Origin: Hyphomicrobiales bacterium
GTDB lineage: Bacteria; Pseudomonadota; Alphaproteobacteria; Rhizobiales; Rhizobiaceae
Direction of reading: 5' to 3'
DNA length: 64,000 bases
Assembly: GCA_900472175.1 (NCBI GenBank)
Contig: UCHD01000002.1
Span: 109,986-173,985, forward strand
How positions within the stretch are numbered: position 1 is the stretch's first letter; each line of letters opens with the position of its first letter. Below the pieces are notes generated by a model. The model saw only the letters and a list, made by a program, of their open reading frames with translations, was not told where the DNA came from and did not search any database. This document shows positions 1-64,000 of the stretch, one piece after another. A program made the position numbers and the translations under genes.

Positions 1-25
1 GTCAGTCGTAAATCGGAATGTGTTC

Positions 26-628
26 ATGGACGAGACAGCAGACATCCAGGACAGTGCGCGGCAAGACAATATCGCCCGGATTCTGGAAGCGGCGGAACGG
101 CTGTTCCGGCACTACGGCTATGCCAAGACCAACGTCGCCGATATCGCCCGCGATCTCGGTATGTCGCCCGCCAATATCTACCGTTTCTTCGCGTCCAAGA
201 CCGAAATTCATCAGGCGATCTGCGGCCGCATGCTCGCCGGCAGTTACCAGCAGGCCTATGAAATCTCGCAGCTGCCGATCAGTGCGGCAGACCGGCTTCG
301 CCGTTATCTGCATGCTGAACATCAGTTGATCGTCACAGCCATGCTCGACCATGAGAAGGTGCATGAGATGGTCGTCGTTGCCATCGAGCGCGATTGGCAC
401 GTGATCGAAAAACACATCGACCATATGCATGAGTTGCTGGAGGAGATCATCCGTCAGGGTATCGCCGCCGGCGAATTTGCCAAACGGGACCCTGCGGCTG
501 CGGCGCGATCCTTCGGGGCGGCCACGGCGATCATGTGCCATCCGCAACTGGTGGCGCAATGCCTTTCCAAAGCGAACCGGGCAACGCCCGACGAAATTAC
601 CGAATTTGCAATTAATGCCTTGAGATGA
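26..628 (+). CDS. TetR/AcrR-family transcriptional regulator
   Basis: About 200 residues, the usual TetR length. The N-terminal part is a typical TetR DNA-binding domain: a helix at about 15-31, then helix-turn-helix residues around 36-58 (VADIARDLGMSPANIYRFF) followed by the usual SKTEI. The C-terminal two thirds is the variable ligand and dimer domain. The gene lies directly upstream of and co-oriented with the adaptor and RND pump genes, 53 bp from the adaptor start. It is therefore probably the local regulator of that efflux operon, although TetR repressors are more often divergent. An in-frame GTG lies six bases upstream of the chosen ATG. The promoter is outside the window. Confidence 0.9.
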   Translation: MDETADIQDSARQDNIARILEAAERLFRHYGYAKTNVADIARDLGMSPANIYRFFASKTEIHQAICGRMLAGSYQQAYEISQLPISAADRLRRYLHAEHQLIVTAMLDHEKVHEMVVVAIERDWHVIEKHIDHMHELLEEIIRQGIAAGEFAKRDPAAAARSFGAATAIMCHPQLVAQCLSKANRATPDEITEFAINALR

Positions 629-681
629 ACGCGGCCGCTTAGGCCCGCTCCCACGCTTCATTTTTGATCAGGAGTGCGAAC

Positions 682-1821
682 ATGCTTTCGCCGAGCAACA
701 CCTATATCCGTTTGCCTGTCATTTCTATCGTGTCCGCCATGGCACTTGTCCTATCCGGCTGTTCCGAAGAAAAGGCCGAAACCACGGATATCATCCGGCC
801 CGTCAAAGTGGTCGAGATCGCCGCCATCGATACCTCGCGCACGCTGAGCTATTCGGGGACGGTGCGCGCCCGCACCGAAATGAACCTTGGTTTCCGCGTC
901 AACGGCAAGATCACCGAGCGCCTCGTCGATATCGGCCAGCGGGTCAAGTCCGGGGATCTGCTCGCTCGTATCGATCCGTCCGATTACGAACTGGCCTTGA
1001 CCAGCGCCAAGGCAAGTCTTGATGCTGCCGACCGACAGGTCGAGACGACGGAACTGGCGCGGGTGCGTGCCGAACAGCTGTTTGCCAAGAACGTTTCGCC
1101 GAAAGCGCAGCTCGAACAGGCAACGCTTAGCTACAACCAGGCCGTCGCCACGCGTGACTCGGCCCGATCCGCGCTCGATCAGGCGAAGAACCAGGTCAGT
1201 TATACCGATCTGAAATCCGATCAGAACGGCATCGTTACCGCTGTCAGTGCCGATATTGGCCAGGTCGTCGGCTCGGGAATACCGGTCGTCAGTGTCGCCG
1301 TCGATGGCGAAAAGGAAGTTCTGGTTGCCATCCCCGAAACCGATATCGCCCAGTTCAAGCCCGGCAAGATCGTGACTGTCGGCTTCTGGTCGGATGCCTC
1401 TCTGATGCTGCAGGGCAAGGTGCGGGAGGTGGCCGGCAGCGCCGAGCCACAGTCGCGGACCTTCGCTGTGCGCATCAGCCTGCCGAACGATCAAAACGTG
1501 CTTCTCGGCATGACCGCCGGCATCCTGGCTTCTGCTGCCGATGCACAGCAACTGGTCTCCATCCCCTTGAGCGCTCTTGCCAAGAAGGACGACCAGCCGA
1601 TCGTCTGGACCGTCGATCGCACCGCCGAGACCGTGCATTCCCGCCCGGTCAAGGTTACCGATTTCATCGGTGATGGTGTTCGGATTGCGGAGGGATTGAA
1701 GCCCGGCGATGTCGTGGTGGCCGCCGGCACCCAGTTTATGACCGAGGGCCTGAAGGTGAAGCTCGCCAGCGACGCGACACAGCAATCCGCCGCCGCCGAA
1801 CATACCCAGCTCGTGCGCTGA
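682..1821 (+). CDS. RND efflux periplasmic adaptor (membrane fusion) lipoprotein
   Basis: About 379 residues, similar to AcrA/HlyD-type periplasmic adaptor subunits that link an inner-membrane RND pump to an outer-membrane channel. The start is the ATG preceded by AGGAG; an upstream in-frame TTG at 664 is less likely. The N-terminus has a hydrophobic stretch ending in a lipobox (LSGC, lipidated Cys at about residue 27), so the mature protein should be membrane-anchored in the periplasm. The barrel-sandwich (lipoyl) halves, a coiled-coil hairpin (about 110-170, Ala/Gln/Arg rich) and the beta-barrel region follow in the normal order. It lies 31 bp before the pump gene, clearly the same operon. 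The substrate cannot be predicted. Confidence 0.92.
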   Translation: MLSPSNTYIRLPVISIVSAMALVLSGCSEEKAETTDIIRPVKVVEIAAIDTSRTLSYSGTVRARTEMNLGFRVNGKITERLVDIGQRVKSGDLLARIDPSDYELALTSAKASLDAADRQVETTELARVRAEQLFAKNVSPKAQLEQATLSYNQAVATRDSARSALDQAKNQVSYTDLKSDQNGIVTAVSADIGQVVGSGIPVVSVAVDGEKEVLVAIPETDIAQFKPGKIVTVGFWSDASLMLQGKVREVAGSAEPQSRTFAVRISLPNDQNVLLGMTAGILASAADAQQLVSIPLSALAKKDDQPIVWTVDRTAETVHSRPVKVTDFIGDGVRIAEGLKPGDVVVAAGTQFMTEGLKVKLASDATQQSAAAEHTQLVR

Positions 1822-1852
1822 CCCCAGATCCATCGAAAGCGGAATAACGCCG

Positions 1853-4800
1853 ATGACCTCCTCCTCCGACCACAAGCAGTCCTTCAACCTGTCGCGCTGG
1901 GCAATCGGCCATCCGAGCATTGCGCGCTTTCTCTTTGGCCTGATCCTGATTACCGGCGTGCTCGGCCTGATGCGCATGGGGCAGAAGGAAGATCCGGATT
2001 TCACCTTCCGCGTCATGGTCGTGCAGGCGATCTGGCCGGGTGCGTCGATCCAGGACATGGAAGATCAGGTCGTCAACAAAATCGAGCGCAAGCTGCAGGA
2101 AACCCCGCATCTCGATTTCGTCCGCTCTTATACCCGCGCCGGCGGTGCCATCATCACCTTGCAGGTCAAGGGTGATACCAACGCAGCCCAGGTTGCGGAT
2201 GCCTTCTACCAGGTGCGCAAGAAGGTTGGCGATATCGCCAACGAATTGCCGCAGGGCCTGCTCGGGCCCTATTTCAACGACGAGTTCGGCGACACGTTCG
2301 TTACGTTGCATTCGCTGAGCGGTGAGGGGTACAGCTATCCGGAACTGAAGAAGTTCGCGATCCAGGCGCGCGACATGCTGCTGACGACCCCCGGTGTCGA
2401 AAAGGCCGTGATCATCGGCGACCAGCCGGAAAAGATCTATATCGACATTTCCTCTGCCGTGCTGGCATCGCGCGGATTGACGCTGGCCGACGTGCAAAAT
2501 GCCATCAAGGGGCAGAACAATGTCGATCCGGCCGGTTCGGTCGATACCGGCACCCGTTCGGTCCGTGTGTCCGTCGAAGGCGGTGTGACCAAGCCGGCCG
2601 ATATTCGCGAGTTGCGGCTGCGTTCCGGCAACGAGGTCACGCGGCTTGGCGATATCGCCACCGTCTCGTCCGGCCTTGAAGACCCCTATCAACGCAAGTA
2701 CCGCTTCAACGGTGCCGACAGCGTCCAGATCGGCGTAGTCATGGCCAAGGGCTATAAGGTCACGGATGTCGGCGCGGCAGTCGAAGAAACCTACAAGCGG
2801 TTTGAAACCTCGCTTCCCTATGGCGTCAAGGTCGATCAGATCGCCGATCAGCCGGAAGTCGTCACCGAGGCCGTCGGCGAATTCATGAAGGCGCTCGGTG
2901 AGGCACTGGTGATCGTGCTGATCGTGTCCTTCGTGTCGATCGGCTGGCGCTCGGGCCTGGTGATCGCCATCGCCATTCCGCTCGTTCTCGCCGCCACTTT
3001 CGCCATCATGTATGAGCTCGGTATCGACCTGCAGCGTATTTCGCTGGGCGCGCTGATCATTGCGCTCGGGCTTCTGGTCGATGACGCGATGATCGTCGTC
3101 GAACTGATGGAGCGCAAACTGGAGGAGGGGCTGGACAAGCTCGATGCCGCCAGCTTCGCCTATTCCTCGACGGCATTCCCGATGCTGACCGGCACGCTGA
3201 TCACTACGGCAGGTTTCATCCCGGTGGGCTTTGCCGCATCAACAGCGGGTGAATATGTCCGTTCGCTGTTCTACGTCGTCGGCATCGCGCTGGTCGTCTC
3301 CTGGTTCGTGGCTGTCTATTTCACGCCGTGGCTCGGCTATATGATCCTCAAGCAGCGCGCCCATGCCGGCCAGCATCACGATGTCTTCGACACGCGCTTT
3401 TATCGCCGCCTGCGCGCGACCGTCGGCTGGGCCGTGCGTCACCGCATCATCGTTCTTTCCCTGACGCTTCTGACCTTCGCAACCAGCCTCTGGGCCTTCC
3501 AGTTCATCCCGAAGAACTTCTTCCCGCAATCGTCGCGGCCTGAAATCCTTGTCGATCTCTGGCTGCCGGAAGGCACCAGCATCAAGGAAGTCGAAACCCA
3601 GGCCAAGGCTCTGGAAGCAAAGATGCTGGACGACACGGACAAGAAGTTCATCGCGACTTACATCGGCGAAGGTGCGCCGCGCTTCTTCCTGCCGCTCGAC
3701 CAGCAGCTGCGCAATCCGAATTTCGCCCAGCTGCTCGTCATGGCCAAGGACGAACCGGCCCGCGAACGGCTGATCGTCAAGCTGCGGACCATTCTGGCCG
3801 AGGACTTCCCGTCCATTCGCAGCAAGGTCGATCGGCTGTTCCTCGGTCCGCCGACCGGCTGGCCCGTGCAGATGCGCGTCACCGGGCAGGACCGTGCCGA
3901 AGTGCGCCGCATTGCCGATCAGGTGAAGGCGAAGTTTGCCGAAAACCCGCAGCTTGGCGCCATCCACGACGATTGGCTGGAGCCCGTTCCGGCGATGAAA
4001 CTGGTGATCGATCAGGACCGCGCTCGCGCGCTCGGCGTCTCGTCACAACGCATCCGCCAGATGCTGCAGGCGACGATGAGCGGCGCACTGCTTGACGATT
4101 TCCGTGATGGCGAGGAAACGGTCTCCATCGTAGCCCGCGAGCAGGAAAGCAGCCGTCACCTGCTGTCGGCGGTGCATTCGATCTATGTCCCGACGGATTT
4201 CGGTAGCTATGTGCCGTTGTCGCAGGTTGCCAAGGTCGTGCCTGTTCTCGAGCAGGGCGTTGAATGGCGCCGCAACCGCCTGCCGACGATCACGGTGCGC
4301 GGCACGCTGCCTGATGGCGTGCAGCCCAATGATGTGGCGATGAAGATGTATGCTGACATGAAGCCGCTGCGCGACAGCCTTGCGCCGGGCTATGCGGTCG
4401 AAATTCAGGGTGGAGCCGAAGATGCGGCCGAAAGCCAGCAGTCGATCGCCGACAAGGCCCCGGTCATGCTTGCCGTCATCATCGTGCTTCTGATGATTCA
4501 GCTGCAGCATTTCGGCAAGGCGATGCTGGTTCTGGCAACCGGCCCGCTGGGTATCATCGGTGCGGCTGCTGCATTGCTCATCAGCGGCGCGCCGTTCGGT
4601 TTCGTCGCCATCCTCGGCGTCATCGCGCTTCTCGGTATCATCATGCGCAACTCGATCATTCTCGTCGACCAGATCGACCAGGATATTGCGGCGGGCATGG
4701 AGCGGACGGAGGCCATTGTGGGCTCTGCCGTGCGCCGTTTCCGGCCGATCGTGCTGACGGCGATGACGGCGGTTTTGGCACTGATCCCGATCTCGCGCGG

Positions 4801-4996
4801 GGTTTTCTGGGGGCCGCTCGCCTATGCCATGATGGGCGGTATCCTGGTGGCCACGGTGCTGACCATCCTCGTCCTTCCGGCCGGATATGCGCTGTTCTTC
4901 GGAAAGCAGCCGAAGAGCAAGGCTTCCGAGCTGGAGCCGGCAAGTGATGAAATCCAAGCATCGGTGCCTTATCCCGCCGCAATTGCAGCAGAATAG
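1853..4996 (+). CDS. RND multidrug efflux pump, inner-membrane permease subunit
   Basis: 1047 residues, the expected size for an AcrB-type (HAE1) proton-driven exporter. It has the two-fold repeat of transmembrane and large periplasmic loops. The TM4 motif GLLVDDAMIVVE carries the two adjacent acidic residues used for proton relay. In the matching TM10 region the sequence reads MRNSIILVDQ, so an Arg stands where AcrB has its relay Lys (Lys940). Some TriC-like relatives appear to share this, so it is probably a subgroup trait. The gene follows its adaptor gene; no outer-membrane TolC-type gene is in the window. A strong hairpin follows the stop codon. Confidence 0.93.
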   Translation: MTSSSDHKQSFNLSRWAIGHPSIARFLFGLILITGVLGLMRMGQKEDPDFTFRVMVVQAIWPGASIQDMEDQVVNKIERKLQETPHLDFVRSYTRAGGAIITLQVKGDTNAAQVADAFYQVRKKVGDIANELPQGLLGPYFNDEFGDTFVTLHSLSGEGYSYPELKKFAIQARDMLLTTPGVEKAVIIGDQPEKIYIDISSAVLASRGLTLADVQNAIKGQNNVDPAGSVDTGTRSVRVSVEGGVTKPADIRELRLRSGNEVTRLGDIATVSSGLEDPYQRKYRFNGADSVQIGVVMAKGYKVTDVGAAVEETYKRFETSLPYGVKVDQIADQPEVVTEAVGEFMKALGEALVIVLIVSFVSIGWRSGLVIAIAIPLVLAATFAIMYELGIDLQRISLGALIIALGLLVDDAMIVVELMERKLEEGLDKLDAASFAYSSTAFPMLTGTLITTAGFIPVGFAASTAGEYVRSLFYVVGIALVVSWFVAVYFTPWLGYMILKQRAHAGQHHDVFDTRFYRRLRATVGWAVRHRIIVLSLTLLTFATSLWAFQFIPKNFFPQSSRPEILVDLWLPEGTSIKEVETQAKALEAKMLDDTDKKFIATYIGEGAPRFFLPLDQQLRNPNFAQLLVMAKDEPARERLIVKLRTILAEDFPSIRSKVDRLFLGPPTGWPVQMRVTGQDRAEVRRIADQVKAKFAENPQLGAIHDDWLEPVPAMKLVIDQDRARALGVSSQRIRQMLQATMSGALLDDFRDGEETVSIVAREQESSRHLLSAVHSIYVPTDFGSYVPLSQVAKVVPVLEQGVEWRRNRLPTITVRGTLPDGVQPNDVAMKMYADMKPLRDSLAPGYAVEIQGGAEDAAESQQSIADKAPVMLAVIIVLLMIQLQHFGKAMLVLATGPLGIIGAAAALLISGAPFGFVAILGVIALLGIIMRNSIILVDQIDQDIAAGMERTEAIVGSAVRRFRPIVLTAMTAVLALIPISRGVFWGPLAYAMMGGILVATVLTILVLPAGYALFFGKQPKSKASELEPASDEIQASVPYPAAIAAE

Positions 4997-5010
4997 TCTG
5001 CCCCACTCTC

Positions 5011-5044
5011 AAGGCACTCGCAGGCGATGCTGCGGGGCCTTCTT
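5011..5044 (+). terminator. Probable Rho-independent terminator of the efflux operon
   Basis: AAGGC and CTCGCAG pair with CTGCGGG and GCCTT around the loop GCGATG, giving a 12-bp stem with one bulged A. A short CTT follows but there is no long T run. It sits 15 bp after the pump stop codon. Confidence 0.55.
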
Positions 5045-5182
5045 CCCTGCAATGCAAGCCCGGCTCCGGGCGCCGTATTGAAACGATTTATGGCAGGACA
5101 AGCTATCTGCTACGCGCATAGCGCATGGCTGCCCTGCAAAACTCTGCCTACAATTTAAGCTGAATCAATGTATATTAAAACC

Positions 5183-5338
5183 ATCGAAGCAATGCACCTC
5201 CTCCCGCAGAGCTTCGATATGTAAGCGGCCTCACTCCTCCTCCCAGAGGGCGCTTGCGGAATGGCAACACTCCTCCTCCCAGTTGCCATTCGGTTCTATT
5301 CGAAAGCCTGCCGCACCTCCTCCCGCGGCAGGCTTTTT
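5183..5338 (+). ncRNA. Four-hairpin sRNA with CCTCCTCCC loops (alpha-r14 / cuckoo-type)
   Basis: Four consecutive hairpins each expose the same pyrimidine motif in the loop. Hairpin 1: ATCGAAGC (5183-5190) with GCTTCGAT (5211-5218). Hairpin 2: GTAAGCG (5221-5227) with CGCTTGC (5251-5257). Hairpin 3: GAATGGCAAC (5259-5268) with GTTGCCATTC (5282-5291). Hairpin 4: AAAGCCTGCCGC (5303-5314) with GCGGCAGGCTTT (5325-5336), running into a T stretch, so it doubles as the terminator. Every loop carries CCTCCTCCC, complementary to Shine-Dalgarno sequences. This is the signature of the alphaproteobacterial CUCCUCCC (cuckoo) small RNAs, which include the rhizobial alpha-r14 family. The start point is inferred; TATATT at 5171-5176 could be a -10 element. 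Family assignment is from memory of the motif; the structure is seen directly. Confidence 0.85.
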
Positions 5339-5435
5339 CGATTCTGGGCCTCTGTTTCTTAGTCTCTCATACCAAATAAAAAAAACCGCCGCGAAGCATG
5401 ACCTCGCGACGGCTCGGGCTGTTTATGCGTTTCGA

Positions 5436-6446
5436 TCAGCGCAGTGGGGGTGCGTAGACCAGGCCGCCATGGTTCCACAGGTTGTTCAGGCCACGCTCGA
5501 TCTTCAGCGGGCTGTCCTTGCCGAGGTGCCGTTCAAACACTTCGCCATAGTTGCCGACAGCCGAGATGGCCTGGAAAGCCCATTTCGGATCGAGGCCGAA
5601 GTTCTTGGAGATGGCACCGTCTGCACCCAGGAAGCGCTTCTGCGCCACGGTGCCATCTTCCGCCGTTTTGGCGGCATTTTCCTTGGTGATGCCCAATTCT
5701 TCCGCCTCGATCAGCGCGAACAGGGTCCAGCGAACGATCTTGAACCACTGCTCGTCGCCCTGGCGGACGGCCGGTCCAAGCGGCTCCTTGGAGATCACCT
5801 CGGGCAGGACCATGTAATTGTCCGGATCGGTCAACGTCAGGCGCTGGGCGTAAAGGGCTGAAGCATCCGTCGAATAGACGTCGCAACGACCCGTTCCGAA
5901 AGCCTGCACAGTCTGGTCGGGCTTTTCAAAGGCAATGACGTTGTATTGGATGCCGTTGGCGCTGAAATAGTCGGCCATGTTCTGTTCGGTGGTGGTGCCG
6001 GTTTCGGTGCAGACCGAAGCGCCCGACAGTTCCTTGGCGCTCTTCACGCCGAGATCCTTGCGGATCATGAAGGCCTGGCCGTCATAGTAGTTGGCGCCGA
6101 CGAAGCTCATGCCGAGATCGGTATCGCGTGACAAGGTCCAGGTGGTCTGGCGCGACAGGAGATCGACTTCGCCCGACTGCAGGGCGGCGAAACGCTCCTT
6201 GGTCGACAGCGGCACATATTGCACCTTGCTGGAATCACCGAGCACGGCCGCCGCGACCGCGCGGCAGAAGTCGACGTCGAAGCCTGCCCATTCACCCTTG
6301 TCGTTCGGGCTCGAGAAGCCGAGCACGCCTTGGCTGACGCCGCAGCGCAGTGTGCCGCGTTCGCGGGCAATGTCCAGCGTGCTCGCCTGTGCTGCCGTAC
6401 CCGCCAGCGCCGCTGCAGCAAACAATGCAAGAAGTGTTGATTTCAT
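5436..6446 (-). CDS. ABC transporter periplasmic amino-acid-binding protein (AapJ/BztA-like)
   Basis: 336 residues with a classic signal peptide (cleavage predicted near residue 21, AQA-S). It reads as a polar amino-acid binding protein of the general L-amino acid (AapJ/BztA) type: RGTLRCGVSQGVLGFSSPN near the mature N-terminus, then GFDVDFCRAVAAAVLG. Such proteins deliver substrate to an inner-membrane ABC permease. No permease or ATPase gene is beside it, so it is an orphan that must use a transporter encoded elsewhere. It lies 102 bp downstream of the three-domain kinase/aminotransferase gene on the same strand, with a strong ribosome site (GGAGGAGG). It may therefore be co-expressed and supply that enzyme's substrate (inference). 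Confidence 0.9.
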   Translation of the reverse strand: MKSTLLALFAAAALAGTAAQASTLDIARERGTLRCGVSQGVLGFSSPNDKGEWAGFDVDFCRAVAAAVLGDSSKVQYVPLSTKERFAALQSGEVDLLSRQTTWTLSRDTDLGMSFVGANYYDGQAFMIRKDLGVKSAKELSGASVCTETGTTTEQNMADYFSANGIQYNVIAFEKPDQTVQAFGTGRCDVYSTDASALYAQRLTLTDPDNYMVLPEVISKEPLGPAVRQGDEQWFKIVRWTLFALIEAEELGITKENAAKTAEDGTVAQKRFLGADGAISKNFGLDPKWAFQAISAVGNYGEVFERHLGKDSPLKIERGLNNLWNHGGLVYAPPLR

Positions 6447-6548
6447 GATTTTGGTCCTCCTCCGGTTTTTTGGTCGTACGTGTCCCGTCCGGGCGGCGCA
6501 TTCGCGCCGCCAAGCTCTTTCCTGTGTTCCCTGGTATTCGCGGGGCTA

Positions 6549-9500
6549 TTAGTCCCGGGCCGTGACCGCCTCGAATGTTTCCTCGAGTACGGACAGCAGA
6601 TGGTCCGCATCCCGTTTCGAGAAGATCATCGGCGGGCGCATTTTCAGCACGTTGTCATGTGGCCCTTCGGTGCCCATCAACACACCGCGTTGCCGTGCGC
6701 CGTTCGAGACTGCGCGGGCGAAATCCGTCGCTGGTGCCTTGGTCTTGCGGTCGGTAACCAGCTCGATGCCGAGGAAAAGCCCCATGCCGCGCACGTCGCC
6801 GATCAGCTCGTAACGTTCCTGCATCGCCCGGAAACCGGCCATCAGGTAGTTGCCGATCTGAAGGGCATTGCCACGCAGGTTCTGGCCCTCGATGACATCG
6901 AGCACGGCGAGACCGACAGCGCAGGAAACCGGGTTGCCGCCGAACGTGTTGAAATATTCCATGCCGTTGTTGAAGCTATCGGCGATCTCGCGGGTGGTCA
7001 CGACAGCGGCCAGCGGATGGCCGTCACCGATCGGCTTGCCCATGGTGACGATGTCCGGCACGACGCCCTGCTCCTCGAAGGCCCACCAGTGGCTGCCCAC
7101 CCGGCCGAAGCCGACCTGAACTTCGTCGGCAATGCAGACACCACCGGCGTCGCGCACCATGCGATAGACGTCCTTGAGGTAACCTTCCGGCAGGAATACT
7201 TGGCCGGCAACGCTTGGGATCGACTCGGCGATGAAGAAGCCCGGACCTTCGCCCTTTGCCTGCATCTGCGCGATCAGCTCAGCGACGCTTTCGGCATAAC
7301 GCTTGCCGTGTTCCTCGATCGCCCATTCGGCAGGGGCGTGATAACTGTCGGGAACGAGGGCCACATGGACATGCGGCTTCTTCTCCTTGCCGCCCTTGCG
7401 GCGGAACTTGTAGGGGCTGATCTCGATCAGTTCCTGCGTCGTGCCGTGATAGGCCCAGTCGAGCACGATGGCGTTTTCGCGGCCGGTATGGGCGCGCATC
7501 ATCCGCAGCGCCAGGCTGTTGGCTTCCGAGCCGCTGTTGACGAAACCGGCGACCGTCAGTTCCTTCGGTAATGTCGCGGTCAGCCGCTCGGCATAGGCAA
7601 CGATATTGTCATGCAGGTAACGCGTATTGGTGTTCAGCGTCGCCGCCTGTCGCGCCATCGCTTCGACCACGGCCGGATGCGCATGGCCGATATGGCAGAC
7701 ATTGTTGAAGCAATCGAGATAGGCGCGGCCGCTGTCATCAATCAGCCAGACACCGTCGCCGCGCACGAACTTGATCGGCTTGTCGTAGGAAATCGACAGG
7801 TTGGGAACCAGAAGCTCCTTGCGCAGCGTGACGATCTCCTCATGCGATCGCCCGGTCTTTTCGTAAAATTCCGGGGCAATACCGGCAAAGGCATTGGCAT
7901 CGGGGAACAGCTCGGCCCAGACGTCGAGATAGCGCTCTTCGCCGACGCCAAGGATTTCGGTGGCGGAAAGCCGGGTGTCGATGGACAGCTGCAGGTGCAG
8001 GTGGGGCGCCCAGCCTCCGTTTTCCGCAGGCGCTCCCATTTCGCCGACCAGCGCACCGGCGTCCAGACGGTCGCCCGCCTTCAAACGCCCGAGCGCCTCA
8101 TGGGCAAGATGGCCCCACAGGCTGATGAAGGCCGGGCAGCCCTCGGGTTCATGGCGAAGGGCGATCAGGCAGCCGTACCCGAGCGGATCCGGCTCGATCT
8201 CGACACTGACGACCGTGGCAGCGATCGGCGTGTAGAGCTTGGTGCCCGCAGCCATGAACAGGTCAAGGCCGAGATGGCGGATGCGGCGGGTCTTTTCAAT
8301 CAGCCGCGAGACGAACATGTCGCCGGAATAGACGGTGCGCGCCTCGCCCCATGGGCCGATGCCGAGATCGACGCCATGGTCTGCGCAATAGGATTCCCAG
8401 ATCGCCTGCGCCTCGTCCGGCTGTTCGCCGGCCGACTTGACCGTCATCGGATGCTGCGGATCGCCATAGGGAACGAGTGCTGCCGGATAAGTTGCTGCCG
8501 GGCGGTCGAGCAGCGGATGAAACGTCTTGCGGTTGGCCTCGATCCAATTCGTGACGGCGCGCGTGCCGGGCGTTGCCTCAAAACCGCAGGCCTGCCGCAG
8601 GATCGCGGTGGCGAACTGCCGGTTCATCGCATCGAGCTTGCGCAGCAGCGTCCAGGCCGGCTTCTCGCTGATGGCGAGATAGGGATTGCCGCCGGTATGG
8701 GCATGGCGCGATGCCGAGATCGTCACCGAGGTAACGAGCCGCATGGCGATGAGGTCGAACAGAAGATCGACTTCCTCTTCGAGCAGCGGATATTCCGCAT
8801 GGAAACCGCGGGCGATGGCCGCGGCCGCACCGATCGGATCGGCATGGTCGAGCCCGGCATAGGCGGCGGCAATCGCCACTTCAGCAATGACGGGCGCATA
8901 GAGCGCGTCGCCAAGATCGATCAGGCCGGCAATCTGGTCATGATCATTTTCCGCGACCAGCACGTTCCAGTCATTGGCATCGTTGTGAATGACGGTTGAG
9001 CGCAGTTTCGGCAGCTTCGGTTCAACGGTTGTTTCGAAACGGGCAAGGAAGCGTTGCAGCAGGGCACGGTCGTCGGCATTAGCAATATGCTGCAAGCGGC
9101 TGGCAGAGCGTCCGGCATTGCGGATGTTCCATTCGAGATCGCGCAGCGCGCCGGGGTGCATAAAGCCCTGCAAGGCGGTATCGAAGCGGCCAAGCAGCCG
9201 CCCGAGTGATGTCAGCGCCTCTTCGCTGCGGGCGGACTGTGCCAACGGCGTGCCCGGCACCCAGCCGACGAGGCGAAGCAGGTGGCGCACGCCATGGACG
9301 CTTGTCGTCTCGCCAAGGCTCGCGCCGGAAATCGTCGGGCGGATATGCGGAACGGGCAGGCCGGGCGCGTGTTCGCCGACATGGCTCAGAAGCGCCGTCT
9401 GGAAATCGCTTTCGACCGGCGGCTCGGCGGCGTTGATGATCTTGAGGATGTAAATCCCGCCGCTGCTGGCCGTCACCTTGAAATTCTGGTCGCGTTCGCT

Positions 9501-9602
9501 GTCGAGCGGCGACAGCGAACCGTCGAGGCCATAGTGCTCGGCCAGCAGGCGCTGTGCGTCTTCGATGGAAAAATCCGGGGTGGTCTTCAGCATATCGGTC
9601 AT
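6549..9602 (-). CDS. Three-domain protein: APH-type kinase, M23/LytM-like domain, class III aminotransferase/phospholyase
   Basis: About 1017 residues. Start chosen at the ATG preceded by GAGGA; the reading frame is open further upstream but has no comparable ribosome site. Domain 1 (about 1-330) is an aminoglycoside-phosphotransferase/homoserine-kinase-like kinase with the catalytic loop HNDANDWNV (His206, Asp208) and a DLGDAL metal site. Domain 2 (about 410-560) resembles zinc peptidase M23/LytM: HLGLD (His443, Asp447) and HLHL (His534, His536). Domain 3 (about 590-1017) is a fold-type I PLP aminotransferase with DEVQVGFGR and the PLP lysine in MGKPIGDGH (about Lys856). Hydroxylysine kinase (AGPHD1) and the phospholyases AGXT2L1/2 act in sequence, so kinase plus phospholyase in one chain suggests phosphorylation then elimination of an amino alcohol. 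There is no signal peptide, so the M23-like part is cytoplasmic. The substrate is unknown. Confidence 0.88.
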
Positions 9603-9652
9603 GATGGGTCCTCGTCTGCTTTCAGATTTGCACGGGTGGCCAAACCATGCAC

Positions 9653-9667
9653 CCGGCAATATGCCGG
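9653..9667. promoter_or_regulatory. Palindrome in the divergent promoter region, candidate Lrp-type operator
   Basis: CCGGCA-ATA-TGCCGG is a perfect 6-bp inverted repeat in the 127-bp gap between the divergent kinase/aminotransferase and Lrp-type regulator genes; a further CACCGGCATTATG follows. Regulators of the Lrp family usually bind such sites next to their own divergent target. The location supports this but binding is inference. Confidence 0.4.
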
Positions 9668-9729
9668 TTGCACCGGCATTATGTTTATAATAACCGTCAT
9701 CTTGTCGGCACTTTGAAAGGCGCACACTC

Positions 9730-10164
9730 ATGCAGGATACAGATGCGATCGACCGGACGATCCTCAGCATCCTGTCGCGGGAAGCGCGCATCCCGATGAA
9801 GTCGCTTGCCGGCCGCATCGGCCTGTCCAGAAGCGCAACGACCGAGCGGGTCAACCGGCTGGAAAAGGCCGGGATCATTCGCGGCTACCGGGCCGATATC
9901 GGCCAGCTGGACGAGGATCAGGTGCATGCGTTCCTGCTTTTGACGCTGAAGAAAACGCCGTCGATCGGCGTGCTCGACCGGCTGGCTGGCTTCTCCTCCG
10001 TGCGCAAGGTATCGTCTGTCAGCGGCCAGCTTGATCTTGTCGTTGAAGTCCAGGTCGGATCGATCAATGCGCTGAACGAACTCAGGAACGAGGTGGCGAC
10101 GATGGAGAATGTCGATGACCTGACGACATCGATTGTGCTGCGCCGCGACATCGAACGCAGCTGA
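9730..10164 (+). CDS. Lrp/AsnC-family transcriptional regulator
   Basis: 144 residues, the standard Lrp/AsnC size. An N-terminal winged helix-turn-helix (about 5-60; MKSLAGRIGLSRSATTERVN) is followed by a C-terminal RAM/ligand-sensing alpha-beta domain containing the SGQLDLVVEVQ region. Divergent from the kinase-M23-aminotransferase gene with 127 bp between the starts. The usual arrangement is a local activator or repressor that senses an amino acid, and here it probably controls uptake and breakdown of the substrate of its neighbours. Confidence 0.92.
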   Translation: MQDTDAIDRTILSILSREARIPMKSLAGRIGLSRSATTERVNRLEKAGIIRGYRADIGQLDEDQVHAFLLLTLKKTPSIGVLDRLAGFSSVRKVSSVSGQLDLVVEVQVGSINALNELRNEVATMENVDDLTTSIVLRRDIERS

Positions 10165-10559
10165 GCCGCGCTTGACTTTGCTGCGGATGCTCACACAATG
10201 AAGTCGAGGAAAATACAGTGTTTGCTGCCTTCTCTTGCCCTGATTGATGCAAGAGAAGAGGCGCTTGCCGCCGGGCCAACCGTGTTTCACTCCAAAACTG
10301 TTCCCCGAAAAATTTGAAAGTCTTTCGTTGAGCCCGTCGAAATGGACGGCTAGCGATCCGCCGCGCGAAAACGCACAATCACCAAACCGTGAATGAGACA
10401 TCCGGCCTGCCGCAATGGCAGCCGGATACTGATCGGGCAGGGGCCCTGACAAGTCATGATGGCTTGAAGATCGGTACAGTGTGGTTGGTCGCCAGAGGAG
10501 AAGGCGGTCCTGCCAGTGGCATGCGCCGGGAATGGATTTTTCCGGCCAAGGGAGGAAAT
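10165..10559 (+). other. 395-bp leader/intergenic region before the purine permease, with a strong hairpin
   Basis: No convincing gene. The permease frame is open back to 10389, but the strong ribosome site and family length put the start at 10560. The region contains TTTGAAAGT at 10313-10321, also found before two other purine gene groups, and a stable hairpin at 10400-10427: ATCCGG (C bulge) CTGCC, loop GCAAT, GGCAG CCGGAT. A long leader with stable structure before a nucleobase permease is compatible with a riboswitch or attenuator, but I cannot match it to a known class. Confidence 0.45.
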
Positions 10560-11852
10560 ATGTTTGAACGGCTCTTCAAGCTGAGTGAGCACAATACGAC
10601 GATCCGCACCGAACTGGTTGCGGGCGTCACGACATTTCTCACAATGTCGTACATCATCTTCGTCAATCCGGATATTCTGTCGACCACCGGCATGGACCGC
10701 GACGCCATTTTCGTCGCGACCTGTCTCGCCGCAGCACTCGGCTCGATCATCATGGCGCTGGTCGCTAACTGGCCGATCGGTATGGCGCCTGGTATGGGCC
10801 TCAATGCCTTCTTCGCTTTCACGGTCGTTGCCGCCCTCGGCTTCACCTGGCAGCAGGCGCTCGGCGCCGTCTTCATCTCGGGCCTGATCTTCCTCTTCCT
10901 GACGGTGACGGGGATCCGCAGTTGGTTGATTCAGGGCATTCCGCATTCGCTGCGCAGCGCGATCGCCACCGGTATCGGCCTTTTTCTCGGCATCATCGCG
11001 CTGAAGAATGCCGGTATCGTCGTCGATAATCCGGCAACGCTCGTCGGCCTCGGCAGCCTCAAGGCCACCGGTCCGCTGCTGGCGATCTTCGGCTTCTTCG
11101 TCATTGCGGTGCTCGATGCCCTGAAAATTCGCGGTGCGATCCTGATCGGTATTCTGGCCGTCACCGTGCTCTCGTGGATCACCGGCGTCAGCCAGTTCCA
11201 GGGCGTCGTTTCGATGCCGCCCAGCATGGCGCCGACCTTCCTGCAGCTCGATATCGTCGGTGCGCTGCATGGTGGCCTAGTCCACGTCATCCTCGTCTTT
11301 GTTCTCGTCGAAGTGTTCGACGCGACGGGCACGCTGATCGGTGTCGCCAAGCGCGCCAACCTCATCCAGGAAGGCAAGCCGAGCCGCCTCGGCCGCGCGC
11401 TTCTCGCCGATAGCACCGCCATCGTTGCGGGCTCGCTGATGGGTACCAGCAGCACCACGGCCTATGTCGAAAGCGCATCCGGCGTTCAGGCCGGCGGCCG
11501 TACCGGTCTGACGGCTCTGGTCATTGCCTTGCTGTTCCTCGCCTCGCTGTTCATCTCGCCGCTGGCGGCCTCGGTGCCTACGTATGCAACAGCCCCGGCT
11601 CTGCTCTATGTCGCCGGCCTGATGATGCGCGAACTGACCGAAGTCGACTGGGAAGACCTGACCGAAGCCGCACCGGCAGCACTGACGGCCCTTGCCATGC
11701 CCTTCACCTACTCGATCGCCAACGGTCTTGCCTTCGGCTTCATCAGCTACGTCGTCCTGAAGGCGTTCACCGGCAAATGGCGCGCCATCCATCCGGCAAC
11801 CCTGATCGTCGCCGTCCTGTTCGTCATCCGCTTCGCGTTCTTCGCGGAATAA
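10560..11852 (+). CDS. NCS2-family purine (adenine/guanine/hypoxanthine) permease, AzgA-like
   Basis: 430 residues. Start chosen at the ATG after AGGGAGGAA. A polytopic membrane protein of the AzgA/PbuG branch of nucleobase-cation symporters: opening MFERLFKLSEHNTTIRTE, then GVTTFLTMSYIIFVNP, GMGLNAFFAF, VEVFDATGTLIGVAKRA and GTSSTTAYVESASGVQAGG, all typical of this branch. It imports purine bases by proton symport and so would feed the guanine deaminase and xanthine dehydrogenase encoded further along. It stands alone as a single gene with its own long leader. Confidence 0.92.
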   Translation: MFERLFKLSEHNTTIRTELVAGVTTFLTMSYIIFVNPDILSTTGMDRDAIFVATCLAAALGSIIMALVANWPIGMAPGMGLNAFFAFTVVAALGFTWQQALGAVFISGLIFLFLTVTGIRSWLIQGIPHSLRSAIATGIGLFLGIIALKNAGIVVDNPATLVGLGSLKATGPLLAIFGFFVIAVLDALKIRGAILIGILAVTVLSWITGVSQFQGVVSMPPSMAPTFLQLDIVGALHGGLVHVILVFVLVEVFDATGTLIGVAKRANLIQEGKPSRLGRALLADSTAIVAGSLMGTSSTTAYVESASGVQAGGRTGLTALVIALLFLASLFISPLAASVPTYATAPALLYVAGLMMRELTEVDWEDLTEAAPAALTALAMPFTYSIANGLAFGFISYVVLKAFTGKWRAIHPATLIVAVLFVIRFAFFAE

Positions 11853-11899
11853 ACATCGGATAACGGTCAAGCGGTTATCGCTTCTCATATGCTGAAATC

Positions 11900-11932
11900 A
11901 GTACCGGGCCGCAGTCGCTGCAGCCCGGTACT
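11900..11932 (+). terminator. Terminator-like hairpin after the purine permease
   Basis: AGTACCGGGC (11900-11909) pairs perfectly with GCCCGGTACT (11923-11932) around a 13-base loop, 48 bp after the permease stop. There is no T run, so intrinsic termination is uncertain. Confidence 0.4.
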
Positions 11933-12033
11933 CGCGTCTTCGTGATCCATGTGCCTGGTGCCGGACTGCAGCAAATGCTTGTGCTTGTGTGGTGCATCAT
12001 GTCATTAGGGCGCCTTCTCCCGGAGACCGGCAC

Positions 12034-13086
12034 ATGAACAACACCCTTTTGGCTAGACGACCATGGAAGAGACTGGCGCTGATCGCGTGGCTTTTCATGT
12101 GGGCACCCGCACATGCGACGCCTGTGCTGGTCGTCGATGCCGACAGTCACCAGGTGCTCTATCAGGACGATGCCGGCGTGCCCTGGTATCCGGCCTCGAC
12201 AACCAAGTTGATGACGGCACTCGTCGTATTCGAAGCGCTTCGTTCCGGCGAGGTGACGCTGTCGACACCCGTCACAATGACCGGCAACGCCACGAAGCAG
12301 GCTTTTCTCGAATCCGGCCTGACCCTTGGGCGGACGATGACGCTCGAGGATGCGCTGTTTGCCATGATTGCCGCATCGGCAAACGATGTGGCTGTCGCGC
12401 TGGCCGAAGCGGTTTCCCCCGACGAGCCCACTTTCGTCCGCAAGATGAATGAAGCTGCAGCCCGCCTCGGAATGACCGGTACCCGTTTTACCAATCCCAA
12501 CGGCCTGTTTGACCGCAACAACTATACGTCCGCCCGCGATCTCGCCCTTTTGGGCATGGAAGTGGACAAGATGTTCCCCGAATATCGCCGCTTCTTCCTG
12601 GCGTCGGCCGTCACGATCGACGGCAAGGAGATCAAGTCCAACAATCTGCTCTTGACCCGCTTTGACGGCACGATCGGAATGAAGACCGGTTTTCTCTGCG
12701 CATCCGGGCGAAACTTCGTCGGGCTGGCGGAGCGGAACGGAAAGCGCATGATGGTGGTCATTCTCGGCGCCACCACGGAACGGGAGCGCAACGAACGATC
12801 CGCGCAATATCTGACGCAAGCCTTCAATGGCCAGCTGCCTGCCAAGGCCGGGCTTGTCGAAAGCCTGCAGAACCGCACGGATGTGGCGCCGCAGGATATG
12901 CGCATCCGCCTCTGCACCGACAAGAGCGCTGCCTACGAGGCCAGCCGCAACGCGCTTTATCCGATGGGCCTGCCGGGCCAGGAAACGTATCTGCGGGGCG
13001 AGATACCGGCGCAGGTCCACGCGATCCGGACATGGGCCACCGATACCACAACGGACGTGCCAGTCCCCGTTAAGAGGCCGTCATGA
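12034..13086 (+). CDS. D-alanyl-D-alanine carboxypeptidase (penicillin-binding protein, DacA/DacF type)
   Basis: 350 residues from the ATG preceded by GGAGA. Signal peptide at about 1-28 ending in AHA. All three serine-transferase motifs of peptidase family S11 are present: STTK (catalytic Ser55, Lys58), SAN in ASANDVAVAL, and KTG in GMKTGFLCASG. It removes the terminal D-Ala from peptidoglycan pentapeptides in the periplasm. The C-terminal part after about residue 270 is short and lacks an obvious amphipathic anchor helix. It is flanked by unrelated genes and probably monocistronic. Confidence 0.9.
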   Translation: MNNTLLARRPWKRLALIAWLFMWAPAHATPVLVVDADSHQVLYQDDAGVPWYPASTTKLMTALVVFEALRSGEVTLSTPVTMTGNATKQAFLESGLTLGRTMTLEDALFAMIAASANDVAVALAEAVSPDEPTFVRKMNEAAARLGMTGTRFTNPNGLFDRNNYTSARDLALLGMEVDKMFPEYRRFFLASAVTIDGKEIKSNNLLLTRFDGTIGMKTGFLCASGRNFVGLAERNGKRMMVVILGATTERERNERSAQYLTQAFNGQLPAKAGLVESLQNRTDVAPQDMRIRLCTDKSAAYEASRNALYPMGLPGQETYLRGEIPAQVHAIRTWATDTTTDVPVPVKRPS

Positions 13087-13287
13087 TAACGGGAACGAAG
13101 CGGCTCGGTTCAATTTGGAGCGAACGATAGCCCCCGTTCCAAGCGAGGATTCGCTAGGAACGCCTATCGCCTGCTGAAGTGCGGTGTTGCCTGAATGCGT
13201 ACCACAGAAGCGTGATCGGAGGCCTCAGACTCCAGGGATTTCGCGCACCCAGCCGCGGGTAGTTCCTTAACCGGATGCGCCGGTGCC

Positions 13288-13656
13288 TCACTGCCAGTCG
13301 GCCATCTCGTATAGCGGCCGGATTTCGATTTCGCTTGGTCCCGGCATGGGATTGGGGCAGCGCTTCACCCAGGCGACGGCCTCGTCCATGTCCTTGACCT
13401 CCCACAGCCAGAAGCCGGCGACCAGTTCGCGGGCTTCTGCGAAAGGTCCGTCAATGACCGTGCGGCCTTTGCCATTGAAGGCAACGCGCTTGCCCGCCGA
13501 TGAAGGTTTCAGGCCGTCAGCGTCGCGCAGGATGCCGGCATCGCGCAGTTCGTCGTTGAACTTGCCCATCGCCTCCATCATCGCATTCGTCTCGGCTGTG
13601 GGGAAAAAGCCCTTTTCGCTGTCTTCGGTCGCTTTCACGAGCACCATCACACGCAT
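13288..13656 (-). CDS. YciI-family (DGPF-domain) protein
   Basis: 122 residues with the ferredoxin-like fold signature of the YCII-related/DGPF group: MRVMVLVKATEDSE at the N-terminus, VIDGPFAEARELVAGFW in the middle and a C-terminal IEIRPLYEMADW. Proteins of this family are small dimers, often encoded near sigma factors; no sigma factor is adjacent here. The function is unknown. The 201 bp between it and the carboxypeptidase gene hold nothing recognisable. Confidence 0.85.
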   Translation of the reverse strand: MRVMVLVKATEDSEKGFFPTAETNAMMEAMGKFNDELRDAGILRDADGLKPSSAGKRVAFNGKGRTVIDGPFAEARELVAGFWLWEVKDMDEAVAWVKRCPNPMPGPSEIEIRPLYEMADWQ

Positions 13657-13800
13657 CGTCTATCTCCTTGTTAGAGCCGGCCTCATCGGGCTGACATCCT
13701 AACGACGAACGGGCTTTTCGGAAATCGACATCGTCCCGCAGAATTTCTTGCCGGTCGAAAGTGATCGTGGCTGGCCTTTTCTAACTGTGCTGGGAAGCGC

Positions 13801-14286
13801 TTAGCAGACCAAAAACGGTGCCTCGTAAAAATGCTCCTCCAGATTGATACCATCGCCGGCGCGGTCGACGACGGCGAAGTCGGAGACCCCATTGAGCGGT
13901 GTCAAGATACCGTGCCAGACGTTGCGGCCGATATTGACGCCTTGTCCAGGTGCCGTCTTGAAGGCGATCGGCTCGCCCGGGCCATCCGGGGTCTCTTCGG
14001 CAACAACCACAAGAAAAGGATGTTCGCTGAGTGGTATGAATGCCTGGCTGCCGAACGGGTGCCGTTCCACCATGCCGAGTTCAAGCGGCAGCCGATAAGG
14101 CTCGCCGCGCAACAGGCTGATCATCGGGCGGGCCTTTTCGCCGGTCGTCTCGATCTTGGCGAGATCATGATAACGCACACATTTGCCGGCGTTGATCGGG
14201 AAATTGTGGGCGCCCTCGGTTTCCAGAACCTCACCGAAGGGGGCGAAGGCCTCGCGGGTCAATGGCCGGATATGGATCGTCTTCAT
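13801..14286 (-). CDS. allA: Ureidoglycolate lyase
   Basis: 161 residues, the normal AllA length. The sequence has the cupin-like features of this family (MKTIHIRPLTREAFAPFGEV at the start; NVWHGILTPL and DFAVVDRAGDG near the end). It splits ureidoglycolate into glyoxylate and urea, the last nitrogen-releasing step of allantoin breakdown. It lies 10 bp after the PuuE-UraD fusion on the same strand and so forms an operon with it. The glyoxylate product would feed gcl at 30 kb. Confidence 0.92.
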   Translation of the reverse strand: MKTIHIRPLTREAFAPFGEVLETEGAHNFPINAGKCVRYHDLAKIETTGEKARPMISLLRGEPYRLPLELGMVERHPFGSQAFIPLSEHPFLVVVAEETPDGPGEPIAFKTAPGQGVNIGRNVWHGILTPLNGVSDFAVVDRAGDGINLEEHFYEAPFLVC

Positions 14287-14296
14287 TATCTCCCCC

Positions 14297-15715
14297 TCAG
14301 TTCGGCAGCATGTCGGTCAGACGCAGCAGCGCGATCCGCTCGACCTGACGGCAGGCCGTTTGAAATTCCGTCTGCCAGTCATTGCCGATGCGGCGTTGGA
14401 AAGCCGCCAGGATCTCGGCCTTGCCCAGCCCGCGTACGGCGATGATGAAGGGAAAACCGAATGTCTTGACGTAACGGCCGTTGAGAATGTTGAACTGTTC
14501 GCGTTCCCCGTCCGTCAGGGCGTCGAGACCGGCAGAGGCCTGCTCGCTGGTCGAGCTTTCGGTCAGCCGCTTGGCCTGCGCCAGTTTCCCGGCGAGATCC
14601 GGGTGAGCGTTGAGCACCGCCAGCCGTTCCGTTTCGCTGGCACCACGGAAGACTGCCGCCAATGCGGCATGCAGACCGATGGCCGTATCGTTGGCGGCTC
14701 CCAACTCGCCCGCAAAGGCGCGCCGGGCGATCCAGTCCGAATGTTCGAAGACGCCGCCGAAGCGGGCAACGAAGGCCTCTTCCGGAAGACGCGACGGGCG
14801 ATTGTCGTTCGGCTTGAAGGGAAAGGCCTTGGCCCAATGGTCGGCGATATCGATACGCCGGGCGATCCAGACCTTGTCATGGCTCTTCACGTAATCGATG
14901 AACCGGGCAAGGGCTGCGGCGCGTCCTGGCCGTCCGGCCAGACGGCAGTGCAGGCCGATGTTCATCATTTTCGGCGCACCGGCCGCTCCCTCGGCATAGA
15001 GCACGTCGAACGTATCCTTCAGATAGCTGAAGAACTGGTCGCCGCTGTTGAAGCCCTGCGCCGTGGCGAAACGCATGTCGTTGGTATCGAGCGTATAAGG
15101 GATGACCAGCTGGGGCTTGCCGCCATGTTCGTGCCAATAGGGCAGGTCGTCGGCATAGCTGTCGGAGACATAGGCAAAACCGCCTTCCTCGCTGACGAGA
15201 TCGACGGTGTTTTCCGAACAGCGGCCGGTATACCAGCCGCGTGGCCGCTCGCCGGTCACCAGCGTGTGCAAGCGGATTGCCTCGGCGATCTGTTTGCGCT
15301 CCTCCGCCGGGTCCATGTCCTTGTGCTCGACCCATTTCAGCCCGTGCGAGGCGATTTCCCAGCCGGCACTCTGCATGGCTGCCACCTGTTCCGGGGAGCG
15401 TTTCAGGGCGGTTGCGACACCATAGACGGTGACGGGGACATCACGCTCGGTCAAAAGCCGGTGCAGCCGCCAGAAACCGGCGCGGGCACCGTATTCATAG
15501 ATAGATTCCATGTTCCAGTGGCGCTGTCCCGCCCATGCGCTGGCGCCGACGATCTCCGACAGAAACGCCTCCGATGCGATGTCGCCATGCAACACGCAGT
15601 TTTCGCCACCCTCTTCGTAGTTGACGACAAACTGCACGGCGATGCGGGCACCGTCCGGCCAGGCAGCGTTTGGTGCGGTGGCGCCATAGCCCTGGAGATC
15701 GCGCGGATATCTCAT
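14297..15715 (-). CDS. puuE: Bifunctional allantoinase (PuuE) / OHCU decarboxylase (UraD) fusion
   Basis: 472 residues from the ATG preceded by GGGAGGAA. The N-terminal part (about 1-300) is a NodB-like deacetylase-fold allantoinase of the PuuE type (MRYPRDLQGYGATAPNAAWP at the start; DSYADDLPYW and GLHCRLAGRPGR later). The C-terminal part (about 305-472) is 2-oxo-4-hydroxy-4-carboxy-5-ureidoimidazoline decarboxylase (ARFGGVFEHSDWIARRAF, LNAHPDLAGKLA, RYVKTFGFPFIIAVRG). The protein would therefore make S-allantoin from OHCU and open its ring to allantoate in one chain. Divergent from the HIU hydrolase-xdh operon. The reading frame is open far upstream, but that extension lies in the promoter region and opposite hiu hydrolase coding sequence. 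Confidence 0.93.
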   Translation of the reverse strand: MRYPRDLQGYGATAPNAAWPDGARIAVQFVVNYEEGGENCVLHGDIASEAFLSEIVGASAWAGQRHWNMESIYEYGARAGFWRLHRLLTERDVPVTVYGVATALKRSPEQVAAMQSAGWEIASHGLKWVEHKDMDPAEERKQIAEAIRLHTLVTGERPRGWYTGRCSENTVDLVSEEGGFAYVSDSYADDLPYWHEHGGKPQLVIPYTLDTNDMRFATAQGFNSGDQFFSYLKDTFDVLYAEGAAGAPKMMNIGLHCRLAGRPGRAAALARFIDYVKSHDKVWIARRIDIADHWAKAFPFKPNDNRPSRLPEEAFVARFGGVFEHSDWIARRAFAGELGAANDTAIGLHAALAAVFRGASETERLAVLNAHPDLAGKLAQAKRLTESSTSEQASAGLDALTDGEREQFNILNGRYVKTFGFPFIIAVRGLGKAEILAAFQRRIGNDWQTEFQTACRQVERIALLRLTDMLPN

Positions 15716-15782
15716 GAAATCATTCCTCCCAAAACGTTCGATTGGCCGATTTCTAACCGCAAATCGCGCGCGCCATTCCCCC

Positions 15783-15794
15783 TCAAAATTTTGA
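15783..15794. promoter_or_regulatory. Perfect palindrome in the divergent allantoin/xanthine promoter region
   Basis: TCAAAATTTTGA is a perfect 12-bp palindrome lying centrally in the 165-bp gap between the divergent puuE-uraD and HIU hydrolase genes. It overlaps the TTTGAAAGT motif (15790-15798) shared with two other purine promoters. It is a plausible operator for a purine regulator such as the LysR protein encoded at 21 kb. Confidence 0.4.
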
Positions 15795-15880
15795 AAGTCT
15801 CGAACGATCGGCCCGCTACTACAGGGAAGTGGAATGACGGATAGTGGCCGAATGAATGCAGTCTTCGGGAGGTGAAACGT

Positions 15881-16240
15881 ATGCAATCTGGAACAGTCGG
15901 CCGGCTGACGACCCACGTGCTCGACACGGCGCTTGGCAAACCCGCCGAGAACCTGCGCATCGATCTCTTCCGCATCGAAGGCGAGCGCGCCGTAGAGATC
16001 GGCTCGACCCGCACCAATGATGACGGCCGCTGCGATGCGCCGCTGCTCAGCGGCGATGCCATGAAGTCCGGGACCTATGAGCTGCGCTTTTACGCCGGCG
16101 ATTATCTCGGCCAGACGGATGGCGAGATCGCATTTCTTAATATCATCCCCATCCGCTTCGGCATCGCGGATGTGTCGGCGCACTATCATGTGCCGCTGTT
16201 GCTGTCGCCCTACAGCTATTCGACCTATCGCGGGAGCTAA
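15881..16240 (+). CDS. uraH: 5-hydroxyisourate hydrolase (transthyretin-like)
   Basis: 119 residues from the ATG after GGGAGGTG. An in-frame GTG nine bases upstream overlaps the ribosome site and is unlikely. It has both family signatures: [14 protein letters not shown] near the N-terminus and the C-terminal tetrapeptide YRGS that distinguishes HIU hydrolases from transthyretins. It converts 5-hydroxyisourate, made from urate by PuuD, to OHCU, the substrate of the UraD domain encoded divergently. It begins the xdhABC operon, with only 3 bp to the next start. Confidence 0.94.
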
Positions 16241-16243
16241 GCC

Positions 16244-17719
16244 ATGACCGTCCAGATCCGCAGCTCCATCCGCTTCCTGCTCAATCATCGCCAGGTCGAG
16301 CTCTCCGCCGTCTCGGCGGTTCAGACCTTGCTCGATTTCCTGCGGCTTGACCGCAATCTGCGCGGCACCAAGGAAGGCTGCGCCGAAGGCGACTGTGGTG
16401 CCTGCACCGTGCTGGTTGGCCGCCTGCTGGATGGCCGCCTGAAGTATGAATCGGTCAACGCCTGCATCCGGTTCGTCGGCTCGCTTGACGGCTGCCATAT
16501 CGTGACGGTGGATTCGCTCGCCGTGCCGGGCGGCCCGCTGCATCCGGTGCAGCAGGCCATGGTCGATACGCACGCTTCGCAATGCGGCTTCTGCACGCCC
16601 GGCTTCGTCATGTCGCTCTACGGGCTTTGGATGGAAAACCCGAAGCCGTCGGTGGCGGAGATCGAGAAGGCGCTACAGGGCAATCTCTGTCGCTGCACGG
16701 GCTATGCCGCCATCCTGCGTGCCGCCGAAGCGGTCTCGGTGATCGGCGACCTCGACCGTGATCCGCTGGTTGCGGAACGCGCTAAGATTGTCGAGAAGCT
16801 GGAAGCGTTGAAGGACGGCAAGCGCGTCGAGATCGGTGAAGGTTCCGAACGGTTCCTGCTACCGGCCTCGGTCGATGATCTCGCCGAAATCTATGAGGCG
16901 GAGCCAAAGGCCCGCATCGTCGCCGGTTCCACCGATGTCGGCCTGTGGGTGACGAAATTCATGCGCGATATCGCGCCGGTCGTGCATCTCAGCCATCTCG
17001 ACGAGCTGCGCCGCATCACCGTCGATGAGGCTGGCATCACCTTTGGCGCCGGTGTCAGCTACACCGAATCCTTCCCGCTGATCGCAAAACATTTCCCGCA
17101 ACTGATCGAATTGTGGAATCGTATCGGCGGTCAGCAGGTGCGCAACATGGGTACGATCGGCGGCAATATCGCCAATGGTTCGCCGATCGGCGACACGCCG
17201 CCGGCGCTGATTGCGCTCGGTGCGTCCGTCGTGCTGCGCAAGGGCAAGGTCAGCCGCACCGTGCCGCTCGAAAGCTTCTTCATCGAATATGGCAAGCAGG
17301 ACCGCCAGCCCGGCGAATTCGTCGAGGCGGTGCGGATTCCGTTCGTGAGCGAGAATGCCCGTTATGCGGTCTACAAGATCACCAAGCGGCTGGACGAGGA
17401 TATTTCCGCCGTCTGCGGCGCCTTCCGCATCACCCTTGATGCGGGCGGCAAGATCGCCAGCGCGGTGATCGCTTATGGCGGCATGGCCGGAACACCGAAG
17501 CGGGCTGACAATGCCGAAGCCGTCCTGACCGGAGCGGATTGGACGGAAGCCACCGTCGAAGCTGCCATGGAGGCGCTCGGCAGGGATTACACGCCGCTCA
17601 CCGATTGGCGGGCATCTGCCGATTACCGGCTGCTGGTGGCACAGAACCTCCTGCGCCGCTTCTATCTGGAAACGCAAGGCGATGAGCCGGTGCGGCTTGA
17701 CCGCAAGCAGGCTGTGTGA
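16244..17719 (+). CDS. xdhA: Xanthine dehydrogenase, small subunit (2Fe-2S and FAD domains)
   Basis: 491 residues. The N-terminal plant-type ferredoxin domain has the cluster motif GCAEGDCGACTV, and the second [2Fe-2S] domain has CGFCTPGF and LCRCTGY. The FAD-binding domain (about 195-370) contains GGNIANGSPIGDTPPAL. The CO dehydrogenase flavoprotein C-terminal domain closes the protein. It carries electrons from the molybdenum site in XdhB to NAD+. Second gene of the HIU hydrolase-xdhABC operon. Confidence 0.95.
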   Translation: MTVQIRSSIRFLLNHRQVELSAVSAVQTLLDFLRLDRNLRGTKEGCAEGDCGACTVLVGRLLDGRLKYESVNACIRFVGSLDGCHIVTVDSLAVPGGPLHPVQQAMVDTHASQCGFCTPGFVMSLYGLWMENPKPSVAEIEKALQGNLCRCTGYAAILRAAEAVSVIGDLDRDPLVAERAKIVEKLEALKDGKRVEIGEGSERFLLPASVDDLAEIYEAEPKARIVAGSTDVGLWVTKFMRDIAPVVHLSHLDELRRITVDEAGITFGAGVSYTESFPLIAKHFPQLIELWNRIGGQQVRNMGTIGGNIANGSPIGDTPPALIALGASVVLRKGKVSRTVPLESFFIEYGKQDRQPGEFVEAVRIPFVSENARYAVYKITKRLDEDISAVCGAFRITLDAGGKIASAVIAYGGMAGTPKRADNAEAVLTGADWTEATVEAAMEALGRDYTPLTDWRASADYRLLVAQNLLRRFYLETQGDEPVRLDRKQAV

Positions 17720-17729
17720 GGAGAAGATC

Positions 17730-20066
17730 ATGAACGTCATGCAGCCCATCAATCGCATCCGCGGCGGCGTCCACGAAAATGAGCGCCACGAATCCGGCCA
17801 CAAGCATGTGACGGGGACCGCCGAATATATCGATGACATTCCCGAGCCCGCTGGCACCCTGCACGCCTATCTCGGCCTGTCGCAGCGCGCCCATGCGCAG
17901 ATCCTGTCGATCGATTTTGATGCCGTCCAATCCGCGCCGGGGGTAATCGGCATCCTAACAGCCGACGACATTCCCGGCGAAAACGACGTCAGCCCGGCCC
18001 ACAAGCATGACGATCCGGTCTTTGTGACCGGCAAGGTCGAATTCCACGGCCAGCCGATCTTCGCCGTCATCGCCGAAACCCGCGATGCGGCCCGCCGCGC
18101 TGCCGCCAAGGTCAAGATCGAGTATCAGGACCTGCCGCATGTCACCGACGTGCTCGAGGCGGCGGCCGCCAATTATCCGCTGGTCATCGATCCGCTGAAG
18201 CTGGAACGCGGCGATATCGCCGCCGGATTTGCCAAGGCAAAGAACATTCTCGAAGGCGAGATGCGCATTGGCGGCCAGGATCACTTCTATCTGGAGGGTC
18301 AGATTTCCTTTGCCATCCCAGGCGAAGACGACGAGATCACGATCTATTCCTCGACCCAGCATCCGAGCGAAACCCAGCATATGGTCGGCCAAGTGCTCGG
18401 TGTCGCGTCCAATGCCGTCACCATCAATGTGCGGCGCATGGGTGGCGCTTTCGGCGGCAAGGAAACGCAGGCCAACCTGTTTGCGGCTGTTGCAGCGATC
18501 GCTGCCAAGAAATACCGCTGCGCCGTCAAGATCCGCCCGGACCGCGACGACGACATGAGCGCGACCGGCAAGCGCCATGATTTTCATGTCGGCTACAAGG
18601 TCGGATATGATGACGACGGCCGCATCGAAGCGGTCGATGCGACCTTCTCGGCCCGTTGTGGCTTCTCGGCAGACCTTTCCGGCCCGGTCACCGACCGCGC
18701 GCTGTTTCATGCCGATAACTGCTACTTCTACCCGCATGTCCGGCTGCGTTCGCGGCCGTTGAAGACCAATACCGTTTCGAACACCGCGTTTCGTGGTTTC
18801 GGCGGCCCGCAGGGCATGGTTGGCGGCGAGCGGATGATCGAGGATGTCGCCTATGCGCTGGGCAAGGACCCGCTCGAAATCCGCAAGCTGAATTTCTATG
18901 GTCGCGAAGAGCGCAACCTGACGCCCTATCACCAGACCGTTGAAGACAACATCATCGGCCGCATCATCGAGGAACTCGAAACCTCCTGCGATTATGCGGC
19001 GCGGCGCGAGGCGGTTCTGGCGTTCAACCGCAAGAGCAGCATCATCAAACGCGGTATCGCACTGACGCCGGTCAAGTTCGGCATCTCCTTCACCAAGACG
19101 GAGTATAATCAGGCCGGCGCGCTGGTGCATGTCTATGCCGATGGCTCGATCCATCTCAATCATGGCGGCACCGAGATGGGGCAGGGGCTCTATACCAAGG
19201 TGGCGCAGGTGGTGGCCGACGAATTCCAGGTCGATCTGGACCGGATCAAGGTAACGGCAACGACGACCGGCAAGGTGCCGAACACTTCGGCGACGGCGGC
19301 GTCTTCCGGCTCCGACCTCAACGGCATGGCCGCCGCCAATGCCGCCCAGCAGATCAAGGCGCGGCTGGTCACCTTTGCGGCCGAGCGCTGGAATGTCAGC
19401 GAAAACGATGTCGCGTTCGAGCCGAACACGGTCCGCGTTGGCGCCGAGCGCATCGCCTTTTCGGAGTTCATCAAGATCGCCTATGGATCCCGTATCCAGC
19501 TTTCGGCGGCGGGCTTTTACAAGACGCCGAAAATTCACTGGAACCGCTCCGAAGGCCGGGGGCGTCCGTTCTTCTACTACGCTTACGGCGCGTCGTGCTC
19601 CGAGGTGAGCGTCGATACGCTGACCGGCGAATATCAGGTCGACCGTGTGGATGTGCTGCACGATGCCGGCAAGTCGCTCAATCCGATCCTCGATATCGGC
19701 CAGGTCGAGGGTGCCTTCGTGCAGGGTATGGGCTGGCTGACGACGGAGGAGCTGTGGTGGGATGCCAAGGGACGGCTCAGAACCCATGCACCGTCCACCT
19801 ACAAGATCCCGCTCGCCTCCGACCGGCCGCGCATCTTCAACGTCAAGCTCGCCGAATGGTCGGTCAACCGGGAGGAAACGATCCGCCGCTCGAAGGCGGT
19901 CGGCGAGCCGCCGTTCATGCTGCCGATCTCGGTTTTGGAAGCAATCTCGATGGCAGCGGCGAGCGTTGCGGAGTATCGTATCGCACCGCGCATCGATGCG
20001 CCGGCGACGCCGGAGCGGGTGTTGCTCGGCATCGAGCGGCTACGCCGCGCGGCAAGAAACGGGTGA
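17730..20066 (+). CDS. xdhB: Xanthine dehydrogenase, molybdopterin-binding large subunit
   Basis: 778 residues; start chosen at the ATG after GGAGAAG, 10 bp after the xdhA stop. The aldehyde oxidase/xanthine dehydrogenase fold is clear: an a/b hammerhead at the N-terminus, then the molybdopterin domain with RRMGGAFGGKE, FRGFGGPQG and, near the C-terminus, KAVGEPPFM, which holds the catalytic Glu. It oxidises hypoxanthine and xanthine to urate with XdhA. Confidence 0.95.
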   Translation: MNVMQPINRIRGGVHENERHESGHKHVTGTAEYIDDIPEPAGTLHAYLGLSQRAHAQILSIDFDAVQSAPGVIGILTADDIPGENDVSPAHKHDDPVFVTGKVEFHGQPIFAVIAETRDAARRAAAKVKIEYQDLPHVTDVLEAAAANYPLVIDPLKLERGDIAAGFAKAKNILEGEMRIGGQDHFYLEGQISFAIPGEDDEITIYSSTQHPSETQHMVGQVLGVASNAVTINVRRMGGAFGGKETQANLFAAVAAIAAKKYRCAVKIRPDRDDDMSATGKRHDFHVGYKVGYDDDGRIEAVDATFSARCGFSADLSGPVTDRALFHADNCYFYPHVRLRSRPLKTNTVSNTAFRGFGGPQGMVGGERMIEDVAYALGKDPLEIRKLNFYGREERNLTPYHQTVEDNIIGRIIEELETSCDYAARREAVLAFNRKSSIIKRGIALTPVKFGISFTKTEYNQAGALVHVYADGSIHLNHGGTEMGQGLYTKVAQVVADEFQVDLDRIKVTATTTGKVPNTSATAASSGSDLNGMAAANAAQQIKARLVTFAAERWNVSENDVAFEPNTVRVGAERIAFSEFIKIAYGSRIQLSAAGFYKTPKIHWNRSEGRGRPFFYYAYGASCSEVSVDTLTGEYQVDRVDVLHDAGKSLNPILDIGQVEGAFVQGMGWLTTEELWWDAKGRLRTHAPSTYKIPLASDRPRIFNVKLAEWSVNREETIRRSKAVGEPPFMLPISVLEAISMAAASVAEYRIAPRIDAPATPERVLLGIERLRRAARNG

Positions 20067-20072
20067 TTTGAC

Positions 20073-20936
20073 ATGGCCGCCAAGCGCGAAGACATCAGGG
20101 ATTTCCTGCGCCGCGAGCCGGGCTGCGTATTCGTCGAAGTGACGGGTGCCGCCGGTTCGACGCCGCGCGATACCGATGCCTGGATGCTGGTGGCGGCCGA
20201 AGGCCTGTTCGGGACCATTGGCGGCGGTCAGTTGGAATACATGGCCATTGACCATGCGCGCCGCAGCCTGCGGCAGGGCGTGCCTGCCGAAGCGATGAAT
20301 GTTCCGCTCGGCCCGGAAATCGGCCAGTGCTGCGGCGGCCGTGTCGGGCTTTCCTTCACGCAGATGAGCCCCGAACTTTCCACATTCCTCATTGCGCGCA
20401 GCGATCGCGAGATGGCCGCCCGGCCTCACGTCTATGTGTTTGGCGCCGGCCATGTCGGCGATGCGCTGGCGATGGCCCTGTCGCTGGTGCCGCTGCGCAT
20501 CGTGCTCGTCGATACCCGCGAGGACGAACTGGCTGCTTCGACTGTTCCCGGCATCGAAACCTGCCTGACGGCGATGCCGGAGGCGGTGGTGCGCGACGCT
20601 CCGGCCGGAAGCTCGTTCGTTATCCTCACCCATGACCATGCATTGGATTTCCTGATCACCGCGGAAGCCTTGCGCCGCAATGATGCGGCCTATGTCGGCA
20701 TGATCGGCTCGAAGACCAAGCGCGCCACATTCAAGAGCTGGCTCTCCCGCGAGGTTGGGCGCCCGGAACTGTTCGACCGCCTGATCTGCCCGATCGGCGG
20801 CACGGCGGTGAAGGACAAACGCCCGGCGGTGATTGCCGCGCTGGCGGCGGCGGAAGTGATGGCCGCAGCGCTCAATCATGATCCAGGCGCAACTGATGTG
20901 GTCCGGAGCGGCCGCTTCACGGTGAGCGCCCGATAA
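20073..20936 (+). CDS. xdhC: XdhC, molybdenum cofactor insertion protein for xanthine dehydrogenase
   Basis: 287 residues, typical of XdhC, which binds sulfurated molybdenum cofactor and loads it into XdhB. The N-terminal XdhC/CoxI domain has GSTPRDTDAWMLV and GTIGGGQLEY. The C-terminal Rossmann fold has GAGHVGDALAMAL and THDHALDF followed by YVGMIGSKTK. Last gene of the operon, 6 bp after xdhB, and ends 4 bp from the convergent LysR gene. Confidence 0.95.
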   Translation: MAAKREDIRDFLRREPGCVFVEVTGAAGSTPRDTDAWMLVAAEGLFGTIGGGQLEYMAIDHARRSLRQGVPAEAMNVPLGPEIGQCCGGRVGLSFTQMSPELSTFLIARSDREMAARPHVYVFGAGHVGDALAMALSLVPLRIVLVDTREDELAASTVPGIETCLTAMPEAVVRDAPAGSSFVILTHDHALDFLITAEALRRNDAAYVGMIGSKTKRATFKSWLSREVGRPELFDRLICPIGGTAVKDKRPAVIAALAAAEVMAAALNHDPGATDVVRSGRFTVSAR

Positions 20937-20940
20937 CGCT

Positions 20941-21855
20941 TTATTCCAGCATCTTGCCGATCATGCGCTGACAGCGTTCGGCCATGAAATCGATCATCAG
21001 GCGGACCTTTGGGTCCTGGAAGCGTTTGTGTGGATAGATCGCGGCGAGCTGGACGCTGGCGGGTGGGGTATCTTTGAGGATTTCGACCAGCGAGCCCTCG
21101 TTGAGGTAGCTCTTTACCTCGAACAGCGGCTTGTTGATGATACCGCGGCCTTCGAGCGCCCACTGGGTCAGGACATCGCCGTCGTCGGAATCGTAGGGGC
21201 CGCCTATTTCCAGTTTGCGAGTGCCGTCCGGCGTCTGCAGCGTCCAGTAATATTCCTTCGAGCCCGGATAGCGTAAAAGCAGACAGTCGTGCTTGTCGTC
21301 GATCAGGGCGTCCGGTGTTTCCGGCGTGCCGCGTTTCGCAAGGTATCCGGGGGCGGCGCAGACGACGCGCTGGCAGTTGAGGATACCGCGCATACGCAGG
21401 TTGGAATCCTCCAGCACGCCGAGCTTGAAGGCGACATCGACGCCTTCGCTCAAGATATCGACATTGTGGTCGGAGAGGCGCAGGCGCACCTCGATGTCCG
21501 GATACTTGTCGTGGAATTCCGGAATGCCCGACGCGATCAGCCGGCGGCCGATGCCGAGCGGGGCGGTGATCCGGAGCGACCCCTTCGGATTGTGCGAGAG
21601 ATCGGCGATGGCGCTCTCGGCTTCGTTGACCGCCTCGATGATCTTGACCGCGCCCTGATAGAACACCCGGCCATGCTCGGTCGGCGACAGTTTGCGCGTG
21701 GTGCGGTTGAACAGGCGCACGCCAAGGTGCCGTTCCAGCTCCTTGATGCGATTGCTGGCGACGGCAGGCGTCACCCGCTGGTCGCGGCCGGCGGAGGAAA
21801 GGGTACCGAGTTCAACGACCCGGACAAAGACGCGCACGTTATCGAGATAGGACAT
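20941..21855 (-). CDS. LysR-family transcriptional regulator
   Basis: 304 residues. N-terminal winged helix-turn-helix (about 1-60, with SAGRDQRVTPAVASNRIKEL) and a C-terminal periplasmic-binding-protein-like effector domain (LRITAPLGIG onwards). It lies between the xdh operon and divergent puuD-guaD, with 135 bp between its start and that of puuD. The position makes it the best candidate regulator of purine breakdown; the effector (perhaps urate or xanthine) is inferred from context only. Confidence 0.9.
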   Translation of the reverse strand: MSYLDNVRVFVRVVELGTLSSAGRDQRVTPAVASNRIKELERHLGVRLFNRTTRKLSPTEHGRVFYQGAVKIIEAVNEAESAIADLSHNPKGSLRITAPLGIGRRLIASGIPEFHDKYPDIEVRLRLSDHNVDILSEGVDVAFKLGVLEDSNLRMRGILNCQRVVCAAPGYLAKRGTPETPDALIDDKHDCLLLRYPGSKEYYWTLQTPDGTRKLEIGGPYDSDDGDVLTQWALEGRGIINKPLFEVKSYLNEGSLVEILKDTPPASVQLAAIYPHKRFQDPKVRLMIDFMAERCQRMIGKMLE

Positions 21856-21912
21856 GGGGTTCTTCTACCACATTGAAAATCGAACGGCATCGGGGGCGAT
21901 CTTATAGTTTTT

Positions 21913-21921
21913 TTTGAAAGT
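21913..21921. promoter_or_regulatory. TTTGAAAGT motif before puuD, shared with two other purine promoters
   Basis: TTTGAAAGT occurs 78 bp before puuD. The same nine bases occur at 15790-15798 before the HIU hydrolase and at 10313-10321 before the purine permease. It could be a shared activator site or simply a -35-like TTGAAA element. Confidence 0.35.
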
Positions 21922-21990
21922 GTTGGGGATTAACCGGCATTTTAGCGAAGATCGCGCGATGGCAGAAAGCTCCCAAACAGGGAGGCCCAT

Positions 21991-23226
21991 ATGTACGAAT
22001 ACGCCATTGCCTGGGACTGGCTGACCTTCGCCGTCCGCTGGCTCCACGTCATCACCGCCATCGCCTGGATCGGCTCGTCGTTCTATTTCGTCGCGCTCGA
22101 CCTTGGCCTGCGCAAGCGCCCGGACCTTCCGGCTGGCGCCTATGGCGAGGAGTGGCAGGTGCATGGCGGCGGCTTCTACCATATCCAGAAATATCTCGTG
22201 GCGCCTGCCAACATGCCGGAACACCTGATCTGGTTCAAATGGGAGAGCTATGTCACCTGGCTGTCCGGCTTCGGCATGCTATGTCTTGTCTATTATGCCG
22301 GTGCGGATCTCTACCTGATCGATCCGAACGTGCTGGATGTTTCCAAGCCGGTCGCCATCGGTATCTCGCTCGCCTCGCTTGCCTTCGGCTGGATCATCTA
22401 CGACCTGCTCTGCAAGTCGCCCTTCGGCAATGACAACACGCGGCTGATGGTGGCGCTCTACTTCATTCTGGTCGCGGTTGCCTGGGGATATACGCAGCTG
22501 TTTACCGGCCGCGCCGCTTTCCTGCATCTCGGTGCCTTCACGGCGACGATCATGTCGGCCAACGTGTTCTTCATCATCATGCCGAACCAGCGCATCGTCG
22601 TCGCCGACCTCATCGCCGGCCGTACGCCGGATGCGAAATACGGCCGGATCGCCAAGCAGCGCTCGACGCATAACAACTACCTGACGCTGCCCGTCCTGTT
22701 CCTGATGCTGTCGAACCACTATCCGCTGGCTTTCGGCACCCAGTTCAACTGGATCATTGCTTCGCTGGTGTTCCTGATGGGCGTCACCATCCGGCACTAT
22801 TTCAACACCCGCCACGCCAACACCGGCAACCCGACCTGGACCTGGCTCGCCACCGTGCTGCTCTTCATCGTCATCATGTGGCTTTCGACGGTGCCGAAGA
22901 TCCTCACCGGCGCGCCTGAGCAGGCCTCGGCCGCGCAGCAGCCGTTCGTGACCGCGGAAGCCTTTCCGAAGGTGCGCGATACGATCCTCGGGCGCTGCGC
23001 CATGTGTCATGCGCAGGAACCGGGCTGGGAGGGCATGATCAAGCCGCCGAAGGGCGTGGTGCTGGAAACCGACGCCGAGATCGCCGCCCATGCGCGGGAA
23101 ATTTACCTGCAGGCAGGGCGCAGCCACGCGATGCCGCCGGCCAACGTGACGGCGGTGACCGACGACGAGCGCAAGCTCTTGGTCGCCTGGTACGAGACAG
23201 TTGTGAACGGAGGAAAAACCCAATGA
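21991..23226 (+). CDS. puuD: Membrane-bound urate hydroxylase with C-terminal cytochrome c domain
   Basis: 411 residues. The N-terminal half has about eight or nine transmembrane helices (DUF989/urate oxidase N-terminal family; AIAWIGSSFYFVALDL, WFKWESYVTWLSGF). The C-terminal domain carries one c-type haem motif, CAMCH, at residues 336-340. PuuD oxidises urate to 5-hydroxyisourate and passes electrons to the respiratory chain, replacing soluble uricase in many alphaproteobacteria. It overlaps guaD by an ATGA junction, so the two are translationally coupled. Confidence 0.93.
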   Translation: MYEYAIAWDWLTFAVRWLHVITAIAWIGSSFYFVALDLGLRKRPDLPAGAYGEEWQVHGGGFYHIQKYLVAPANMPEHLIWFKWESYVTWLSGFGMLCLVYYAGADLYLIDPNVLDVSKPVAIGISLASLAFGWIIYDLLCKSPFGNDNTRLMVALYFILVAVAWGYTQLFTGRAAFLHLGAFTATIMSANVFFIIMPNQRIVVADLIAGRTPDAKYGRIAKQRSTHNNYLTLPVLFLMLSNHYPLAFGTQFNWIIASLVFLMGVTIRHYFNTRHANTGNPTWTWLATVLLFIVIMWLSTVPKILTGAPEQASAAQQPFVTAEAFPKVRDTILGRCAMCHAQEPGWEGMIKPPKGVVLETDAEIAAHAREIYLQAGRSHAMPPANVTAVTDDERKLLVAWYETVVNGGKTQ

Positions 23227-24557
23227 GCGAACTCCTGATCCGTGGACGGGTGCTGACCTTTCTCGATGAACCCAAGGGCATTGACGACACAGCATCCTAT
23301 CTGACCGTGGACGATGGCGCGGTTCTGGTGCGCGACGGAAAGATCACCGCCATCGGCGATTATGCCGATATCAGCAAGGTGGCTGGTCCCGGCGTTGCGC
23401 TGGCCGATCACCGGCCGCATCTCATCCTGCCCGGGCTGATCGACACGCACCTGCATTTTCCGCAGACACAGGCGATCGCATCCTATGGCGCGCAGCTTCT
23501 GGAGTGGCTGAACACCTATATTTTCGTCGAGGAACAGAAATTCGCCGAGCCGGAACATGCGGCCTTCATCGCCGGGCGGTTCATGGACGAGCTTCTGTCG
23601 AACGGCACGACCACGGCGGTTGCCTATTGCTCGGTGCATCCGCAGAGTGTGGACGCCTATTTCACCGCAGCGGAACAGCGCGGCATGCTGATGGTCGGCG
23701 GCAAGGTGATGATGGACCGCAATGCGCCGGATGCGCTGCGCGACACGCCGCAGAAAGGCTATGACGAGACCAAGCGGCTGATCGGCAAATGGCACGGCCG
23801 GGGCCGGGCGCATTATGCCATCAGCCCGCGCTTTGCCATCACCTCGACGCCAGAACAAATGGAAATGAGCCAGGCGCTGGTGGCCGAACACCGCGATTGC
23901 TACGTGCAGACGCATCTGTCGGAAAACCGGGACGAGATCGCCTTTGCCACCTCGCTCTATCCTGATGCCAAGGATTATACCGACATCTATGCCCGCTACG
24001 ATCTTCTGACGGACAAGACGCTGCTGGGGCATTGCATCTATCTCAGCGACCGGGAGATTTCGGTTCTGGCGGAAACCGGCGCGGTCGGCGTGTTCTGCCC
24101 GACCTCCAATCTCTTCCTCGGTTCCGGCCTGTTCGACCGCGACCGGTTCGACAGGCTCGGCGCGCGATGGTCGGTGGCGACCGATGTCGGGGCCGGCACC
24201 AGCTTCTCGATGCTGGAGACGATGGACGAGGCCTACAAGGTCTTGCATCTGCAGGGCCAGCGCCTGTCGCCGCTCAATTCCTTCTATCGCATGACGCTCG
24301 GCAATGCCCGGGCGCTCGGACTTCAGGACCGCATCGGCTCGCTGCATGTGGGCGCTGACGCTGATATCGTCGTGCTGGACTCGAGCGGCAAATCGGCAAT
24401 GGACCTGCGCATGCGCACGGCAAAATCGCTGACCGACGAATTGTTCATCCTGCAGACGATGGGTGATGACCGCTGCGTGGCCGAAGTCTATGTGGCGGGC
24501 AAGGCGATGAAGAAGCGCAAAGTTGGTGCTTCGGTCCGGACGCTGGAGACGGCGTAA
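23223..24557 (+). CDS. guaD: Guanine deaminase
   Basis: 444 residues; the ATG overlaps the puuD stop (ATGA). An amidohydrolase of the TrzN/AtzA/guanine deaminase group: zinc ligands in DTHLHFPQ, then HLSENRDEIAF, GHCIYLSDRE and the Asp in TDVGAGTSFSML. It deaminates guanine to xanthine in the cytoplasm, feeding xanthine dehydrogenase. Transcription probably ends at the GC-rich hairpin just downstream. Confidence 0.94.
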   Translation: MSELLIRGRVLTFLDEPKGIDDTASYLTVDDGAVLVRDGKITAIGDYADISKVAGPGVALADHRPHLILPGLIDTHLHFPQTQAIASYGAQLLEWLNTYIFVEEQKFAEPEHAAFIAGRFMDELLSNGTTTAVAYCSVHPQSVDAYFTAAEQRGMLMVGGKVMMDRNAPDALRDTPQKGYDETKRLIGKWHGRGRAHYAISPRFAITSTPEQMEMSQALVAEHRDCYVQTHLSENRDEIAFATSLYPDAKDYTDIYARYDLLTDKTLLGHCIYLSDREISVLAETGAVGVFCPTSNLFLGSGLFDRDRFDRLGARWSVATDVGAGTSFSMLETMDEAYKVLHLQGQRLSPLNSFYRMTLGNARALGLQDRIGSLHVGADADIVVLDSSGKSAMDLRMRTAKSLTDELFILQTMGDDRCVAEVYVAGKAMKKRKVGASVRTLETA

Positions 24558-24564
24558 GGTGTAC

Positions 24565-24588
24565 ACCCTCCCCTTGAGGGGGAGGGGC
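24565..24588 (+). terminator. Hairpin after guaD
   Basis: CCCTCCCC, loop TTGA, GGGGGAGGG, immediately after the guaD stop codon. It is stable but lacks a T run and may belong to the adjacent mosaic repeat. Confidence 0.4.
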
Positions 24589-24594
24589 GTTCTC

Positions 24595-24724
24595 ACTTCT
24601 CCCCAGCGGGGAGAAGTGTCGAGCGGATGCGAGACGATGAGGGGGCGTTTCGGCCAACACGGAGTTCGCGGCCCCCTCATCCGGCCCTGCGGGCCACCTT
24701 CTCCCCGCTGGGGAGAAGAGGGAG
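24595..24724. repeat. Rhizobial intergenic mosaic element (RIME-like), copy 1
   Basis: About 130 bp bounded by short hairpins (CTTCTCCCC with GGGGAGAAG) at each end, with an internal block GCGAGACGATGAGGGGGCG and its partial complement CCCCTCATCCGG. The same arrangement recurs at 29735-29868 in this window. This matches the general look of RIME-type palindromic repeats of rhizobia and agrobacteria; the family name is from memory. Confidence 0.75.
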
Positions 24725-25391
24725 GATGCCGTTGCTTCCACGCCCTATAGCCACGCCCGGAAAGATCCGCCGTGGTTTTGTCTGGTGCTTATTTGGCCGG
24801 GGCGCTGGAAAGTGCCGGAGCTAAATAAGTTTATATGACGCCTTCCGGCACCCCGTTCGGTGTCTTTTGCCGCGCTTCTCAGGTTCTTCTGCGCTTTCCG
24901 CTCTGACAGGAAAGCCTCCAATGCCCCAGCCCGGCCGCTTATCCGCCAAGCCTTTCAATCCGGCGGGGTTTGGCCCTGGGCCGTCCAAGGACGGCGTGAT
25001 CACCCGGCACGCCCGGTTCATTTGCGAACCGGAGGAGAACCACCTTTCACGCAGCCCCGGGGATTGTGCGCGCGTTTCGCCAAACCGTCCGGGCACCGGC
25101 CCCATCTCGCCGGCAACGCAAACCGGTGTATCCGTGATGGGACGACGTGAGTATGGCACGGGTTTTCAGGGCGGGGATTTGCGGGGATGTTTTTTCTATC
25201 AAGGGCCGGGAAAAGTGGGGCCATCGCATCGGGACGTCCCCGTTATCAGTGATAAAATCGCCGCTCCTTTCCAAATTTGCGTCCATCGTACGTAAGAAAG
25301 ATCGGATTCAATCTTTGTTGGTAATTTTCCGTTAGGAATTGAATTCAGTGGGGCGGGTGCCGCCTGTTTATTGTTTTGCGTACGGGGTCTC
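24725..25391. other. About 670-bp stretch with no recognisable gene
   Basis: The longest unexplained gap in the window. An inverted repeat GTGCCGGA (24812-24819) with TCCGGCAC (24844-24851) is visible. Open frames of about 140 residues on the plus strand (24867-25295) and 112 on the minus strand (24821-25159) look like chance products of GC-rich DNA: neither shows a recognisable domain or a good ribosome site. I looked for tmRNA, RNase P, SRP and cobalamin-riboswitch signatures and saw none. The last 100 bp are AT-richer and probably hold the promoter of the lysozyme gene. Confidence 0.5.
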
Positions 25392-26411
25392 ATGCGTTTT
25401 TCGGCTGTTCCAGCGATCCTTCTTGCCGGCCTACTCATGGCGGGCTGCACATCGAGTTCCGGGCCGGAAAGCCTGGTGAGCGGACTGCCGTCGAAAGAGA
25501 CGACCAGTTCCGTCGTTGCGGCGCCCGTGCCTGCGGCCGATGTCGGCGCTGTGATTGCGCAGGCTGAAAGCCATCCCGAGCAACTGGCCTGGGCAGGGCA
25601 GGTGCCGCAGTCGCAGGCGTTTGAATCCATGTCGACCCAAGGCATGGCGGTTCCGGCTGAGCGGCCGGTGGCGATGATCATGCCGGATGATCCGGTGACC
25701 AGCACCAAGCGGACCCGCCGCGGGCAAATCTACAGCCATCAGTTCCGCGACGCGCATCCGATCAATTTCGGCAAGGCTTCACCGCGCAAGCTCGCCGTAC
25801 ACGGCGTCGATGTATCGCGCTGGCAAGCAAACATGGACTGGGCGAAGCTACGCACGCAAGGCGCCAACTTCGCTTATATCAAGGCCACCGATGGCGGCGA
25901 TCATCTTGACCCGATGTTCAAGACGAACTGGAAGCGGGCGAAGGATGCCGGGCTGAAGCGCGGCGCCTATCACTTCTTCTACTGGTGCCGGACGGCCGGC
26001 GAACAGGCCGACTGGTTCATCCGCAACGTGCCGCGCGATCCCGACGCGCTGCCGCCGGTCATCGATGTCGAATATAACGGCGAATCGAGCTGCAAATTCC
26101 GCCTGTCGCGGGCCAAGACGCTTGAGAAGATGCAGGTGTTCATGGACAAGCTTGAGCGCCACTATGGCAAGCGTCCGGTGATCTATACCGCGCCCGACTT
26201 CTACCGCGACAACCTGGCAGGCGAATTCAAGAACTATCCGTTCTGGCTGCGCTCGGTGGCAGCGCATCCGTCGCAGGTCTATCCGGGCCGCAAATGGGTG
26301 TTCTGGCAGTATTCGGGTTCGGGCCTTTCGCACGGCGTCGAGGGCCGGATCGATCTCAACGTATTCCGTGGCAGCGAAGCCGATTGGCATGATTGGGTGG
26401 CGCGGAACTGA
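25392..26411 (+). CDS. Glycoside hydrolase family 25 lysozyme (lipoprotein)
   Basis: 339 residues from the ATG. The N-terminus is a lipoprotein signal with the lipobox MAGC, then a low-complexity linker rich in Ser/Ala/Thr to about residue 130. The GH25 (1,4-beta-N-acetylmuramidase) domain follows: GVDVSRWQANMDW opens the barrel, KATDGGDHLDPMF follows, and IDVEYNG holds the catalytic Asp/Glu pair. Expected to be anchored in a membrane facing the periplasm and to cut peptidoglycan. Such genes are common as single copies in rhizobial chromosomes. Confidence 0.9.
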   Translation: MRFSAVPAILLAGLLMAGCTSSSGPESLVSGLPSKETTSSVVAAPVPAADVGAVIAQAESHPEQLAWAGQVPQSQAFESMSTQGMAVPAERPVAMIMPDDPVTSTKRTRRGQIYSHQFRDAHPINFGKASPRKLAVHGVDVSRWQANMDWAKLRTQGANFAYIKATDGGDHLDPMFKTNWKRAKDAGLKRGAYHFFYWCRTAGEQADWFIRNVPRDPDALPPVIDVEYNGESSCKFRLSRAKTLEKMQVFMDKLERHYGKRPVIYTAPDFYRDNLAGEFKNYPFWLRSVAAHPSQVYPGRKWVFWQYSGSGLSHGVEGRIDLNVFRGSEADWHDWVARN

Positions 26412-26425
26412 CCTGGTGCCGGTGG

Positions 26426-26463
26426 CCGGGCTGCGGATCGCACCGGGCGATCGGCAGCCCCGG
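26426..26463 (+). terminator. Long imperfect hairpin after the lysozyme gene
   Basis: CCGGG-CTGC-GGATCG pairs with CGATC-GGCAGCCCCGG around a short loop, starting 14 bp after the lysozyme stop. There is no T run, so terminator function is uncertain. Confidence 0.35.
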
Positions 26464-26613
26464 TCAACTTCGTGGCATCAAGGCCAGTTCCGGTGGCTGG
26501 ACTCCAGCGCGTTCGATTGTTAGAAACACCCCATATGCTTCGCAGAAGCCCGGCACGGACGACCCTGCCGCGATCCTATAGTTGGGGACGGCCCCTTGTG
26601 AGGTTCACAAGTC

Positions 26614-27768
26614 TTGTTGCCGAAATCTTCCCCTAGCCTGATCCACAGCCCTTATCTGAAACTGGCCATCGCCTGGCTGGTCGTCATCCTGTTCCTGTGG
26701 AACGGGTCCGCCTGGCTTTCCCAGCCGATGACGGTTTCAACGGCGATTGCCTGTTTCGCCGCTCTGTTCGGAACGATCCTGCTCGGTTCGTTCGGCGTCG
26801 TGCGCGAGGCCGACCATCTGGCGCATCAACTGGGCGAGCCCTATGGAACGCTGATCCTGACGCTTTCGATCGTGTCGATCGAGGTCATTCTCATCGCCGC
26901 CGTCATGCTAGGCCCGAGCGACGCGCCGACCATCGCGCGGGATTCGATCTTCGCTGTGATGATGATCATCATGAACCTGGTCACCGGCCTCTGCCTGATT
27001 GCCGGTGCATGGCGTCATGGCGAGCAGGAATATAACGCGCAGGGTGCCCTGGCTTTCATTTCGATGACGCTGGTGCTTGCGGGTGTGGCGCTCATTCTGC
27101 CCAACACGCTGACGACCGGCAACGGCACGTTCTGGCCTTCGCAGGCCGTCGTGATCGCATTGTTGACCGCAGCGCTCTACGCTGCGTTCCTGGCTCTGCA
27201 GATGGGCCGGTACAAGATCCATTTCATGCAGCCGCCTGCGGGCGCAATGTCCATCCGCCGGGAAACGGTGACGGCCACTGGCGCGGTGGCAACCGCGCAG
27301 TCCGGTTCGAACCGGCGCAAGCTGCTCACGCATACCGTTGTTCTGATCGCCCTGATGATCCCGATCGTCCTTCTGGCGCACGATCTTGCCGTCGTCATCG
27401 ACTATGGCGTCGCGACCGCCGGTGCGCCTGTGGCTGTTGGCGGCGTGCTGATTGCGATCATCGTCTTCACGCCCGAATCGATCACCGCCGTGAAGGCGGC
27501 GTTGAATAACGAAACGCAGCGGGCGATCAACCTATGCCTCGGGGCTTTCGTGTCGACGGTCGGGCTCACCGTTCCCGCCGTGCTGGCGGTCGGCCTGGTG
27601 ACGGGCAAGACGGTGGTCCTCGGAATCTCGCCGACGGAGACGGTGCTGTTTGGCCTGACCGTGGGTCTGACGGTCATGACCTATCTCGGACGCCGGACCT
27701 CGATCACGCAAGGGCTGCTGCATCTGATGGTGTTTGCGGTGTTTGCCCTGATGCTGTTCACCAGTTGA
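26614..27768 (+). CDS. chaA: Calcium/proton (sodium/proton) antiporter, ChaA/CAX type
   Basis: 384 residues with a TTG start; no in-frame ATG exists before the first conserved helices, so TTG at 26614 or 26617 is required. The protein is a cation/Ca2+ exchanger with two homologous halves: an acidic helix TLSIVSIEVILIAAVMLGP in the first and VFTPESITAVKAALNNETQRA in the second. A hydrophilic linker at about 215-240 separates the halves. It exports Ca2+ or Na+/K+ in exchange for protons in the inner membrane. It stands upstream of a solitary ATP synthase a-subunit gene on the same strand. Confidence 0.9.
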   Translation: MLPKSSPSLIHSPYLKLAIAWLVVILFLWNGSAWLSQPMTVSTAIACFAALFGTILLGSFGVVREADHLAHQLGEPYGTLILTLSIVSIEVILIAAVMLGPSDAPTIARDSIFAVMMIIMNLVTGLCLIAGAWRHGEQEYNAQGALAFISMTLVLAGVALILPNTLTTGNGTFWPSQAVVIALLTAALYAAFLALQMGRYKIHFMQPPAGAMSIRRETVTATGAVATAQSGSNRRKLLTHTVVLIALMIPIVLLAHDLAVVIDYGVATAGAPVAVGGVLIAIIVFTPESITAVKAALNNETQRAINLCLGAFVSTVGLTVPAVLAVGLVTGKTVVLGISPTETVLFGLTVGLTVMTYLGRRTSITQGLLHLMVFAVFALMLFTS

Positions 27769-27778
27769 TATCCGATGG

Positions 27779-27805
27779 CCTGCGGCGGGTTGCAATCGCC
27801 GCAGG
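27779..27805 (+). terminator. Hairpin between chaA and the orphan atpB
   Basis: CCTGCGGCG (27779-27787) pairs perfectly with CGCCGCAGG (27797-27805) 10 bp after the chaA stop. There is no T run. It may separate chaA from the following genes or only stabilise the message. Confidence 0.35.
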
Positions 27806-27896
27806 ATATGTCTATCAGACCCCTGCGCAGGACGACCTGCGCCTCGACCATTCCGGGGACGGCCCCGCATCTCATTCGTGAGTGCAGGAGCCGCCC

Positions 27897-28013
27897 GTGA
27901 AGACCTTTTCCCTCGCTTTCATCATTCAGTCCCGCGATCCCGTCGCGCGTGTCCTTGCGCCCTTCAGCCGGCGTGCGGACCTGCGCGTGATCGCGATCTC
28001 TTTTCAAGGATAA
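27897..28013 (+). CDS. Possible 38-residue small protein or leader peptide before atpB
   Basis: A GTG start behind AGGAG opens a 38-codon frame with a hydrophobic start (MKTFSLAFIIQSRDPVARV). It ends in TAA three bases before the atpB ATG, and its last codons carry the atpB ribosome site (AAGGATAACCG). The spacing fits translational coupling. No homologue is recognised. It could be a real small membrane-associated protein, a leader peptide, or chance. Confidence 0.35.
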   Translation: MKTFSLAFIIQSRDPVARVLAPFSRRADLRVIAISFQG

Positions 28014-28016
28014 CCG

Positions 28017-28763
28017 ATGGCCGGTCCTATTGAACAATTCGAAATCAAGCCGCTTCTGGAACTGACGGCAGGTGGTGTCGATTTAAGCTTCACCAATTCC
28101 TCGGCCTACATGGTCCTGACGGTTGTGCTTGCCTCCGGCCTGCTTCTGATTGGTACGGCCAGGCGCAGCCTCGTGCCCGGCCGCTGGCAATCGGTGTCGG
28201 AACTGCTGTACGAATTCGTTGGCAAAACCCTGCGCGAGAATGCCGGGAAAGAAGGCATGCGTTTTTTCCCGCTGGTCTTCTCGCTGTTCATGTTCATCCT
28301 CTTCGCCAACCTGATCGGCATGTTTCCGTTTGCCTTCACGGTGACCAGCCACATCATCGTCACCTTCGCGCTGGCGATGATCGTGTTTGGCACGGTGACG
28401 ATCTACGGTTTGGTGAAGCACGGGTTCGGCTTTTTCCGGCTGTTCATGCCGGCCGGGATTCCGATGGTGCTGGCGCCGATCATCATCCCGATCGAGGTGA
28501 TTTCCTACATGTCCCGCCCGATCAGCCATTCCGTCCGCCTGTTCGCGGTGATGCTGGCCGGACATATTACCCTGAAGGTGTTTGCGGGTTTCGTGGCGTC
28601 GATGACCGACCTTGGAACGCTCGGAGTTATCGGCGCCGTGCTGCCGCTGGCGATGACTGTTGCCCTGACGGCGCTGGAAATGCTGATGTCGGTTATCCAG
28701 GCTTATGTCTTCACCATGCTGACCTGCATGTATCTGAACGACGCGTTGCATCCCGGACATTGA
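28017..28763 (+). CDS. atpB: Orphan F0 ATP synthase subunit a (AtpB) paralogue
   Basis: 248 residues, clearly Atp[53 protein letters not shown] and the end [18 protein letters not shown]. The essential half-channel Arg is kept (about Arg174, [10 protein letters not shown]). The residue four positions later is Val178, where subunit a normally has Asn (E. coli Asn214). His171 stands where rhizobial AtpB normally has Leu. No atpE, atpF or atpI gene is nearby, whereas the housekeeping gene sits in an F0 operon. It is therefore probably a second, divergent copy, which could replace the usual a subunit in some rotors or act otherwise. Confidence 0.88.
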
Positions 28764-28805
28764 TATTCGGGAGCTGGACATTGGTGGCTGCGGCTTCAGT
28801 GCCGT

Positions 28806-29657
28806 TCAGGATTTGTGTTTCTGATGGCCGTCGCGCCGTCCGCCCATCGCCTGCGTTACCCCGTCGGCTGCAGCCATGACCACCGGGCCGAGTGCGGCCA
28901 GCGTCTCGTCCGGCAGCCGTACGGCCGGGCCTGATACCGAGATGCCGGCGATCGCCTCGCCGTATTCGTTGAAGATCGGGGCGGCGAGGCAGCGCATGCC
29001 GAGCGTATGTTCCTCGTCGTCGATCGACCAGCCGCGCGCGCGGATGGTTTCGATATCGGTGAGAAGCTTCGGCAGGGTGTCGCGGGTCTTTCCGGTAAAC
29101 TCTGTCAGCGGGCGCGGCGAGATGAGGCGCTCGATGTCGGCGTTTGGCCAGGTCGAGAGGATGGCCTTGCCGATGCCGGACGCATGAATGGGGCCACGGC
29201 GGCCGGGGCGGAAGAAGGCGCGCATCGGCGCGTGGCTTTCGACCTGCGAGATGAAGACGACATCGCCGCCGTCCTCGATGCCGATATTGGCGGTTTCCCC
29301 CGAAAGCTCCATCAGGTTTTTCAGGAAAGGACGGCTGATCGTGCCGAGCTTGCGGAAACGCAGGAAGGCGTTGCCAATCTCGAAGGCTTTCAGCCCAATC
29401 GTCCAGGCGCCGGTCTCGGCGTCGTGGGTGACCATGCCGTGATTGGCAAGCGAGGTGAGCAGACGATGAACGGTCGAGGGCGCCATGCCGGACTGATCGG
29501 ACAGCTCCGTCAGTGCCGCGCCATCGGCGCTGGCGACGAGATCGAGCAGCTTCAAACTGCGATCGAGCACCTGCACGGAGGAGGGAACGGCGTTTTCAGC
29601 CGCCTTACGGCCGGGTTTGGCGCGCAATTGATCCTGATGGGTCTGCTTGTCGGCCAT
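28806..29657 (-). CDS. IclR-family transcriptional regulator, probable regulator of the glyoxylate operon
   Basis: 283 residues from the ATG preceded by GGAG; the frame is open further upstream but runs into a mosaic repeat. N-terminal winged helix-turn-helix (LTELSDQSGMAPSTVHRLLTSL) and C-terminal IclR effector domain (GRRGPIHASGIGKAIL, RCLAAPIFNEYGEAIAGISVSG). Divergent from gcl-hyi-glxR. IclR regulators such as AllR control glyoxylate carboligase genes in enterobacteria and respond to glyoxylate and allantoin; the same role is likely here. Confidence 0.9.
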   Translation of the reverse strand: MADKQTHQDQLRAKPGRKAAENAVPSSVQVLDRSLKLLDLVASADGAALTELSDQSGMAPSTVHRLLTSLANHGMVTHDAETGAWTIGLKAFEIGNAFLRFRKLGTISRPFLKNLMELSGETANIGIEDGGDVVFISQVESHAPMRAFFRPGRRGPIHASGIGKAILSTWPNADIERLISPRPLTEFTGKTRDTLPKLLTDIETIRARGWSIDDEEHTLGMRCLAAPIFNEYGEAIAGISVSGPAVRLPDETLAALGPVVMAAADGVTQAMGGRRDGHQKHKS

Positions 29658-29734
29658 GTCGGCTCCGTTTTGTCTGGTCGTCCATGACATAGTGCATCGT
29701 TGCCGAAAGCGGAACGGGTGCTTCCGTATCTTCC

Positions 29735-29868
29735 TCTTCTCCCCCACGGGGAGAAGTGCCGAGCGCATGCGAGGCGATGAGGGGGCGGTTCGGCAAGTTC
29801 CTGAATCAATGGCTTCGTCCCCTCATCCGGCGCTTTGCGCCACCTTCTCCCCGCTGGGGAGAAGAGGG
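29735..29868. repeat. Rhizobial intergenic mosaic element (RIME-like), copy 2
   Basis: Same layout as the copy at 24595-24724: flanking hairpins CTTCTCCC/GGGGAGAAG, the internal block ATGCGAGGCGATGAGGGGGCG, and CCCCTCATCCGGCG before CCACCTTCTCCCCGCTGGGG. The central 40 bases differ between the copies. It lies in the promoter-bearing gap between the IclR gene and gcl. Confidence 0.75.
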
Positions 29869-29962
29869 ATTGGCTGCCGTGCATGAATTCCGTAGCCATT
29901 TATCATGCTCCAGAACGCCGCCATTCATATCGAAATCGTTGAAGATGTTTATTTCCATATGG

Positions 29963-29977
29963 TGGGAATGATTTCCA
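29963..29977. promoter_or_regulatory. Candidate IclR operator upstream of gcl
   Basis: TGGGAAT-G-ATTTCCA is a near-perfect inverted repeat (one mismatch) 64 bp before the gcl start, in an AT-rich stretch between the divergent IclR gene and gcl. A related half site ATTTCCATATGG precedes it at 29951. IclR-family sites are often TGGAAAT-type palindromes, so this is a good candidate; binding itself is inferred. Confidence 0.5.
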
Positions 29978-30040
29978 TTTTGTGATTGTCCCCCGGAAAA
30001 ATTGGACTACCCTGATCCTCACACGATGGAGGATAAACTC

Positions 30041-31825
30041 ATGGCGAAAATGCGCGCAGTCGATGCGGCGGTTCTGGTTCTGGAGAAGGAAGGCGTCGAT
30101 TGCGCCTTCGGGGTTCCGGGTGCTGCGATCAATCCCTTTTACTCGGCGCTGAAGGCCCGCGGTTCGGTGCGCCATATCCTGGCGCGGCATGTCGAGGGCG
30201 CCTCGCATATGGCGGAAGGTTATACCCGCGCCAAGCATGGCAATATCGGCGTCTGCATCGGCACTTCGGGACCGGCCGGAACCGACATGATCACCGGCCT
30301 CTACTCGGCGTCGGCGGACTCGATCCCGATTCTCTGCATTACCGGTCAGGCGCCACGCGCCCGGCTCGACAAGGAGGATTTCCAGGCGGTCGATATCGCC
30401 AAGATCGCCGGGCCGCTGACCAAATGGGCCGTCACCGTCATGGAGCCGGCGCTGGTACCGTTCGTCTTCCAGAAGGCGTTCCACCTGATGCGCTCGGGCC
30501 GTCCGGGGCCGGTGCTGATCGACCTGCCGGTCGATGTGCAGCTGGCCGAAATCGAGTTCGACATCGACACCTACGCGCCGCTTGAAACCTACAAGCCATC
30601 CGCGACACGGGCGCAGGCCGAAAAGGCGATCGCGATGCTGAACGAAGCAGAGCGGCCGCTGATCGTCGCCGGTGGCGGCATCATCAATGCCGATGCGTCC
30701 GACCTGCTCACCGAATTCGCCGAGATTACCGGCATTCCGGTCATCCCGACGCTGATGGGTTGGGGCACGATCCCTGACGATCATCCGCTGATGGCCGGCA
30801 TGTGCGGGCTGCAGACATCGCATCGCTATGGCAATGCCAATCTGCTCGCCTCCGACTTCGTGCTCGGTGTCGGCAACCGCTGGGCCAACCGCCACACCGG
30901 CAACGTGCCGACCTATACCGAAGGGCGCAAGTTCGTCCATGTCGATATCGAGCCGACTCAGATCGGCCGCGTCTTTGCCCCGGATTTCGGCATCGTTTCG
31001 GATGCGGGCGCCGCGCTGAAGCTGTTCCTCGATGTTGCGACGGAATGGAAGACGGCGGGCAAGCTGAAGGACTGGTCGGGCTGGGCCGAAGAATGCCGCG
31101 AGCGCAAGCGGACGATGCTGCGCAAGACGCATTTCGACCAGACGCCGCTGAAGCCGCAGCGCGTCTACGAGGAGATGAACAAGGCATTCGGCCGCGACAC
31201 CTGCTACGTCTCGACCATCGGTCTCAGCCAGATCGCCGGTGCGCAGTTCCTGCATGTCTATCGCCCACGCAACTGGATCAATTGCGGCCAGGCAGGCCCG
31301 CTCGGCTGGACGTTGCCGGCAGCGCTCGGTGTGCGTGCCGCCGATCCGGAGCGGAAGATCGTGGCACTCTCGGGCGACTATGATTTCCAGTTCATGATCG
31401 AGGAACTGGCCGTCGGCGCCCAGCACAAGCTGCCTTACCTGCACGTGGTGGTGAACAACTCCTATCTCGGCCTCATCCGCCAGGCGCAGCGCGGACTGAA
31501 CATGGATTTCGAAGTCAGCCTTGCCTTCGACAACATCAACCATTCCGGCGATGCCGAAAAGGGTTATGGCGTCGATCACGTGGCGGTAGCCGAAGGCCTT
31601 GGCTGCAAGGCGATCCGGGTCAGGAGCCCGAACGAGTTCCAGGAGGCTTTTGCCAAGGCGCAGGCGCTGATGGACGAACACCAGGTGCCTGTTGTCGTCG
31701 AATTCATTCTCGAGCGCGTCACCAATATCTCGATGGGCGCCGACATCAATGCTGTCGTTGAATTCGAGGAACTGGCCGAACGCGGCGAGGACGCCCCGAC
31801 GGCGATCATGGCGCTGCTCGACTGA
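30041..31825 (+). CDS. gcl: Glyoxylate carboligase (tartronate-semialdehyde synthase)
   Basis: 594 residues, start at the ATG after ATGGAGGAT. A thiamine diphosphate enzyme of the acetolactate synthase family: N-terminal Pyr domain ([19 protein letters not shown]), middle domain, and C-terminal ThDP domain ([19 protein letters not shown] then NNSYLG). Gcl lacks the usual catalytic Glu of this family: the sequence reads [15 protein letters not shown] where a Val precedes the Glu, as in known Gcl proteins. It condenses two glyoxylates to tartronate semialdehyde and CO2. First gene of gcl-hyi-glxR. Confidence 0.95.
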
Positions 31826-31847
31826 TCAGAGAACGGAGGATTTTCTC

Positions 31848-32663
31848 ATGCCAAAATTTGCGGCAAACCTGACGATGCTTTTCAACGAGGTGCCGTTCCT
31901 CGACCGGTTCGCGCTGGCCGCCAAGGCCGGGTTCACGGCGGTGGAATATCTCTTCCCTTACGACTTCGACGCCAAGGCATTGAAGGCGGCCCTTGAGGTC
32001 AACGGTCTGACCCAGGTGCTGCATAACCTGCCGGCCGGAAACTGGGCCGGTGGCGAGCGCGGCATCGCCGTGCTGCCTGATCGGGTGGATGAATTCCGCC
32101 GCGGCGTGGCCTCGGCCATCGATTATGCAACCGCGCTTGGCTGCACGCAGATCAACTGCCTCTCCGGTATTGCGCCGGTCGGCGTGTCGGACGACGTGCT
32201 GCGGGCGACATTCGTTGCCAATCTGCGGCTGGCCGCTGGCGAACTCGGCAAGCACGGCATCCGGCTGCTGATTGAGCCGATCAACCGGTTCGATATTCCG
32301 GGCTTCTACCTCAACACGGTGGAGCAGGCAGCGTCGATCATCAAGGAAGTCGGCAGCGACAGCTTGTTCATCCAGTACGACCTCTACCATCAGCAGCGCA
32401 CCGAGGGCGAGCTGATCGGTACGTTCAAGAAATACCAGGCGCAGATCGCTCATATCCAGCTGGCCGACAATCCCGGCCGTAACGAGCCGGGCACCGGCGA
32501 GATCAACTATCCCTTCGTCTTCGAGGCGCTGGATGCGGCTGGCTACGACGGCTTCATCGGCTGCGAATACAAGCCGCGCACCACGACATCCGAAGGGCTT
32601 GGCTGGTTCACCGAGACCAACCGCCAGTCGCATGGCGCAGACATCATCAAGATCAGGAGTTAA
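31848..32663 (+). CDS. hyi: Hydroxypyruvate isomerase
   Basis: 271 residues from the ATG behind GGAGGA, 22 bp after gcl. A TIM-barrel xylose-isomerase-like protein: MPKFAANLTMLFNEVPFLDR at the start, INCLSGIAPVGV, LLIEPINRFDIPGFYLN, IQYDLYHQQRTEGEL and AHIQLADNPGRNEPGTGEINY. It interconverts hydroxypyruvate and tartronate semialdehyde, next to the enzymes that make and consume the latter. Confidence 0.95.
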   Translation: MPKFAANLTMLFNEVPFLDRFALAAKAGFTAVEYLFPYDFDAKALKAALEVNGLTQVLHNLPAGNWAGGERGIAVLPDRVDEFRRGVASAIDYATALGCTQINCLSGIAPVGVSDDVLRATFVANLRLAAGELGKHGIRLLIEPINRFDIPGFYLNTVEQAASIIKEVGSDSLFIQYDLYHQQRTEGELIGTFKKYQAQIAHIQLADNPGRNEPGTGEINYPFVFEALDAAGYDGFIGCEYKPRTTTSEGLGWFTETNRQSHGADIIKIRS

Positions 32664-32668
32664 GCATC

Positions 32669-33553
32669 ATGGCCACAATCGGCTTTATCGGACTGGGTAT
32701 CATGGGCACGCCGATGGCGCGCCACTTGCAGGATGCCGGCCACACCGTTGTCACTTCGGCATTCCATATTCCACCGAAACAGGAACTGATCGACAACGGC
32801 CTGAAGTTCGTCGAGACGCCAGCAGCGCTGGCGGAGAAGGTGGACATCACCATCCTGATGCTGCCGGATACGCCGGAAGTGAAGGATGTCCTGTTCGGCG
32901 AAAACGGTGTGTTCTTCGGCCTGTCGAAAGGCAAGCTGGTCATCGACATGAGCTCGATCTCACCGATCGAAACGAAGGAATTTGCCAAACGAGTCCGCGA
33001 AACCGGCGCCGAATATATCGATGCCCCGGTGTCCGGCGGCGAGGTCGGTGCCAAGAACGCATCGCTGTCGATTATGGCCGGCGGTTCGCAGGAAAGCTTC
33101 GACCGGGCATTGCCGCTGTTGAAACTGATGGGCAAGAACATCACGCTGGTCGGCGATTGCGGCGATGGACAGGTGACCAAGGTTGCCAACCAGATCATTG
33201 TTGCGCTCACCATCGAGGCTGTCGCGGAGGCACTGGTCTTTGCCTCCAAGGCTGGTGCGGATCCGGCGCGGGTTCGTGAAGCGTTGATGGGCGGCTTTGC
33301 CTCGTCGCGCATTCTGGAAGTGCATGGCGACCGCATGGTCAAGCGCACTTTTGATCCGGGTTTCCGCATCTCGCTGCATCAAAAGGACCTGAACCTCGCC
33401 CTTCAGGGCGCAAAAGCCATCGGTGTTTCGCTGCCGAACACGGCGGCAACGCAGGAATTGTTCAACAGCTGCGCTGCACACGGGGATGCCGGTCTTGATC
33501 ATTCAGGCCTCGTCACGGCGCTTGAACGCATGGCCAACCACGCGGTCGCCTGA
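32669..33553 (+). CDS. glxR: Tartronate semialdehyde reductase (2-hydroxy-3-oxopropionate reductase)
   Basis: 294 residues, beta-hydroxyacid dehydrogenase family. The NAD(P)-binding motif GFIGLGIMGTPMARHL is at the N-terminus; the substrate motif DAPVSGGEVGA and the catalytic Lys in QVTKVANQIIV are in place. It reduces tartronate semialdehyde to D-glycerate. It starts 5 bp after hyi and is followed by a strong terminator. Confidence 0.95.
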   Translation: MATIGFIGLGIMGTPMARHLQDAGHTVVTSAFHIPPKQELIDNGLKFVETPAALAEKVDITILMLPDTPEVKDVLFGENGVFFGLSKGKLVIDMSSISPIETKEFAKRVRETGAEYIDAPVSGGEVGAKNASLSIMAGGSQESFDRALPLLKLMGKNITLVGDCGDGQVTKVANQIIVALTIEAVAEALVFASKAGADPARVREALMGGFASSRILEVHGDRMVKRTFDPGFRISLHQKDLNLALQGAKAIGVSLPNTAATQELFNSCAAHGDAGLDHSGLVTALERMANHAVA

Positions 33554-33560
33554 CGACAGG

Positions 33561-33597
33561 ACCGGGCAGTCAGGAGGAGGACTGCCCGGTCTTTTTC
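33561..33597 (+). terminator. Rho-independent terminator after glxR
   Basis: ACCGGGCAGTC (33561-33571) pairs perfectly with GACTGCCCGGT (33580-33590) around an 8-base loop, followed by CTTTTTC. It ends gcl-hyi-glxR only 20 bp before the glycerate kinase gene, which may be expressed by partial read-through. Confidence 0.85.
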
Positions 33598-33616
33598 ATG
33601 AATGAGGATAAAAGAC

Positions 33617-34885
33617 ATGGCCGTGATCGCCGACCCGAAAACCTTTCTGGAAACGCTGTTTCATGCAGCCGTTGCTGCGGCCGATCCGGAAAAAGTGCTT
33701 GCCGCCAACCTGCCGGAAAAGCCGAAGGGCCGCACGGTGGTGATTGGTGCCGGCAAGGGTGCCGCCCAGATGGCGCAGGTGTTCGAGCGGCTGTGGGATG
33801 GACCGCTCACCGGCGCCGTTGTCACGCGATACGGCTATGGTGCACGCTGCGAGCGGATCGAGGTGCTGGAGGCATCGCACCCACTGCCGGACGAGAACGG
33901 GTTGAAGGCGTCGCGCCGGTTGCTGGAGGAGGTCAGTGGCCTCACCGAAGACGATCTCGTCGTGGCGCTGATCTGCGGTGGCGGCTCGGCGCTTTTGCCG
34001 CTGCCGGCTGGTGATCTGACGCTGGAGGATGAAATCGTGGTCAACCGGGCGCTTTTGGCATCCGGCGCGCCGATCAGCGCGATGAATGCGATCCGCAAGC
34101 ATGTTTCGGGTATCAAGGGCGGACGGCTGGCCGCTGCGGCATGGCCTGCAAAGGTCGTGTCGCTGGTGGTCTCAGACATTCCGGGTGACGATCCGGCGCT
34201 GGTCGCTTCGGGGCCGACCATCCCGGACAAAAGCACGCGGGAAGACGCTTTGAGGGTCATCGAACGCTATTGTCTGGAATTGCCGGAAAAGGTGATGGCG
34301 TTTATTCGCGGCGATGCGTCTGCAGCTCCGAACCCGGCCGACCAAAAGTTTCGCCGCAACGAGGTCCGGCTTGTCGCCTCGGCTGCGGTCTCGCTGGAGG
34401 CTGCGGCCGAGAAGGCGCGGGCCGCCGGTGTCGAGGCCGTGATCCTGTCCGATGCCATCGAAGGCGAGGCGCGGGAAGTCGGGCGCGTACACGCGGCGAT
34501 TGCCCGCGAGGTTGCCGTTCGAAACCGGCCTTTTCAAAAGCCGGTGGTCATTCTCTCCGGCGGCGAGACGACAGTGACGATCCGGGGCAAGGGCAAGGGT
34601 GGGCGCAACAGCGAATTTCTTCTGTCGCTGGCACTCGGGATCGATGGTGCCGATGGTATTTCGGCGCTAGCCGCCGATACCGATGGTATCGATGGGTCGG
34701 AGGACAATGCCGGGGCATTCGCGGACGACACGAGTGTGTCGCGGCTTGCAAGGGCCGGTGTCGACGGAGCGGCTTTACTCGACCGCAACGACGCCTGGAC
34801 CGCATTCGATGCGGTCGGTGACATTTTCAAGCCGGGACCGACAGGGACCAACGTCAATGATTTTCGGGCGATTCTGGTGCAGTAG
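33617..34885 (+). CDS. Glycerate 2-kinase (MOFRL/GckA/TtuD type)
   Basis: 422 residues from the ATG after GAGGAT; an in-frame ATG lies 15 bases upstream. It belongs to the DUF4147/MOFRL glycerate kinase family: VVIGAGKGAAQMA at the N-terminus, ALICGGGSALLPLP, SDIPGDDPALVASGPT, and the C-terminal MOFRL part with GKGGRNSEFLLSLAL and DTDGIDGSEDNAGA. It phosphorylates D-glycerate to 2-phosphoglycerate, linking the glyoxylate pathway to glycolysis. Confidence 0.93.
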   Translation: MAVIADPKTFLETLFHAAVAAADPEKVLAANLPEKPKGRTVVIGAGKGAAQMAQVFERLWDGPLTGAVVTRYGYGARCERIEVLEASHPLPDENGLKASRRLLEEVSGLTEDDLVVALICGGGSALLPLPAGDLTLEDEIVVNRALLASGAPISAMNAIRKHVSGIKGGRLAAAAWPAKVVSLVVSDIPGDDPALVASGPTIPDKSTREDALRVIERYCLELPEKVMAFIRGDASAAPNPADQKFRRNEVRLVASAAVSLEAAAEKARAAGVEAVILSDAIEGEAREVGRVHAAIAREVAVRNRPFQKPVVILSGGETTVTIRGKGKGGRNSEFLLSLALGIDGADGISALAADTDGIDGSEDNAGAFADDTSVSRLARAGVDGAALLDRNDAWTAFDAVGDIFKPGPTGTNVNDFRAILVQ

Positions 34886-35031
34886 GCCTGCATTGTCTGC
34901 TTGCGCAACTGACTTGATGACGGGGGGATGAATGGCTCTGCCGTCACGCATCGACTCCGCGAAGGATTCGGAACCAAATGCCTTGATCGGCAGTTAATTT
35001 CCTCATGGTTCAACGCAGGAGGATGACGGCA

Positions 35032-35451
35032 ATGCTGAAATCATTGTCTCCCGCAATCTCCGGTATCGAAATCGATCCGCAGCAGGGCGGAATGAGTCTG
35101 GCCGATTTCGAATGGCGCTACCGCGTGCTGATCATTTTCCCTGATGACAGTCATATCGATGCGGCGCGGCAGGCAAACCAGCTGCTTGGCCAGGCCGAGG
35201 GCCTGCGCGAAAGAGATATCATCGTGCTGGAGGTCGGCCGGAACGACGTCAAGGCATTGTTCGGACCGGAATACGACCTCAATTGCTACGCCATCCGTTC
35301 GGATCTGGACGTCACGGACGGTTTCTTTGCAATGATACTGGTCAGCAAGGATGGTGCGGTGACGTTCCGCACCGACGAGGTGGTGCCGGCAGAGGTGCTG
35401 TTCGCGTTGATCGATCAGTTGCCGGTTAGCCAGAAGAAGCCTTCGAACTGA
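35032..35451 (+). CDS. DUF4174 domain protein
   Basis: 139 residues; the start at 35032 is 8 bases after AGGAGG, and two further in-frame ATGs lie upstream. The sequence fits the DUF4174 group: SLADFEWRYRVLIIFPDD, then RDIIVLEVGRNDVKALFG and a final EVLFALIDQLPVSQK. Members look thioredoxin-fold-like but have no catalytic Cys pair here, and no function is known. It is a single gene, convergent with the flavoprotein gene. Confidence 0.8.
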   Translation: MLKSLSPAISGIEIDPQQGGMSLADFEWRYRVLIIFPDDSHIDAARQANQLLGQAEGLRERDIIVLEVGRNDVKALFGPEYDLNCYAIRSDLDVTDGFFAMILVSKDGAVTFRTDEVVPAEVLFALIDQLPVSQKKPSN

Positions 35452-35462
35452 TAGGGCGATAC

Positions 35463-36677
35463 TTAGGTGCGGCTCTCCAGCCAGTGACTGAGCCCCGCTG
35501 CCGCTGCCCGTCCGGTAGCAAAACACGCGGTGAGCAGGTAGCCGCCGGTCGGGGCTTCCCAATCCAGCATTTCTCCGGCGGCGAAGACGCCAGGCAAGGC
35601 TTTCAGCATATAGCGCTCATCGACAGCATCGAAACGGATGCCGCCTGCCGAGGAAATGGCTTCGGCGATGGGACGGGGCCGCGTGACGGGAATGGGCAGG
35701 GCCTTGATCAGCAGAGCGAGTTGGGCGGGATCATTGACTGCGGCTTGGGAGCCGAGTTCGCGAACGAGTGCGGCCTTGACGCCCTTCAGGCCGGCGCCTT
35801 TGCGCAGGCGGTTGGACAGGCTGATCTTACTGTCCTGGCGTGAAAGGTCTTTTGCGAGGCGTTCGGTGCTGCGGCCAGGCGCCAGATCGACCAGCAGGGT
35901 TGCCTTACTCTGCCGCGCCAGACGGTCGCGCAATGCCGCCGAATGGGCGTAAACGAGGCTTCCTTCGATGCCATGGCGGGAGATGACGAATTCGCCGGGG
36001 AAGGTGCCGGCGTCCGATGTGGTCGTGACGGATTTCAGCGGCGCACCGGCAAAGCGGTCCTTGAAGACATCGCTCCAATCGACATCGAAGCCGCAATTGG
36101 CGGGCTGCAGGCCGGCGATGCCGACGCCCTTGTCTCTCAGCAACGGAACCCAGCCGCCATCGGCGCCCAGGCGCGGCCAGCTGGCGCCGCCGAGCGCAAG
36201 TAGCGTCGCGTCGCTGTGGAGAGTTGTCAGGCCGCTCGGGGTTTCGAAGGTGAGGCCGTCATCGGCAAAGCCGGTCCAGCGGTGGCGTGTCATCAGCTTG
36301 ACGCCCTGTGCCTCCAGCCGCTTCAGCCAGGCCCGCAACAGCGGCGAGGCCTTCATGACGGTTGGAAAGACGCGGCCGGACGTGCCGGTAAAGGTTTCCG
36401 TGCCGAGGCTGGAAGCCCATGACTGTACGTCGGCGGGGGTGAAAGCATCCAGCGCTGTGCGCAGGCGATCCGATGTCGGGCCGAAACGGGTGGCGAAAAG
36501 CCGATAGTCTTCCGAATGGGTAATGTTGAGACCGGATTTTCCGGCAAGCAGGAACTTGCGGCCGAATGTTGGCATGCCATCATAGACCGTCACGGCATGA
36601 CCCGACAGTGACAGGACTTCCGCCGCCATCAGGCCCGCCGGTCCGCCGCCGATGATCGCGATCTGTTTTCCTGACAT
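35463..36677 (-). CDS. BaiN/HI0933-family flavoprotein (putative NAD(P)/FAD oxidoreductase)
   Basis: 404 residues. The N-terminal FAD-binding motif IAIIGGGPAGLMAAEVLS is followed by the family's GRKFLLAGKSGLNITHSE; the C-terminal FAD motif GEMLDWEAPTGGYLLTACFATGRAAA is also characteristic. BaiN/YhiN-type proteins are soluble flavoenzymes whose substrates are mostly unknown. Monocistronic; its 3' end is 12 bp from the convergent DUF4174 gene. Confidence 0.9.
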   Translation of the reverse strand: MSGKQIAIIGGGPAGLMAAEVLSLSGHAVTVYDGMPTFGRKFLLAGKSGLNITHSEDYRLFATRFGPTSDRLRTALDAFTPADVQSWASSLGTETFTGTSGRVFPTVMKASPLLRAWLKRLEAQGVKLMTRHRWTGFADDGLTFETPSGLTTLHSDATLLALGGASWPRLGADGGWVPLLRDKGVGIAGLQPANCGFDVDWSDVFKDRFAGAPLKSVTTTSDAGTFPGEFVISRHGIEGSLVYAHSAALRDRLARQSKATLLVDLAPGRSTERLAKDLSRQDSKISLSNRLRKGAGLKGVKAALVRELGSQAAVNDPAQLALLIKALPIPVTRPRPIAEAISSAGGIRFDAVDERYMLKALPGVFAAGEMLDWEAPTGGYLLTACFATGRAAAAGLSHWLESRT

Positions 36678-37021
36678 GATCCGTCCGTTGCTGAGTGTTC
36701 ACCGCCCGTCTTGGCGACTGCAGGCATTTTGCGCAAGGGTAATCGCGGTGATTGGCCATGCGCCGCGTTAGCGCAGCGGTTTCATCCCGTAAATTTTTAC
36801 AAATCATGCGCGCAAGCTGCTGTCTTGGTTCGGAAATTGTTTTGCGGCTGTGTTAATCTCAAAAACGGTACCGGTGCGGTGGAGAGGAGTCCGCAGCACC
36901 GGCGTCTTGCAGCGACTGCTGTCGGGAGGATGCAGACATTCTTGACCGCCTTTTGAGGCCGGGTCTGATATCGTCGTATTCTTTCCGTTCAGGCAGCGCG
37001 ATCCGACTGGGAGGAGGCCTG
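36678..37021 (+). promoter_or_regulatory. 344-bp region before the leucine-degradation operon, with promoter and hairpin
   Basis: There is no gene in this region. A stable hairpin lies at 36871-36902 (CCGGTGCGG pairing with CCGC-A-GCACCGG). Downstream of it TTGACC (36942-36947), an 18-base spacer and TGATAT (36966-36971) form a good sigma-70-type promoter about 45 bp before the isovaleryl-CoA dehydrogenase start, which has the ribosome site GGGAGGAGG. No MerR-type LiuR gene is adjacent. Confidence 0.5.
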
Positions 37022-38185
37022 ATGTATTCTGGCGGCTTGAATTTCGCCTTGGGCGGAGAGATCGAGGCTCTGCGCGAGAACGTGCGGCGGTTTGCAAGCG
37101 AGCGCATTGCGCCGCAGGCGGCCGATATCGACCGGAGCAACAGTTTTCCGATGCCGCTCTGGCGTGAGCTGGGCGATCTCGGCCTGCTCGGGATCACGGC
37201 GGGCGAGGATTATGGCGGCATCGGCCTTGGCTATCTCGCCCATTGCGTGGCGATGGAGGAAATCAGCCGGGCCTCGGCGTCGGTGGCCCTGAGCTACGGC
37301 GCCCATTCCAACCTCTGCGTCAACCAGATCAACCGCAATGGCTCCGACGTGCAGAAAGCCGGCTATCTGCCGAAGCTGATTTCCGGCGAGCATGTCGGCG
37401 CGCTGGCAATGTCCGAGCCGGGGGCAGGCTCCGATGTGGTGTCGATGAAGCTGCGGGCCGACAAGCGCGGTGACCGCTATGTGCTCAACGGCAACAAGAT
37501 GTGGATCACCAATGGTCCTGATGCGGACGTTCTGGTGGTCTATGCCAAGACCGATCCGGATGCCGGGCCGCGCGGCATTACCGCGTTTCTGGTCGAAAAG
37601 GGGTTTGCCGGATTTTCGACCGGCCAGAAGCTCGACAAGCTCGGCATGCGCGGCTCCAATACCTGCGAGCTGATCTTCAGCGATTGCGAGGTGCCGGAGG
37701 AAAATGTGCTCGGCAGCGTCGGCGGCGGTGCGCGGATTTTGATGTCGGGCCTTGATTATGAGCGCGTCGTGCTGTCGGCCGGGCCGCTCGGCATCATGGC
37801 GGCTTGCCTCGACGTCGCGGTCCCCTATCTGCATGAGCGAAAGCAGTTCGGCCAGCCGATCGGCGAATTCCAGCTGATGCAGGGCAAGATCGCCGACATG
37901 TATGTGACGCTGAACGCAGCACGCGCCTATGTCTATGCCGTGGCGGCCGCCTGCGACAGGGGCGAGACGACACGCAAGGATGCGGCCGGGTGCATTCTCT
38001 ACGCGGCCGAACGGGCAACCGCCCTGGCGCTCGAAACCATCCAGGTGCTGGGCGGCAATGGCTACACCAACGACTATCCGGCCGGGCGGCTGCTGAGGGA
38101 CGCGAAACTGTACGAGATCGGTGCTGGAACCTCGGAAATACGGCGTATGCTGATCGGCAGGGAGCTTTTCGGCGAGACGGCTTGA
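37022..38185 (+). CDS. liuA: Isovaleryl-CoA dehydrogenase
   Basis: 387 residues from the ATG after GGGAGGAGG. Acyl-CoA dehydrogenase fold: [18 protein letters not shown] at the start, [30 protein letters not shown], the catalytic Glu in [16 protein letters not shown] (position characteristic of isovaleryl-CoA dehydrogenases), and [16 protein letters not shown]. It oxidises isovaleryl-CoA to 3-methylcrotonyl-CoA. First gene of the leucine/isovalerate operon. Confidence 0.95.
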
Positions 38186-38222
38186 ACGTGACACTCTGCA
38201 GGATGTTTGGTCGGGGGAATGA

Positions 38223-39830
38223 ATGGCCGTTCTGAAATCGCAAATTACCACGTCCTCGGAAACCTTCCGCGCCAACAGCGCTGCGATGGCGGAGGCGATG
38301 CGTGTCGTCGAGGAAGCGGCGGCGCTGGCTGCCGGCGGTGGCGGCGAGGTGGCGCGCGAGCGTCATGTCAGCCGTGGCAAGATGCTGCCGCGTGAACGGG
38401 TGGCGCAGCTGATCGACCCGGCGACGCCCTTTCTGGAAGTGGGCTTGACGGCGGCGCACGGGCTCTACAAGGGCGAGGCGCCGGGGGCGGGGCTGGTCAC
38501 CGGTATCGGCCGTGTGTCCGGCCGTGACTGCATGATCGTCTGCAACGATGCGACGGTCAAAGGCGGCACCTATTATCCGATGACGGTGAAGAAGCATTTG
38601 CGGGCGCAGGAGATCGCGGCGGAAAACAACCTGCCTTGCATCTATCTGGTCGATTCCGGCGGCGCCAACCTGCCGAACCAGGATGAAGTGTTTCCGGATC
38701 GCGATCATTTCGGCCGCATCTTCTATAATCAGGCCAATATGTCGGCCGCGGGCATTCCGCAGATCGCCGTCGTCATGGGCTCCTGCACGGCGGGTGGCGC
38801 CTATGTCCCGGCGATGTCGGACGAGGCAATCATCGTCGAGGGGCAGGGGACGATCTTTCTCGCCGGGCCGCCGCTGGTGCGGGCTGCGACGGGCGAGGTG
38901 GTGACGTCGGAGGATCTCGGGGGCGGCGATGTGCATACGCGGCTTTCCGGCGTTGCCGATCATCTGGCCCGCGACGATGCGCATGCGCTGGCGCTGGCGC
39001 GCCGGGCGGTTGCCAACCTCAACCGCACCTCCATAACCACCGTCGAGCGGCAGGCGCCGGAAGAACCGGTCTACGATCCCGGAGATATCTCCGGTGTCGT
39101 TCCCGCCGACCTGCGCACGCCCTATGACATCCGCGAAGTGATCGCCCGGATCGTCGATGGCTCGCGGCTGGACGAGTTCAAGGCGCGTTATGGCACGACG
39201 CTGGTCTGCGGTTTTGCTCATATTCACGGCATTCCCGTCGGCATCATCGCCAACAATGGCGTGCTGTTTTCGGAATCGGCGCTGAAGGGCACGCATTTCG
39301 TCGAGCTGTGCTCTCAGCGGAAGATCCCTTTGATCTTCCTGCAGAACATTACCGGCTTCATGGTCGGGCGCAAATACGAGACGGAGGGCATTGCCAAGCA
39401 CGGTGCCAAGCTGGTGACGGCGGTGGCGACGACCAGGGTGCCGAAGATCACCATGCTGGTCGGCGGCTCGTTTGGTGCCGGCAATTATGGCATGGGCGGC
39501 CGGGCATTTTCACCGCGCTTCCTGTGGACCTGGCCGAACAGCCGGATTTCGGTGATGGGCGGCGAGCAGGCGGCAGGGGTGCTGGCAACCGTGCGCGGTG
39601 ATGCGCTGAAGCGGGCCGGCACGCCCTGGAGCGACGAAGACGAGGCAAAATTCAAGCAGCCGGTGCTGAACCTGTTCGAGACCCAGAGCCACCCGCTTTA
39701 TGCCTCGGCGCGGCTGTGGGACGACGGCATCATCGACCCGCGCAAAAGCCGCGATGTGCTGGCGCTTTCCCTGTCGGCTGCGCTCAACGCGCCGATCGAC
39801 GATACCCGTTTTGGCCTGTTCAGGATGTGA
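38223..39830 (+). CDS. liuB: Methylcrotonyl-CoA carboxylase, carboxyltransferase (beta) subunit
   Basis: 535 residues, the normal length. Carboxyltransferase domain motifs: [65 protein letters not shown], and [14 protein letters not shown]. With the alpha subunit it carboxylates 3-methylcrotonyl-CoA to 3-methylglutaconyl-CoA. It follows the dehydrogenase gene by 37 bp. Confidence 0.95.
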
Positions 39831-39841
39831 GGAGAAAGACC

Positions 39842-40225
39842 ATGAAACGTGATGCTTTCAATGCCAAGAACGCCCCTCAGCCACGTGGTGGTTATTCACA
39901 GGCTGTCCGACTTGAGGATTTTTCCCGCGTGCTGTTCGTTAGCGGCCAGATTCCGGCGGATTCAGACGACAACGTACCAGCGGGGTTTGAAGCCCAGGCG
40001 CGGCAGGTCTGGCTGAATGTCGATGCGCAATTGAAGGCCGCCGGGATGAGCAAGGCGGATATCGTCAAGGTGACGGCCTATCTCGCTGACCGGCATCACA
40101 CCATGGCCAATCGTGAAATCCGCAGCGAATATCTGGGCAGCCTGACGCCGGCGATGACAGTGGTAATCGCCGGTATTTTTGACGGGGCCTGGCTTCTCGA
40201 GGTCGAAGTCATCGCCGCGCAATAG
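39842..40225 (+). CDS. RidA/YjgF-family protein inside the leucine operon
   Basis: 127 residues from the ATG behind GGAGAAAG, 11 bp after the carboxyltransferase gene. RidA-like: GGYSQAVRLEDFSRVLFVSGQIP, VDAQLKAAGMSKADIVKVTAYLADR, and IRSEYLGSLTPAMTVVIAGIF. The Arg that RidA deaminases use near the C-terminus (normally in an ARxxVEV-like context) is not evident; the sequence there reads IFDGAWLLEVEV. It may thus be a non-deaminase member. It sits between the two MCC subunit genes, so a role in clearing reactive enamine/imine species or in the carboxylase reaction is possible. Confidence 0.88.
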   Translation: MKRDAFNAKNAPQPRGGYSQAVRLEDFSRVLFVSGQIPADSDDNVPAGFEAQARQVWLNVDAQLKAAGMSKADIVKVTAYLADRHHTMANREIRSEYLGSLTPAMTVVIAGIFDGAWLLEVEVIAAQ

Positions 40226-40239
40226 ACCGGGATAGAGTA

Positions 40240-42225
40240 ATGTTTTCCAAGATACTCGTTGCCAATCGTGGTGAAATCGCCTGCCGGATCATTCGCACGG
40301 CGCGGCGTCTCGGTATTCGGACGGTCGCGGTGTTTTCCGATGCGGATGCCGGTGCGCTGCATGCCGAACTGGCGGACGAAGCCTTTCGCATCGGCGCTGC
40401 GGCGGCGAGCGAAAGCTACCTGAACGCCGGACGGATCATTGCGGCTGCCGAGCGCGCTGGCGCGCAGGCGATCCACCCCGGTTACGGGTTCCTGTCGGAG
40501 AATGCCGAGTTTGCCGAGGCTGTCGAGGCGGCGGGCATGGCCTTTATCGGACCCTCGGCCGCAGCCATTCGCGCCATGGGCCTGAAGGATGCGGCAAAGG
40601 CGCTGATGGAGCAATCCGGCGTGCCGGTGGTTCCGGGTTATCATGGCGACAACCAGGACACAGCATTTCTTGCCGAACAGGCGATCGATATCGGCTTTCC
40701 GGTGCTGATCAAGGCACGGGCGGGCGGTGGCGGCAAGGGCATGCGCCGCGTCGATCGGGCAGACGATTTCGCGGCGTCGCTTGAAGCGGCGCGGCGGGAG
40801 GCGGAGGCGGCCTTCGGCGACGGCGCCGTGCTGATCGAAAAATACCTGATGAAACCACGCCATATCGAGATCCAGGTCTTCGGCGACCGGCATGGCAATG
40901 CGGTGCATCTTTTCGAGCGCGATTGCTCGCTGCAGCGGCGCCATCAGAAGGTGATCGAGGAAGCGCCGGCGCCGGGCATGACGGCGGAAATGCGCCGGGC
41001 GATGGGCGAGGCGGCCGTACGGGCGGCGCGCGCCATCGATTATTGCGGAGCCGGCACGGTCGAGTTCATCGCCGATGTTTCCGACGGGCTTTGGCCCGAC
41101 CGGTTCTTCTTCATGGAAATGAACACGCGGCTGCAGGTCGAGCATCCGGTGACGGAGGCAATCACCGGCATCGATCTGGTCGAGTGGCAATTGCGGGTGG
41201 CCAATGGCGAGCCGCTGCCATTGAAGCAATCGGAACTGTCGATCGACGGCTGGGCCTTCGAGGCGCGGGTCTATGCGGAAGATCCCGCGCGCGGTTTTTT
41301 GCCATCGACCGGCACGCTATCGCATGTCGGGTTTCCGGCTGATGGTGTGCGGGTCGATGCCGGGGTGCGGCAGGGGGACCGGATCAGCCCGTTCTACGAT
41401 CCGATGATTGCCAAGCTGATCGTGCACGGACCGACGCGGGCTGCGGCACTTGCACGGCTGTCCGCGTCATTGGAAGCAAGTCATATCGGCGGCGTCGCCA
41501 ACAATCTCGCGTTCCTCGCCCGGCTGAGCCGCCAGGCCGATTTCGTAGCGGGACATCCGGATACCGGCCTGATCGACCGGGAGGTTGAGGCGCTGACGGT
41601 GGCGGATGCGCCGGATGAAACCGTGCTGGCGCTGGCGGCGGTGTTGTCGCTCGGTACCTTGCAGGCGCCACCGGCCGGCGATCCCTGGCGGTCGCTTGGC
41701 CATTGGCAAGTCTGGGGGCAGGCGACGCGCACGGTGACGCTGGATCATGCTGGCGAGCGGCACGTGCTGCGGGTGGCGGCGCGTGGCCTCGACCTGTTTG
41801 CCGTGCATGGCAGTAGCCGGGTCATTCCGGTTCGGATTTCCGGCCGGTTCGACGGCGGTTGCCTTGTCGAGGCCGATGGCCGCCAGAGCCGGTTGCAGCG
41901 GCTTGAGATCGCAAAAGGGTTTACGCTTCTCGTCGACGGCCGCGCCTTTGATTTCCATGTTCCCGATCCGTTGGACGGCGAAGCGGAAAGTGCCGCGGGA
42001 AGCGACCGCCTGATCGCGCCGATGCCGGGGTTGATCAAGCTGGTGCGCGTCAGGGCGGGGGATGCAGTGTCGAAAGGTGATCCACTAGTTGTCATGGAAG
42101 CGATGAAGATGGAGCTGACGCTTTCGGCCAGCCGGGACGGTGTTGTCGATAGCCTGTTTGTCGCCGAGGGCGATCAGACCACCGATGGCACCGTGCTTTT
42201 GATGCTGAAGCCCGAGGAGGCCTGA
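40240..42225 (+). CDS. liuD: Methylcrotonyl-CoA carboxylase, biotin-carrying (alpha) subunit
   Basis: 661 residues. Biotin carboxylase domain (about 1-445): SKILVANRGEIACRIIRTAR, ATP-grasp region with KARAGGGGKGMRRV, and FFMEMNTRLQVEHPVTE. A middle BT-type region follows, and the C-terminal biotinyl domain has the biotinylated Lys in MEAMKME. The stop overlaps the next start (TGATG). It works with the LiuB subunit. Confidence 0.95.
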   Translation: MFSKILVANRGEIACRIIRTARRLGIRTVAVFSDADAGALHAELADEAFRIGAAAASESYLNAGRIIAAAERAGAQAIHPGYGFLSENAEFAEAVEAAGMAFIGPSAAAIRAMGLKDAAKALMEQSGVPVVPGYHGDNQDTAFLAEQAIDIGFPVLIKARAGGGGKGMRRVDRADDFAASLEAARREAEAAFGDGAVLIEKYLMKPRHIEIQVFGDRHGNAVHLFERDCSLQRRHQKVIEEAPAPGMTAEMRRAMGEAAVRAARAIDYCGAGTVEFIADVSDGLWPDRFFFMEMNTRLQVEHPVTEAITGIDLVEWQLRVANGEPLPLKQSELSIDGWAFEARVYAEDPARGFLPSTGTLSHVGFPADGVRVDAGVRQGDRISPFYDPMIAKLIVHGPTRAAALARLSASLEASHIGGVANNLAFLARLSRQADFVAGHPDTGLIDREVEALTVADAPDETVLALAAVLSLGTLQAPPAGDPWRSLGHWQVWGQATRTVTLDHAGERHVLRVAARGLDLFAVHGSSRVIPVRISGRFDGGCLVEADGRQSRLQRLEIAKGFTLLVDGRAFDFHVPDPLDGEAESAAGSDRLIAPMPGLIKLVRVRAGDAVSKGDPLVVMEAMKMELTLSASRDGVVDSLFVAEGDQTTDGTVLLMLKPEEA

Positions 42226-43100
42226 TGTCTTCCACCGGCACAGTTGTGGACCGCGTGTCCATCGTCGAGATGGCGCCGCGTGACGGCCTGCAGAACGAGA
42301 AGGTGCTGATCGAGACCAAGGACAAGATCAGGCTCACCGATATGCTGTCGGGCTGCGGTTTCGAGCGGATCGAAGTCACGAGTTTCGTCAGTCCGAAATG
42401 GGTGCCGCAACTGGCCGATGCTGCCGAGGTGATGGCCGGGATCGCCCGGCGGCCGGGCGTGCGGTACGCCGTGCTGACGCCCAATATGAAGGGTTTCGAG
42501 GCTGCGCTTGCGGCAGGTGCGGACGAGGTGGCGATCTTCGCCTCGGCATCGGAAGGATTTTCGCAGCACAATATCAATTGCTCGATTGCCGAGAGCATCG
42601 AGCGGTTTCGCCCGGTGGCGGAGGCGGCCCGCAAAGAGGGCGTGCCGGTGCGCGGCTATGTCAGCTGCGTGGTGGAATGCCCCTATGACGGAGCCGTTGC
42701 GCCGCAAAGTGCGGCCGGCGTTGCGGCGCAATTGCTGGAGCTTGGCTGTTATGAAATCAGCCTTGGGGATACGATCGGCCGCGGCACGCCGGAGGCGATC
42801 GACCGTATGCTGGCTGTCGTGCTTGAGGGTATCCCTGCAAAAAAGCTCGCCGGGCATTTTCACGACACGTCGGGCCGGGCGCTCGACAATATCGGCGTGG
42901 CTCTCGATCGCGGCATCCGAGTGTTCGATGCGTCCGTTGGCGGGCTCGGCGGCTGTCCCTATGCGCCGGGTGCCAAGGGTAATGTCGATACGCTGCTGGT
43001 GGATCGCTACTTGAAAGCCCGCGGATTTTCCACCGGCCTTGATGAAGACGCGCTTGAGGCCGCCTCTGTTTTTGCGCGCAGTTTGAGGAGTGCGGCATGA
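42225..43100 (+). CDS. liuE: Hydroxymethylglutaryl-CoA lyase
   Basis: 291 residues, TIM-barrel HMGL family. MAPRDGLQNEK provides the metal/substrate residues, ISLGDTIGRGTPE follows, and the active-site Cys lies in the signature SVGGLGGCPYAPGAKGNV. It splits HMG-CoA to acetyl-CoA and acetoacetate, the last step of leucine breakdown here. Its start overlaps the LiuD stop and its end overlaps the hydratase start by 4 bases. Confidence 0.95.
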   Translation: MSSTGTVVDRVSIVEMAPRDGLQNEKVLIETKDKIRLTDMLSGCGFERIEVTSFVSPKWVPQLADAAEVMAGIARRPGVRYAVLTPNMKGFEAALAAGADEVAIFASASEGFSQHNINCSIAESIERFRPVAEAARKEGVPVRGYVSCVVECPYDGAVAPQSAAGVAAQLLELGCYEISLGDTIGRGTPEAIDRMLAVVLEGIPAKKLAGHFHDTSGRALDNIGVALDRGIRVFDASVGGLGGCPYAPGAKGNVDTLLVDRYLKARGFSTGLDEDALEAASVFARSLRSAA

Positions 43101-43888
43101 CATATGAGACCATCCGCGTCGAGGTTGACGGCCGGGGTGTGGCGCGGCTGGCGCTTGCCCGTCCCGACAAACACAATGCCTTGTCCGGCACGATGATCGG
43201 CGAATTGACCACCGTGGCAAGATTGCTGGGCGCAGATGCCGCTGTTCGGGCCATCGTATTGTCGGCCGAGGGCGCAAGCTTTTGTGCCGGTGGCGATCTC
43301 GGCTGGATGAAGGCGCAGATCGAGGCGGACCGGGCGGCGCGCATCAAGGAGGCCAAGCGGCTGGCGCTGATGTTCAAGGCGCTGAACGATTTGGAGAAGC
43401 CGGTCATTGCCCGCGTTCAGGCCAATGCGTTTGGCGGCGGCATCGGGCTGTTGTGCATCGCCGATGTGGTTGTTGCCGCCGATACCGCGACGTTCGGATT
43501 GACCGAGACCCGGCTCGGACTGATTCCTGCAACCATCAGCCCCTATGTAGTGGCGCGGATCGGCGAGGGGCAGGCGCGGCCTTTGTTCATGTCCGGCCGG
43601 ATTCTGGATGCGCAGGCTGCGCAAGCCGTAGGTCTTTTGACGCGCGTGGTGCCATCAGGCGATCTCGATGCGGCGGTCGAGGCGGAGGTTGCGCCCTATC
43701 TGCAGGTGGCGCCCGGCGCTGTTGGGCAATCCAAGGCGCTGGCACGGTCTCTGGGCATGCCGATTACTGAAGCGGTCATAGAAGCGACGATCGAGCGCCT
43801 GGCCGATGTCTGGGAAACGGACGAGGCGCGGGAAGGAATTTCGGCCTTTCTGGAAAAACGCCAGCCATGGTGGCGCAAACCGGTTTAG
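43097..43888 (+). CDS. liuC: Enoyl-CoA hydratase, probably methylglutaconyl-CoA hydratase
   Basis: 263 residues, crotonase family. Oxyanion-hole segments are seen as ARPDKHNALS and SAEGASFCAGGDLGWM, followed by NAFGGGIGLLCIADVV and TETRLGLIPATISPYV. Position at the end of the isovaleryl operon predicts hydration of 3-methylglutaconyl-CoA to HMG-CoA; the family alone would not give this specificity. Overlaps the lyase gene by ATGA. Confidence 0.9.
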   Translation: MTYETIRVEVDGRGVARLALARPDKHNALSGTMIGELTTVARLLGADAAVRAIVLSAEGASFCAGGDLGWMKAQIEADRAARIKEAKRLALMFKALNDLEKPVIARVQANAFGGGIGLLCIADVVVAADTATFGLTETRLGLIPATISPYVVARIGEGQARPLFMSGRILDAQAAQAVGLLTRVVPSGDLDAAVEAEVAPYLQVAPGAVGQSKALARSLGMPITEAVIEATIERLADVWETDEAREGISAFLEKRQPWWRKPV

Positions 43889-43931
43889 CCACTTTAATGG
43901 ATAACTGCGCTTGAAATGGGCGAGATTTGAG

Positions 43932-43962
43932 CATATTTTGATACTGTACTTATCAAAATATG
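43932..43962. promoter_or_regulatory. Perfect 12-bp inverted repeat, probable toxin-antitoxin operator
   Basis: CATATTTTGATA (43932-43943), a 7-base spacer, then TATCAAAATATG (43951-43962), an exact inverted repeat 14 bp before the antitoxin ATG. Antitoxins of the Xre/ParS group repress their own promoter at such sites. The perfect symmetry and AT-rich core in GC-rich DNA make chance unlikely. Confidence 0.75.
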
Positions 43963-43975
43963 TTAGGAAAGTGCC

Positions 43976-44341
43976 ATGACAGCTTTGAGCTTGACGGCAA
44001 GCCGGTTTGGCGACGGGCAATCGCCGTTCCTTTCGGCCGAGCGGGTTTCCAAGCAGCTCGGCGTCACTCTGTCCGAGCTTGCCCGGCTGATCGGCGTTGC
44101 CCGCAATACGCTGACGGCGAAATCCGGCGCGCGCAAGGTGGATCATGCGCTGAGCCACGTCGTGCGCATCCTTGCCATGGCCAGCGAAATGGCGGGCGAC
44201 GAGAACCGGGCGACCATCTGGTTCAAGCATCAGCCGATCCCCGGCTGGGCGGGCAAGACCGCGTATGATCTGGTGAGCGAAGGCAAATCGGACAAGGTGC
44301 TGGCCTATCTCGAGGCGGTACGATCCGGCGTTTATGCCTGA
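43976..44341 (+). CDS. Xre/MbcA/ParS-type antitoxin (DUF2384)
   Basis: 121 residues. The N-terminal helix-turn-helix (SAERVSKQLGVTLSELARLIGVARNTLT) is followed by the C-terminal antitoxin-specific domain (DUF2384) with ENRATIWFKHQPIPGWAGKTAYDLVSEGKSDKVLAYLEAV, which normally inserts into the RES toxin active site. It overlaps the toxin gene by 8 bases, the usual coupled order of antitoxin then toxin. Probably autoregulated through the inverted repeat just upstream. Confidence 0.93.
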   Translation: MTALSLTASRFGDGQSPFLSAERVSKQLGVTLSELARLIGVARNTLTAKSGARKVDHALSHVVRILAMASEMAGDENRATIWFKHQPIPGWAGKTAYDLVSEGKSDKVLAYLEAVRSGVYA

Positions 44342-44849
44342 TAAAGCCAAAAGCACGCTAACGCTGTGGCGCGCCTTCGTACCGCAATGGGCCTTTGCGC
44401 CGCTGTCGGGCGAGGGGGCGGCGCGGTTCGGCGGCCGCTGGAATCCGGTGGGAGCGCCAACGATCTATGCCGCACGCGAACTCTCGACCGCCTGGGCCGA
44501 GTATAACCAGGGTTTTGTCCAGCACCCGGCATTGATCGTGCAGCTCGACCTCAAGGATGCCGCGCTCGCCGACCTCACTGATCCCACCATGCTGTCCGGT
44601 CTTGCCGTCGATGACGATATTCATCTCTGCGAGTGGCGGATGCGTCTCGACGAGGGCAAGGTGCCGCAGACGCATCAGCTGCGCCAGCGATTGCTTGGCG
44701 ACGATTTCGATGGTGTCATCTACCCGTCCTTCATGTCGCCGGGCGGGACCTGCGTGGCGTTGTGGCGGTGGAATGTCAGGGGTGCGCCGCGCCTCGACGT
44801 TGTCGATCCAGATGGTCGCTTGCCGAAGACACCCGCCTCCTGGATCTGA
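44334..44849 (+). CDS. RES-domain toxin (NAD+-degrading family)
   Basis: 171 residues. The three conserved residues that name the family are visible: Arg in FGGRWNPVG, Glu in YAARELSTAWAEY, and Ser in PSFMSPGGTCVALWRW. RES toxins such as MbcT break down NAD+ when not held by their Xre antitoxin. It is the second gene of a two-gene type II system and appears intact. The following 160 bp are AT-rich and hold no gene. Confidence 0.92.
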   Translation: MPDKAKSTLTLWRAFVPQWAFAPLSGEGAARFGGRWNPVGAPTIYAARELSTAWAEYNQGFVQHPALIVQLDLKDAALADLTDPTMLSGLAVDDDIHLCEWRMRLDEGKVPQTHQLRQRLLGDDFDGVIYPSFMSPGGTCVALWRWNVRGAPRLDVVDPDGRLPKTPASWI

Positions 44850-45009
44850 TCCGGATTTCGTTAGCCTGCACAGATTAAGGATGAAAGCTGCAGCCGATGC
44901 GGCTGAAAACGAACGATTTTCCCATAATAGTCTACAAAATAAATAAACATAATTATCTAAATGGCGCGCGACGATGTAATTTCTCTTCACCTTTGGGGAA
45001 TAGCCGCGC

Positions 45010-45933
45010 ATGTCGAAGACGCCATCCTATACAATCAAAATACCGGCCCGCCGTGTGGAATGGCCGACCGTTATTCTCGCCATCGCAATCTATGGTGGTT
45101 TTCTAGCGCTGACATTCTGGTGGCAATCGCTGCCGCTTCCGGCCGTTGCGCTTCTGGGAGGCTGGCTGATCGCCTGGCAAGGGTCGCTGCAGCATGAGAT
45201 CATCCATGGGCATCCGACAGGAAACCAGCGCATCAACGATGCGATTGGCTCCATTCCCCTGTCGCTCTGGCTGCCCTATCCGATCTATCGGGAGAGCCAT
45301 CTGGAGCATCATCGCGACGAACACCTGACCGATCCGATCGAGGATCCGGAATCCTCCTATTTTACCCGGACGGCCTGGGAGCGGATGGGGCGGATGGGCA
45401 GGCTTCTTGCCCGCTGGAATACCACACTGCTTGGGCGATTGACGGTTGGACCTGCCGTGATGCTGGTGAGCTTTCTTATGCAGGAGGTAAAATTGCTGCG
45501 GCAAGGTGAACCCGGCCGGGCGCGCATCTGGGCGGTGCATATGGTCGGCGTTGCAGCCGTGCTGTTCTGGGTCACGGTGATCTGCGGCATGCCGTTCTGG
45601 CTGTACTTCATAGGCTTCGTCTATTTCGGCGCTGCGCTGACGCGGCTGCGCTCCTATGCTGAGCATCGTTATGCCGAAAGGTACGAGGAGCGCACAGCGA
45701 TTGTCGAAAACAGCCATGTGTTCGGGCTGCTGTTTCTCTACAACAACCTGCATGTGCTGCATCACCTGAAGCCCGGCATTTCCTGGTATCGCCTGCCATC
45801 GGTCTACCGTCGTAACCGCGAAGCCCTGATCGGCACGAATGGCGGACTGGTCTACAATAGCTACTGGGACATTACCCGGCGGTTTTTCCTGAAACCGCAT
45901 GACGAGATCACCCATCCGAACCATTCCGGATGA
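45010..45933 (+). CDS. Membrane fatty acid desaturase-like protein
   Basis: 307 residues. All three histidine boxes of integral-membrane di-iron desaturases are seen: HEIIHGHP, HLEHHRDEH and HVLHHLKPG. Several transmembrane helices lie between them. The enzyme probably introduces a double bond or hydroxyl into an acyl chain or similar lipid; the substrate cannot be told. It stands alone with its own start codon after GGGGAAT, so translation initiation looks weak. Confidence 0.88.
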   Translation: MSKTPSYTIKIPARRVEWPTVILAIAIYGGFLALTFWWQSLPLPAVALLGGWLIAWQGSLQHEIIHGHPTGNQRINDAIGSIPLSLWLPYPIYRESHLEHHRDEHLTDPIEDPESSYFTRTAWERMGRMGRLLARWNTTLLGRLTVGPAVMLVSFLMQEVKLLRQGEPGRARIWAVHMVGVAAVLFWVTVICGMPFWLYFIGFVYFGAALTRLRSYAEHRYAERYEERTAIVENSHVFGLLFLYNNLHVLHHLKPGISWYRLPSVYRRNREALIGTNGGLVYNSYWDITRRFFLKPHDEITHPNHSG

Positions 45934-46068
45934 ACGTGCCGCCGCGTCAAAATCTGGTGATACGGTGCGGGCCGATTGTGCAATAAACGTAAGGTGCTGC
46001 AGTGATATTTGCGCGTCATGAATGAAGCGCGTTACTTTAGTGCATTTATCCTTTGTGAAAGCCTCTGA

Positions 46069-46878
46069 ATGCGTCTTGCCAGCCTTGCCATGTATGCCAG
46101 TCCGCCGCCGCTTACGGAGGCCACGGCAAAACTGTGGGATTTCCTCAGCGAAGCACTGAAGCGGGCAGGGTTGGAGGAAATTCCGGCCAGGCTGGACGAT
46201 GCCGTGGATTATCATCGGGCCTGGACGCGGCCGGATCTGCTGCTGGCCCAGACCTGCGGCTTTCCCTATGTCAAACATCTGCGCGGCAAGGTGCGGCTGG
46301 TGGCGACGCCTGTCTATGGGCATCCAGGCTGCGACGGGCCGTTTATGTGCAGCTTCATTGTCGTGGCGAAGGATAGCTCCGCCCAGTGCCTTGAAGACCT
46401 GCGCGGCGCGCGGGCGGCGATCAACCAGCTCGACAGCAATTCCGGTTCCAACCTGTTTCGTGCCGCCATTGCGCCGCTGTCGCTGGGTGGCCGGTTCTTT
46501 TTCTCGGTCGTAGAGACCGGCGGACATCGCAACAGCATCGCGGCGATCACCGCCGGCAATGCGGATGTCGCAGCGATCGACTGCATCACCTATGGCAACG
46601 TGCTGCGCTTCGATCCCGAAAACCTTGCCGGCATCCGCATCCTGACGCAAACCGTGAGCGGTCCGGGATTGCCGTTCATCACAAGAGGTGATGCTTCTGA
46701 CCAGGAGGTAAAGCTGTTGAGGCAGGGTCTGCAACAGGCCGTCGCAGAACCATCGCTGGCGCCAGTGCGTGATGTGCTTCGCCTCAAGGATTTCGCCGTT
46801 CTATCCGATGCCGATTACGAACCGTTGGCTGCGCTTGAACGGCAGGCACAGCGGCTGGGCTATCCCCTGATTGCCTGA
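46069..46878 (+). CDS. PhnD-like phosphate/phosphonate-binding-type protein without signal peptide
   Basis: 269 residues, ABC-type phosphonate-binding fold (PhnD/DUF-like): RLASLAMYASPPPLTEATAKLW, LLAQTCGFPYVKHLRGKVRL, VVAKDSSAQCLEDLRGARAAIN and ITAGNADVAAIDCITYG. Family members are usually periplasmic, yet this one begins directly with the first beta strand and has no signal peptide. It is probably cytoplasmic, or the true start has been lost. No transporter genes accompany it. Confidence 0.8.
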   Translation: MRLASLAMYASPPPLTEATAKLWDFLSEALKRAGLEEIPARLDDAVDYHRAWTRPDLLLAQTCGFPYVKHLRGKVRLVATPVYGHPGCDGPFMCSFIVVAKDSSAQCLEDLRGARAAINQLDSNSGSNLFRAAIAPLSLGGRFFFSVVETGGHRNSIAAITAGNADVAAIDCITYGNVLRFDPENLAGIRILTQTVSGPGLPFITRGDASDQEVKLLRQGLQQAVAEPSLAPVRDVLRLKDFAVLSDADYEPLAALERQAQRLGYPLIA

Positions 46879-47014
46879 CGTTGTTCGCCGTCAAGGTTGG
46901 CCTGATAACGCCGCAGGAAAACCCGTAACTCCGGATCCGTCGCGAATTTTAAAGTTGACTCATATTCCGCTCGGTTTAATAGTTCGGTGATAGAACGAAT
47001 TAATTGAGGCGACT

Positions 47015-48229
47015 GTGAGCGAAACCCTGCGCATCTCCCGGAAATTTTCCCAAAGAGCCGTGATGGAAGCGATCATCCAGAACGGGCCGATCTCCCGCGC
47101 CTCGATTGCCAAGCAGACCGGACTTTCCAAGCAGACCATCTCGGAAATCGTCCGCCAGCTCGAGCTGGATGACTGGGTGCGTGAAACCGGGCGTACCAGC
47201 GGCCATGTCGGGCGCACCGCCGTGACCTATGAACTGGTGCCGGATGCGGCCTATATCGCGGCGGTCGATCTCGGCGGTACCAAGATCAGGCTGGCGATCG
47301 CCGATCTTGCCTGCCAGGTGTTTGCCGAGGAAGTGGCTGCGACCGACCGGCGCGGCGGCCAGTTCGTCGTGGATCAGATCGCCGGGCTTTGCGCGCAGGC
47401 GGCAGGCCATCTGAACATTCCGCGCGAGCGCATCCGCATGGCCGTCATCGGCGCCCCCGGTGCGCCGGATGCCAAGACGGGGCGTATCCTGCTGGCGCCG
47501 AATATCTCTGATTTCGACACGATGAACGTGGCAGCCGCCTTCGAGAAGGCGCTCGGCGTCGGTGTCATCCTTGAGAACGACGTCAACCTGGCTGTGCTCG
47601 GCGAAAACTGGCTGGGCCAGGGGCAGGGCATCGATAATCTCGCCTTCATTGCTGTCGGGACCGGGATCGGCGGCGGGTTGATGGTGGGCGGCCAGCTGGT
47701 GCGCGGTGCGATGAATGCCGCCGGTGAGTTGGGTTTCCTGCCGTTCGGCGCCGATCCCTTCGATCCGGAATCGTTGCGCACTGGCGCCTTCGAGCGGGTC
47801 GCCGCCTCGATCGGCATCATGGAGCATTATGCTGCGGCATCCGGCCAGACGGCCAGCGTACCGGAAATCTTCGAGCGCGCAGCGGGCGGTGATGTGTATG
47901 CGGCGGCGACACTGGACGAAACGGCGAAATACCTGGCCCGCGGCATCAGCGCGATTGCAGCGATTGCCAATCCGGAAAAGGTCATCATGGGCGGTTCAAT
48001 CGGCCTGCGCCCGGAATTGATCGAGCGCATCCGGACATTCCTGCCCACGTGTTTTCCCTATCCCGTCGATATCGAGGCGAGCCAGCTCGGGCCGCGCGCG
48101 GCGATTGTCGGTGCGGCCGCAATCGGGCTCAGCCATTTGCACAACGCGCTGTTTGGCGCCGACGCCCCAGATAGCCGCATGTCGCTACCTCCGGCGGAAA
48201 CCGTGACGTTCAGGGAGGCGCTGCAATGA
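47015..48229 (+). CDS. ROK-family transcriptional regulator
   Basis: 404 residues with a GTG start behind TGAGG. N-terminal winged helix-turn-helix (ISRASIAKQTGLSKQTISEIVRQLE), then the ROK/kinase-like domain: AVDLGGTKIRLAIADL, AVGTGIGGGLMVGGQLVRGAMNAAGELGF. The zinc-binding CxCGxxGCxE motif expected after that point is missing. ROK repressors usually sit before sugar ABC-transporter operons. Here the next 260 bp hold nothing recognisable and then an insertion element begins, so the operon it served may have been lost. Confidence 0.88.
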   Translation: MSETLRISRKFSQRAVMEAIIQNGPISRASIAKQTGLSKQTISEIVRQLELDDWVRETGRTSGHVGRTAVTYELVPDAAYIAAVDLGGTKIRLAIADLACQVFAEEVAATDRRGGQFVVDQIAGLCAQAAGHLNIPRERIRMAVIGAPGAPDAKTGRILLAPNISDFDTMNVAAAFEKALGVGVILENDVNLAVLGENWLGQGQGIDNLAFIAVGTGIGGGLMVGGQLVRGAMNAAGELGFLPFGADPFDPESLRTGAFERVAASIGIMEHYAAASGQTASVPEIFERAAGGDVYAAATLDETAKYLARGISAIAAIANPEKVIMGGSIGLRPELIERIRTFLPTCFPYPVDIEASQLGPRAAIVGAAAIGLSHLHNALFGADAPDSRMSLPPAETVTFREALQ

Positions 48230-48492
48230 GCCCTCGATCAGCCATCGGCCTAGGGCGAGCGCAAGCGTCAATAGTGAGAGCCCAGATGTGTTTCATCTCG
48301 ACGACAAGATTGGCACTTGACGCGGTTCAACAGGGCCGGAGCGGCCGTGCCGCTGATCGGTGTACACCATAAGGCACAGGCGCCCCCGCTGGCCGATATC
48401 TCTTATGGCTCTCGCCTGTGTTCAAGGCGCCATAGCCAGCCGGGCAATATCCGCGATCCCGTCCCTGTCCAAAGTGTTTGTTAGTGAAGGAC
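48230..48492. other. 263-bp gap between the ROK regulator and the insertion element
   Basis: No gene or known element is recognisable. The only open frames are short and lack ribosome sites. It may be a remnant of the region formerly downstream of the ROK gene. Confidence 0.4.
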
Positions 48493-49350
48493 CTAGGCCG
48501 GATCGACATTCAGCGCAGCCAAATCATTGCTGCGGTGAGATAGATGAAACCCTCGAAGTGAACGGTTCTTCGGTTGTAGCGCGTTGCGAAACGGCGAAAA
48601 TGCTTCATCCGGCTGAAGCAGTGCTCGAATGCGGTTGCGATGTTTGTAAGTGACTGCATCATGGGGAATGATGATCTTGCGGGAGCGGTTTGATGGGATC
48701 ACGACTTCGGCTCCCATGTCGGCAATCGCTTCCCGCAAGGCATTGCTGTCATAGGCTTTATCCGCCAGCACGGCTTTGCCGGTCTGGTTCTCCAGCAGTG
48801 CCGGAGCTTGCGCGATATCTCCGACCTGACCGGCGGTGACGATGAAACGCAAGGGTCGGCCGAGTGCATCGACCAGCATGTGGACCTTGGTGGTCAGTCC
48901 GCCTCGGGAACGCCCCATCGCCTGATCCTTGGTCCCCCTTTTCCGGATGCTGCCTGCTGATGGGCACGGACGATAGTGCTGCCGATCATCAATACCGGTT
49001 ATCTCGATTGGCTGTCAGCGTCTCAAAGACATGCTCCCAGACGCCGGCATGGCACCAACGGCTGAAGCGTTTATGGACCGTCTTCCACTTGCCATAGCGT
49101 TCCGGCAGATCGCGCCAATGCGCGCCGGAGCGTAACACCCACAGACAACCATTGATAAACAAGCGGTTGTCCGAGCCCGTCCGACCCGGATCGCCGACTT
49201 TACCCGGTAACAGCGACGCAATCTTGGTCCACTGAACATCGCTTAATTCATACCGCCCTGCAGCCATGCAAAGACCTCCGTGGTTCAACGCCGTGTCTTA
49301 TGAACCAGCCTTCAAGCGATTTGGGAATCCTGAATGTCGATCCGGCCTAG
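48493..49350 (-). mobile_element. IS5-family (IS427-group-like) insertion sequence
   Basis: Inverted ends are present: GCCGGATCGACATTCAG at 48497-48513 and its exact complement CTGAATGTCGATCCGGC at 49330-49346, each bordered on the outside by CTAG. The outer CTAG (or its TA core) is the likely target duplication. The element is about 850 bp and carries a single degraded transposase region on the minus strand. The ends are intact although the gene is broken, so it could be moved only by a related transposase in trans. Confidence 0.88.
48510..49288 (-). pseudogene. Degraded IS5-family transposase
   Basis: The N-terminal part (minus strand, 49288 to 48989) reads RYELSDVQWTKIASLLPG and GAHWRDLPERYGKWKTVHKR, typical of IS427-type OrfA. 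It stops at TGA at 48991-48989. The frame then changes to MIGSTIVRAHQQAASGK, changes again at an A4G5 tract near 48940 to MGRSRGGLTTKVH and VLADKAYDSNAL, and once more near 48629 to a C-terminus with FSRMKHFRRFATRYN. The first catalytic Asp is Gly (IGST instead of IDST). The A4G5 shift may be programmed, but the other breaks and the lost Asp show that it is inactive. Confidence 0.85.
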
Positions 49351-49378
49351 TGCTTTCGGCTAGGCTAAGGAGGAGTGC

Positions 49379-49456
49379 ATGAAAAAGCGGAGATCTACCG
49401 GAGAGCAGATCATCAATGTGCAATGCCTCCGCGCAAACAGCTCCGTCGCCGAATAG
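49379..49456 (+). pseudogene. Fragment of an IS3-family transposase OrfA start
   Basis: Behind AGGAGGAG an ATG opens MKKRRSTGEQII, which matches the usual beginning of IS3-group OrfA proteins (MKKRRFTEEQII-like). The next residues do not match and the frame ends after 26 codons. Only about 36-40 bp plus the ribosome site look IS-derived. It lies 28 bp outside the IS5 element, suggesting a nested or repeated insertion site. Confidence 0.5.
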
Positions 49457-49589
49457 CTTTTGACTACGATCTGCACCTTCTCCCCGTTGCTCCACGCGTG
49501 ATAAGCCCAATTTCCAAAAAGATCTCGAACGGCCGGACCAGCTCTTCGTCCTTCGTGCTAGGCATAAGTTCTGAAAAAACGTCACATGT

Positions 49590-50372
49590 CTAAGTCCTAG
49601 TTGGGCTTGCAACATCGCCGATCAAGCCGCGATCAGGTAGGTGGGTCAAAGCACCGCATACTCTGTAAACTGCAGCTGAAACCGGGATCTCTATGCGCTC
49701 GAGAAAGGCCTCCTTGTCGATCAGGGATGCCAGGGCGGGATTAAAGTAGATGATGTAGAGGCTCTTTGTGCCCTGTCGAAAAGAGGTTCTCAGGTTTTCC
49801 AGCACGCGGCTGAGTACGGCTTCATTAAACGGGTCATACATGAAAACGACTGTATTTTCCGGTGGAAATGTATACGCCGCAGCGTCGAAAAAAAGCGAAG
49901 CAACGTTTTCGCATTTTTGCCTAGGGTTCTTGTAGCGGCGAATGTTCTCGGCTGCGACGGTATGGAGTTCTTCGGAGAATTCGATGCCTAGAACTCGCTT
50001 GAACGGATATTCGGAGGCCACAAGAAGCGATCGCCCCTTGCCGGAGCCAAGATCAACGTAGGTAAATTCTTGCGGGGTGATCGGTAAAGCTTCTATCGCC
50101 ATACGCAAAGGCTGGGCATCGATCGCTTGATAGCGGGTGCCGTCGCTACGGTTGGGGCTGGAGATGTCGAGCTTCCACAACGGCACAATCTGTTCCGTGT
50201 CCGTGCCAAACTCGCTATCGAATGTATCTTGCGTGTTCATTCGCCTTCTTTGGTAGGACGAACGAAGTTTGCGGATGAGGAGACGCGAGACTTCAATCGG
50301 CCCCTCGCGGCGTAGTTTGTACCTAACCGTCGAGAAAAGCGCTGACAATCTCCTTCTTGCCAATGTATGCAC
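49590..50372 (-). CDS. Class I SAM-dependent methyltransferase
   Basis: 260 residues with a GTG start. Rossmann methyltransferase motif I is FTYVDLGSGKGRSLLVAS, followed by GIEFSEELHTVAAENIRRY (motif II) and VVFMYDPFNEAVL. The FDSEFGTDTEQIVPLWKLDISSPNRSDGTRYQA segment precedes it and is often found in this uncharacterised group. It stands at the edge of the surface-polysaccharide region, so sugar or lipid methylation is likely but not shown. GC and codon use look lower than in the catabolic genes upstream. Confidence 0.82.
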   Translation of the reverse strand: MHTLARRRLSALFSTVRYKLRREGPIEVSRLLIRKLRSSYQRRRMNTQDTFDSEFGTDTEQIVPLWKLDISSPNRSDGTRYQAIDAQPLRMAIEALPITPQEFTYVDLGSGKGRSLLVASEYPFKRVLGIEFSEELHTVAAENIRRYKNPRQKCENVASLFFDAAAYTFPPENTVVFMYDPFNEAVLSRVLENLRTSFRQGTKSLYIIYFNPALASLIDKEAFLERIEIPVSAAVYRVCGALTHLPDRGLIGDVASPTRT

Positions 50373-50460
50373 AGGCTTTCCTTCCTATATTTCGCCTCTT
50401 CAGGCTGCTGGCATTGGATAAACCGCGATATGCGAAACCCGGATGGACTGACGTCGCTGG

Positions 50461-51918
50461 TCAGCGACGCCGTCCGCGGTCACTTTTTACCTGGAGCCGC
50501 TGGGACGGGCGGGACCTGTGCCTGGGCTCCATTCTCTCCCGCCCTCCGGTTCGCGGGCCATCTCGCTCCCCCGTTCGGAGACCGGATCGGGCTGCTGTCC
50601 GCGCGGGAAGCCGGTCGGGTGCAATTTCGGCGGAACGAACATCCAGCATCCAGAGCCCGCTACCCAGCAGAAAGAGAAACAGGACATACGGTGCGTTCCA
50701 GAAATGCACGGTCCATCCCGCCAGAAAGAAGCTGCACATCGCAATAATGTAACCCGTCCTGTACTGCTCCAGACGTTCATCCAGATTTTTTAAGAACCCA
50801 ATGCTCAAAAGGGGAAGAATAAAAGCAACAATCATCAGTATTGCTGCGGGTATTCCATAATATACGGCATGAGTGAGCCAAAACATGTCTATGCTGCTCG
50901 GCATCCAGCTCGGACGTTCCCATCTGTTCATGCCAACGCCAAAAAGCGGGTGATTGAGCGCGGACTGGGTCCCGAACGTCCATATCAGGATACGGAAATA
51001 GGCGGACTGCGCGTCAAAGGAGAAAAAGCTGAGAAAGATGTTTGGTACCGATCGCTTCGCTACCAGCGAAAGGAGTATCCACATCGCAGACAGCAGTCCG
51101 ACTAACAACCGCCAACGATACTCGTAGTTACGCAACAGCCAATTCCAGAATATCAGCATTGCCTGCGCGGCAAGCGCGCTGATTGGGCCCGCCGACAAGC
51201 TGAGCAATGCCGTTGCACCAACAATTCCGGTTCGTAGCCACCGTCTGCCGGCTTTTTCGCCATAACCCAGAACAAGATGCACCAGTGCGAAAATGCTTCC
51301 GCAGACCACTCCAAACAGAATCGGATGTTCAAGAACGCCCTGGACGCGGCGTAATCCCCATCGTGCCTCTCTTCCCGAGAGCGGAAATGCCTGCACGAAT
51401 TTGGACAGGAACTCGAGCAGGAAATTGCGGTTTGTGACGGCTTCCAGAATGGCGAAGGGAAACAGGATAACAACGATCCAGAACAGCAGGCGAATTGCGT
51501 CATAGAAATTATCCGCGTTGCGGATGTAGCATCGGGCAATAAAATACGCGCCTGCTGTTTCGATAAATTGGATGCCGGCTTGCTGAATGCTACCCTCTAA
51601 TCCGTGATTGACCACCAGGCTCATGAAGCACCAGAGACAGTACAGAAGTATCGTAATGTCAGCGCTCCGGACACGGCCGGCACGGCCCGTAATCCAGAGG
51701 AAAAGGCACGGCATAACCATAACGAGGACGACCAGCCGATATGGCGAGATTGCCAGCGGCCCTATATGCCAGGTCCAGGGCAGGAAGAGCGATATCAGAA
51801 GAATACGGACAGGCCACGCAAGTTTCGCGTGCTCACTTGCGTAAACAGCCCCATGGAGGCCGGGCAAAACTCTCGACGACCGCGATGTTGCGGTGGTGCG
51901 GACAGCAGCTTCGGACAC
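50461..51918 (-). CDS. Wzy/O-antigen-ligase-like polysaccharide polymerase
   Basis: 485 residues with about ten transmembrane helices and a large periplasmic loop between about 310 and 370 (FGTQSALNHPLFGVGMNRWERPSW), the layout of O-antigen ligases and ExoQ/Wzy polymerases. The GVGMNRW segment resembles the conserved periplasmic G-x-G patch. Unusually the last 60 residues after the final helix are very Arg-rich and hydrophilic (RTGERDGPRTGGRERMEPRH). The start is divergent from the GT2 gene. Confidence 0.82.
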   Translation of the reverse strand: MSEAAVRTTATSRSSRVLPGLHGAVYASEHAKLAWPVRILLISLFLPWTWHIGPLAISPYRLVVLVMVMPCLFLWITGRAGRVRSADITILLYCLWCFMSLVVNHGLEGSIQQAGIQFIETAGAYFIARCYIRNADNFYDAIRLLFWIVVILFPFAILEAVTNRNFLLEFLSKFVQAFPLSGREARWGLRRVQGVLEHPILFGVVCGSIFALVHLVLGYGEKAGRRWLRTGIVGATALLSLSAGPISALAAQAMLIFWNWLLRNYEYRWRLLVGLLSAMWILLSLVAKRSVPNIFLSFFSFDAQSAYFRILIWTFGTQSALNHPLFGVGMNRWERPSWMPSSIDMFWLTHAVYYGIPAAILMIVAFILPLLSIGFLKNLDERLEQYRTGYIIAMCSFFLAGWTVHFWNAPYVLFLFLLGSGLWMLDVRSAEIAPDRLPARTAARSGLRTGERDGPRTGGRERMEPRHRSRPSQRLQVKSDRGRRR

Positions 51919-52148
51919 TACGCTCCCCCCATCCTAAAGTATAGGATATCGCCTGCTTTGGCGTGGCTTCCCATGCAGTTGCCTTTCTGCCTATTGTTTC
52001 ACAGGTACATAAGCGTCCACCTCGATCCGAGGCTCTCTTCGAAGAAGCGGACGTCTCCACGAATTCCGCAGTCATTGACGAAAAGGAAAATACAGGCGGG
52101 CAGGGCAAACCGGAAGCCGCTCTTCCGCCGTACCTCATGAGGCTCTCT

Positions 52149-53096
52149 ATGAAAGTGAATGTATCCGTCATACTTCCAACATTTAACCGGACCCGCAGCC
52201 TTGCTGCAGCAATGATGAGCGTCCTTATCCAATCGTATGAAGATCTTGAATTGATTGTGGTAGATGATGGCTCCTCGGAGGACGTGGAGGGGCTGGTTCG
52301 CAGCATCCACGACGAGCGCGTACGGTATATCCGGCGGCCCAGGAACGGTGGCGCTGCTGCTGCGCGCAACACGGGACTTGCCGAAGCAAAGGGTAGTTAC
52401 ATCGCTTTTCAAGACAGCGACGACATTTGGCTGCCGGGTAAGCTGATGAGGCAGGTTAGCCTTTTTTCGACCCTTCCAGACCGTGTCGGCGTCGTCACCG
52501 GCGCAAAGATCATCTATGGGCGGGATGCGTCCTTCCAGTACGGTCCTGCCAAGGTGGCTTACGCGCCATCACCGGAGGGATGCCTGCGACTAGACGAAGA
52601 TCAACTCGATCACCTCCTGTCGGAAAACCGGATAAGTTTGCAGAACGCCCTTTTCAGACGGTATTGCCTTCCCGCCGGGGACTGGTTTGATACCTGCACG
52701 CGCGCCAACGAAGACTGGGAGTTTGCCATCAGGCTTGTCCAGCATACGACCGTCTACGAGGACATCGAGCCGGTCGTCTTGGGCTTCATTTCGAATGACA
52801 GCATATCATCGGATCCTCGCAAGCAGGCCATGGGTATGTTGCGGATCCTGAGGAAGAACAAGGATGTCCTTTCCGGCAGGAAAAGGCAAAAATCCAGGAT
52901 GATGGTCGGTCTCGCCATGGCCCTTTACAAGTTAGGCAAGACAAGACGGTCGATGGCCTTCCTGACGGCCGCGCTGAGGGACCATCCCGCCCATTTGGGA
53001 TTGGCCGCGGCAGGCGTTCTTCGAAAAGCGAAGAGTGTTTTGGTCGTGCCAAAAAGGCAAAGCCTTCCGCAGGTCTCGTCTGAAATAGCCGGGTGA
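52149..53096 (+). CDS. Glycosyltransferase family 2
   Basis: About 315 residues from MKVNVSVILPTFNRT; in-frame upstream starts exist at 52137 and further back, but the conserved fold begins here. GT2 nucleotide-sugar-binding motifs: VVDDGSSEDVEGL and FQDSDDIWLPGKL (the DxD-like SDD). A transferase of sugars from UDP- or similar donors to a polysaccharide intermediate on the cytoplasmic side. C-terminal part is basic and may associate with the membrane. Followed 13 bp later by the beta-helix gene. Confidence 0.88.
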   Translation: MKVNVSVILPTFNRTRSLAAAMMSVLIQSYEDLELIVVDDGSSEDVEGLVRSIHDERVRYIRRPRNGGAAAARNTGLAEAKGSYIAFQDSDDIWLPGKLMRQVSLFSTLPDRVGVVTGAKIIYGRDASFQYGPAKVAYAPSPEGCLRLDEDQLDHLLSENRISLQNALFRRYCLPAGDWFDTCTRANEDWEFAIRLVQHTTVYEDIEPVVLGFISNDSISSDPRKQAMGMLRILRKNKDVLSGRKRQKSRMMVGLAMALYKLGKTRRSMAFLTAALRDHPAHLGLAAAGVLRKAKSVLVVPKRQSLPQVSSEIAG

Positions 53097-53109
53097 TTTA
53101 GGAAAGATC

Positions 53110-53961
53110 GTGTCCTGGCTTTTTCGGAATGGATGCAAACTTGGTCTGCAACGATCCGGGGTCCGTCGCCGGAACGCGTACGTCGCATTGTTGCTGGCTT
53201 TGACGTGGGGGGGCGGACCGGGGGCGTCAACTGGCGCTGAAATGAATGACGACGATGTCCCAAGCCGTGGAGCCCTTATCCAGCATCGAGGTACGCTCCA
53301 TATCACGACGGACAATGCGGTCATCAGCAATATGGAAGTCACTGGCGACATCATTGTTGACGCAAAGAACGTCACGCTCAGTCACATCAAGCTGATTTCT
53401 GCTACGCCTTGGCACGCCCTCCAGATCATGGATGACGCCAGCGGCTTTACGCTCCAGGACAGCGAAATCGATGGTCGCGGGACAACGGATAATGCCATTT
53501 ATGGCTACGGCACATTCCTGCGTAACGATCTTCACGATGCCGAGAACGGCTTGACTCTCTGGGGGCCGTCTCTTGTCCAGGGTAACTACATTCACGGCCT
53601 GCGCAGTGCGCAGGCGGATCCGCACTACGACGGCATCCAGATGACCAGTGGACAGCACGTCGCCATCATCGGCAACACGATTATCAACGATCACGATCAG
53701 ACTTCAGCCATCGGCATGGGCAATACGTTCGGCGATCTGTCCGACATTACCATCGATGGCAATCGCCTGGTTGGCGGTGGTTACACCGTCTACCTTGATG
53801 GGCGAAAAGGGGGAGGGGTAATCGACGACGCTTCGATCAGGATTACCAACAATCAGATCGGCGGCGGCCGCTGGGGCAATTTCTCCCTATATGATGAAAA
53901 GCCGGTCATGCATGGCAACACCAGTCTGGATATGGACCGTCCGGGCAGCGGCTATCGGTGA
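53110..53961 (+). CDS. Exported right-handed beta-helix (pectate-lyase-like) protein
   Basis: 283 residues with a GTG start behind AGGAAAG. Basic N-terminus and hydrophobic segment (AYVALLLALTWGG) suggest a signal peptide cleaved near residue 43. The rest is a repetitive beta-helix: NAVISNMEVTGDIIVDAKNVTLSHIKLI, and GNYIHGLRSAQADPHYDGIQMTSGQHVAIIGNTI. This fold occurs in polysaccharide lyases, epimerases and hydrolases; the DPHYDGIQ segment resembles the metal/active-site turn. It probably trims or modifies the polymer made by this locus. Confidence 0.8.
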   Translation: MSWLFRNGCKLGLQRSGVRRRNAYVALLLALTWGGGPGASTGAEMNDDDVPSRGALIQHRGTLHITTDNAVISNMEVTGDIIVDAKNVTLSHIKLISATPWHALQIMDDASGFTLQDSEIDGRGTTDNAIYGYGTFLRNDLHDAENGLTLWGPSLVQGNYIHGLRSAQADPHYDGIQMTSGQHVAIIGNTIINDHDQTSAIGMGNTFGDLSDITIDGNRLVGGGYTVYLDGRKGGGVIDDASIRITNNQIGGGRWGNFSLYDEKPVMHGNTSLDMDRPGSGYR

Positions 53962-54323
53962 CGGCCGCGCTGTTAAGAGCAACGAGCTCTGCGCAGTCCA
54001 ATGCCGTCAACCATCGCCGATAATCCGCAGTTTTTCCACTGATCAGCCCAGCGGGCAACGCATCGAAGCGTACTGTGACGCTGTCCACCTTCTCTGTTTG
54101 CGAACACGCGCGTCATCATAAACACGGTGTGCCTAACCCAGCGGCGAATATGCGAACCTGCCGCAAGCTGGATCAATAGCAGAAGCCGAGGGAGGCTTGA
54201 ATATAAGCCTTATTGCCGAGGAACGGTACATCGTTCGAGACCATCGCGCGGATAGCAGGCGATTGGGTTCTCGGATATCGTCCGTGCCAACCGTTCCCGC
54301 TGTTAGCACCGGAGGTGTCGTTC
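53962..54323. other. 362-bp stretch between the beta-helix and acyltransferase genes
   Basis: No convincing gene. The acyltransferase frame is open upstream to a TTG at 54213 but that start has no ribosome site. The region is moderate in GC and shows no clear hairpin or repeat. It probably includes the acyltransferase promoter. Confidence 0.4.
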
Positions 54324-55538
54324 GTGCATGCTATCTCTGGATCGCTACAAGTCGCCCGGCCAGATGCAGTGGCAATCAGTGCAGCAACGAGTCTGCCCGA
54401 GGTTGAGGCACTGAGGGACGTCTGGACTTCCTTCACTGTTACCGACATCGACGCGGACATCGACTATTTCATGGCTGTCGTCGATAGTGGCGATCAGATC
54501 ATAGGACCGCATGTGCTGCATATCCGTCGCGCGGCAGATCAAGACCTGCTGGTCGTGGCGCGTCTTCAAAAGCTGAAGCTGCCGCTCCGGCTCGGCTACA
54601 GCGCTTTCGGCCATGTTGCCGTGCGTGCACTCATCGTGTCTTTCGATGGTATTCTGGGATCGCAGAACCGGGCGGATGAGGACCTGGTTTTCAGTTGTCT
54701 TCGCCAGTCCCTCAGGGAGGGGAAGGCAGATATCGTTCTGATGCGCAATGTTGACGTTGAGGGAGACCGTTACGCCGCGGCCCTGGCATCAACGGTCCTT
54801 CGTGGCTGTGGCCAGCCGGCGTCGCATCGATGGGTGGCCGACATTCCCAACTCGTTTGAAGACTTCCTGAAAGTTCGGTCTTCAAAGACCCGGAACAAAT
54901 TGCGCCGGTATGACCGGACGCTGCGAAGAGACTTTGAAAACCGCATGCAGATGCGCCAGTTCAGTCAACCCGAAGAGATTGAAGAACTCTGCCGGGATAT
55001 GCAGGTGATCGCGTCGCGCTCATATCAGGGCGGGCTTGGCGTCGGATTTTCGAATTCCCCTACCGAGCGGGCGCTGATGAAACTGGGTCTGGACAAGGGG
55101 TGGCATCGCACCTGGATATTATATCTTGACGGTCGTCCTGTGTCTTTCTGGACGGGGGTGGCGTATGGAAATACCTTTTTGGTGGGAACGCCGGGGTTCG
55201 ATCCGGATTACGCGAAAGACTCCGTTGGGCGTTTCACGATGTTGCGCATGGTGGAAGATTTGTGCGCAGATTCCAACATTTCGCGGCTCGATTTCGGCCA
55301 AGGCGAGGCCGAATACAAGTCCGCGTTCGGCCGCGATGTTCGATTGGAGCGGGAAGTGCTACTGATTTCCGCACGTCCGTTGTCCATGCTTCTGATGACC
55401 ACTCACTCTATTTTTACTTTCGCAAACAATCAGGCGCGCAAATTCGCCGCACAGTCCAAATGGGCGCGCCACCTCAAGTCGCTGTGGCGCAAAAGCAAAA
55501 CTGCCCCCATGGCAGGTCAATCTGTATCTAAGCCATGA
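54324..55538 (+). CDS. BioF2/FemAB-like (CelD-type) GNAT acyltransferase
   Basis: About 404 residues from the GTG 8 bases after GGAGG; an upstream TTG at 54213 gives 37 more residues but has no ribosome site. The C-terminal half is a BioF2-like GNAT domain: SSKTRNKLRRYDRTLRRDFE, then YLDGRPVSFWTGVAYGNTFLVGTPGFDPDYAKDSVGRFTMLRMVEDL and LDFGQGEAEYKSAFG. Such proteins occur in many rhizobial exopolysaccharide and cellulose loci and probably acylate a carbohydrate or lipid; specificity is unknown. Confidence 0.82.
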   Translation: MHAISGSLQVARPDAVAISAATSLPEVEALRDVWTSFTVTDIDADIDYFMAVVDSGDQIIGPHVLHIRRAADQDLLVVARLQKLKLPLRLGYSAFGHVAVRALIVSFDGILGSQNRADEDLVFSCLRQSLREGKADIVLMRNVDVEGDRYAAALASTVLRGCGQPASHRWVADIPNSFEDFLKVRSSKTRNKLRRYDRTLRRDFENRMQMRQFSQPEEIEELCRDMQVIASRSYQGGLGVGFSNSPTERALMKLGLDKGWHRTWILYLDGRPVSFWTGVAYGNTFLVGTPGFDPDYAKDSVGRFTMLRMVEDLCADSNISRLDFGQGEAEYKSAFGRDVRLEREVLLISARPLSMLLMTTHSIFTFANNQARKFAAQSKWARHLKSLWRKSKTAPMAGQSVSKP

Positions 55539-55800
55539 CCTGGACTTGCTTTGGAAGTGGCGAGGCGATCTAGATTAGGTCGCCACTGGAGAAGAAACGC
55601 GCTCAGTGCCCTGCGGCCCCATCAAGCTCGCCGCCGCACGAGCACATCCCCTGCGTTTGTTGAGGCTGTTGCCTTACGGAGTGTTTTGCAACCATTTGGC
55701 GAGTCGCTGGGAAAGGTTAAATGTTCATTAACCATGGCTGGATAAGGATTGTTGCCTATCCCGCCGATGGATGTCGGCACCTGCTTGCATCGGCTGATCA

Positions 55801-58788
55801 ATGAAACACCAACTGCTCCCGGCATTTTCGCGGCGTCTTGGCTTTTACACGGCGCTGGTTTCCGTCGTGCTGACAGTGCCGTCCCTTGCTCAGTCGGTAT
55901 GGTCGGGCAGCGCCGATAATGAGTTCAGCAACAGTTCAAACTGGAATCCGGTCTTGCCAGGCGTTGACGACGCGGCTGCGGTCAACGATGGTTCCCCGCA
56001 GGTCACGAACGATGTTTCGATCGGTGCGTTGGGCGTGAATGGTGGTAATCTTACGGTTACCAATACTGGCGCGTTGACCGTCAAGAACGGCAGTACGATC
56101 GGCTCGGGCAGTGTTGCGATCCACGCGGGTGGCAAGTTGAACTCGGATGTTGATCTCGACGGTGGTAGCCTGCTCGTCGACGGCGATCTCAACGGGCGGC
56201 TGACACTCAACACCGGAAACGTGACCGTGAACGGCACACTCGGCGGCGGCGCTGTTGCTACGGGCACGTCGCTTTCCAATAACGGTACGGTGGGCGACGT
56301 TGCGGTCTCGGCTGGGGGAACATTTGTCAATAATAGCACGGCCACGGCCGGCAAGCTCACCAATGACGGCACCGCTTCCAATGCCGGAACACTCGAAGCG
56401 CTGACGAACACGGCGGGCAACTTCACCAACAATACCGGCGGCACCATTCAGGGAAACACGGCAGTTTCCGGCGGAACCGTCACCAACAATTTCGTCATTA
56501 CCGACGCGGATGTCGCGGCAGCGGCCGCCTTCGTCAACAACAATGGCGCGACGGCGGGTGCTATCCGCAACTCCGGCACCGTATCGAATGCGGGTACGAT
56601 CGGCTCGGTCCAGAACGACGCGGGATCGTTTACGAACAACTTCGGCGGTGCAGTAACAGGTGACACAACGGTTAGCGGTGGAAGCGTCACGAACAATGCG
56701 GTCCTCAACGCTGTCAATGTCGGCGCCGGCGGCACCTTTACCAACGCCACGGGCGCCAGTAGTGGCACGCTGACGAATGCCGGCGACGCGTCGAATGCGG
56801 GCTTGATTGCCCATGTGACAAACAGCGCTGGAAATTTTGCCAATAATGCCGGAGGCACAGTCACCGGAAAAACGACGATTTCCGGTGGGACCGTCACCAA
56901 TAATTTCGTCATTACTGACGCGGATGTCGCGGCTGCGGCCGCCTTCGTCAACAATAGCGGTGCGACGGCCGGCGCCATTCGGAACGCCGGCACCGTATCG
57001 AATGCGGGCACCGTGGCGTCGCTTCAAAACGACGCCGGAACCTTCACGAACAATGGTGGCGGCACGGTTACCGGCACCACCGTGGTGGCCGGTGGTCAGG
57101 TTGTCAACAACGCGGCGCTGGGTAGCGTCAGCGTCGGTACGCAGGGCAGCCTCACCAACAATAGTGGCGCAACCGCAGGTGCGGTCAACAACGCTGGCAC
57201 TGCTCTTAACGACGGAATAATCGCATCGCTAGTAAACAGCGACGGAACGTTTTCCAACTCTGGAACGATCAATGGGGCAGCATCGATCACTGGCGGCGCG
57301 TTAATCAATCAAGGAACGGTCACCGGTACAATCGACATCTTTGACGGCGGACTGTTGTCCGGAAGCGGCGTGGCGGGCGGACTATCGGTCAATGCGGGTG
57401 GCATACTTGCACCTGGCCCTGGTCTCCAGACGCTTGCAGTCAACGGGAACCTGACGTTTCACGCCGGATCGACCTATGAGGTCGATATCGACGCCACTGG
57501 CCTGTCCGATCGGGTAAACGCCTCCGGTGGGCTCGTCATCGTAGGCGGCATTTTGGATATCAAGGCCGCAAGCGGCACGTATGGTCTTTCCACAGACTAT
57601 GCGCTCTTCACCGCCGGCAGTGTTACCGGCACCTTTGACAGCATTGCCAGCGATTTTGCCTTCCTGTCGCCGACACTGACCTACGGGCCGACGACCGTCG
57701 ATCTCGAACTTGATCGCAATGACGTGCGATTCGCGGATGTGGCGGTGAGCGGGAATGACCGCGCAGCGGCGAATGCCGTCGAAACGTTGGGGGTCGCAAA
57801 CCCGCTCTTTCTAACCATTCTGCCGCTGGACGTGCAAACCGCCAGCAGCGCTTTCTCGCAGCTAAGCGGAGAAGGTCACGCTTCCTTCAAGGGAGAACTG
57901 CTGTGGCAAAGCCGTTTCCAGCGTGACGCAGTCATCGATCAGATGACATTGCCTGCCAGGCGCCACTCCGCGCAGGCCGACGACGTGGTGTTCTGGACAT
58001 CCGGCTTCCTCGCCGCTCACGCCATGTCCGGCGATGGCAACGCAGCGGGCGTCGATAGCCGTGTTGCCGGCGCGGTTTTTGGCGGCGACGCGGCGATTTC
58101 CGATCAATGGCGTCTGGGTGGGCTCGTCGGCTATAGCCACCTTTCGATGCAACCCCAGGCGCGTGCCGAGGCCTATCATGCCGGCCTCTACGCGTCGGGC
58201 GAGATCGGGCCGCTGGATTTCACCGGCGGTGCCATCTATTCCCGCAACGAGACTTCGACCCGTCGTGGTGTGTCGTTCGATACGTTTACCGACGCGCTGG
58301 CGGCAAACTATGACAGCACCATCACGCAGGTTTTCGGGGACATTTCCTGGACATTGGCGATGGATGACATCCAACTCCAGCCTTTTGCCAATCTCGCCTA
58401 CATCCATCTCAACACCGGCGGTTTCAGGGAAAGCGGTGGTTTAGCCGCATTGTCAGCGGCCGGCAGTTCGGATGCGGTGACGATATCCACAGCAGGCATC
58501 CGCTTCTCGGCGGATCTCCCAACCGGCGCGTTCCCCATCGCCCTGAATGGCATGCTGGGTTGGCGGCACGCCGCAGGCGACCTTGAACCGGCTACCCGTG
58601 TCGCCTTTTCAGGCGGTTCCCCCTTCATGATTGAAGGCGTGGCGATGGCTCGTGATGCCCTGGTCGTCAAAGCGGGCATTTCTGCCGAACTCTCCAAGTC
58701 GGCTCGGCTGACGCTGACCTATTCAGGTGAATTCGCCGATGGCCTGCAGTCGAATGCGGCGCAGGCAAACCTGCGGGTCGATTTTTAA
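55801..58788 (+). CDS. Autotransporter with Asn/Gly-rich repeat passenger and outer-membrane beta-barrel
   Basis: 995 residues. Signal peptide at about 1-31 (LTVPSLAQS). The passenger (about 32-650) begins VWSGSADNEFSNSSNWNP and consists of repeats built from NNGTVSNAGTI, FTNNFGG and TTVSGGSVTNN. A 138-residue unit recurs almost unchanged (TNNFVITDADVAAAAAF near residues 226 and 364). The C-terminal 12-strand barrel (about 700-995) ends in the expected aromatic Phe (LRVDF). It exports itself to the cell surface and may act as an adhesin. No extracellular protease or peptidase motif is seen in the passenger. Confidence 0.9.
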   Translation: MKHQLLPAFSRRLGFYTALVSVVLTVPSLAQSVWSGSADNEFSNSSNWNPVLPGVDDAAAVNDGSPQVTNDVSIGALGVNGGNLTVTNTGALTVKNGSTIGSGSVAIHAGGKLNSDVDLDGGSLLVDGDLNGRLTLNTGNVTVNGTLGGGAVATGTSLSNNGTVGDVAVSAGGTFVNNSTATAGKLTNDGTASNAGTLEALTNTAGNFTNNTGGTIQGNTAVSGGTVTNNFVITDADVAAAAAFVNNNGATAGAIRNSGTVSNAGTIGSVQNDAGSFTNNFGGAVTGDTTVSGGSVTNNAVLNAVNVGAGGTFTNATGASSGTLTNAGDASNAGLIAHVTNSAGNFANNAGGTVTGKTTISGGTVTNNFVITDADVAAAAAFVNNSGATAGAIRNAGTVSNAGTVASLQNDAGTFTNNGGGTVTGTTVVAGGQVVNNAALGSVSVGTQGSLTNNSGATAGAVNNAGTALNDGIIASLVNSDGTFSNSGTINGAASITGGALINQGTVTGTIDIFDGGLLSGSGVAGGLSVNAGGILAPGPGLQTLAVNGNLTFHAGSTYEVDIDATGLSDRVNASGGLVIVGGILDIKAASGTYGLSTDYALFTAGSVTGTFDSIASDFAFLSPTLTYGPTTVDLELDRNDVRFADVAVSGNDRAAANAVETLGVANPLFLTILPLDVQTASSAFSQLSGEGHASFKGELLWQSRFQRDAVIDQMTLPARRHSAQADDVVFWTSGFLAAHAMSGDGNAAGVDSRVAGAVFGGDAAISDQWRLGGLVGYSHLSMQPQARAEAYHAGLYASGEIGPLDFTGGAIYSRNETSTRRGVSFDTFTDALAANYDSTITQVFGDISWTLAMDDIQLQPFANLAYIHLNTGGFRESGGLAALSAAGSSDAVTISTAGIRFSADLPTGAFPIALNGMLGWRHAAGDLEPATRVAFSGGSPFMIEGVAMARDALVVKAGISAELSKSARLTLTYSGEFADGLQSNAAQANLRVDF
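56475..57059 (+). repeat. Near-identical repeat pair within the autotransporter passenger
   Basis: The segment around 56476-56600 and that around 56890-57014 share most bases, offset by 414 bp (138 codons). They encode the same VITDADVAAAAAFVNN block followed by GATAGAIRN and TVSNAGT. The copies differ at scattered synonymous sites, so the duplication is not brand new. Confidence 0.85.
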
Positions 58789-58903
58789 GTTAGTTCTGTC
58801 TGGCGAAAGCAAGTCGGTGCGCGTGACAGTTCATGCCGTATATTCAAGATCCGACAACGCAATCTCTTTGCAGATTGTCAGGCAGGGTGCACCAAACCAT
58901 GGC

Positions 58904-60115
58904 TTAGCTGGCCGCTGCCCGTTGCGTGAGTGCCCGCCAGGCTGCTTGTAACCGAAGTCTCTTAACGGTGGCGAGCGAAGCCGTTCGGAATGTATCGTAG
59001 ATCACATCCTTGACGGTCAACAGATCAGTGCTGGCGGAGGCCAGAACATCGTTGAGATCACGGCCGATTGCGTCGATGGAATAGTGTTGTTCGACAAAAT
59101 TGCGGGCAAGCTGGCCAAGAGAGCGGCGCTCCTCCGGCGATTTCCCGAGAAGGCTCATATCCGCGACGAGGAGGTCGCTGCCGGGCCTGCCATCGCCTTC
59201 GCCATAGATGCCCTTTGTGTAAAAGAAGTCCTTCGTTTGCGTTGAAAACAAGGCCGAGAAATTGCGTTCTCCAACGACAATTACCGGTTTTTCGAAGGCC
59301 ATGCCACGCAATGCAGAGCCTCCCATGCCGATGACTGCGTCTGCGCCGGCATAGGCCGGACGCGGATCGAGCAGTGCGCCCGTGAAGAGGATGGCATCTC
59401 GACCAAGCTCGGCGTTGATCTGTGAGGCGCGCGCTTCCAAGTTTGCCTTGGCCGAACCGTCCCCAACGATAACGAACCGCAATCTTTTATCGGATCCCAA
59501 TCGCCGCATCGCATCCATCGTTCTCATGATGCTCTCCGTTTTCATCCAGTCGACCAGTCTGCTGACAGTCACGAACACGACATCATTCTCATCGATTCCG
59601 AAGCTCTGACGGAATTCGTGGCCGCTTCGCAAATCGGGCGAATTAAGCTTCATATCGACAGGAGGCATGATCAAATGTGCATTCCGGTAACCCAGAGAGC
59701 GTGCCCTCTCGACAAGTTCCGGCGTTCCGAATGTTGTATGGGCGGCCCTTTTTGGCAAAACAGATGGCACAACCATGGACATGCATGTCACGACCGCCGG
59801 CATTCGTCTCAGCAACTGAACACCCAGAAATGCATCCAGCCACTGTGGCCAATCCCAGACGTGCACGACGTCCGGCCGCTCGGTGCGGATGATCTGATCG
59901 ATGACGCGCATCCGGGCCGGCGAGGGGTGTGAACCCGCTTCTGGCGCGGCTCGGAACCGAAGGCCCACTTTGTCGATCAAGTCATTCATCGGCCCGGGAC
60001 TGGCAAGATAGGTGACCTGATGCCCGCAAACATCCCGCAGATAGGTGCTGAGTTCAATCGCATTGACCTGCGTACCGCCGACATCCAGCCGATGCCCAAA
60101 TACTAATACCCTCAT
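58904..60115 (-). CDS. Glycosyltransferase family 4 (GT-B fold)
   Basis: 403 residues from the ATG behind GGAG. GT-B type: RVLVFGHRLDVGGTQVNAIEL in the N-terminal domain, VVHVWDWPQWLDAFLG, and the C-terminal domain with VTVSRLVDWMKTESI, RFVIVGDGSAKANLE, and the donor site GMGGSALRGMAFEKPVIVVGE. It adds a sugar to a growing surface glycan from an activated donor. It is convergent with the autotransporter gene and divergent from the nucleotide-sugar cassette. Confidence 0.9.
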   Translation of the reverse strand: MRVLVFGHRLDVGGTQVNAIELSTYLRDVCGHQVTYLASPGPMNDLIDKVGLRFRAAPEAGSHPSPARMRVIDQIIRTERPDVVHVWDWPQWLDAFLGVQLLRRMPAVVTCMSMVVPSVLPKRAAHTTFGTPELVERARSLGYRNAHLIMPPVDMKLNSPDLRSGHEFRQSFGIDENDVVFVTVSRLVDWMKTESIMRTMDAMRRLGSDKRLRFVIVGDGSAKANLEARASQINAELGRDAILFTGALLDPRPAYAGADAVIGMGGSALRGMAFEKPVIVVGERNFSALFSTQTKDFFYTKGIYGEGDGRPGSDLLVADMSLLGKSPEERRSLGQLARNFVEQHYSIDAIGRDLNDVLASASTDLLTVKDVIYDTFRTASLATVKRLRLQAAWRALTQRAAAS

Positions 60116-60458
60116 GGCGGCTCCATCTTGCGGTGACAGGTGGCAAGGAAACTTTAGCTGGGCGGCCAGATTTCTGCTCACACGCAGCTCCCGGCGTGTC
60201 CGAGACAGTCTTAATCGCAGTTAGACCTAGAATTGCGGTCGCGTCCACCAGGTTGACCGCGTTCAATGGTTGGAGCCGACCCTATGTATTGGAGGTTTCG
60301 GTACTCCTTTCGGAGATGATTGTACCGAAATTTGTTCCCTTTACTCGCCGGTCGAAAGGAACTCTTCTGAAAGCCTAGGAATTCAAAGCAACGCGGCAAT
60401 CGATGATTGTTTTGGCGAGAGAAATCGCCGCATCAAGCCCCTTTGAATTCAGCTTCAG
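60116..60458. promoter_or_regulatory. 343-bp divergent promoter region with a strong inverted repeat
   Basis: Between the GT4 gene and the nucleotide-sugar cassette. TTTCGGTAC (60296-60304) and GTACCGAAA (60322-60330) form a perfect 9-bp inverted repeat, and the spacer holds a second small palindrome, CTCC-TTTC-GGAG (60304-60315). It probably controls one or both operons; no regulator gene is adjacent. Confidence 0.5.
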
Positions 60459-60986
60459 TTGGTGATGTGGGGTCTTCTCGGCATGATCGCATCGAGTGTC
60501 ATCTTGGATGAAGGGGTGGTTATCTACCACCCGGATTTGGTCAATCTCTATGGATGCAAAGTGGGTGCGGGTTCCCGCATCGGCACTTTCGTCGAAATTC
60601 AGAAAAACGCCGTCATCGGCCGAAACTGCAAGATCTCCAGCCACTCCTTCATTTGCGAAGGCGTGGAGATCGAGGACGGCGTTTTCGTCGGCCATGGTGT
60701 CATGTTCACCAATGATCCCTATCCACGTGCCGTCAATTCCGACGGCGAGCTCGTGACCGATGGCGAATGGGAGGTCGTTCCCACCCTGGTCAAACGTCAG
60801 GCGGCGATCGGTAGCAATGCGACAATCCTTCCGGGGGTGACGATCGGCGTTGGTGCTGTCATCGGCGCGGGCGCCGTGGTGACAAAAGATGTTCCGGACT
60901 GGGCCATCGTCGCAGGTGTTCCAGCAAATATTATCGGCCGCGCCCAGGGCGCACCGGCCAAAATCCCTTTATCCAGGAGAGTATAA
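60459..60986 (+). CDS. Hexapeptide-repeat N-acetyltransferase (WbpD-like)
   Basis: 175 residues; ATG at 60459 or 60483 ([20 protein letters not shown]). Left-handed beta-helix acyltransferase with hexapeptide repeats ([29 protein letters not shown]), a loop with NDPYPRAV and the final coil [42 protein letters not shown]. The order with the following oxidoreductase and aminotransferase matches the WbpB/WbpE/WbpD set that makes UDP-2,3-diacetamido-2,3-dideoxy-glucuronic acid. It overlaps the next gene by 1 base. Confidence 0.85.
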
Positions 60987-62023
60987 TGATCGGCATAGCG
61001 GTGATCGGTTACGGCTATTGGGGGCCCAATCTTGTTAGAAACATAGCGGAGGTACCCAATGCCCGCCTTCTGTATGTTTGCGATCTTATGCCGGAGCGAC
61101 TGACGACCGTTAAGGCGCGCTATCCGGCCGTGGAAATCACCAGCGACTTCGAAGAGGTTCTGCGCGACCCCCGCGTTCATGCGATCGCCATCGCTACGCC
61201 GGTTTCGACCCATTTCAAGCTTGCAATGAAAGCCATGATGGCGGGCAAACACGTCTTCGTCGAAAAGCCGATGGCCTCGACAGTGGATGAAGCGCGCCGG
61301 ATGGTCGATGAAGCTGCGCGCCGCCGTCTCGTGCTTGCCGTCGATCACACGTTCGTTCATACGGGCGCCGTCCGCAAGATGCGCGAAGTCGTCGAAAACG
61401 GCCTTGGCGACATGTATTACTACGATTCCGTCCGGGTTAATCTCGGCCTGTTCCAGCATGATGTCAGCGTCATCTGGGATCTGGCCGTCCACGATCTTTC
61501 CATCATGGATTACGTGCTGCAGGAAAAGCCGGTCGCGGTGTCGGCAACCGGCATGAGCCATGTCGCAGGCGAACCGGAGAACATCGCCTATCTCAACCTG
61601 TTCTTCGAAAGCAAGCTGATCGCCCATATCCACGTCAACTGGCTCGCGCCGGTCAAGGTGCGCCGCACGCTGATCGGCGGCAGCAACAAGATGATCGTCT
61701 ACGACGATCTCGAGCCGAGCGAGAAGATCAAGATCTACGACAAGGGCATTACCCTCAATGGTAACCCGCAGCGCAATGGCGAGAAGGTCTACCAGATGCT
61801 GGTCGGTTATCGCACGGGCGATATGTATGCACCGCAGTTGGACATGACCGAGGCGCTGGGCCGCGAACTCAAACAGTTCGTCGATTGCGTGGAACAGAAC
61901 CAGCAGCCGATCGTCGATGGCAATGCCGGTTTGCGTGTCGTGCGCATTCTGGAAGCGGCAACCCAGTCTCTTGCGCAGCGCGGCCGCGTGGTCGAGCTGG
62001 AACAAGCGAGGCTGATCGCATGA
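60986..62023 (+). CDS. Gfo/Idh/MocA-family oxidoreductase (WbpB-like)
   Basis: 345 residues; the ATG overlaps the previous stop (TAATG) behind AGGAGAG. The N-terminal NAD-binding fold is GIAVIGYGYWGPNLVRNIAE, followed by FVEKPMASTVDEARRMVDE (the catalytic EKP) and a C-terminal alpha-beta domain with DLAVHDLSIMDYVL. WbpB-type enzymes oxidise C3 of UDP-GlcNAcA to a ketone. Specificity is from context. Ends by ATGA overlap with the aminotransferase. Confidence 0.88.
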   Translation: MIGIAVIGYGYWGPNLVRNIAEVPNARLLYVCDLMPERLTTVKARYPAVEITSDFEEVLRDPRVHAIAIATPVSTHFKLAMKAMMAGKHVFVEKPMASTVDEARRMVDEAARRRLVLAVDHTFVHTGAVRKMREVVENGLGDMYYYDSVRVNLGLFQHDVSVIWDLAVHDLSIMDYVLQEKPVAVSATGMSHVAGEPENIAYLNLFFESKLIAHIHVNWLAPVKVRRTLIGGSNKMIVYDDLEPSEKIKIYDKGITLNGNPQRNGEKVYQMLVGYRTGDMYAPQLDMTEALGRELKQFVDCVEQNQQPIVDGNAGLRVVRILEAATQSLAQRGRVVELEQARLIA

Positions 62024-63126
62024 TCCCCTTTCTTGATCTCAAAGCACAATACGCCTCGATCAAGGATGAGATCGATGCGGCGGTCCTTGGCGTGCTGGCT
62101 TCGGCACAATATGTGCTCGGTCCGGAGGTTTCTCAATTTGAAGAGGAGTTCGCCGCTTATTGTGACGCGAAACACGCCGTCGCCGTCAACACCGGCACAA
62201 GTGCGCTCCACCTGGCTCTGCTAGCCGCAGGTGTTGGCCCCGGTGATGAGGTCATCACCGTTCCGTTCACCTTCGTCGCGACCGTATCGGCGATCTGCTA
62301 TGCCGGCGCATTGCCGGTATTCGTCGATGTCGAGCCGGTCACGTTGACGATGGATCCCGCCAAACTTGAAGCCGCAATCACGCCGCGCACCAAGGCGATC
62401 ATGCCTGTTCATCTGTATGGGCAGATGGCCGATATGGATGCAATCATGGCGATCGGCCGCCGCCACGGTATCGCGGTTATCGAAGATGCCTGCCAGGCGC
62501 ACGGGGCGGAGTACAAGGGCCACCGCGCAGGCAGCATTGGCGTTTCCGGTTGCTTCAGCTTCTACCCCGGCAAGAATCTTGGCGCATGTGGCGAAGGCGG
62601 CATTATTGTCACCAACAATGATGCACACGCCAAAACCATGCGCATGCTGCGGGACTGGGGCCAGGAGCGGCGCTATCACCATCTGGTGAAAGGATTCAAC
62701 TACCGCATGGATGGCATCCAAGGTGCGATCCTGCGCGTAAAACTCCGGCATCTCGACGCCTGGACCGCTGCGCGCCGGACGCATGCCGCACGCTATTCTT
62801 CTATGCTCTCCAATCTGGACACCGTGGAAACACCCGTCGAAGTCGCGTATCGTCGGCACGTCTATCATATCTATGCCGTCCGCTGCCGGGATCGGGACGC
62901 CCTCCATCGCGCTTTGGAAGCCGAGGGTATCCAGTCCGGTCTGCATTATCCCATTCCGGTTCATCTTCAAAAGGCGCACGAAGATCTTGGATACCGGCCG
63001 GGGGACTTCCCGGTCTCGGAGGCTGCTGCACGCACGGTTCTGTCATTACCGATCTATCCTGAAATGACGGCAAGACAGGTTGAACAGGTGGTCGCCGCGG
63101 TGGAGCAAGACGCCTATGTCAGCTGA
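62020..63126 (+). CDS. DegT/DnrJ/EryC1/StrS aminotransferase (WbpE-like)
   Basis: 368 residues from the ATG that overlaps the oxidoreductase stop. PLP sugar aminotransferase: MIPFLDLKAQYASIKDEI, NTGTSALHLALLAAGVGPGDEV, IMPVHLYGQMADMDAI, and the PLP Lys in CFSFYPGKNLGACGEGG. It transfers an amino group, usually from glutamate, to a 3-keto-sugar nucleotide. Tightly coupled to its neighbours; overlaps the next gene by 11 bases. Confidence 0.93.
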   Translation: MIPFLDLKAQYASIKDEIDAAVLGVLASAQYVLGPEVSQFEEEFAAYCDAKHAVAVNTGTSALHLALLAAGVGPGDEVITVPFTFVATVSAICYAGALPVFVDVEPVTLTMDPAKLEAAITPRTKAIMPVHLYGQMADMDAIMAIGRRHGIAVIEDACQAHGAEYKGHRAGSIGVSGCFSFYPGKNLGACGEGGIIVTNNDAHAKTMRMLRDWGQERRYHHLVKGFNYRMDGIQGAILRVKLRHLDAWTAARRTHAARYSSMLSNLDTVETPVEVAYRRHVYHIYAVRCRDRDALHRALEAEGIQSGLHYPIPVHLQKAHEDLGYRPGDFPVSEAAARTVLSLPIYPEMTARQVEQVVAAVEQDAYVS

Positions 63127-63820
63127 CATCGCCTCCGTTGCCCGGATTGTTCAAGCGGTTCACGGCCGCCGCGAAATCCCTAAGGATCCGGACTTCCAGC
63201 GTGAACTCGCCGCCGAACTCAAGCGATCATACGGGGCCGCTGGCCTTGTCGAACTCTATGGCCGTTTTTCAGCCGGGGATGGATATGTCGACGCCTTGAT
63301 GCGCAAGGCGATCTGGCAGGCAGCCACGCGCCGATGCGGTGGCGGCCTGAACATTGGAAGCGGTGCCGGCTTCAAGCATCCCGAAACATTCGAGATCGGC
63401 AACGGCGTGTTCATCGGTGCACAGGCCTATGTTCAGGGCCGCTATGATGGAACATGCGTGATCGGCGACAATGTCTGGATCGGTCCGCAGGCGTTTCTCG
63501 ATGCGCGCGACCTTGTGATCGAGGAATGTGTCGGCTGGGGGCCGGGTGCCAAGCTGCTTGGTTCCAGCCATACTGCGGTTCCAATCGACGTGCCGATCAT
63601 CCGCACGGACCTCGAAATCAAGCCGGTCCGCGTCGGTGCATGGGCCGATATTGGAACCAATGCGACGATCCTTCCCGGTGTCACAATCGGCAAGGGCGCG
63701 ATCGTGGGCGCGGGAGCGGTTGTCGTTTCCGATGTCGCTCCATTCTCGGTCGTCGCCGGTGTTCCGGCAAAATTCCTGCGCTGGCGAAGCGACAGCGACA
63801 CGACGGTAGCCACATCCTGA
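63116..63820 (+). CDS. Second hexapeptide-repeat acyltransferase
   Basis: 234 residues. The first 70 residues are helical (VARIVQAVHGRREIPKDPDF), and the rest is a left-handed beta-helix with [53 protein letters not shown]. It resembles sugar O-acetyltransferases of the WbbJ/LbH type and may acetylate the polymer or its precursor. Overlaps the aminotransferase gene by 11 bases. Confidence 0.86.
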   Translation: MSADIASVARIVQAVHGRREIPKDPDFQRELAAELKRSYGAAGLVELYGRFSAGDGYVDALMRKAIWQAATRRCGGGLNIGSGAGFKHPETFEIGNGVFIGAQAYVQGRYDGTCVIGDNVWIGPQAFLDARDLVIEECVGWGPGAKLLGSSHTAVPIDVPIIRTDLEIKPVRVGAWADIGTNATILPGVTIGKGAIVGAGAVVVSDVAPFSVVAGVPAKFLRWRSDSDTTVATS

Positions 63821-63836
63821 ACGTTGGGGACAGACC

Positions 63837-64000
63837 ATGAAAGACAAGCGGATACTCATCACCGGCGGCGCTGGTCTCGTCGGATCACACATTGCCGATC
63901 TCGTTGCTCTCGAGCAACCGCGCGAAATCCTGATCCTGGACAACTTCGTGCGCGGACGGCGCGAAAACCTTGCGCAGGCTTCGGCGGCCTTTCCACTGAC
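63837..64000 (+). CDS. NAD-dependent sugar epimerase/dehydratase (cut by window end)
   Basis: Only about 54 residues are inside the window. MKDKRILITGGAGLVGSHIADLV is the N-terminal Rossmann motif of extended short-chain dehydrogenases such as UDP-glucose 4-epimerases and dTDP-glucose dehydratases, followed by ILDNFVRGRRENL. It starts 16 bp after the acyltransferase and so continues the same operon. Its exact reaction cannot be told from this fragment. Confidence 0.85.
   Translation, partial: MKDKRILITGGAGLVGSHIADLVALEQPREILILDNFVRGRRENLAQASAAFPL

What the first reader, a model, noticed from the sequence alone, without database searches (positions are those of the whole stretch)
6549..9602. 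Kinase, M23-like domain and PLP phospholyase/aminotransferase fused in one cytoplasmic protein
The kinase and class III aminotransferase halves resemble hydroxylysine kinase (AGPHD1) and ethanolamine-phosphate/phosphohydroxylysine phospholyases. An M23/LytM-like metal motif (HLGLD, HLHL) sits between them although the protein lacks a signal peptide. The middle domain may be a scaffold, a metal-dependent enzyme on an unusual substrate, or a vestige. With an orphan amino-acid binding protein downstream and an Lrp regulator divergent, the locus looks like a self-contained uptake-and-breakdown unit for an unknown amino alcohol.
Basis: partly seen in the sequence, partly recalled or inferred. Interest (0 to 1): 0.75.

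Follow-up and report, generated by a model that had tools for sequence, protein, structure and literature searches.

The report
Three-in-one amino-alcohol breakdown enzyme
A rhizobium-like bacterium encodes one large protein that joins a kinase, an apparently intact zinc domain of the cell-wall-peptidase kind and a vitamin-B6 phospho-lyase, probably to break down an amino alcohol inside the cell; the protein family is already in databases, but what its zinc domain does is unknown.

Summary
One 1017-aa protein (9602-6552, minus strand) holds an APH-type kinase, a Peptidase_M23 domain and a class III PLP domain, with no evident signal peptide. The architecture is not new: it matches NCBIfam NF004799 (PRK06148, 'hypothetical protein') over its whole length. 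The PLP domain is closest in the PDB to human ethanolamine-phosphate phospho-lyase (50% identity). In 28 of 28 relatives' loci from one phylum-wide search an APH-type kinase is fused to, or encoded beside, the lyase, which supports sequential action on one amino alcohol. The M23 domain is no vestige: it models as a LytM/lysostaphin-type fold, and its five metal/catalytic positions are the same in 25 of 25 sequences (query included), down to 35% identity. It is dispensable for the kinase-lyase pair: a sister family (PRK06149, one copy about 20 kb away in this genome) has lost the site, and kinase-lyase fusions without M23 exist. 'Self-contained uptake unit' is overstated: no ABC permease lies beside the binding protein. 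Substrate is unproven. My boldest reading is that M23 is a cytosolic amidase freeing the amine of an N-acylated or gamma-glutamylated amino alcohol. It rests on the conserved site and a shared gene cluster; glutamine-synthetase genes alone show no enrichment.

The parts
6549..9602 (-). Gene for the kinase / M23 / class III PLP fusion protein, 1017 aa (stop at 6549-6551)
   Evidence: NF004799 full length, 1660.5 bits against cut-off 1128
8583..9542 (-). Kinase half, residues about 21-340 (Pfam APH 31-272); K54, H206, D208, N213, D229, D232
   Evidence: K54, D208, N213, D229, D232 invariant among 23 kinase-bearing sequences; H206 is Y in L162
7968..8294 (-). M23 domain, residues 437-545; H443, D447, H498, H534, H536
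   Evidence: model mbc3e7db0e045, Foldseek matches to EnpA, lysostaphin, LytM
6573..7838 (-). PLP phospho-lyase half, residues about 589-1010; D826, Q829, K856
9603..9729 (.). Divergent promoter region; imperfect inverted repeat ATGCCGGTGCAACCGGCAT (9661-9679, read on minus), candidate Lrp operator
   Evidence: within 3 mismatches in 36 of 80 relatives' upstream stretches; a 15-base core within 2 mismatches in 47 of 80; no shuffled control was run
9730..10164 (+). Divergent Lrp/AsnC-family regulator, 144 aa
   Evidence: adjacent and divergent in 77 of 80 near relatives
5436..6446 (-). Family-3 solute-binding protein, 336 aa, downstream on the same strand; no ABC permease adjacent
   Evidence: adjacent on the same strand in 46 of 80 near relatives

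Best explanation
A cytosolic catabolic enzyme of the PRK06148 family. The APH-type kinase phosphorylates the hydroxyl of an amino alcohol (or hydroxylated amino acid) with ATP. The class III PLP domain then binds the neighbouring amine and eliminates phosphate, giving an aldehyde or ketone, ammonia and phosphate, as the ethanolamine-phosphate and phosphohydroxylysine lyases do. The M23 domain is a folded, metal-competent hydrolase-type domain held under selection in this family; I think it hydrolyses an amide bond that masks the amine in some substrates. Expression is probably governed by the divergent Lrp regulator and uptake helped by an amino-acid-type binding protein. Shown by sequence or model: the domains, their conserved catalytic positions, the M23 fold, the linkage of kinase and lyase. 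Inferred: both activities, the shared substrate, M23 catalysis, Lrp control, uptake.
For: PDB and Foldseek first hits are two solved phospho-lyases, 6tor (50% identity) and 5g4i (42%). An APH-type kinase is fused or adjacent in 28 of 28 loci read (19 fused, 9 adjacent or overlapping; two of the nine by Pfam), and adjacent in further pairs in both orders. M23 site: 5 of 5 positions invariant in 25 sequences (query and 24 others at 35-80% identity), where 18 of 109 domain columns are invariant (hypergeometric p 7e-5). The first 30 of 50 listed Foldseek rows for the M23 model are M23/LytM structures by title or from recall, except rank 6, a phage particle that I did not check. Lrp adjacent in 77 of 80. 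Amino-acid-type ABC transporter genes lie beside several members.
Against: No measured activity was found for any member. PRK06149 proteins keep kinase and lyase with a broken M23 site, and other kinase-lyase fusions lack M23, so M23 is not needed for the core reaction. Two proteins have M23 and lyase but no kinase (L122, L132), and I recognised no kinase gene beside them. The full-length model has pLDDT below 50 at 304-310, 581-640, 794-802, 831-834, 856-863 and 879-889, much of it around the PLP site, so geometry there is untested. Class III domains are mostly transaminases; the lyase reaction is inferred from nearest relatives.
Confidence: 0.72

Rival explanations
1. The M23 domain is structural: a metal-binding scaffold that spaces kinase and lyase or channels the phospho-intermediate, without hydrolysing anything.
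For: Sister family PRK06149 keeps a shorter middle region while losing site residues. The domain sits between the two enzymes. Non-catalytic LytM domains exist (EnvC and DipM, both among the Foldseek rows; non-catalytic from recall).
Against: All five positions, both catalytic-type histidines (H498, H534) included, are invariant in 25 of 25 sequences. Kinase-lyase fusions exist without any spacer domain.
Confidence: 0.35
2. The substrate is 5-hydroxylysine itself (kinase, then phosphohydroxylysine phospho-lyase), as in vertebrates.
For: Amino-acid-type binding protein downstream; amino-acid-type ABC genes beside other members; the lyase class includes the phosphohydroxylysine enzyme (PMC9283133, passage seen).
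Against: I recognised by eye no aminoadipate-semialdehyde gene recurring among the neighbours read. Human phosphohydroxylysine lyase and hydroxylysine kinase sequences were not at hand for comparison.
Confidence: 0.25
3. The substrate is ethanolamine or a small relative such as 1-aminopropan-2-ol, giving acetaldehyde or propionaldehyde.
For: Closest solved structure is ethanolamine-phosphate phospho-lyase. An amino-alcohol kinase plus phospho-lyase route was described enzymatically in Pseudomonas and Erwinia in the 1970s (recalled; the search listed no paper).
Against: I recognised by eye no aldehyde dehydrogenase recurring beside the gene. Transport neighbours are of amino-acid type.
Confidence: 0.25
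4. The PLP domain is an ordinary transaminase and the kinase acts on something else.
For: A vast majority of characterised class III enzymes are transaminases (PMC8154272, passage seen); annotated relatives are called aminotransferase.
Against: It scores far higher with phospho-lyases (466 and 349 bits) than with the next PDB entries (197 bits or less), and the kinase link recurs.
Confidence: 0.1

Closest known systems
NCBIfam NF004799 / PRK06148 ('hypothetical protein')
   Same: Full-length match, residues 1-1015, 1660.5 bits against a cut-off of 1128
   Different: Nothing structural that I saw; the family has no assigned function
NCBIfam NF004800 / PRK06149 ('aminotransferase')
   Same: Same kinase and PLP ends (677.6 bits, below its cut-off of 973); one member lies at G000:C16:93562-96477 of this genome
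   Different: In 6 of 6 rows the positions of H443, H534 and H536 hold other residues or a gap; D447 and H498 are kept in 4 of 6. Two of these six were scanned with Pfam and show no M23 match
Human ethanolamine-phosphate phospho-lyase ETNPPL/AGXT2L1 (PDB 6tor)
   Same: PLP domain, 50% identity over 411 columns
   Different: Deposited chain is the lyase alone (499 aa)
Arthrobacter phospho-lyase A1RDF1 (PDB 5g4i)
   Same: PLP domain, 42% identity
   Different: Deposited chain is the lyase alone (446 aa); lower similarity
Hydroxylysine kinase AGPHD1/HYKK
   Same: Said in the 2012 paper to be a homologue of bacterial kinases fused to lyases (recalled; paper not held)
   Different: Not compared here: no sequence at hand
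M23 peptidases LytM, lysostaphin, EnpA
   Same: Fold and five site residues
   Different: Those act on cell wall outside the cytosol (recalled); this domain has no evident export signal, lies between two metabolic enzymes, and has further invariant residues R440, H484, N528, W531 in its family

Membership tests
PRK06148 / NF004799 | Score over the curated cut-off across the full length | tested here: met
   1660.5 against 1128, residues 1-1015
Class III PLP phospho-lyase (ethanolamine-phosphate / phosphohydroxylysine type) | Closest relatives are phospho-lyases rather than transaminases | tested here: met
   6tor 466 and 5g4i 349 bits, next 197 bits
Class III PLP phospho-lyase (ethanolamine-phosphate / phosphohydroxylysine type) | PLP lysine and Asp kept | tested here: met
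   K856 and D826 in 104 of 104 aligned relatives
Class III PLP phospho-lyase (ethanolamine-phosphate / phosphohydroxylysine type) | Releases phosphate and ammonia from an amino-alcohol phosphate | not testable with these tools
   needs an assay
APH-type small-molecule kinase | Catalytic HxDxxxxN and DxxD motif positions and ATP-site lysine | tested here: met
   all six positions kept in 103 of 103 kinase-bearing relatives; L162 has Y at H206, and L175's kinase lies on another ORF so its row does not align there
Hydroxylysine kinase | Orthology to AGPHD1 and activity on hydroxylysine | not tested
   no AGPHD1 sequence at hand; kinase half alone has no PDB match at E 0.01
Peptidase family M23 | HxxxD and HxH zinc ligands and catalytic histidines in an M23 fold | tested here: met
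   (which residues are ligands and which catalytic is recalled from LytM)
Peptidase family M23 | Hydrolyses a peptide/amide bond with bound zinc | not testable with these tools
   no coordinates or metal placement are given by the model tool
Self-contained uptake-and-breakdown unit | Binding protein with its permease and ATPase in the unit | tested here: not met
   no ABC permease gene called beside 5439-6446; the one permease near by (10389-11849) is of the Xan_ur_permease family

The most novel reading that the evidence does not exclude
A cell-wall-peptidase fold recruited to the cytosol as a small-molecule amidase: the M23 domain frees the amine of an N-acylated (for example gamma-glutamyl) amino alcohol so that kinase and phospho-lyase can finish its breakdown in one polypeptide. 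Some members share a gene cluster with a glutamine-synthetase-like ligase, an N-formylglutamate-amidohydrolase-like enzyme, an isochorismatase-family hydrolase and a branched-chain-type ABC transporter, which could supply and process such conjugates.
Probability: 0.22. Interest if true: 0.65.

Novelty: new member of a known kind. Interest (0 to 1): 0.4.

Why it matters
The fusion is a ready clue to an unassigned catabolic route found in many Alphaproteobacteria. M23 enzymes are known as extracellular wall hydrolases (established knowledge, recalled); one with a fully conserved site inside a metabolic enzyme would be a new role for the fold. A protein with separable domains makes the question directly testable.

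Tried and rejected
Fusion artefact or annotation error: rejected, since the same order is found in many genomes. M23 as vestige: rejected for this family, though PRK06149 has lost the site.

Substrate from neighbours: not settled. Lrp and the binding protein recur. I recognised by eye no aldehyde dehydrogenase or aminoadipate gene recurring, but gene calls there rest on ORF length and GC position, only some genes were run against Pfam, and the clustering was polluted by antisense ORFs and not used.

Glutamine-synthetase link: the Paracoccus protein hits 7 of 94 M23-bearing loci against 1 of 20 others; the protein from L136 hits 8 of 94 against 1 of 20. By count that is no enrichment; only the shared cluster is suggestive. 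The 94 are 80 near relatives, 11 remote loci, two plasmid loci and the window's own; some are shorter than 19 kb.

The site test leaves out PRK06149-type rows, which I had already seen to lack the site. They are set apart independently by scoring over the NF004800 cut-off (6 rows) and by their own clade, but the set was chosen knowing this.

Octopamine idea for the lyase-kinase pair near hpa genes in Rhizobium beringeri: one locus, another subfamily, not pursued.

Literature: ten searches of the held library, of which I saw only the listings (one search listed 20 of 141, one search listed 40 of 97) and then passages of seven papers. None that I saw describes a bacterial kinase-M23-lyase protein. 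The 2012 paper by Veiga-da-Cunha et al. is not held. From recall, its abstract says that bacterial homologues form bi- or trifunctional proteins with an APH-type kinase; PMC12138971 has it in its reference list next to gene-fusion references and says that fusions can reveal functions of uncharacterised partners (passages).

Full report
Observation. The window gene at 9602-6549 (minus strand) encodes 1017 aa. Pfam finds APH at 31-272, Peptidase_M23 at 443-542 and Aminotran_3 at 609-1009, all over the gathering score. The whole protein matches NCBIfam NF004799 (PRK06148, 'hypothetical protein', 1660.5 bits; cut-off 1128) and less well NF004800 (PRK06149, 'aminotransferase', 677.6 bits; cut-off 973). 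So the architecture is catalogued, without a function.

PLP half. The best solved relatives are 6tor, human ethanolamine-phosphate phospho-lyase (466 bits), and 5g4i, an Arthrobacter phospho-lyase (349 bits); the next is 197 bits. Foldseek on the full-length model agrees (ranks 1-4; 50% and 42% identity). The model (mean pLDDT 80.8, pTM 0.60) is poor in several stretches around the PLP site, so I rely on sequence there. [quoted passage not shown] PMC8233209, passages).

Kinase half and linkage. Six kinase motif positions are kept in 103 of 103 kinase-bearing relatives. Layouts seen: kinase-M23-lyase (about 1005-1045 aa open frames), kinase-degenerate middle-lyase (about 960-990), kinase-lyase (about 780-925), adjacent kinase and lyase genes in either order, and M23-lyase without kinase (703 and 737 aa). 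In the 28 loci read (those given for the best matches, not all its matches), 9 are kinase-M23-lyase, 7 degenerate, 3 kinase-lyase, 7 have a kinase hit on a neighbouring or overlapping ORF, and 2 (L169, L170), which showed no BLAST hit to the window kinase, have an APH gene directly downstream. Some of these repeat genomes. Repeated fusion and adjacency argue for one shared substrate. The reasoning is not new: from recall, Veiga-da-Cunha et al. 2012 used such bacterial fusions to find the human enzymes (not held).

M23 half. H443, D447, H498, H534 and H536 are all present in 77 of 77 distinct near relatives (of 80; three are identical to other rows). Among 27 other rows, 16 have all five, 6 (PRK06149 type) are degenerate and 5 lack the domain; a few of the 27 come from the same species as near relatives. 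In 25 M23-bearing sequences (query and 24 others, 35-80% identical to it) the five are among 18 invariant columns of 109 (hypergeometric p 7e-5). That test treats columns as exchangeable, ignores relatedness, and its set leaves out the PRK06149 type. Other invariant positions (R440, H484, N528, W531) may mark a substrate pocket. The domain alone models at mean pLDDT 88.2, pTM 0.84 and matches M23 structures such as EnpA, lysostaphin and LytM; by sequence it also finds three M23 entries in the PDB at E 0.01. Metal geometry could not be measured.

History. In a tree of the PLP domain (50 rows, 48 different; three pairs are one protein fetched twice), kinase-M23-lyase rows (24) need 4 changes and are not one clade in any of 200 bootstrap trees; degenerate (6), M23-lyase (2) and kinase-lyase plus split rows (17) each group with full support among them. 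Several of the deeper forks that place these groups are weak (87-91 / 77-90), and the root is a midpoint with a very long outgroup, so direction is uncertain. The simplest reading is an old three-domain protein with losses.

Spread. Over the NF004799 cut-off: 9 of 289 genomes sampled from the class and 10 of 398 from the phylum, the window's genome counted in both.

Neighbourhood. A homologue of the window's Lrp is adjacent and divergent in 77 of 80 near relatives, and the binding protein adjacent downstream in 46 of 80. The intergenic stretch holds a partly conserved inverted repeat (no shuffled control). No ABC permease lies beside the binding protein here; two paralogues elsewhere have one. 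In Sinorhizobium meliloti pSymB a 44%-identical copy follows LacI, binding-protein, permease and short-chain dehydrogenase genes on the same strand, and relatives of these four lie near six Mesorhizobium copies. Glutamine-synthetase hits number 7 of 94 against 1 of 20, no enrichment by count.

Reading. Kinase, then phospho-lyase, on an amino alcohol is the best-supported mechanism. What M23 does is open. Its strict conservation argues for catalysis; its loss in PRK06149 shows it is an extra. An amidase that unmasks the amine fits the chemistry and the amide-related neighbours, but is inference.

Novelty. The protein is a new member of a catalogued, uncharacterised family. The possible surprise is the M23 domain.

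Noticed in passing
G000:C16:93562-96477 (outside the window, about 20 kb from the gene): A PRK06149-type paralogue (980-aa open frame, degenerate middle domain) followed by an amidohydrolase (Amidohydro_3) and ABC transporter genes that look polyamine-type by eye.
   Followed up: partly
window 26551-26595 and 27824-27867, + strand: Two guanidine-II riboswitch matches above the gathering score.
   Followed up: no
window 5217-5340, + strand: Alphaproteobacterial sRNA ar14, 105.5 bits, between the RND-type gene and the binding-protein gene.
   Followed up: no
window 10389-11849, + strand: A Xan_ur_permease-family gene next to the Lrp gene; I did not check whether it is kept in relatives.
   Followed up: no
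L184, 7983-10288: In Rhizobium beringeri a lyase-kinase gene pair sits beside homoprotocatechuate-degradation (hpa) genes and near an APC-family permease; the pair might handle an aromatic amino alcohol such as octopamine.
   Followed up: no
L134, 7592-8644: An asparaginase-II-family gene directly downstream of a remote kinase-M23-lyase gene.
   Followed up: no
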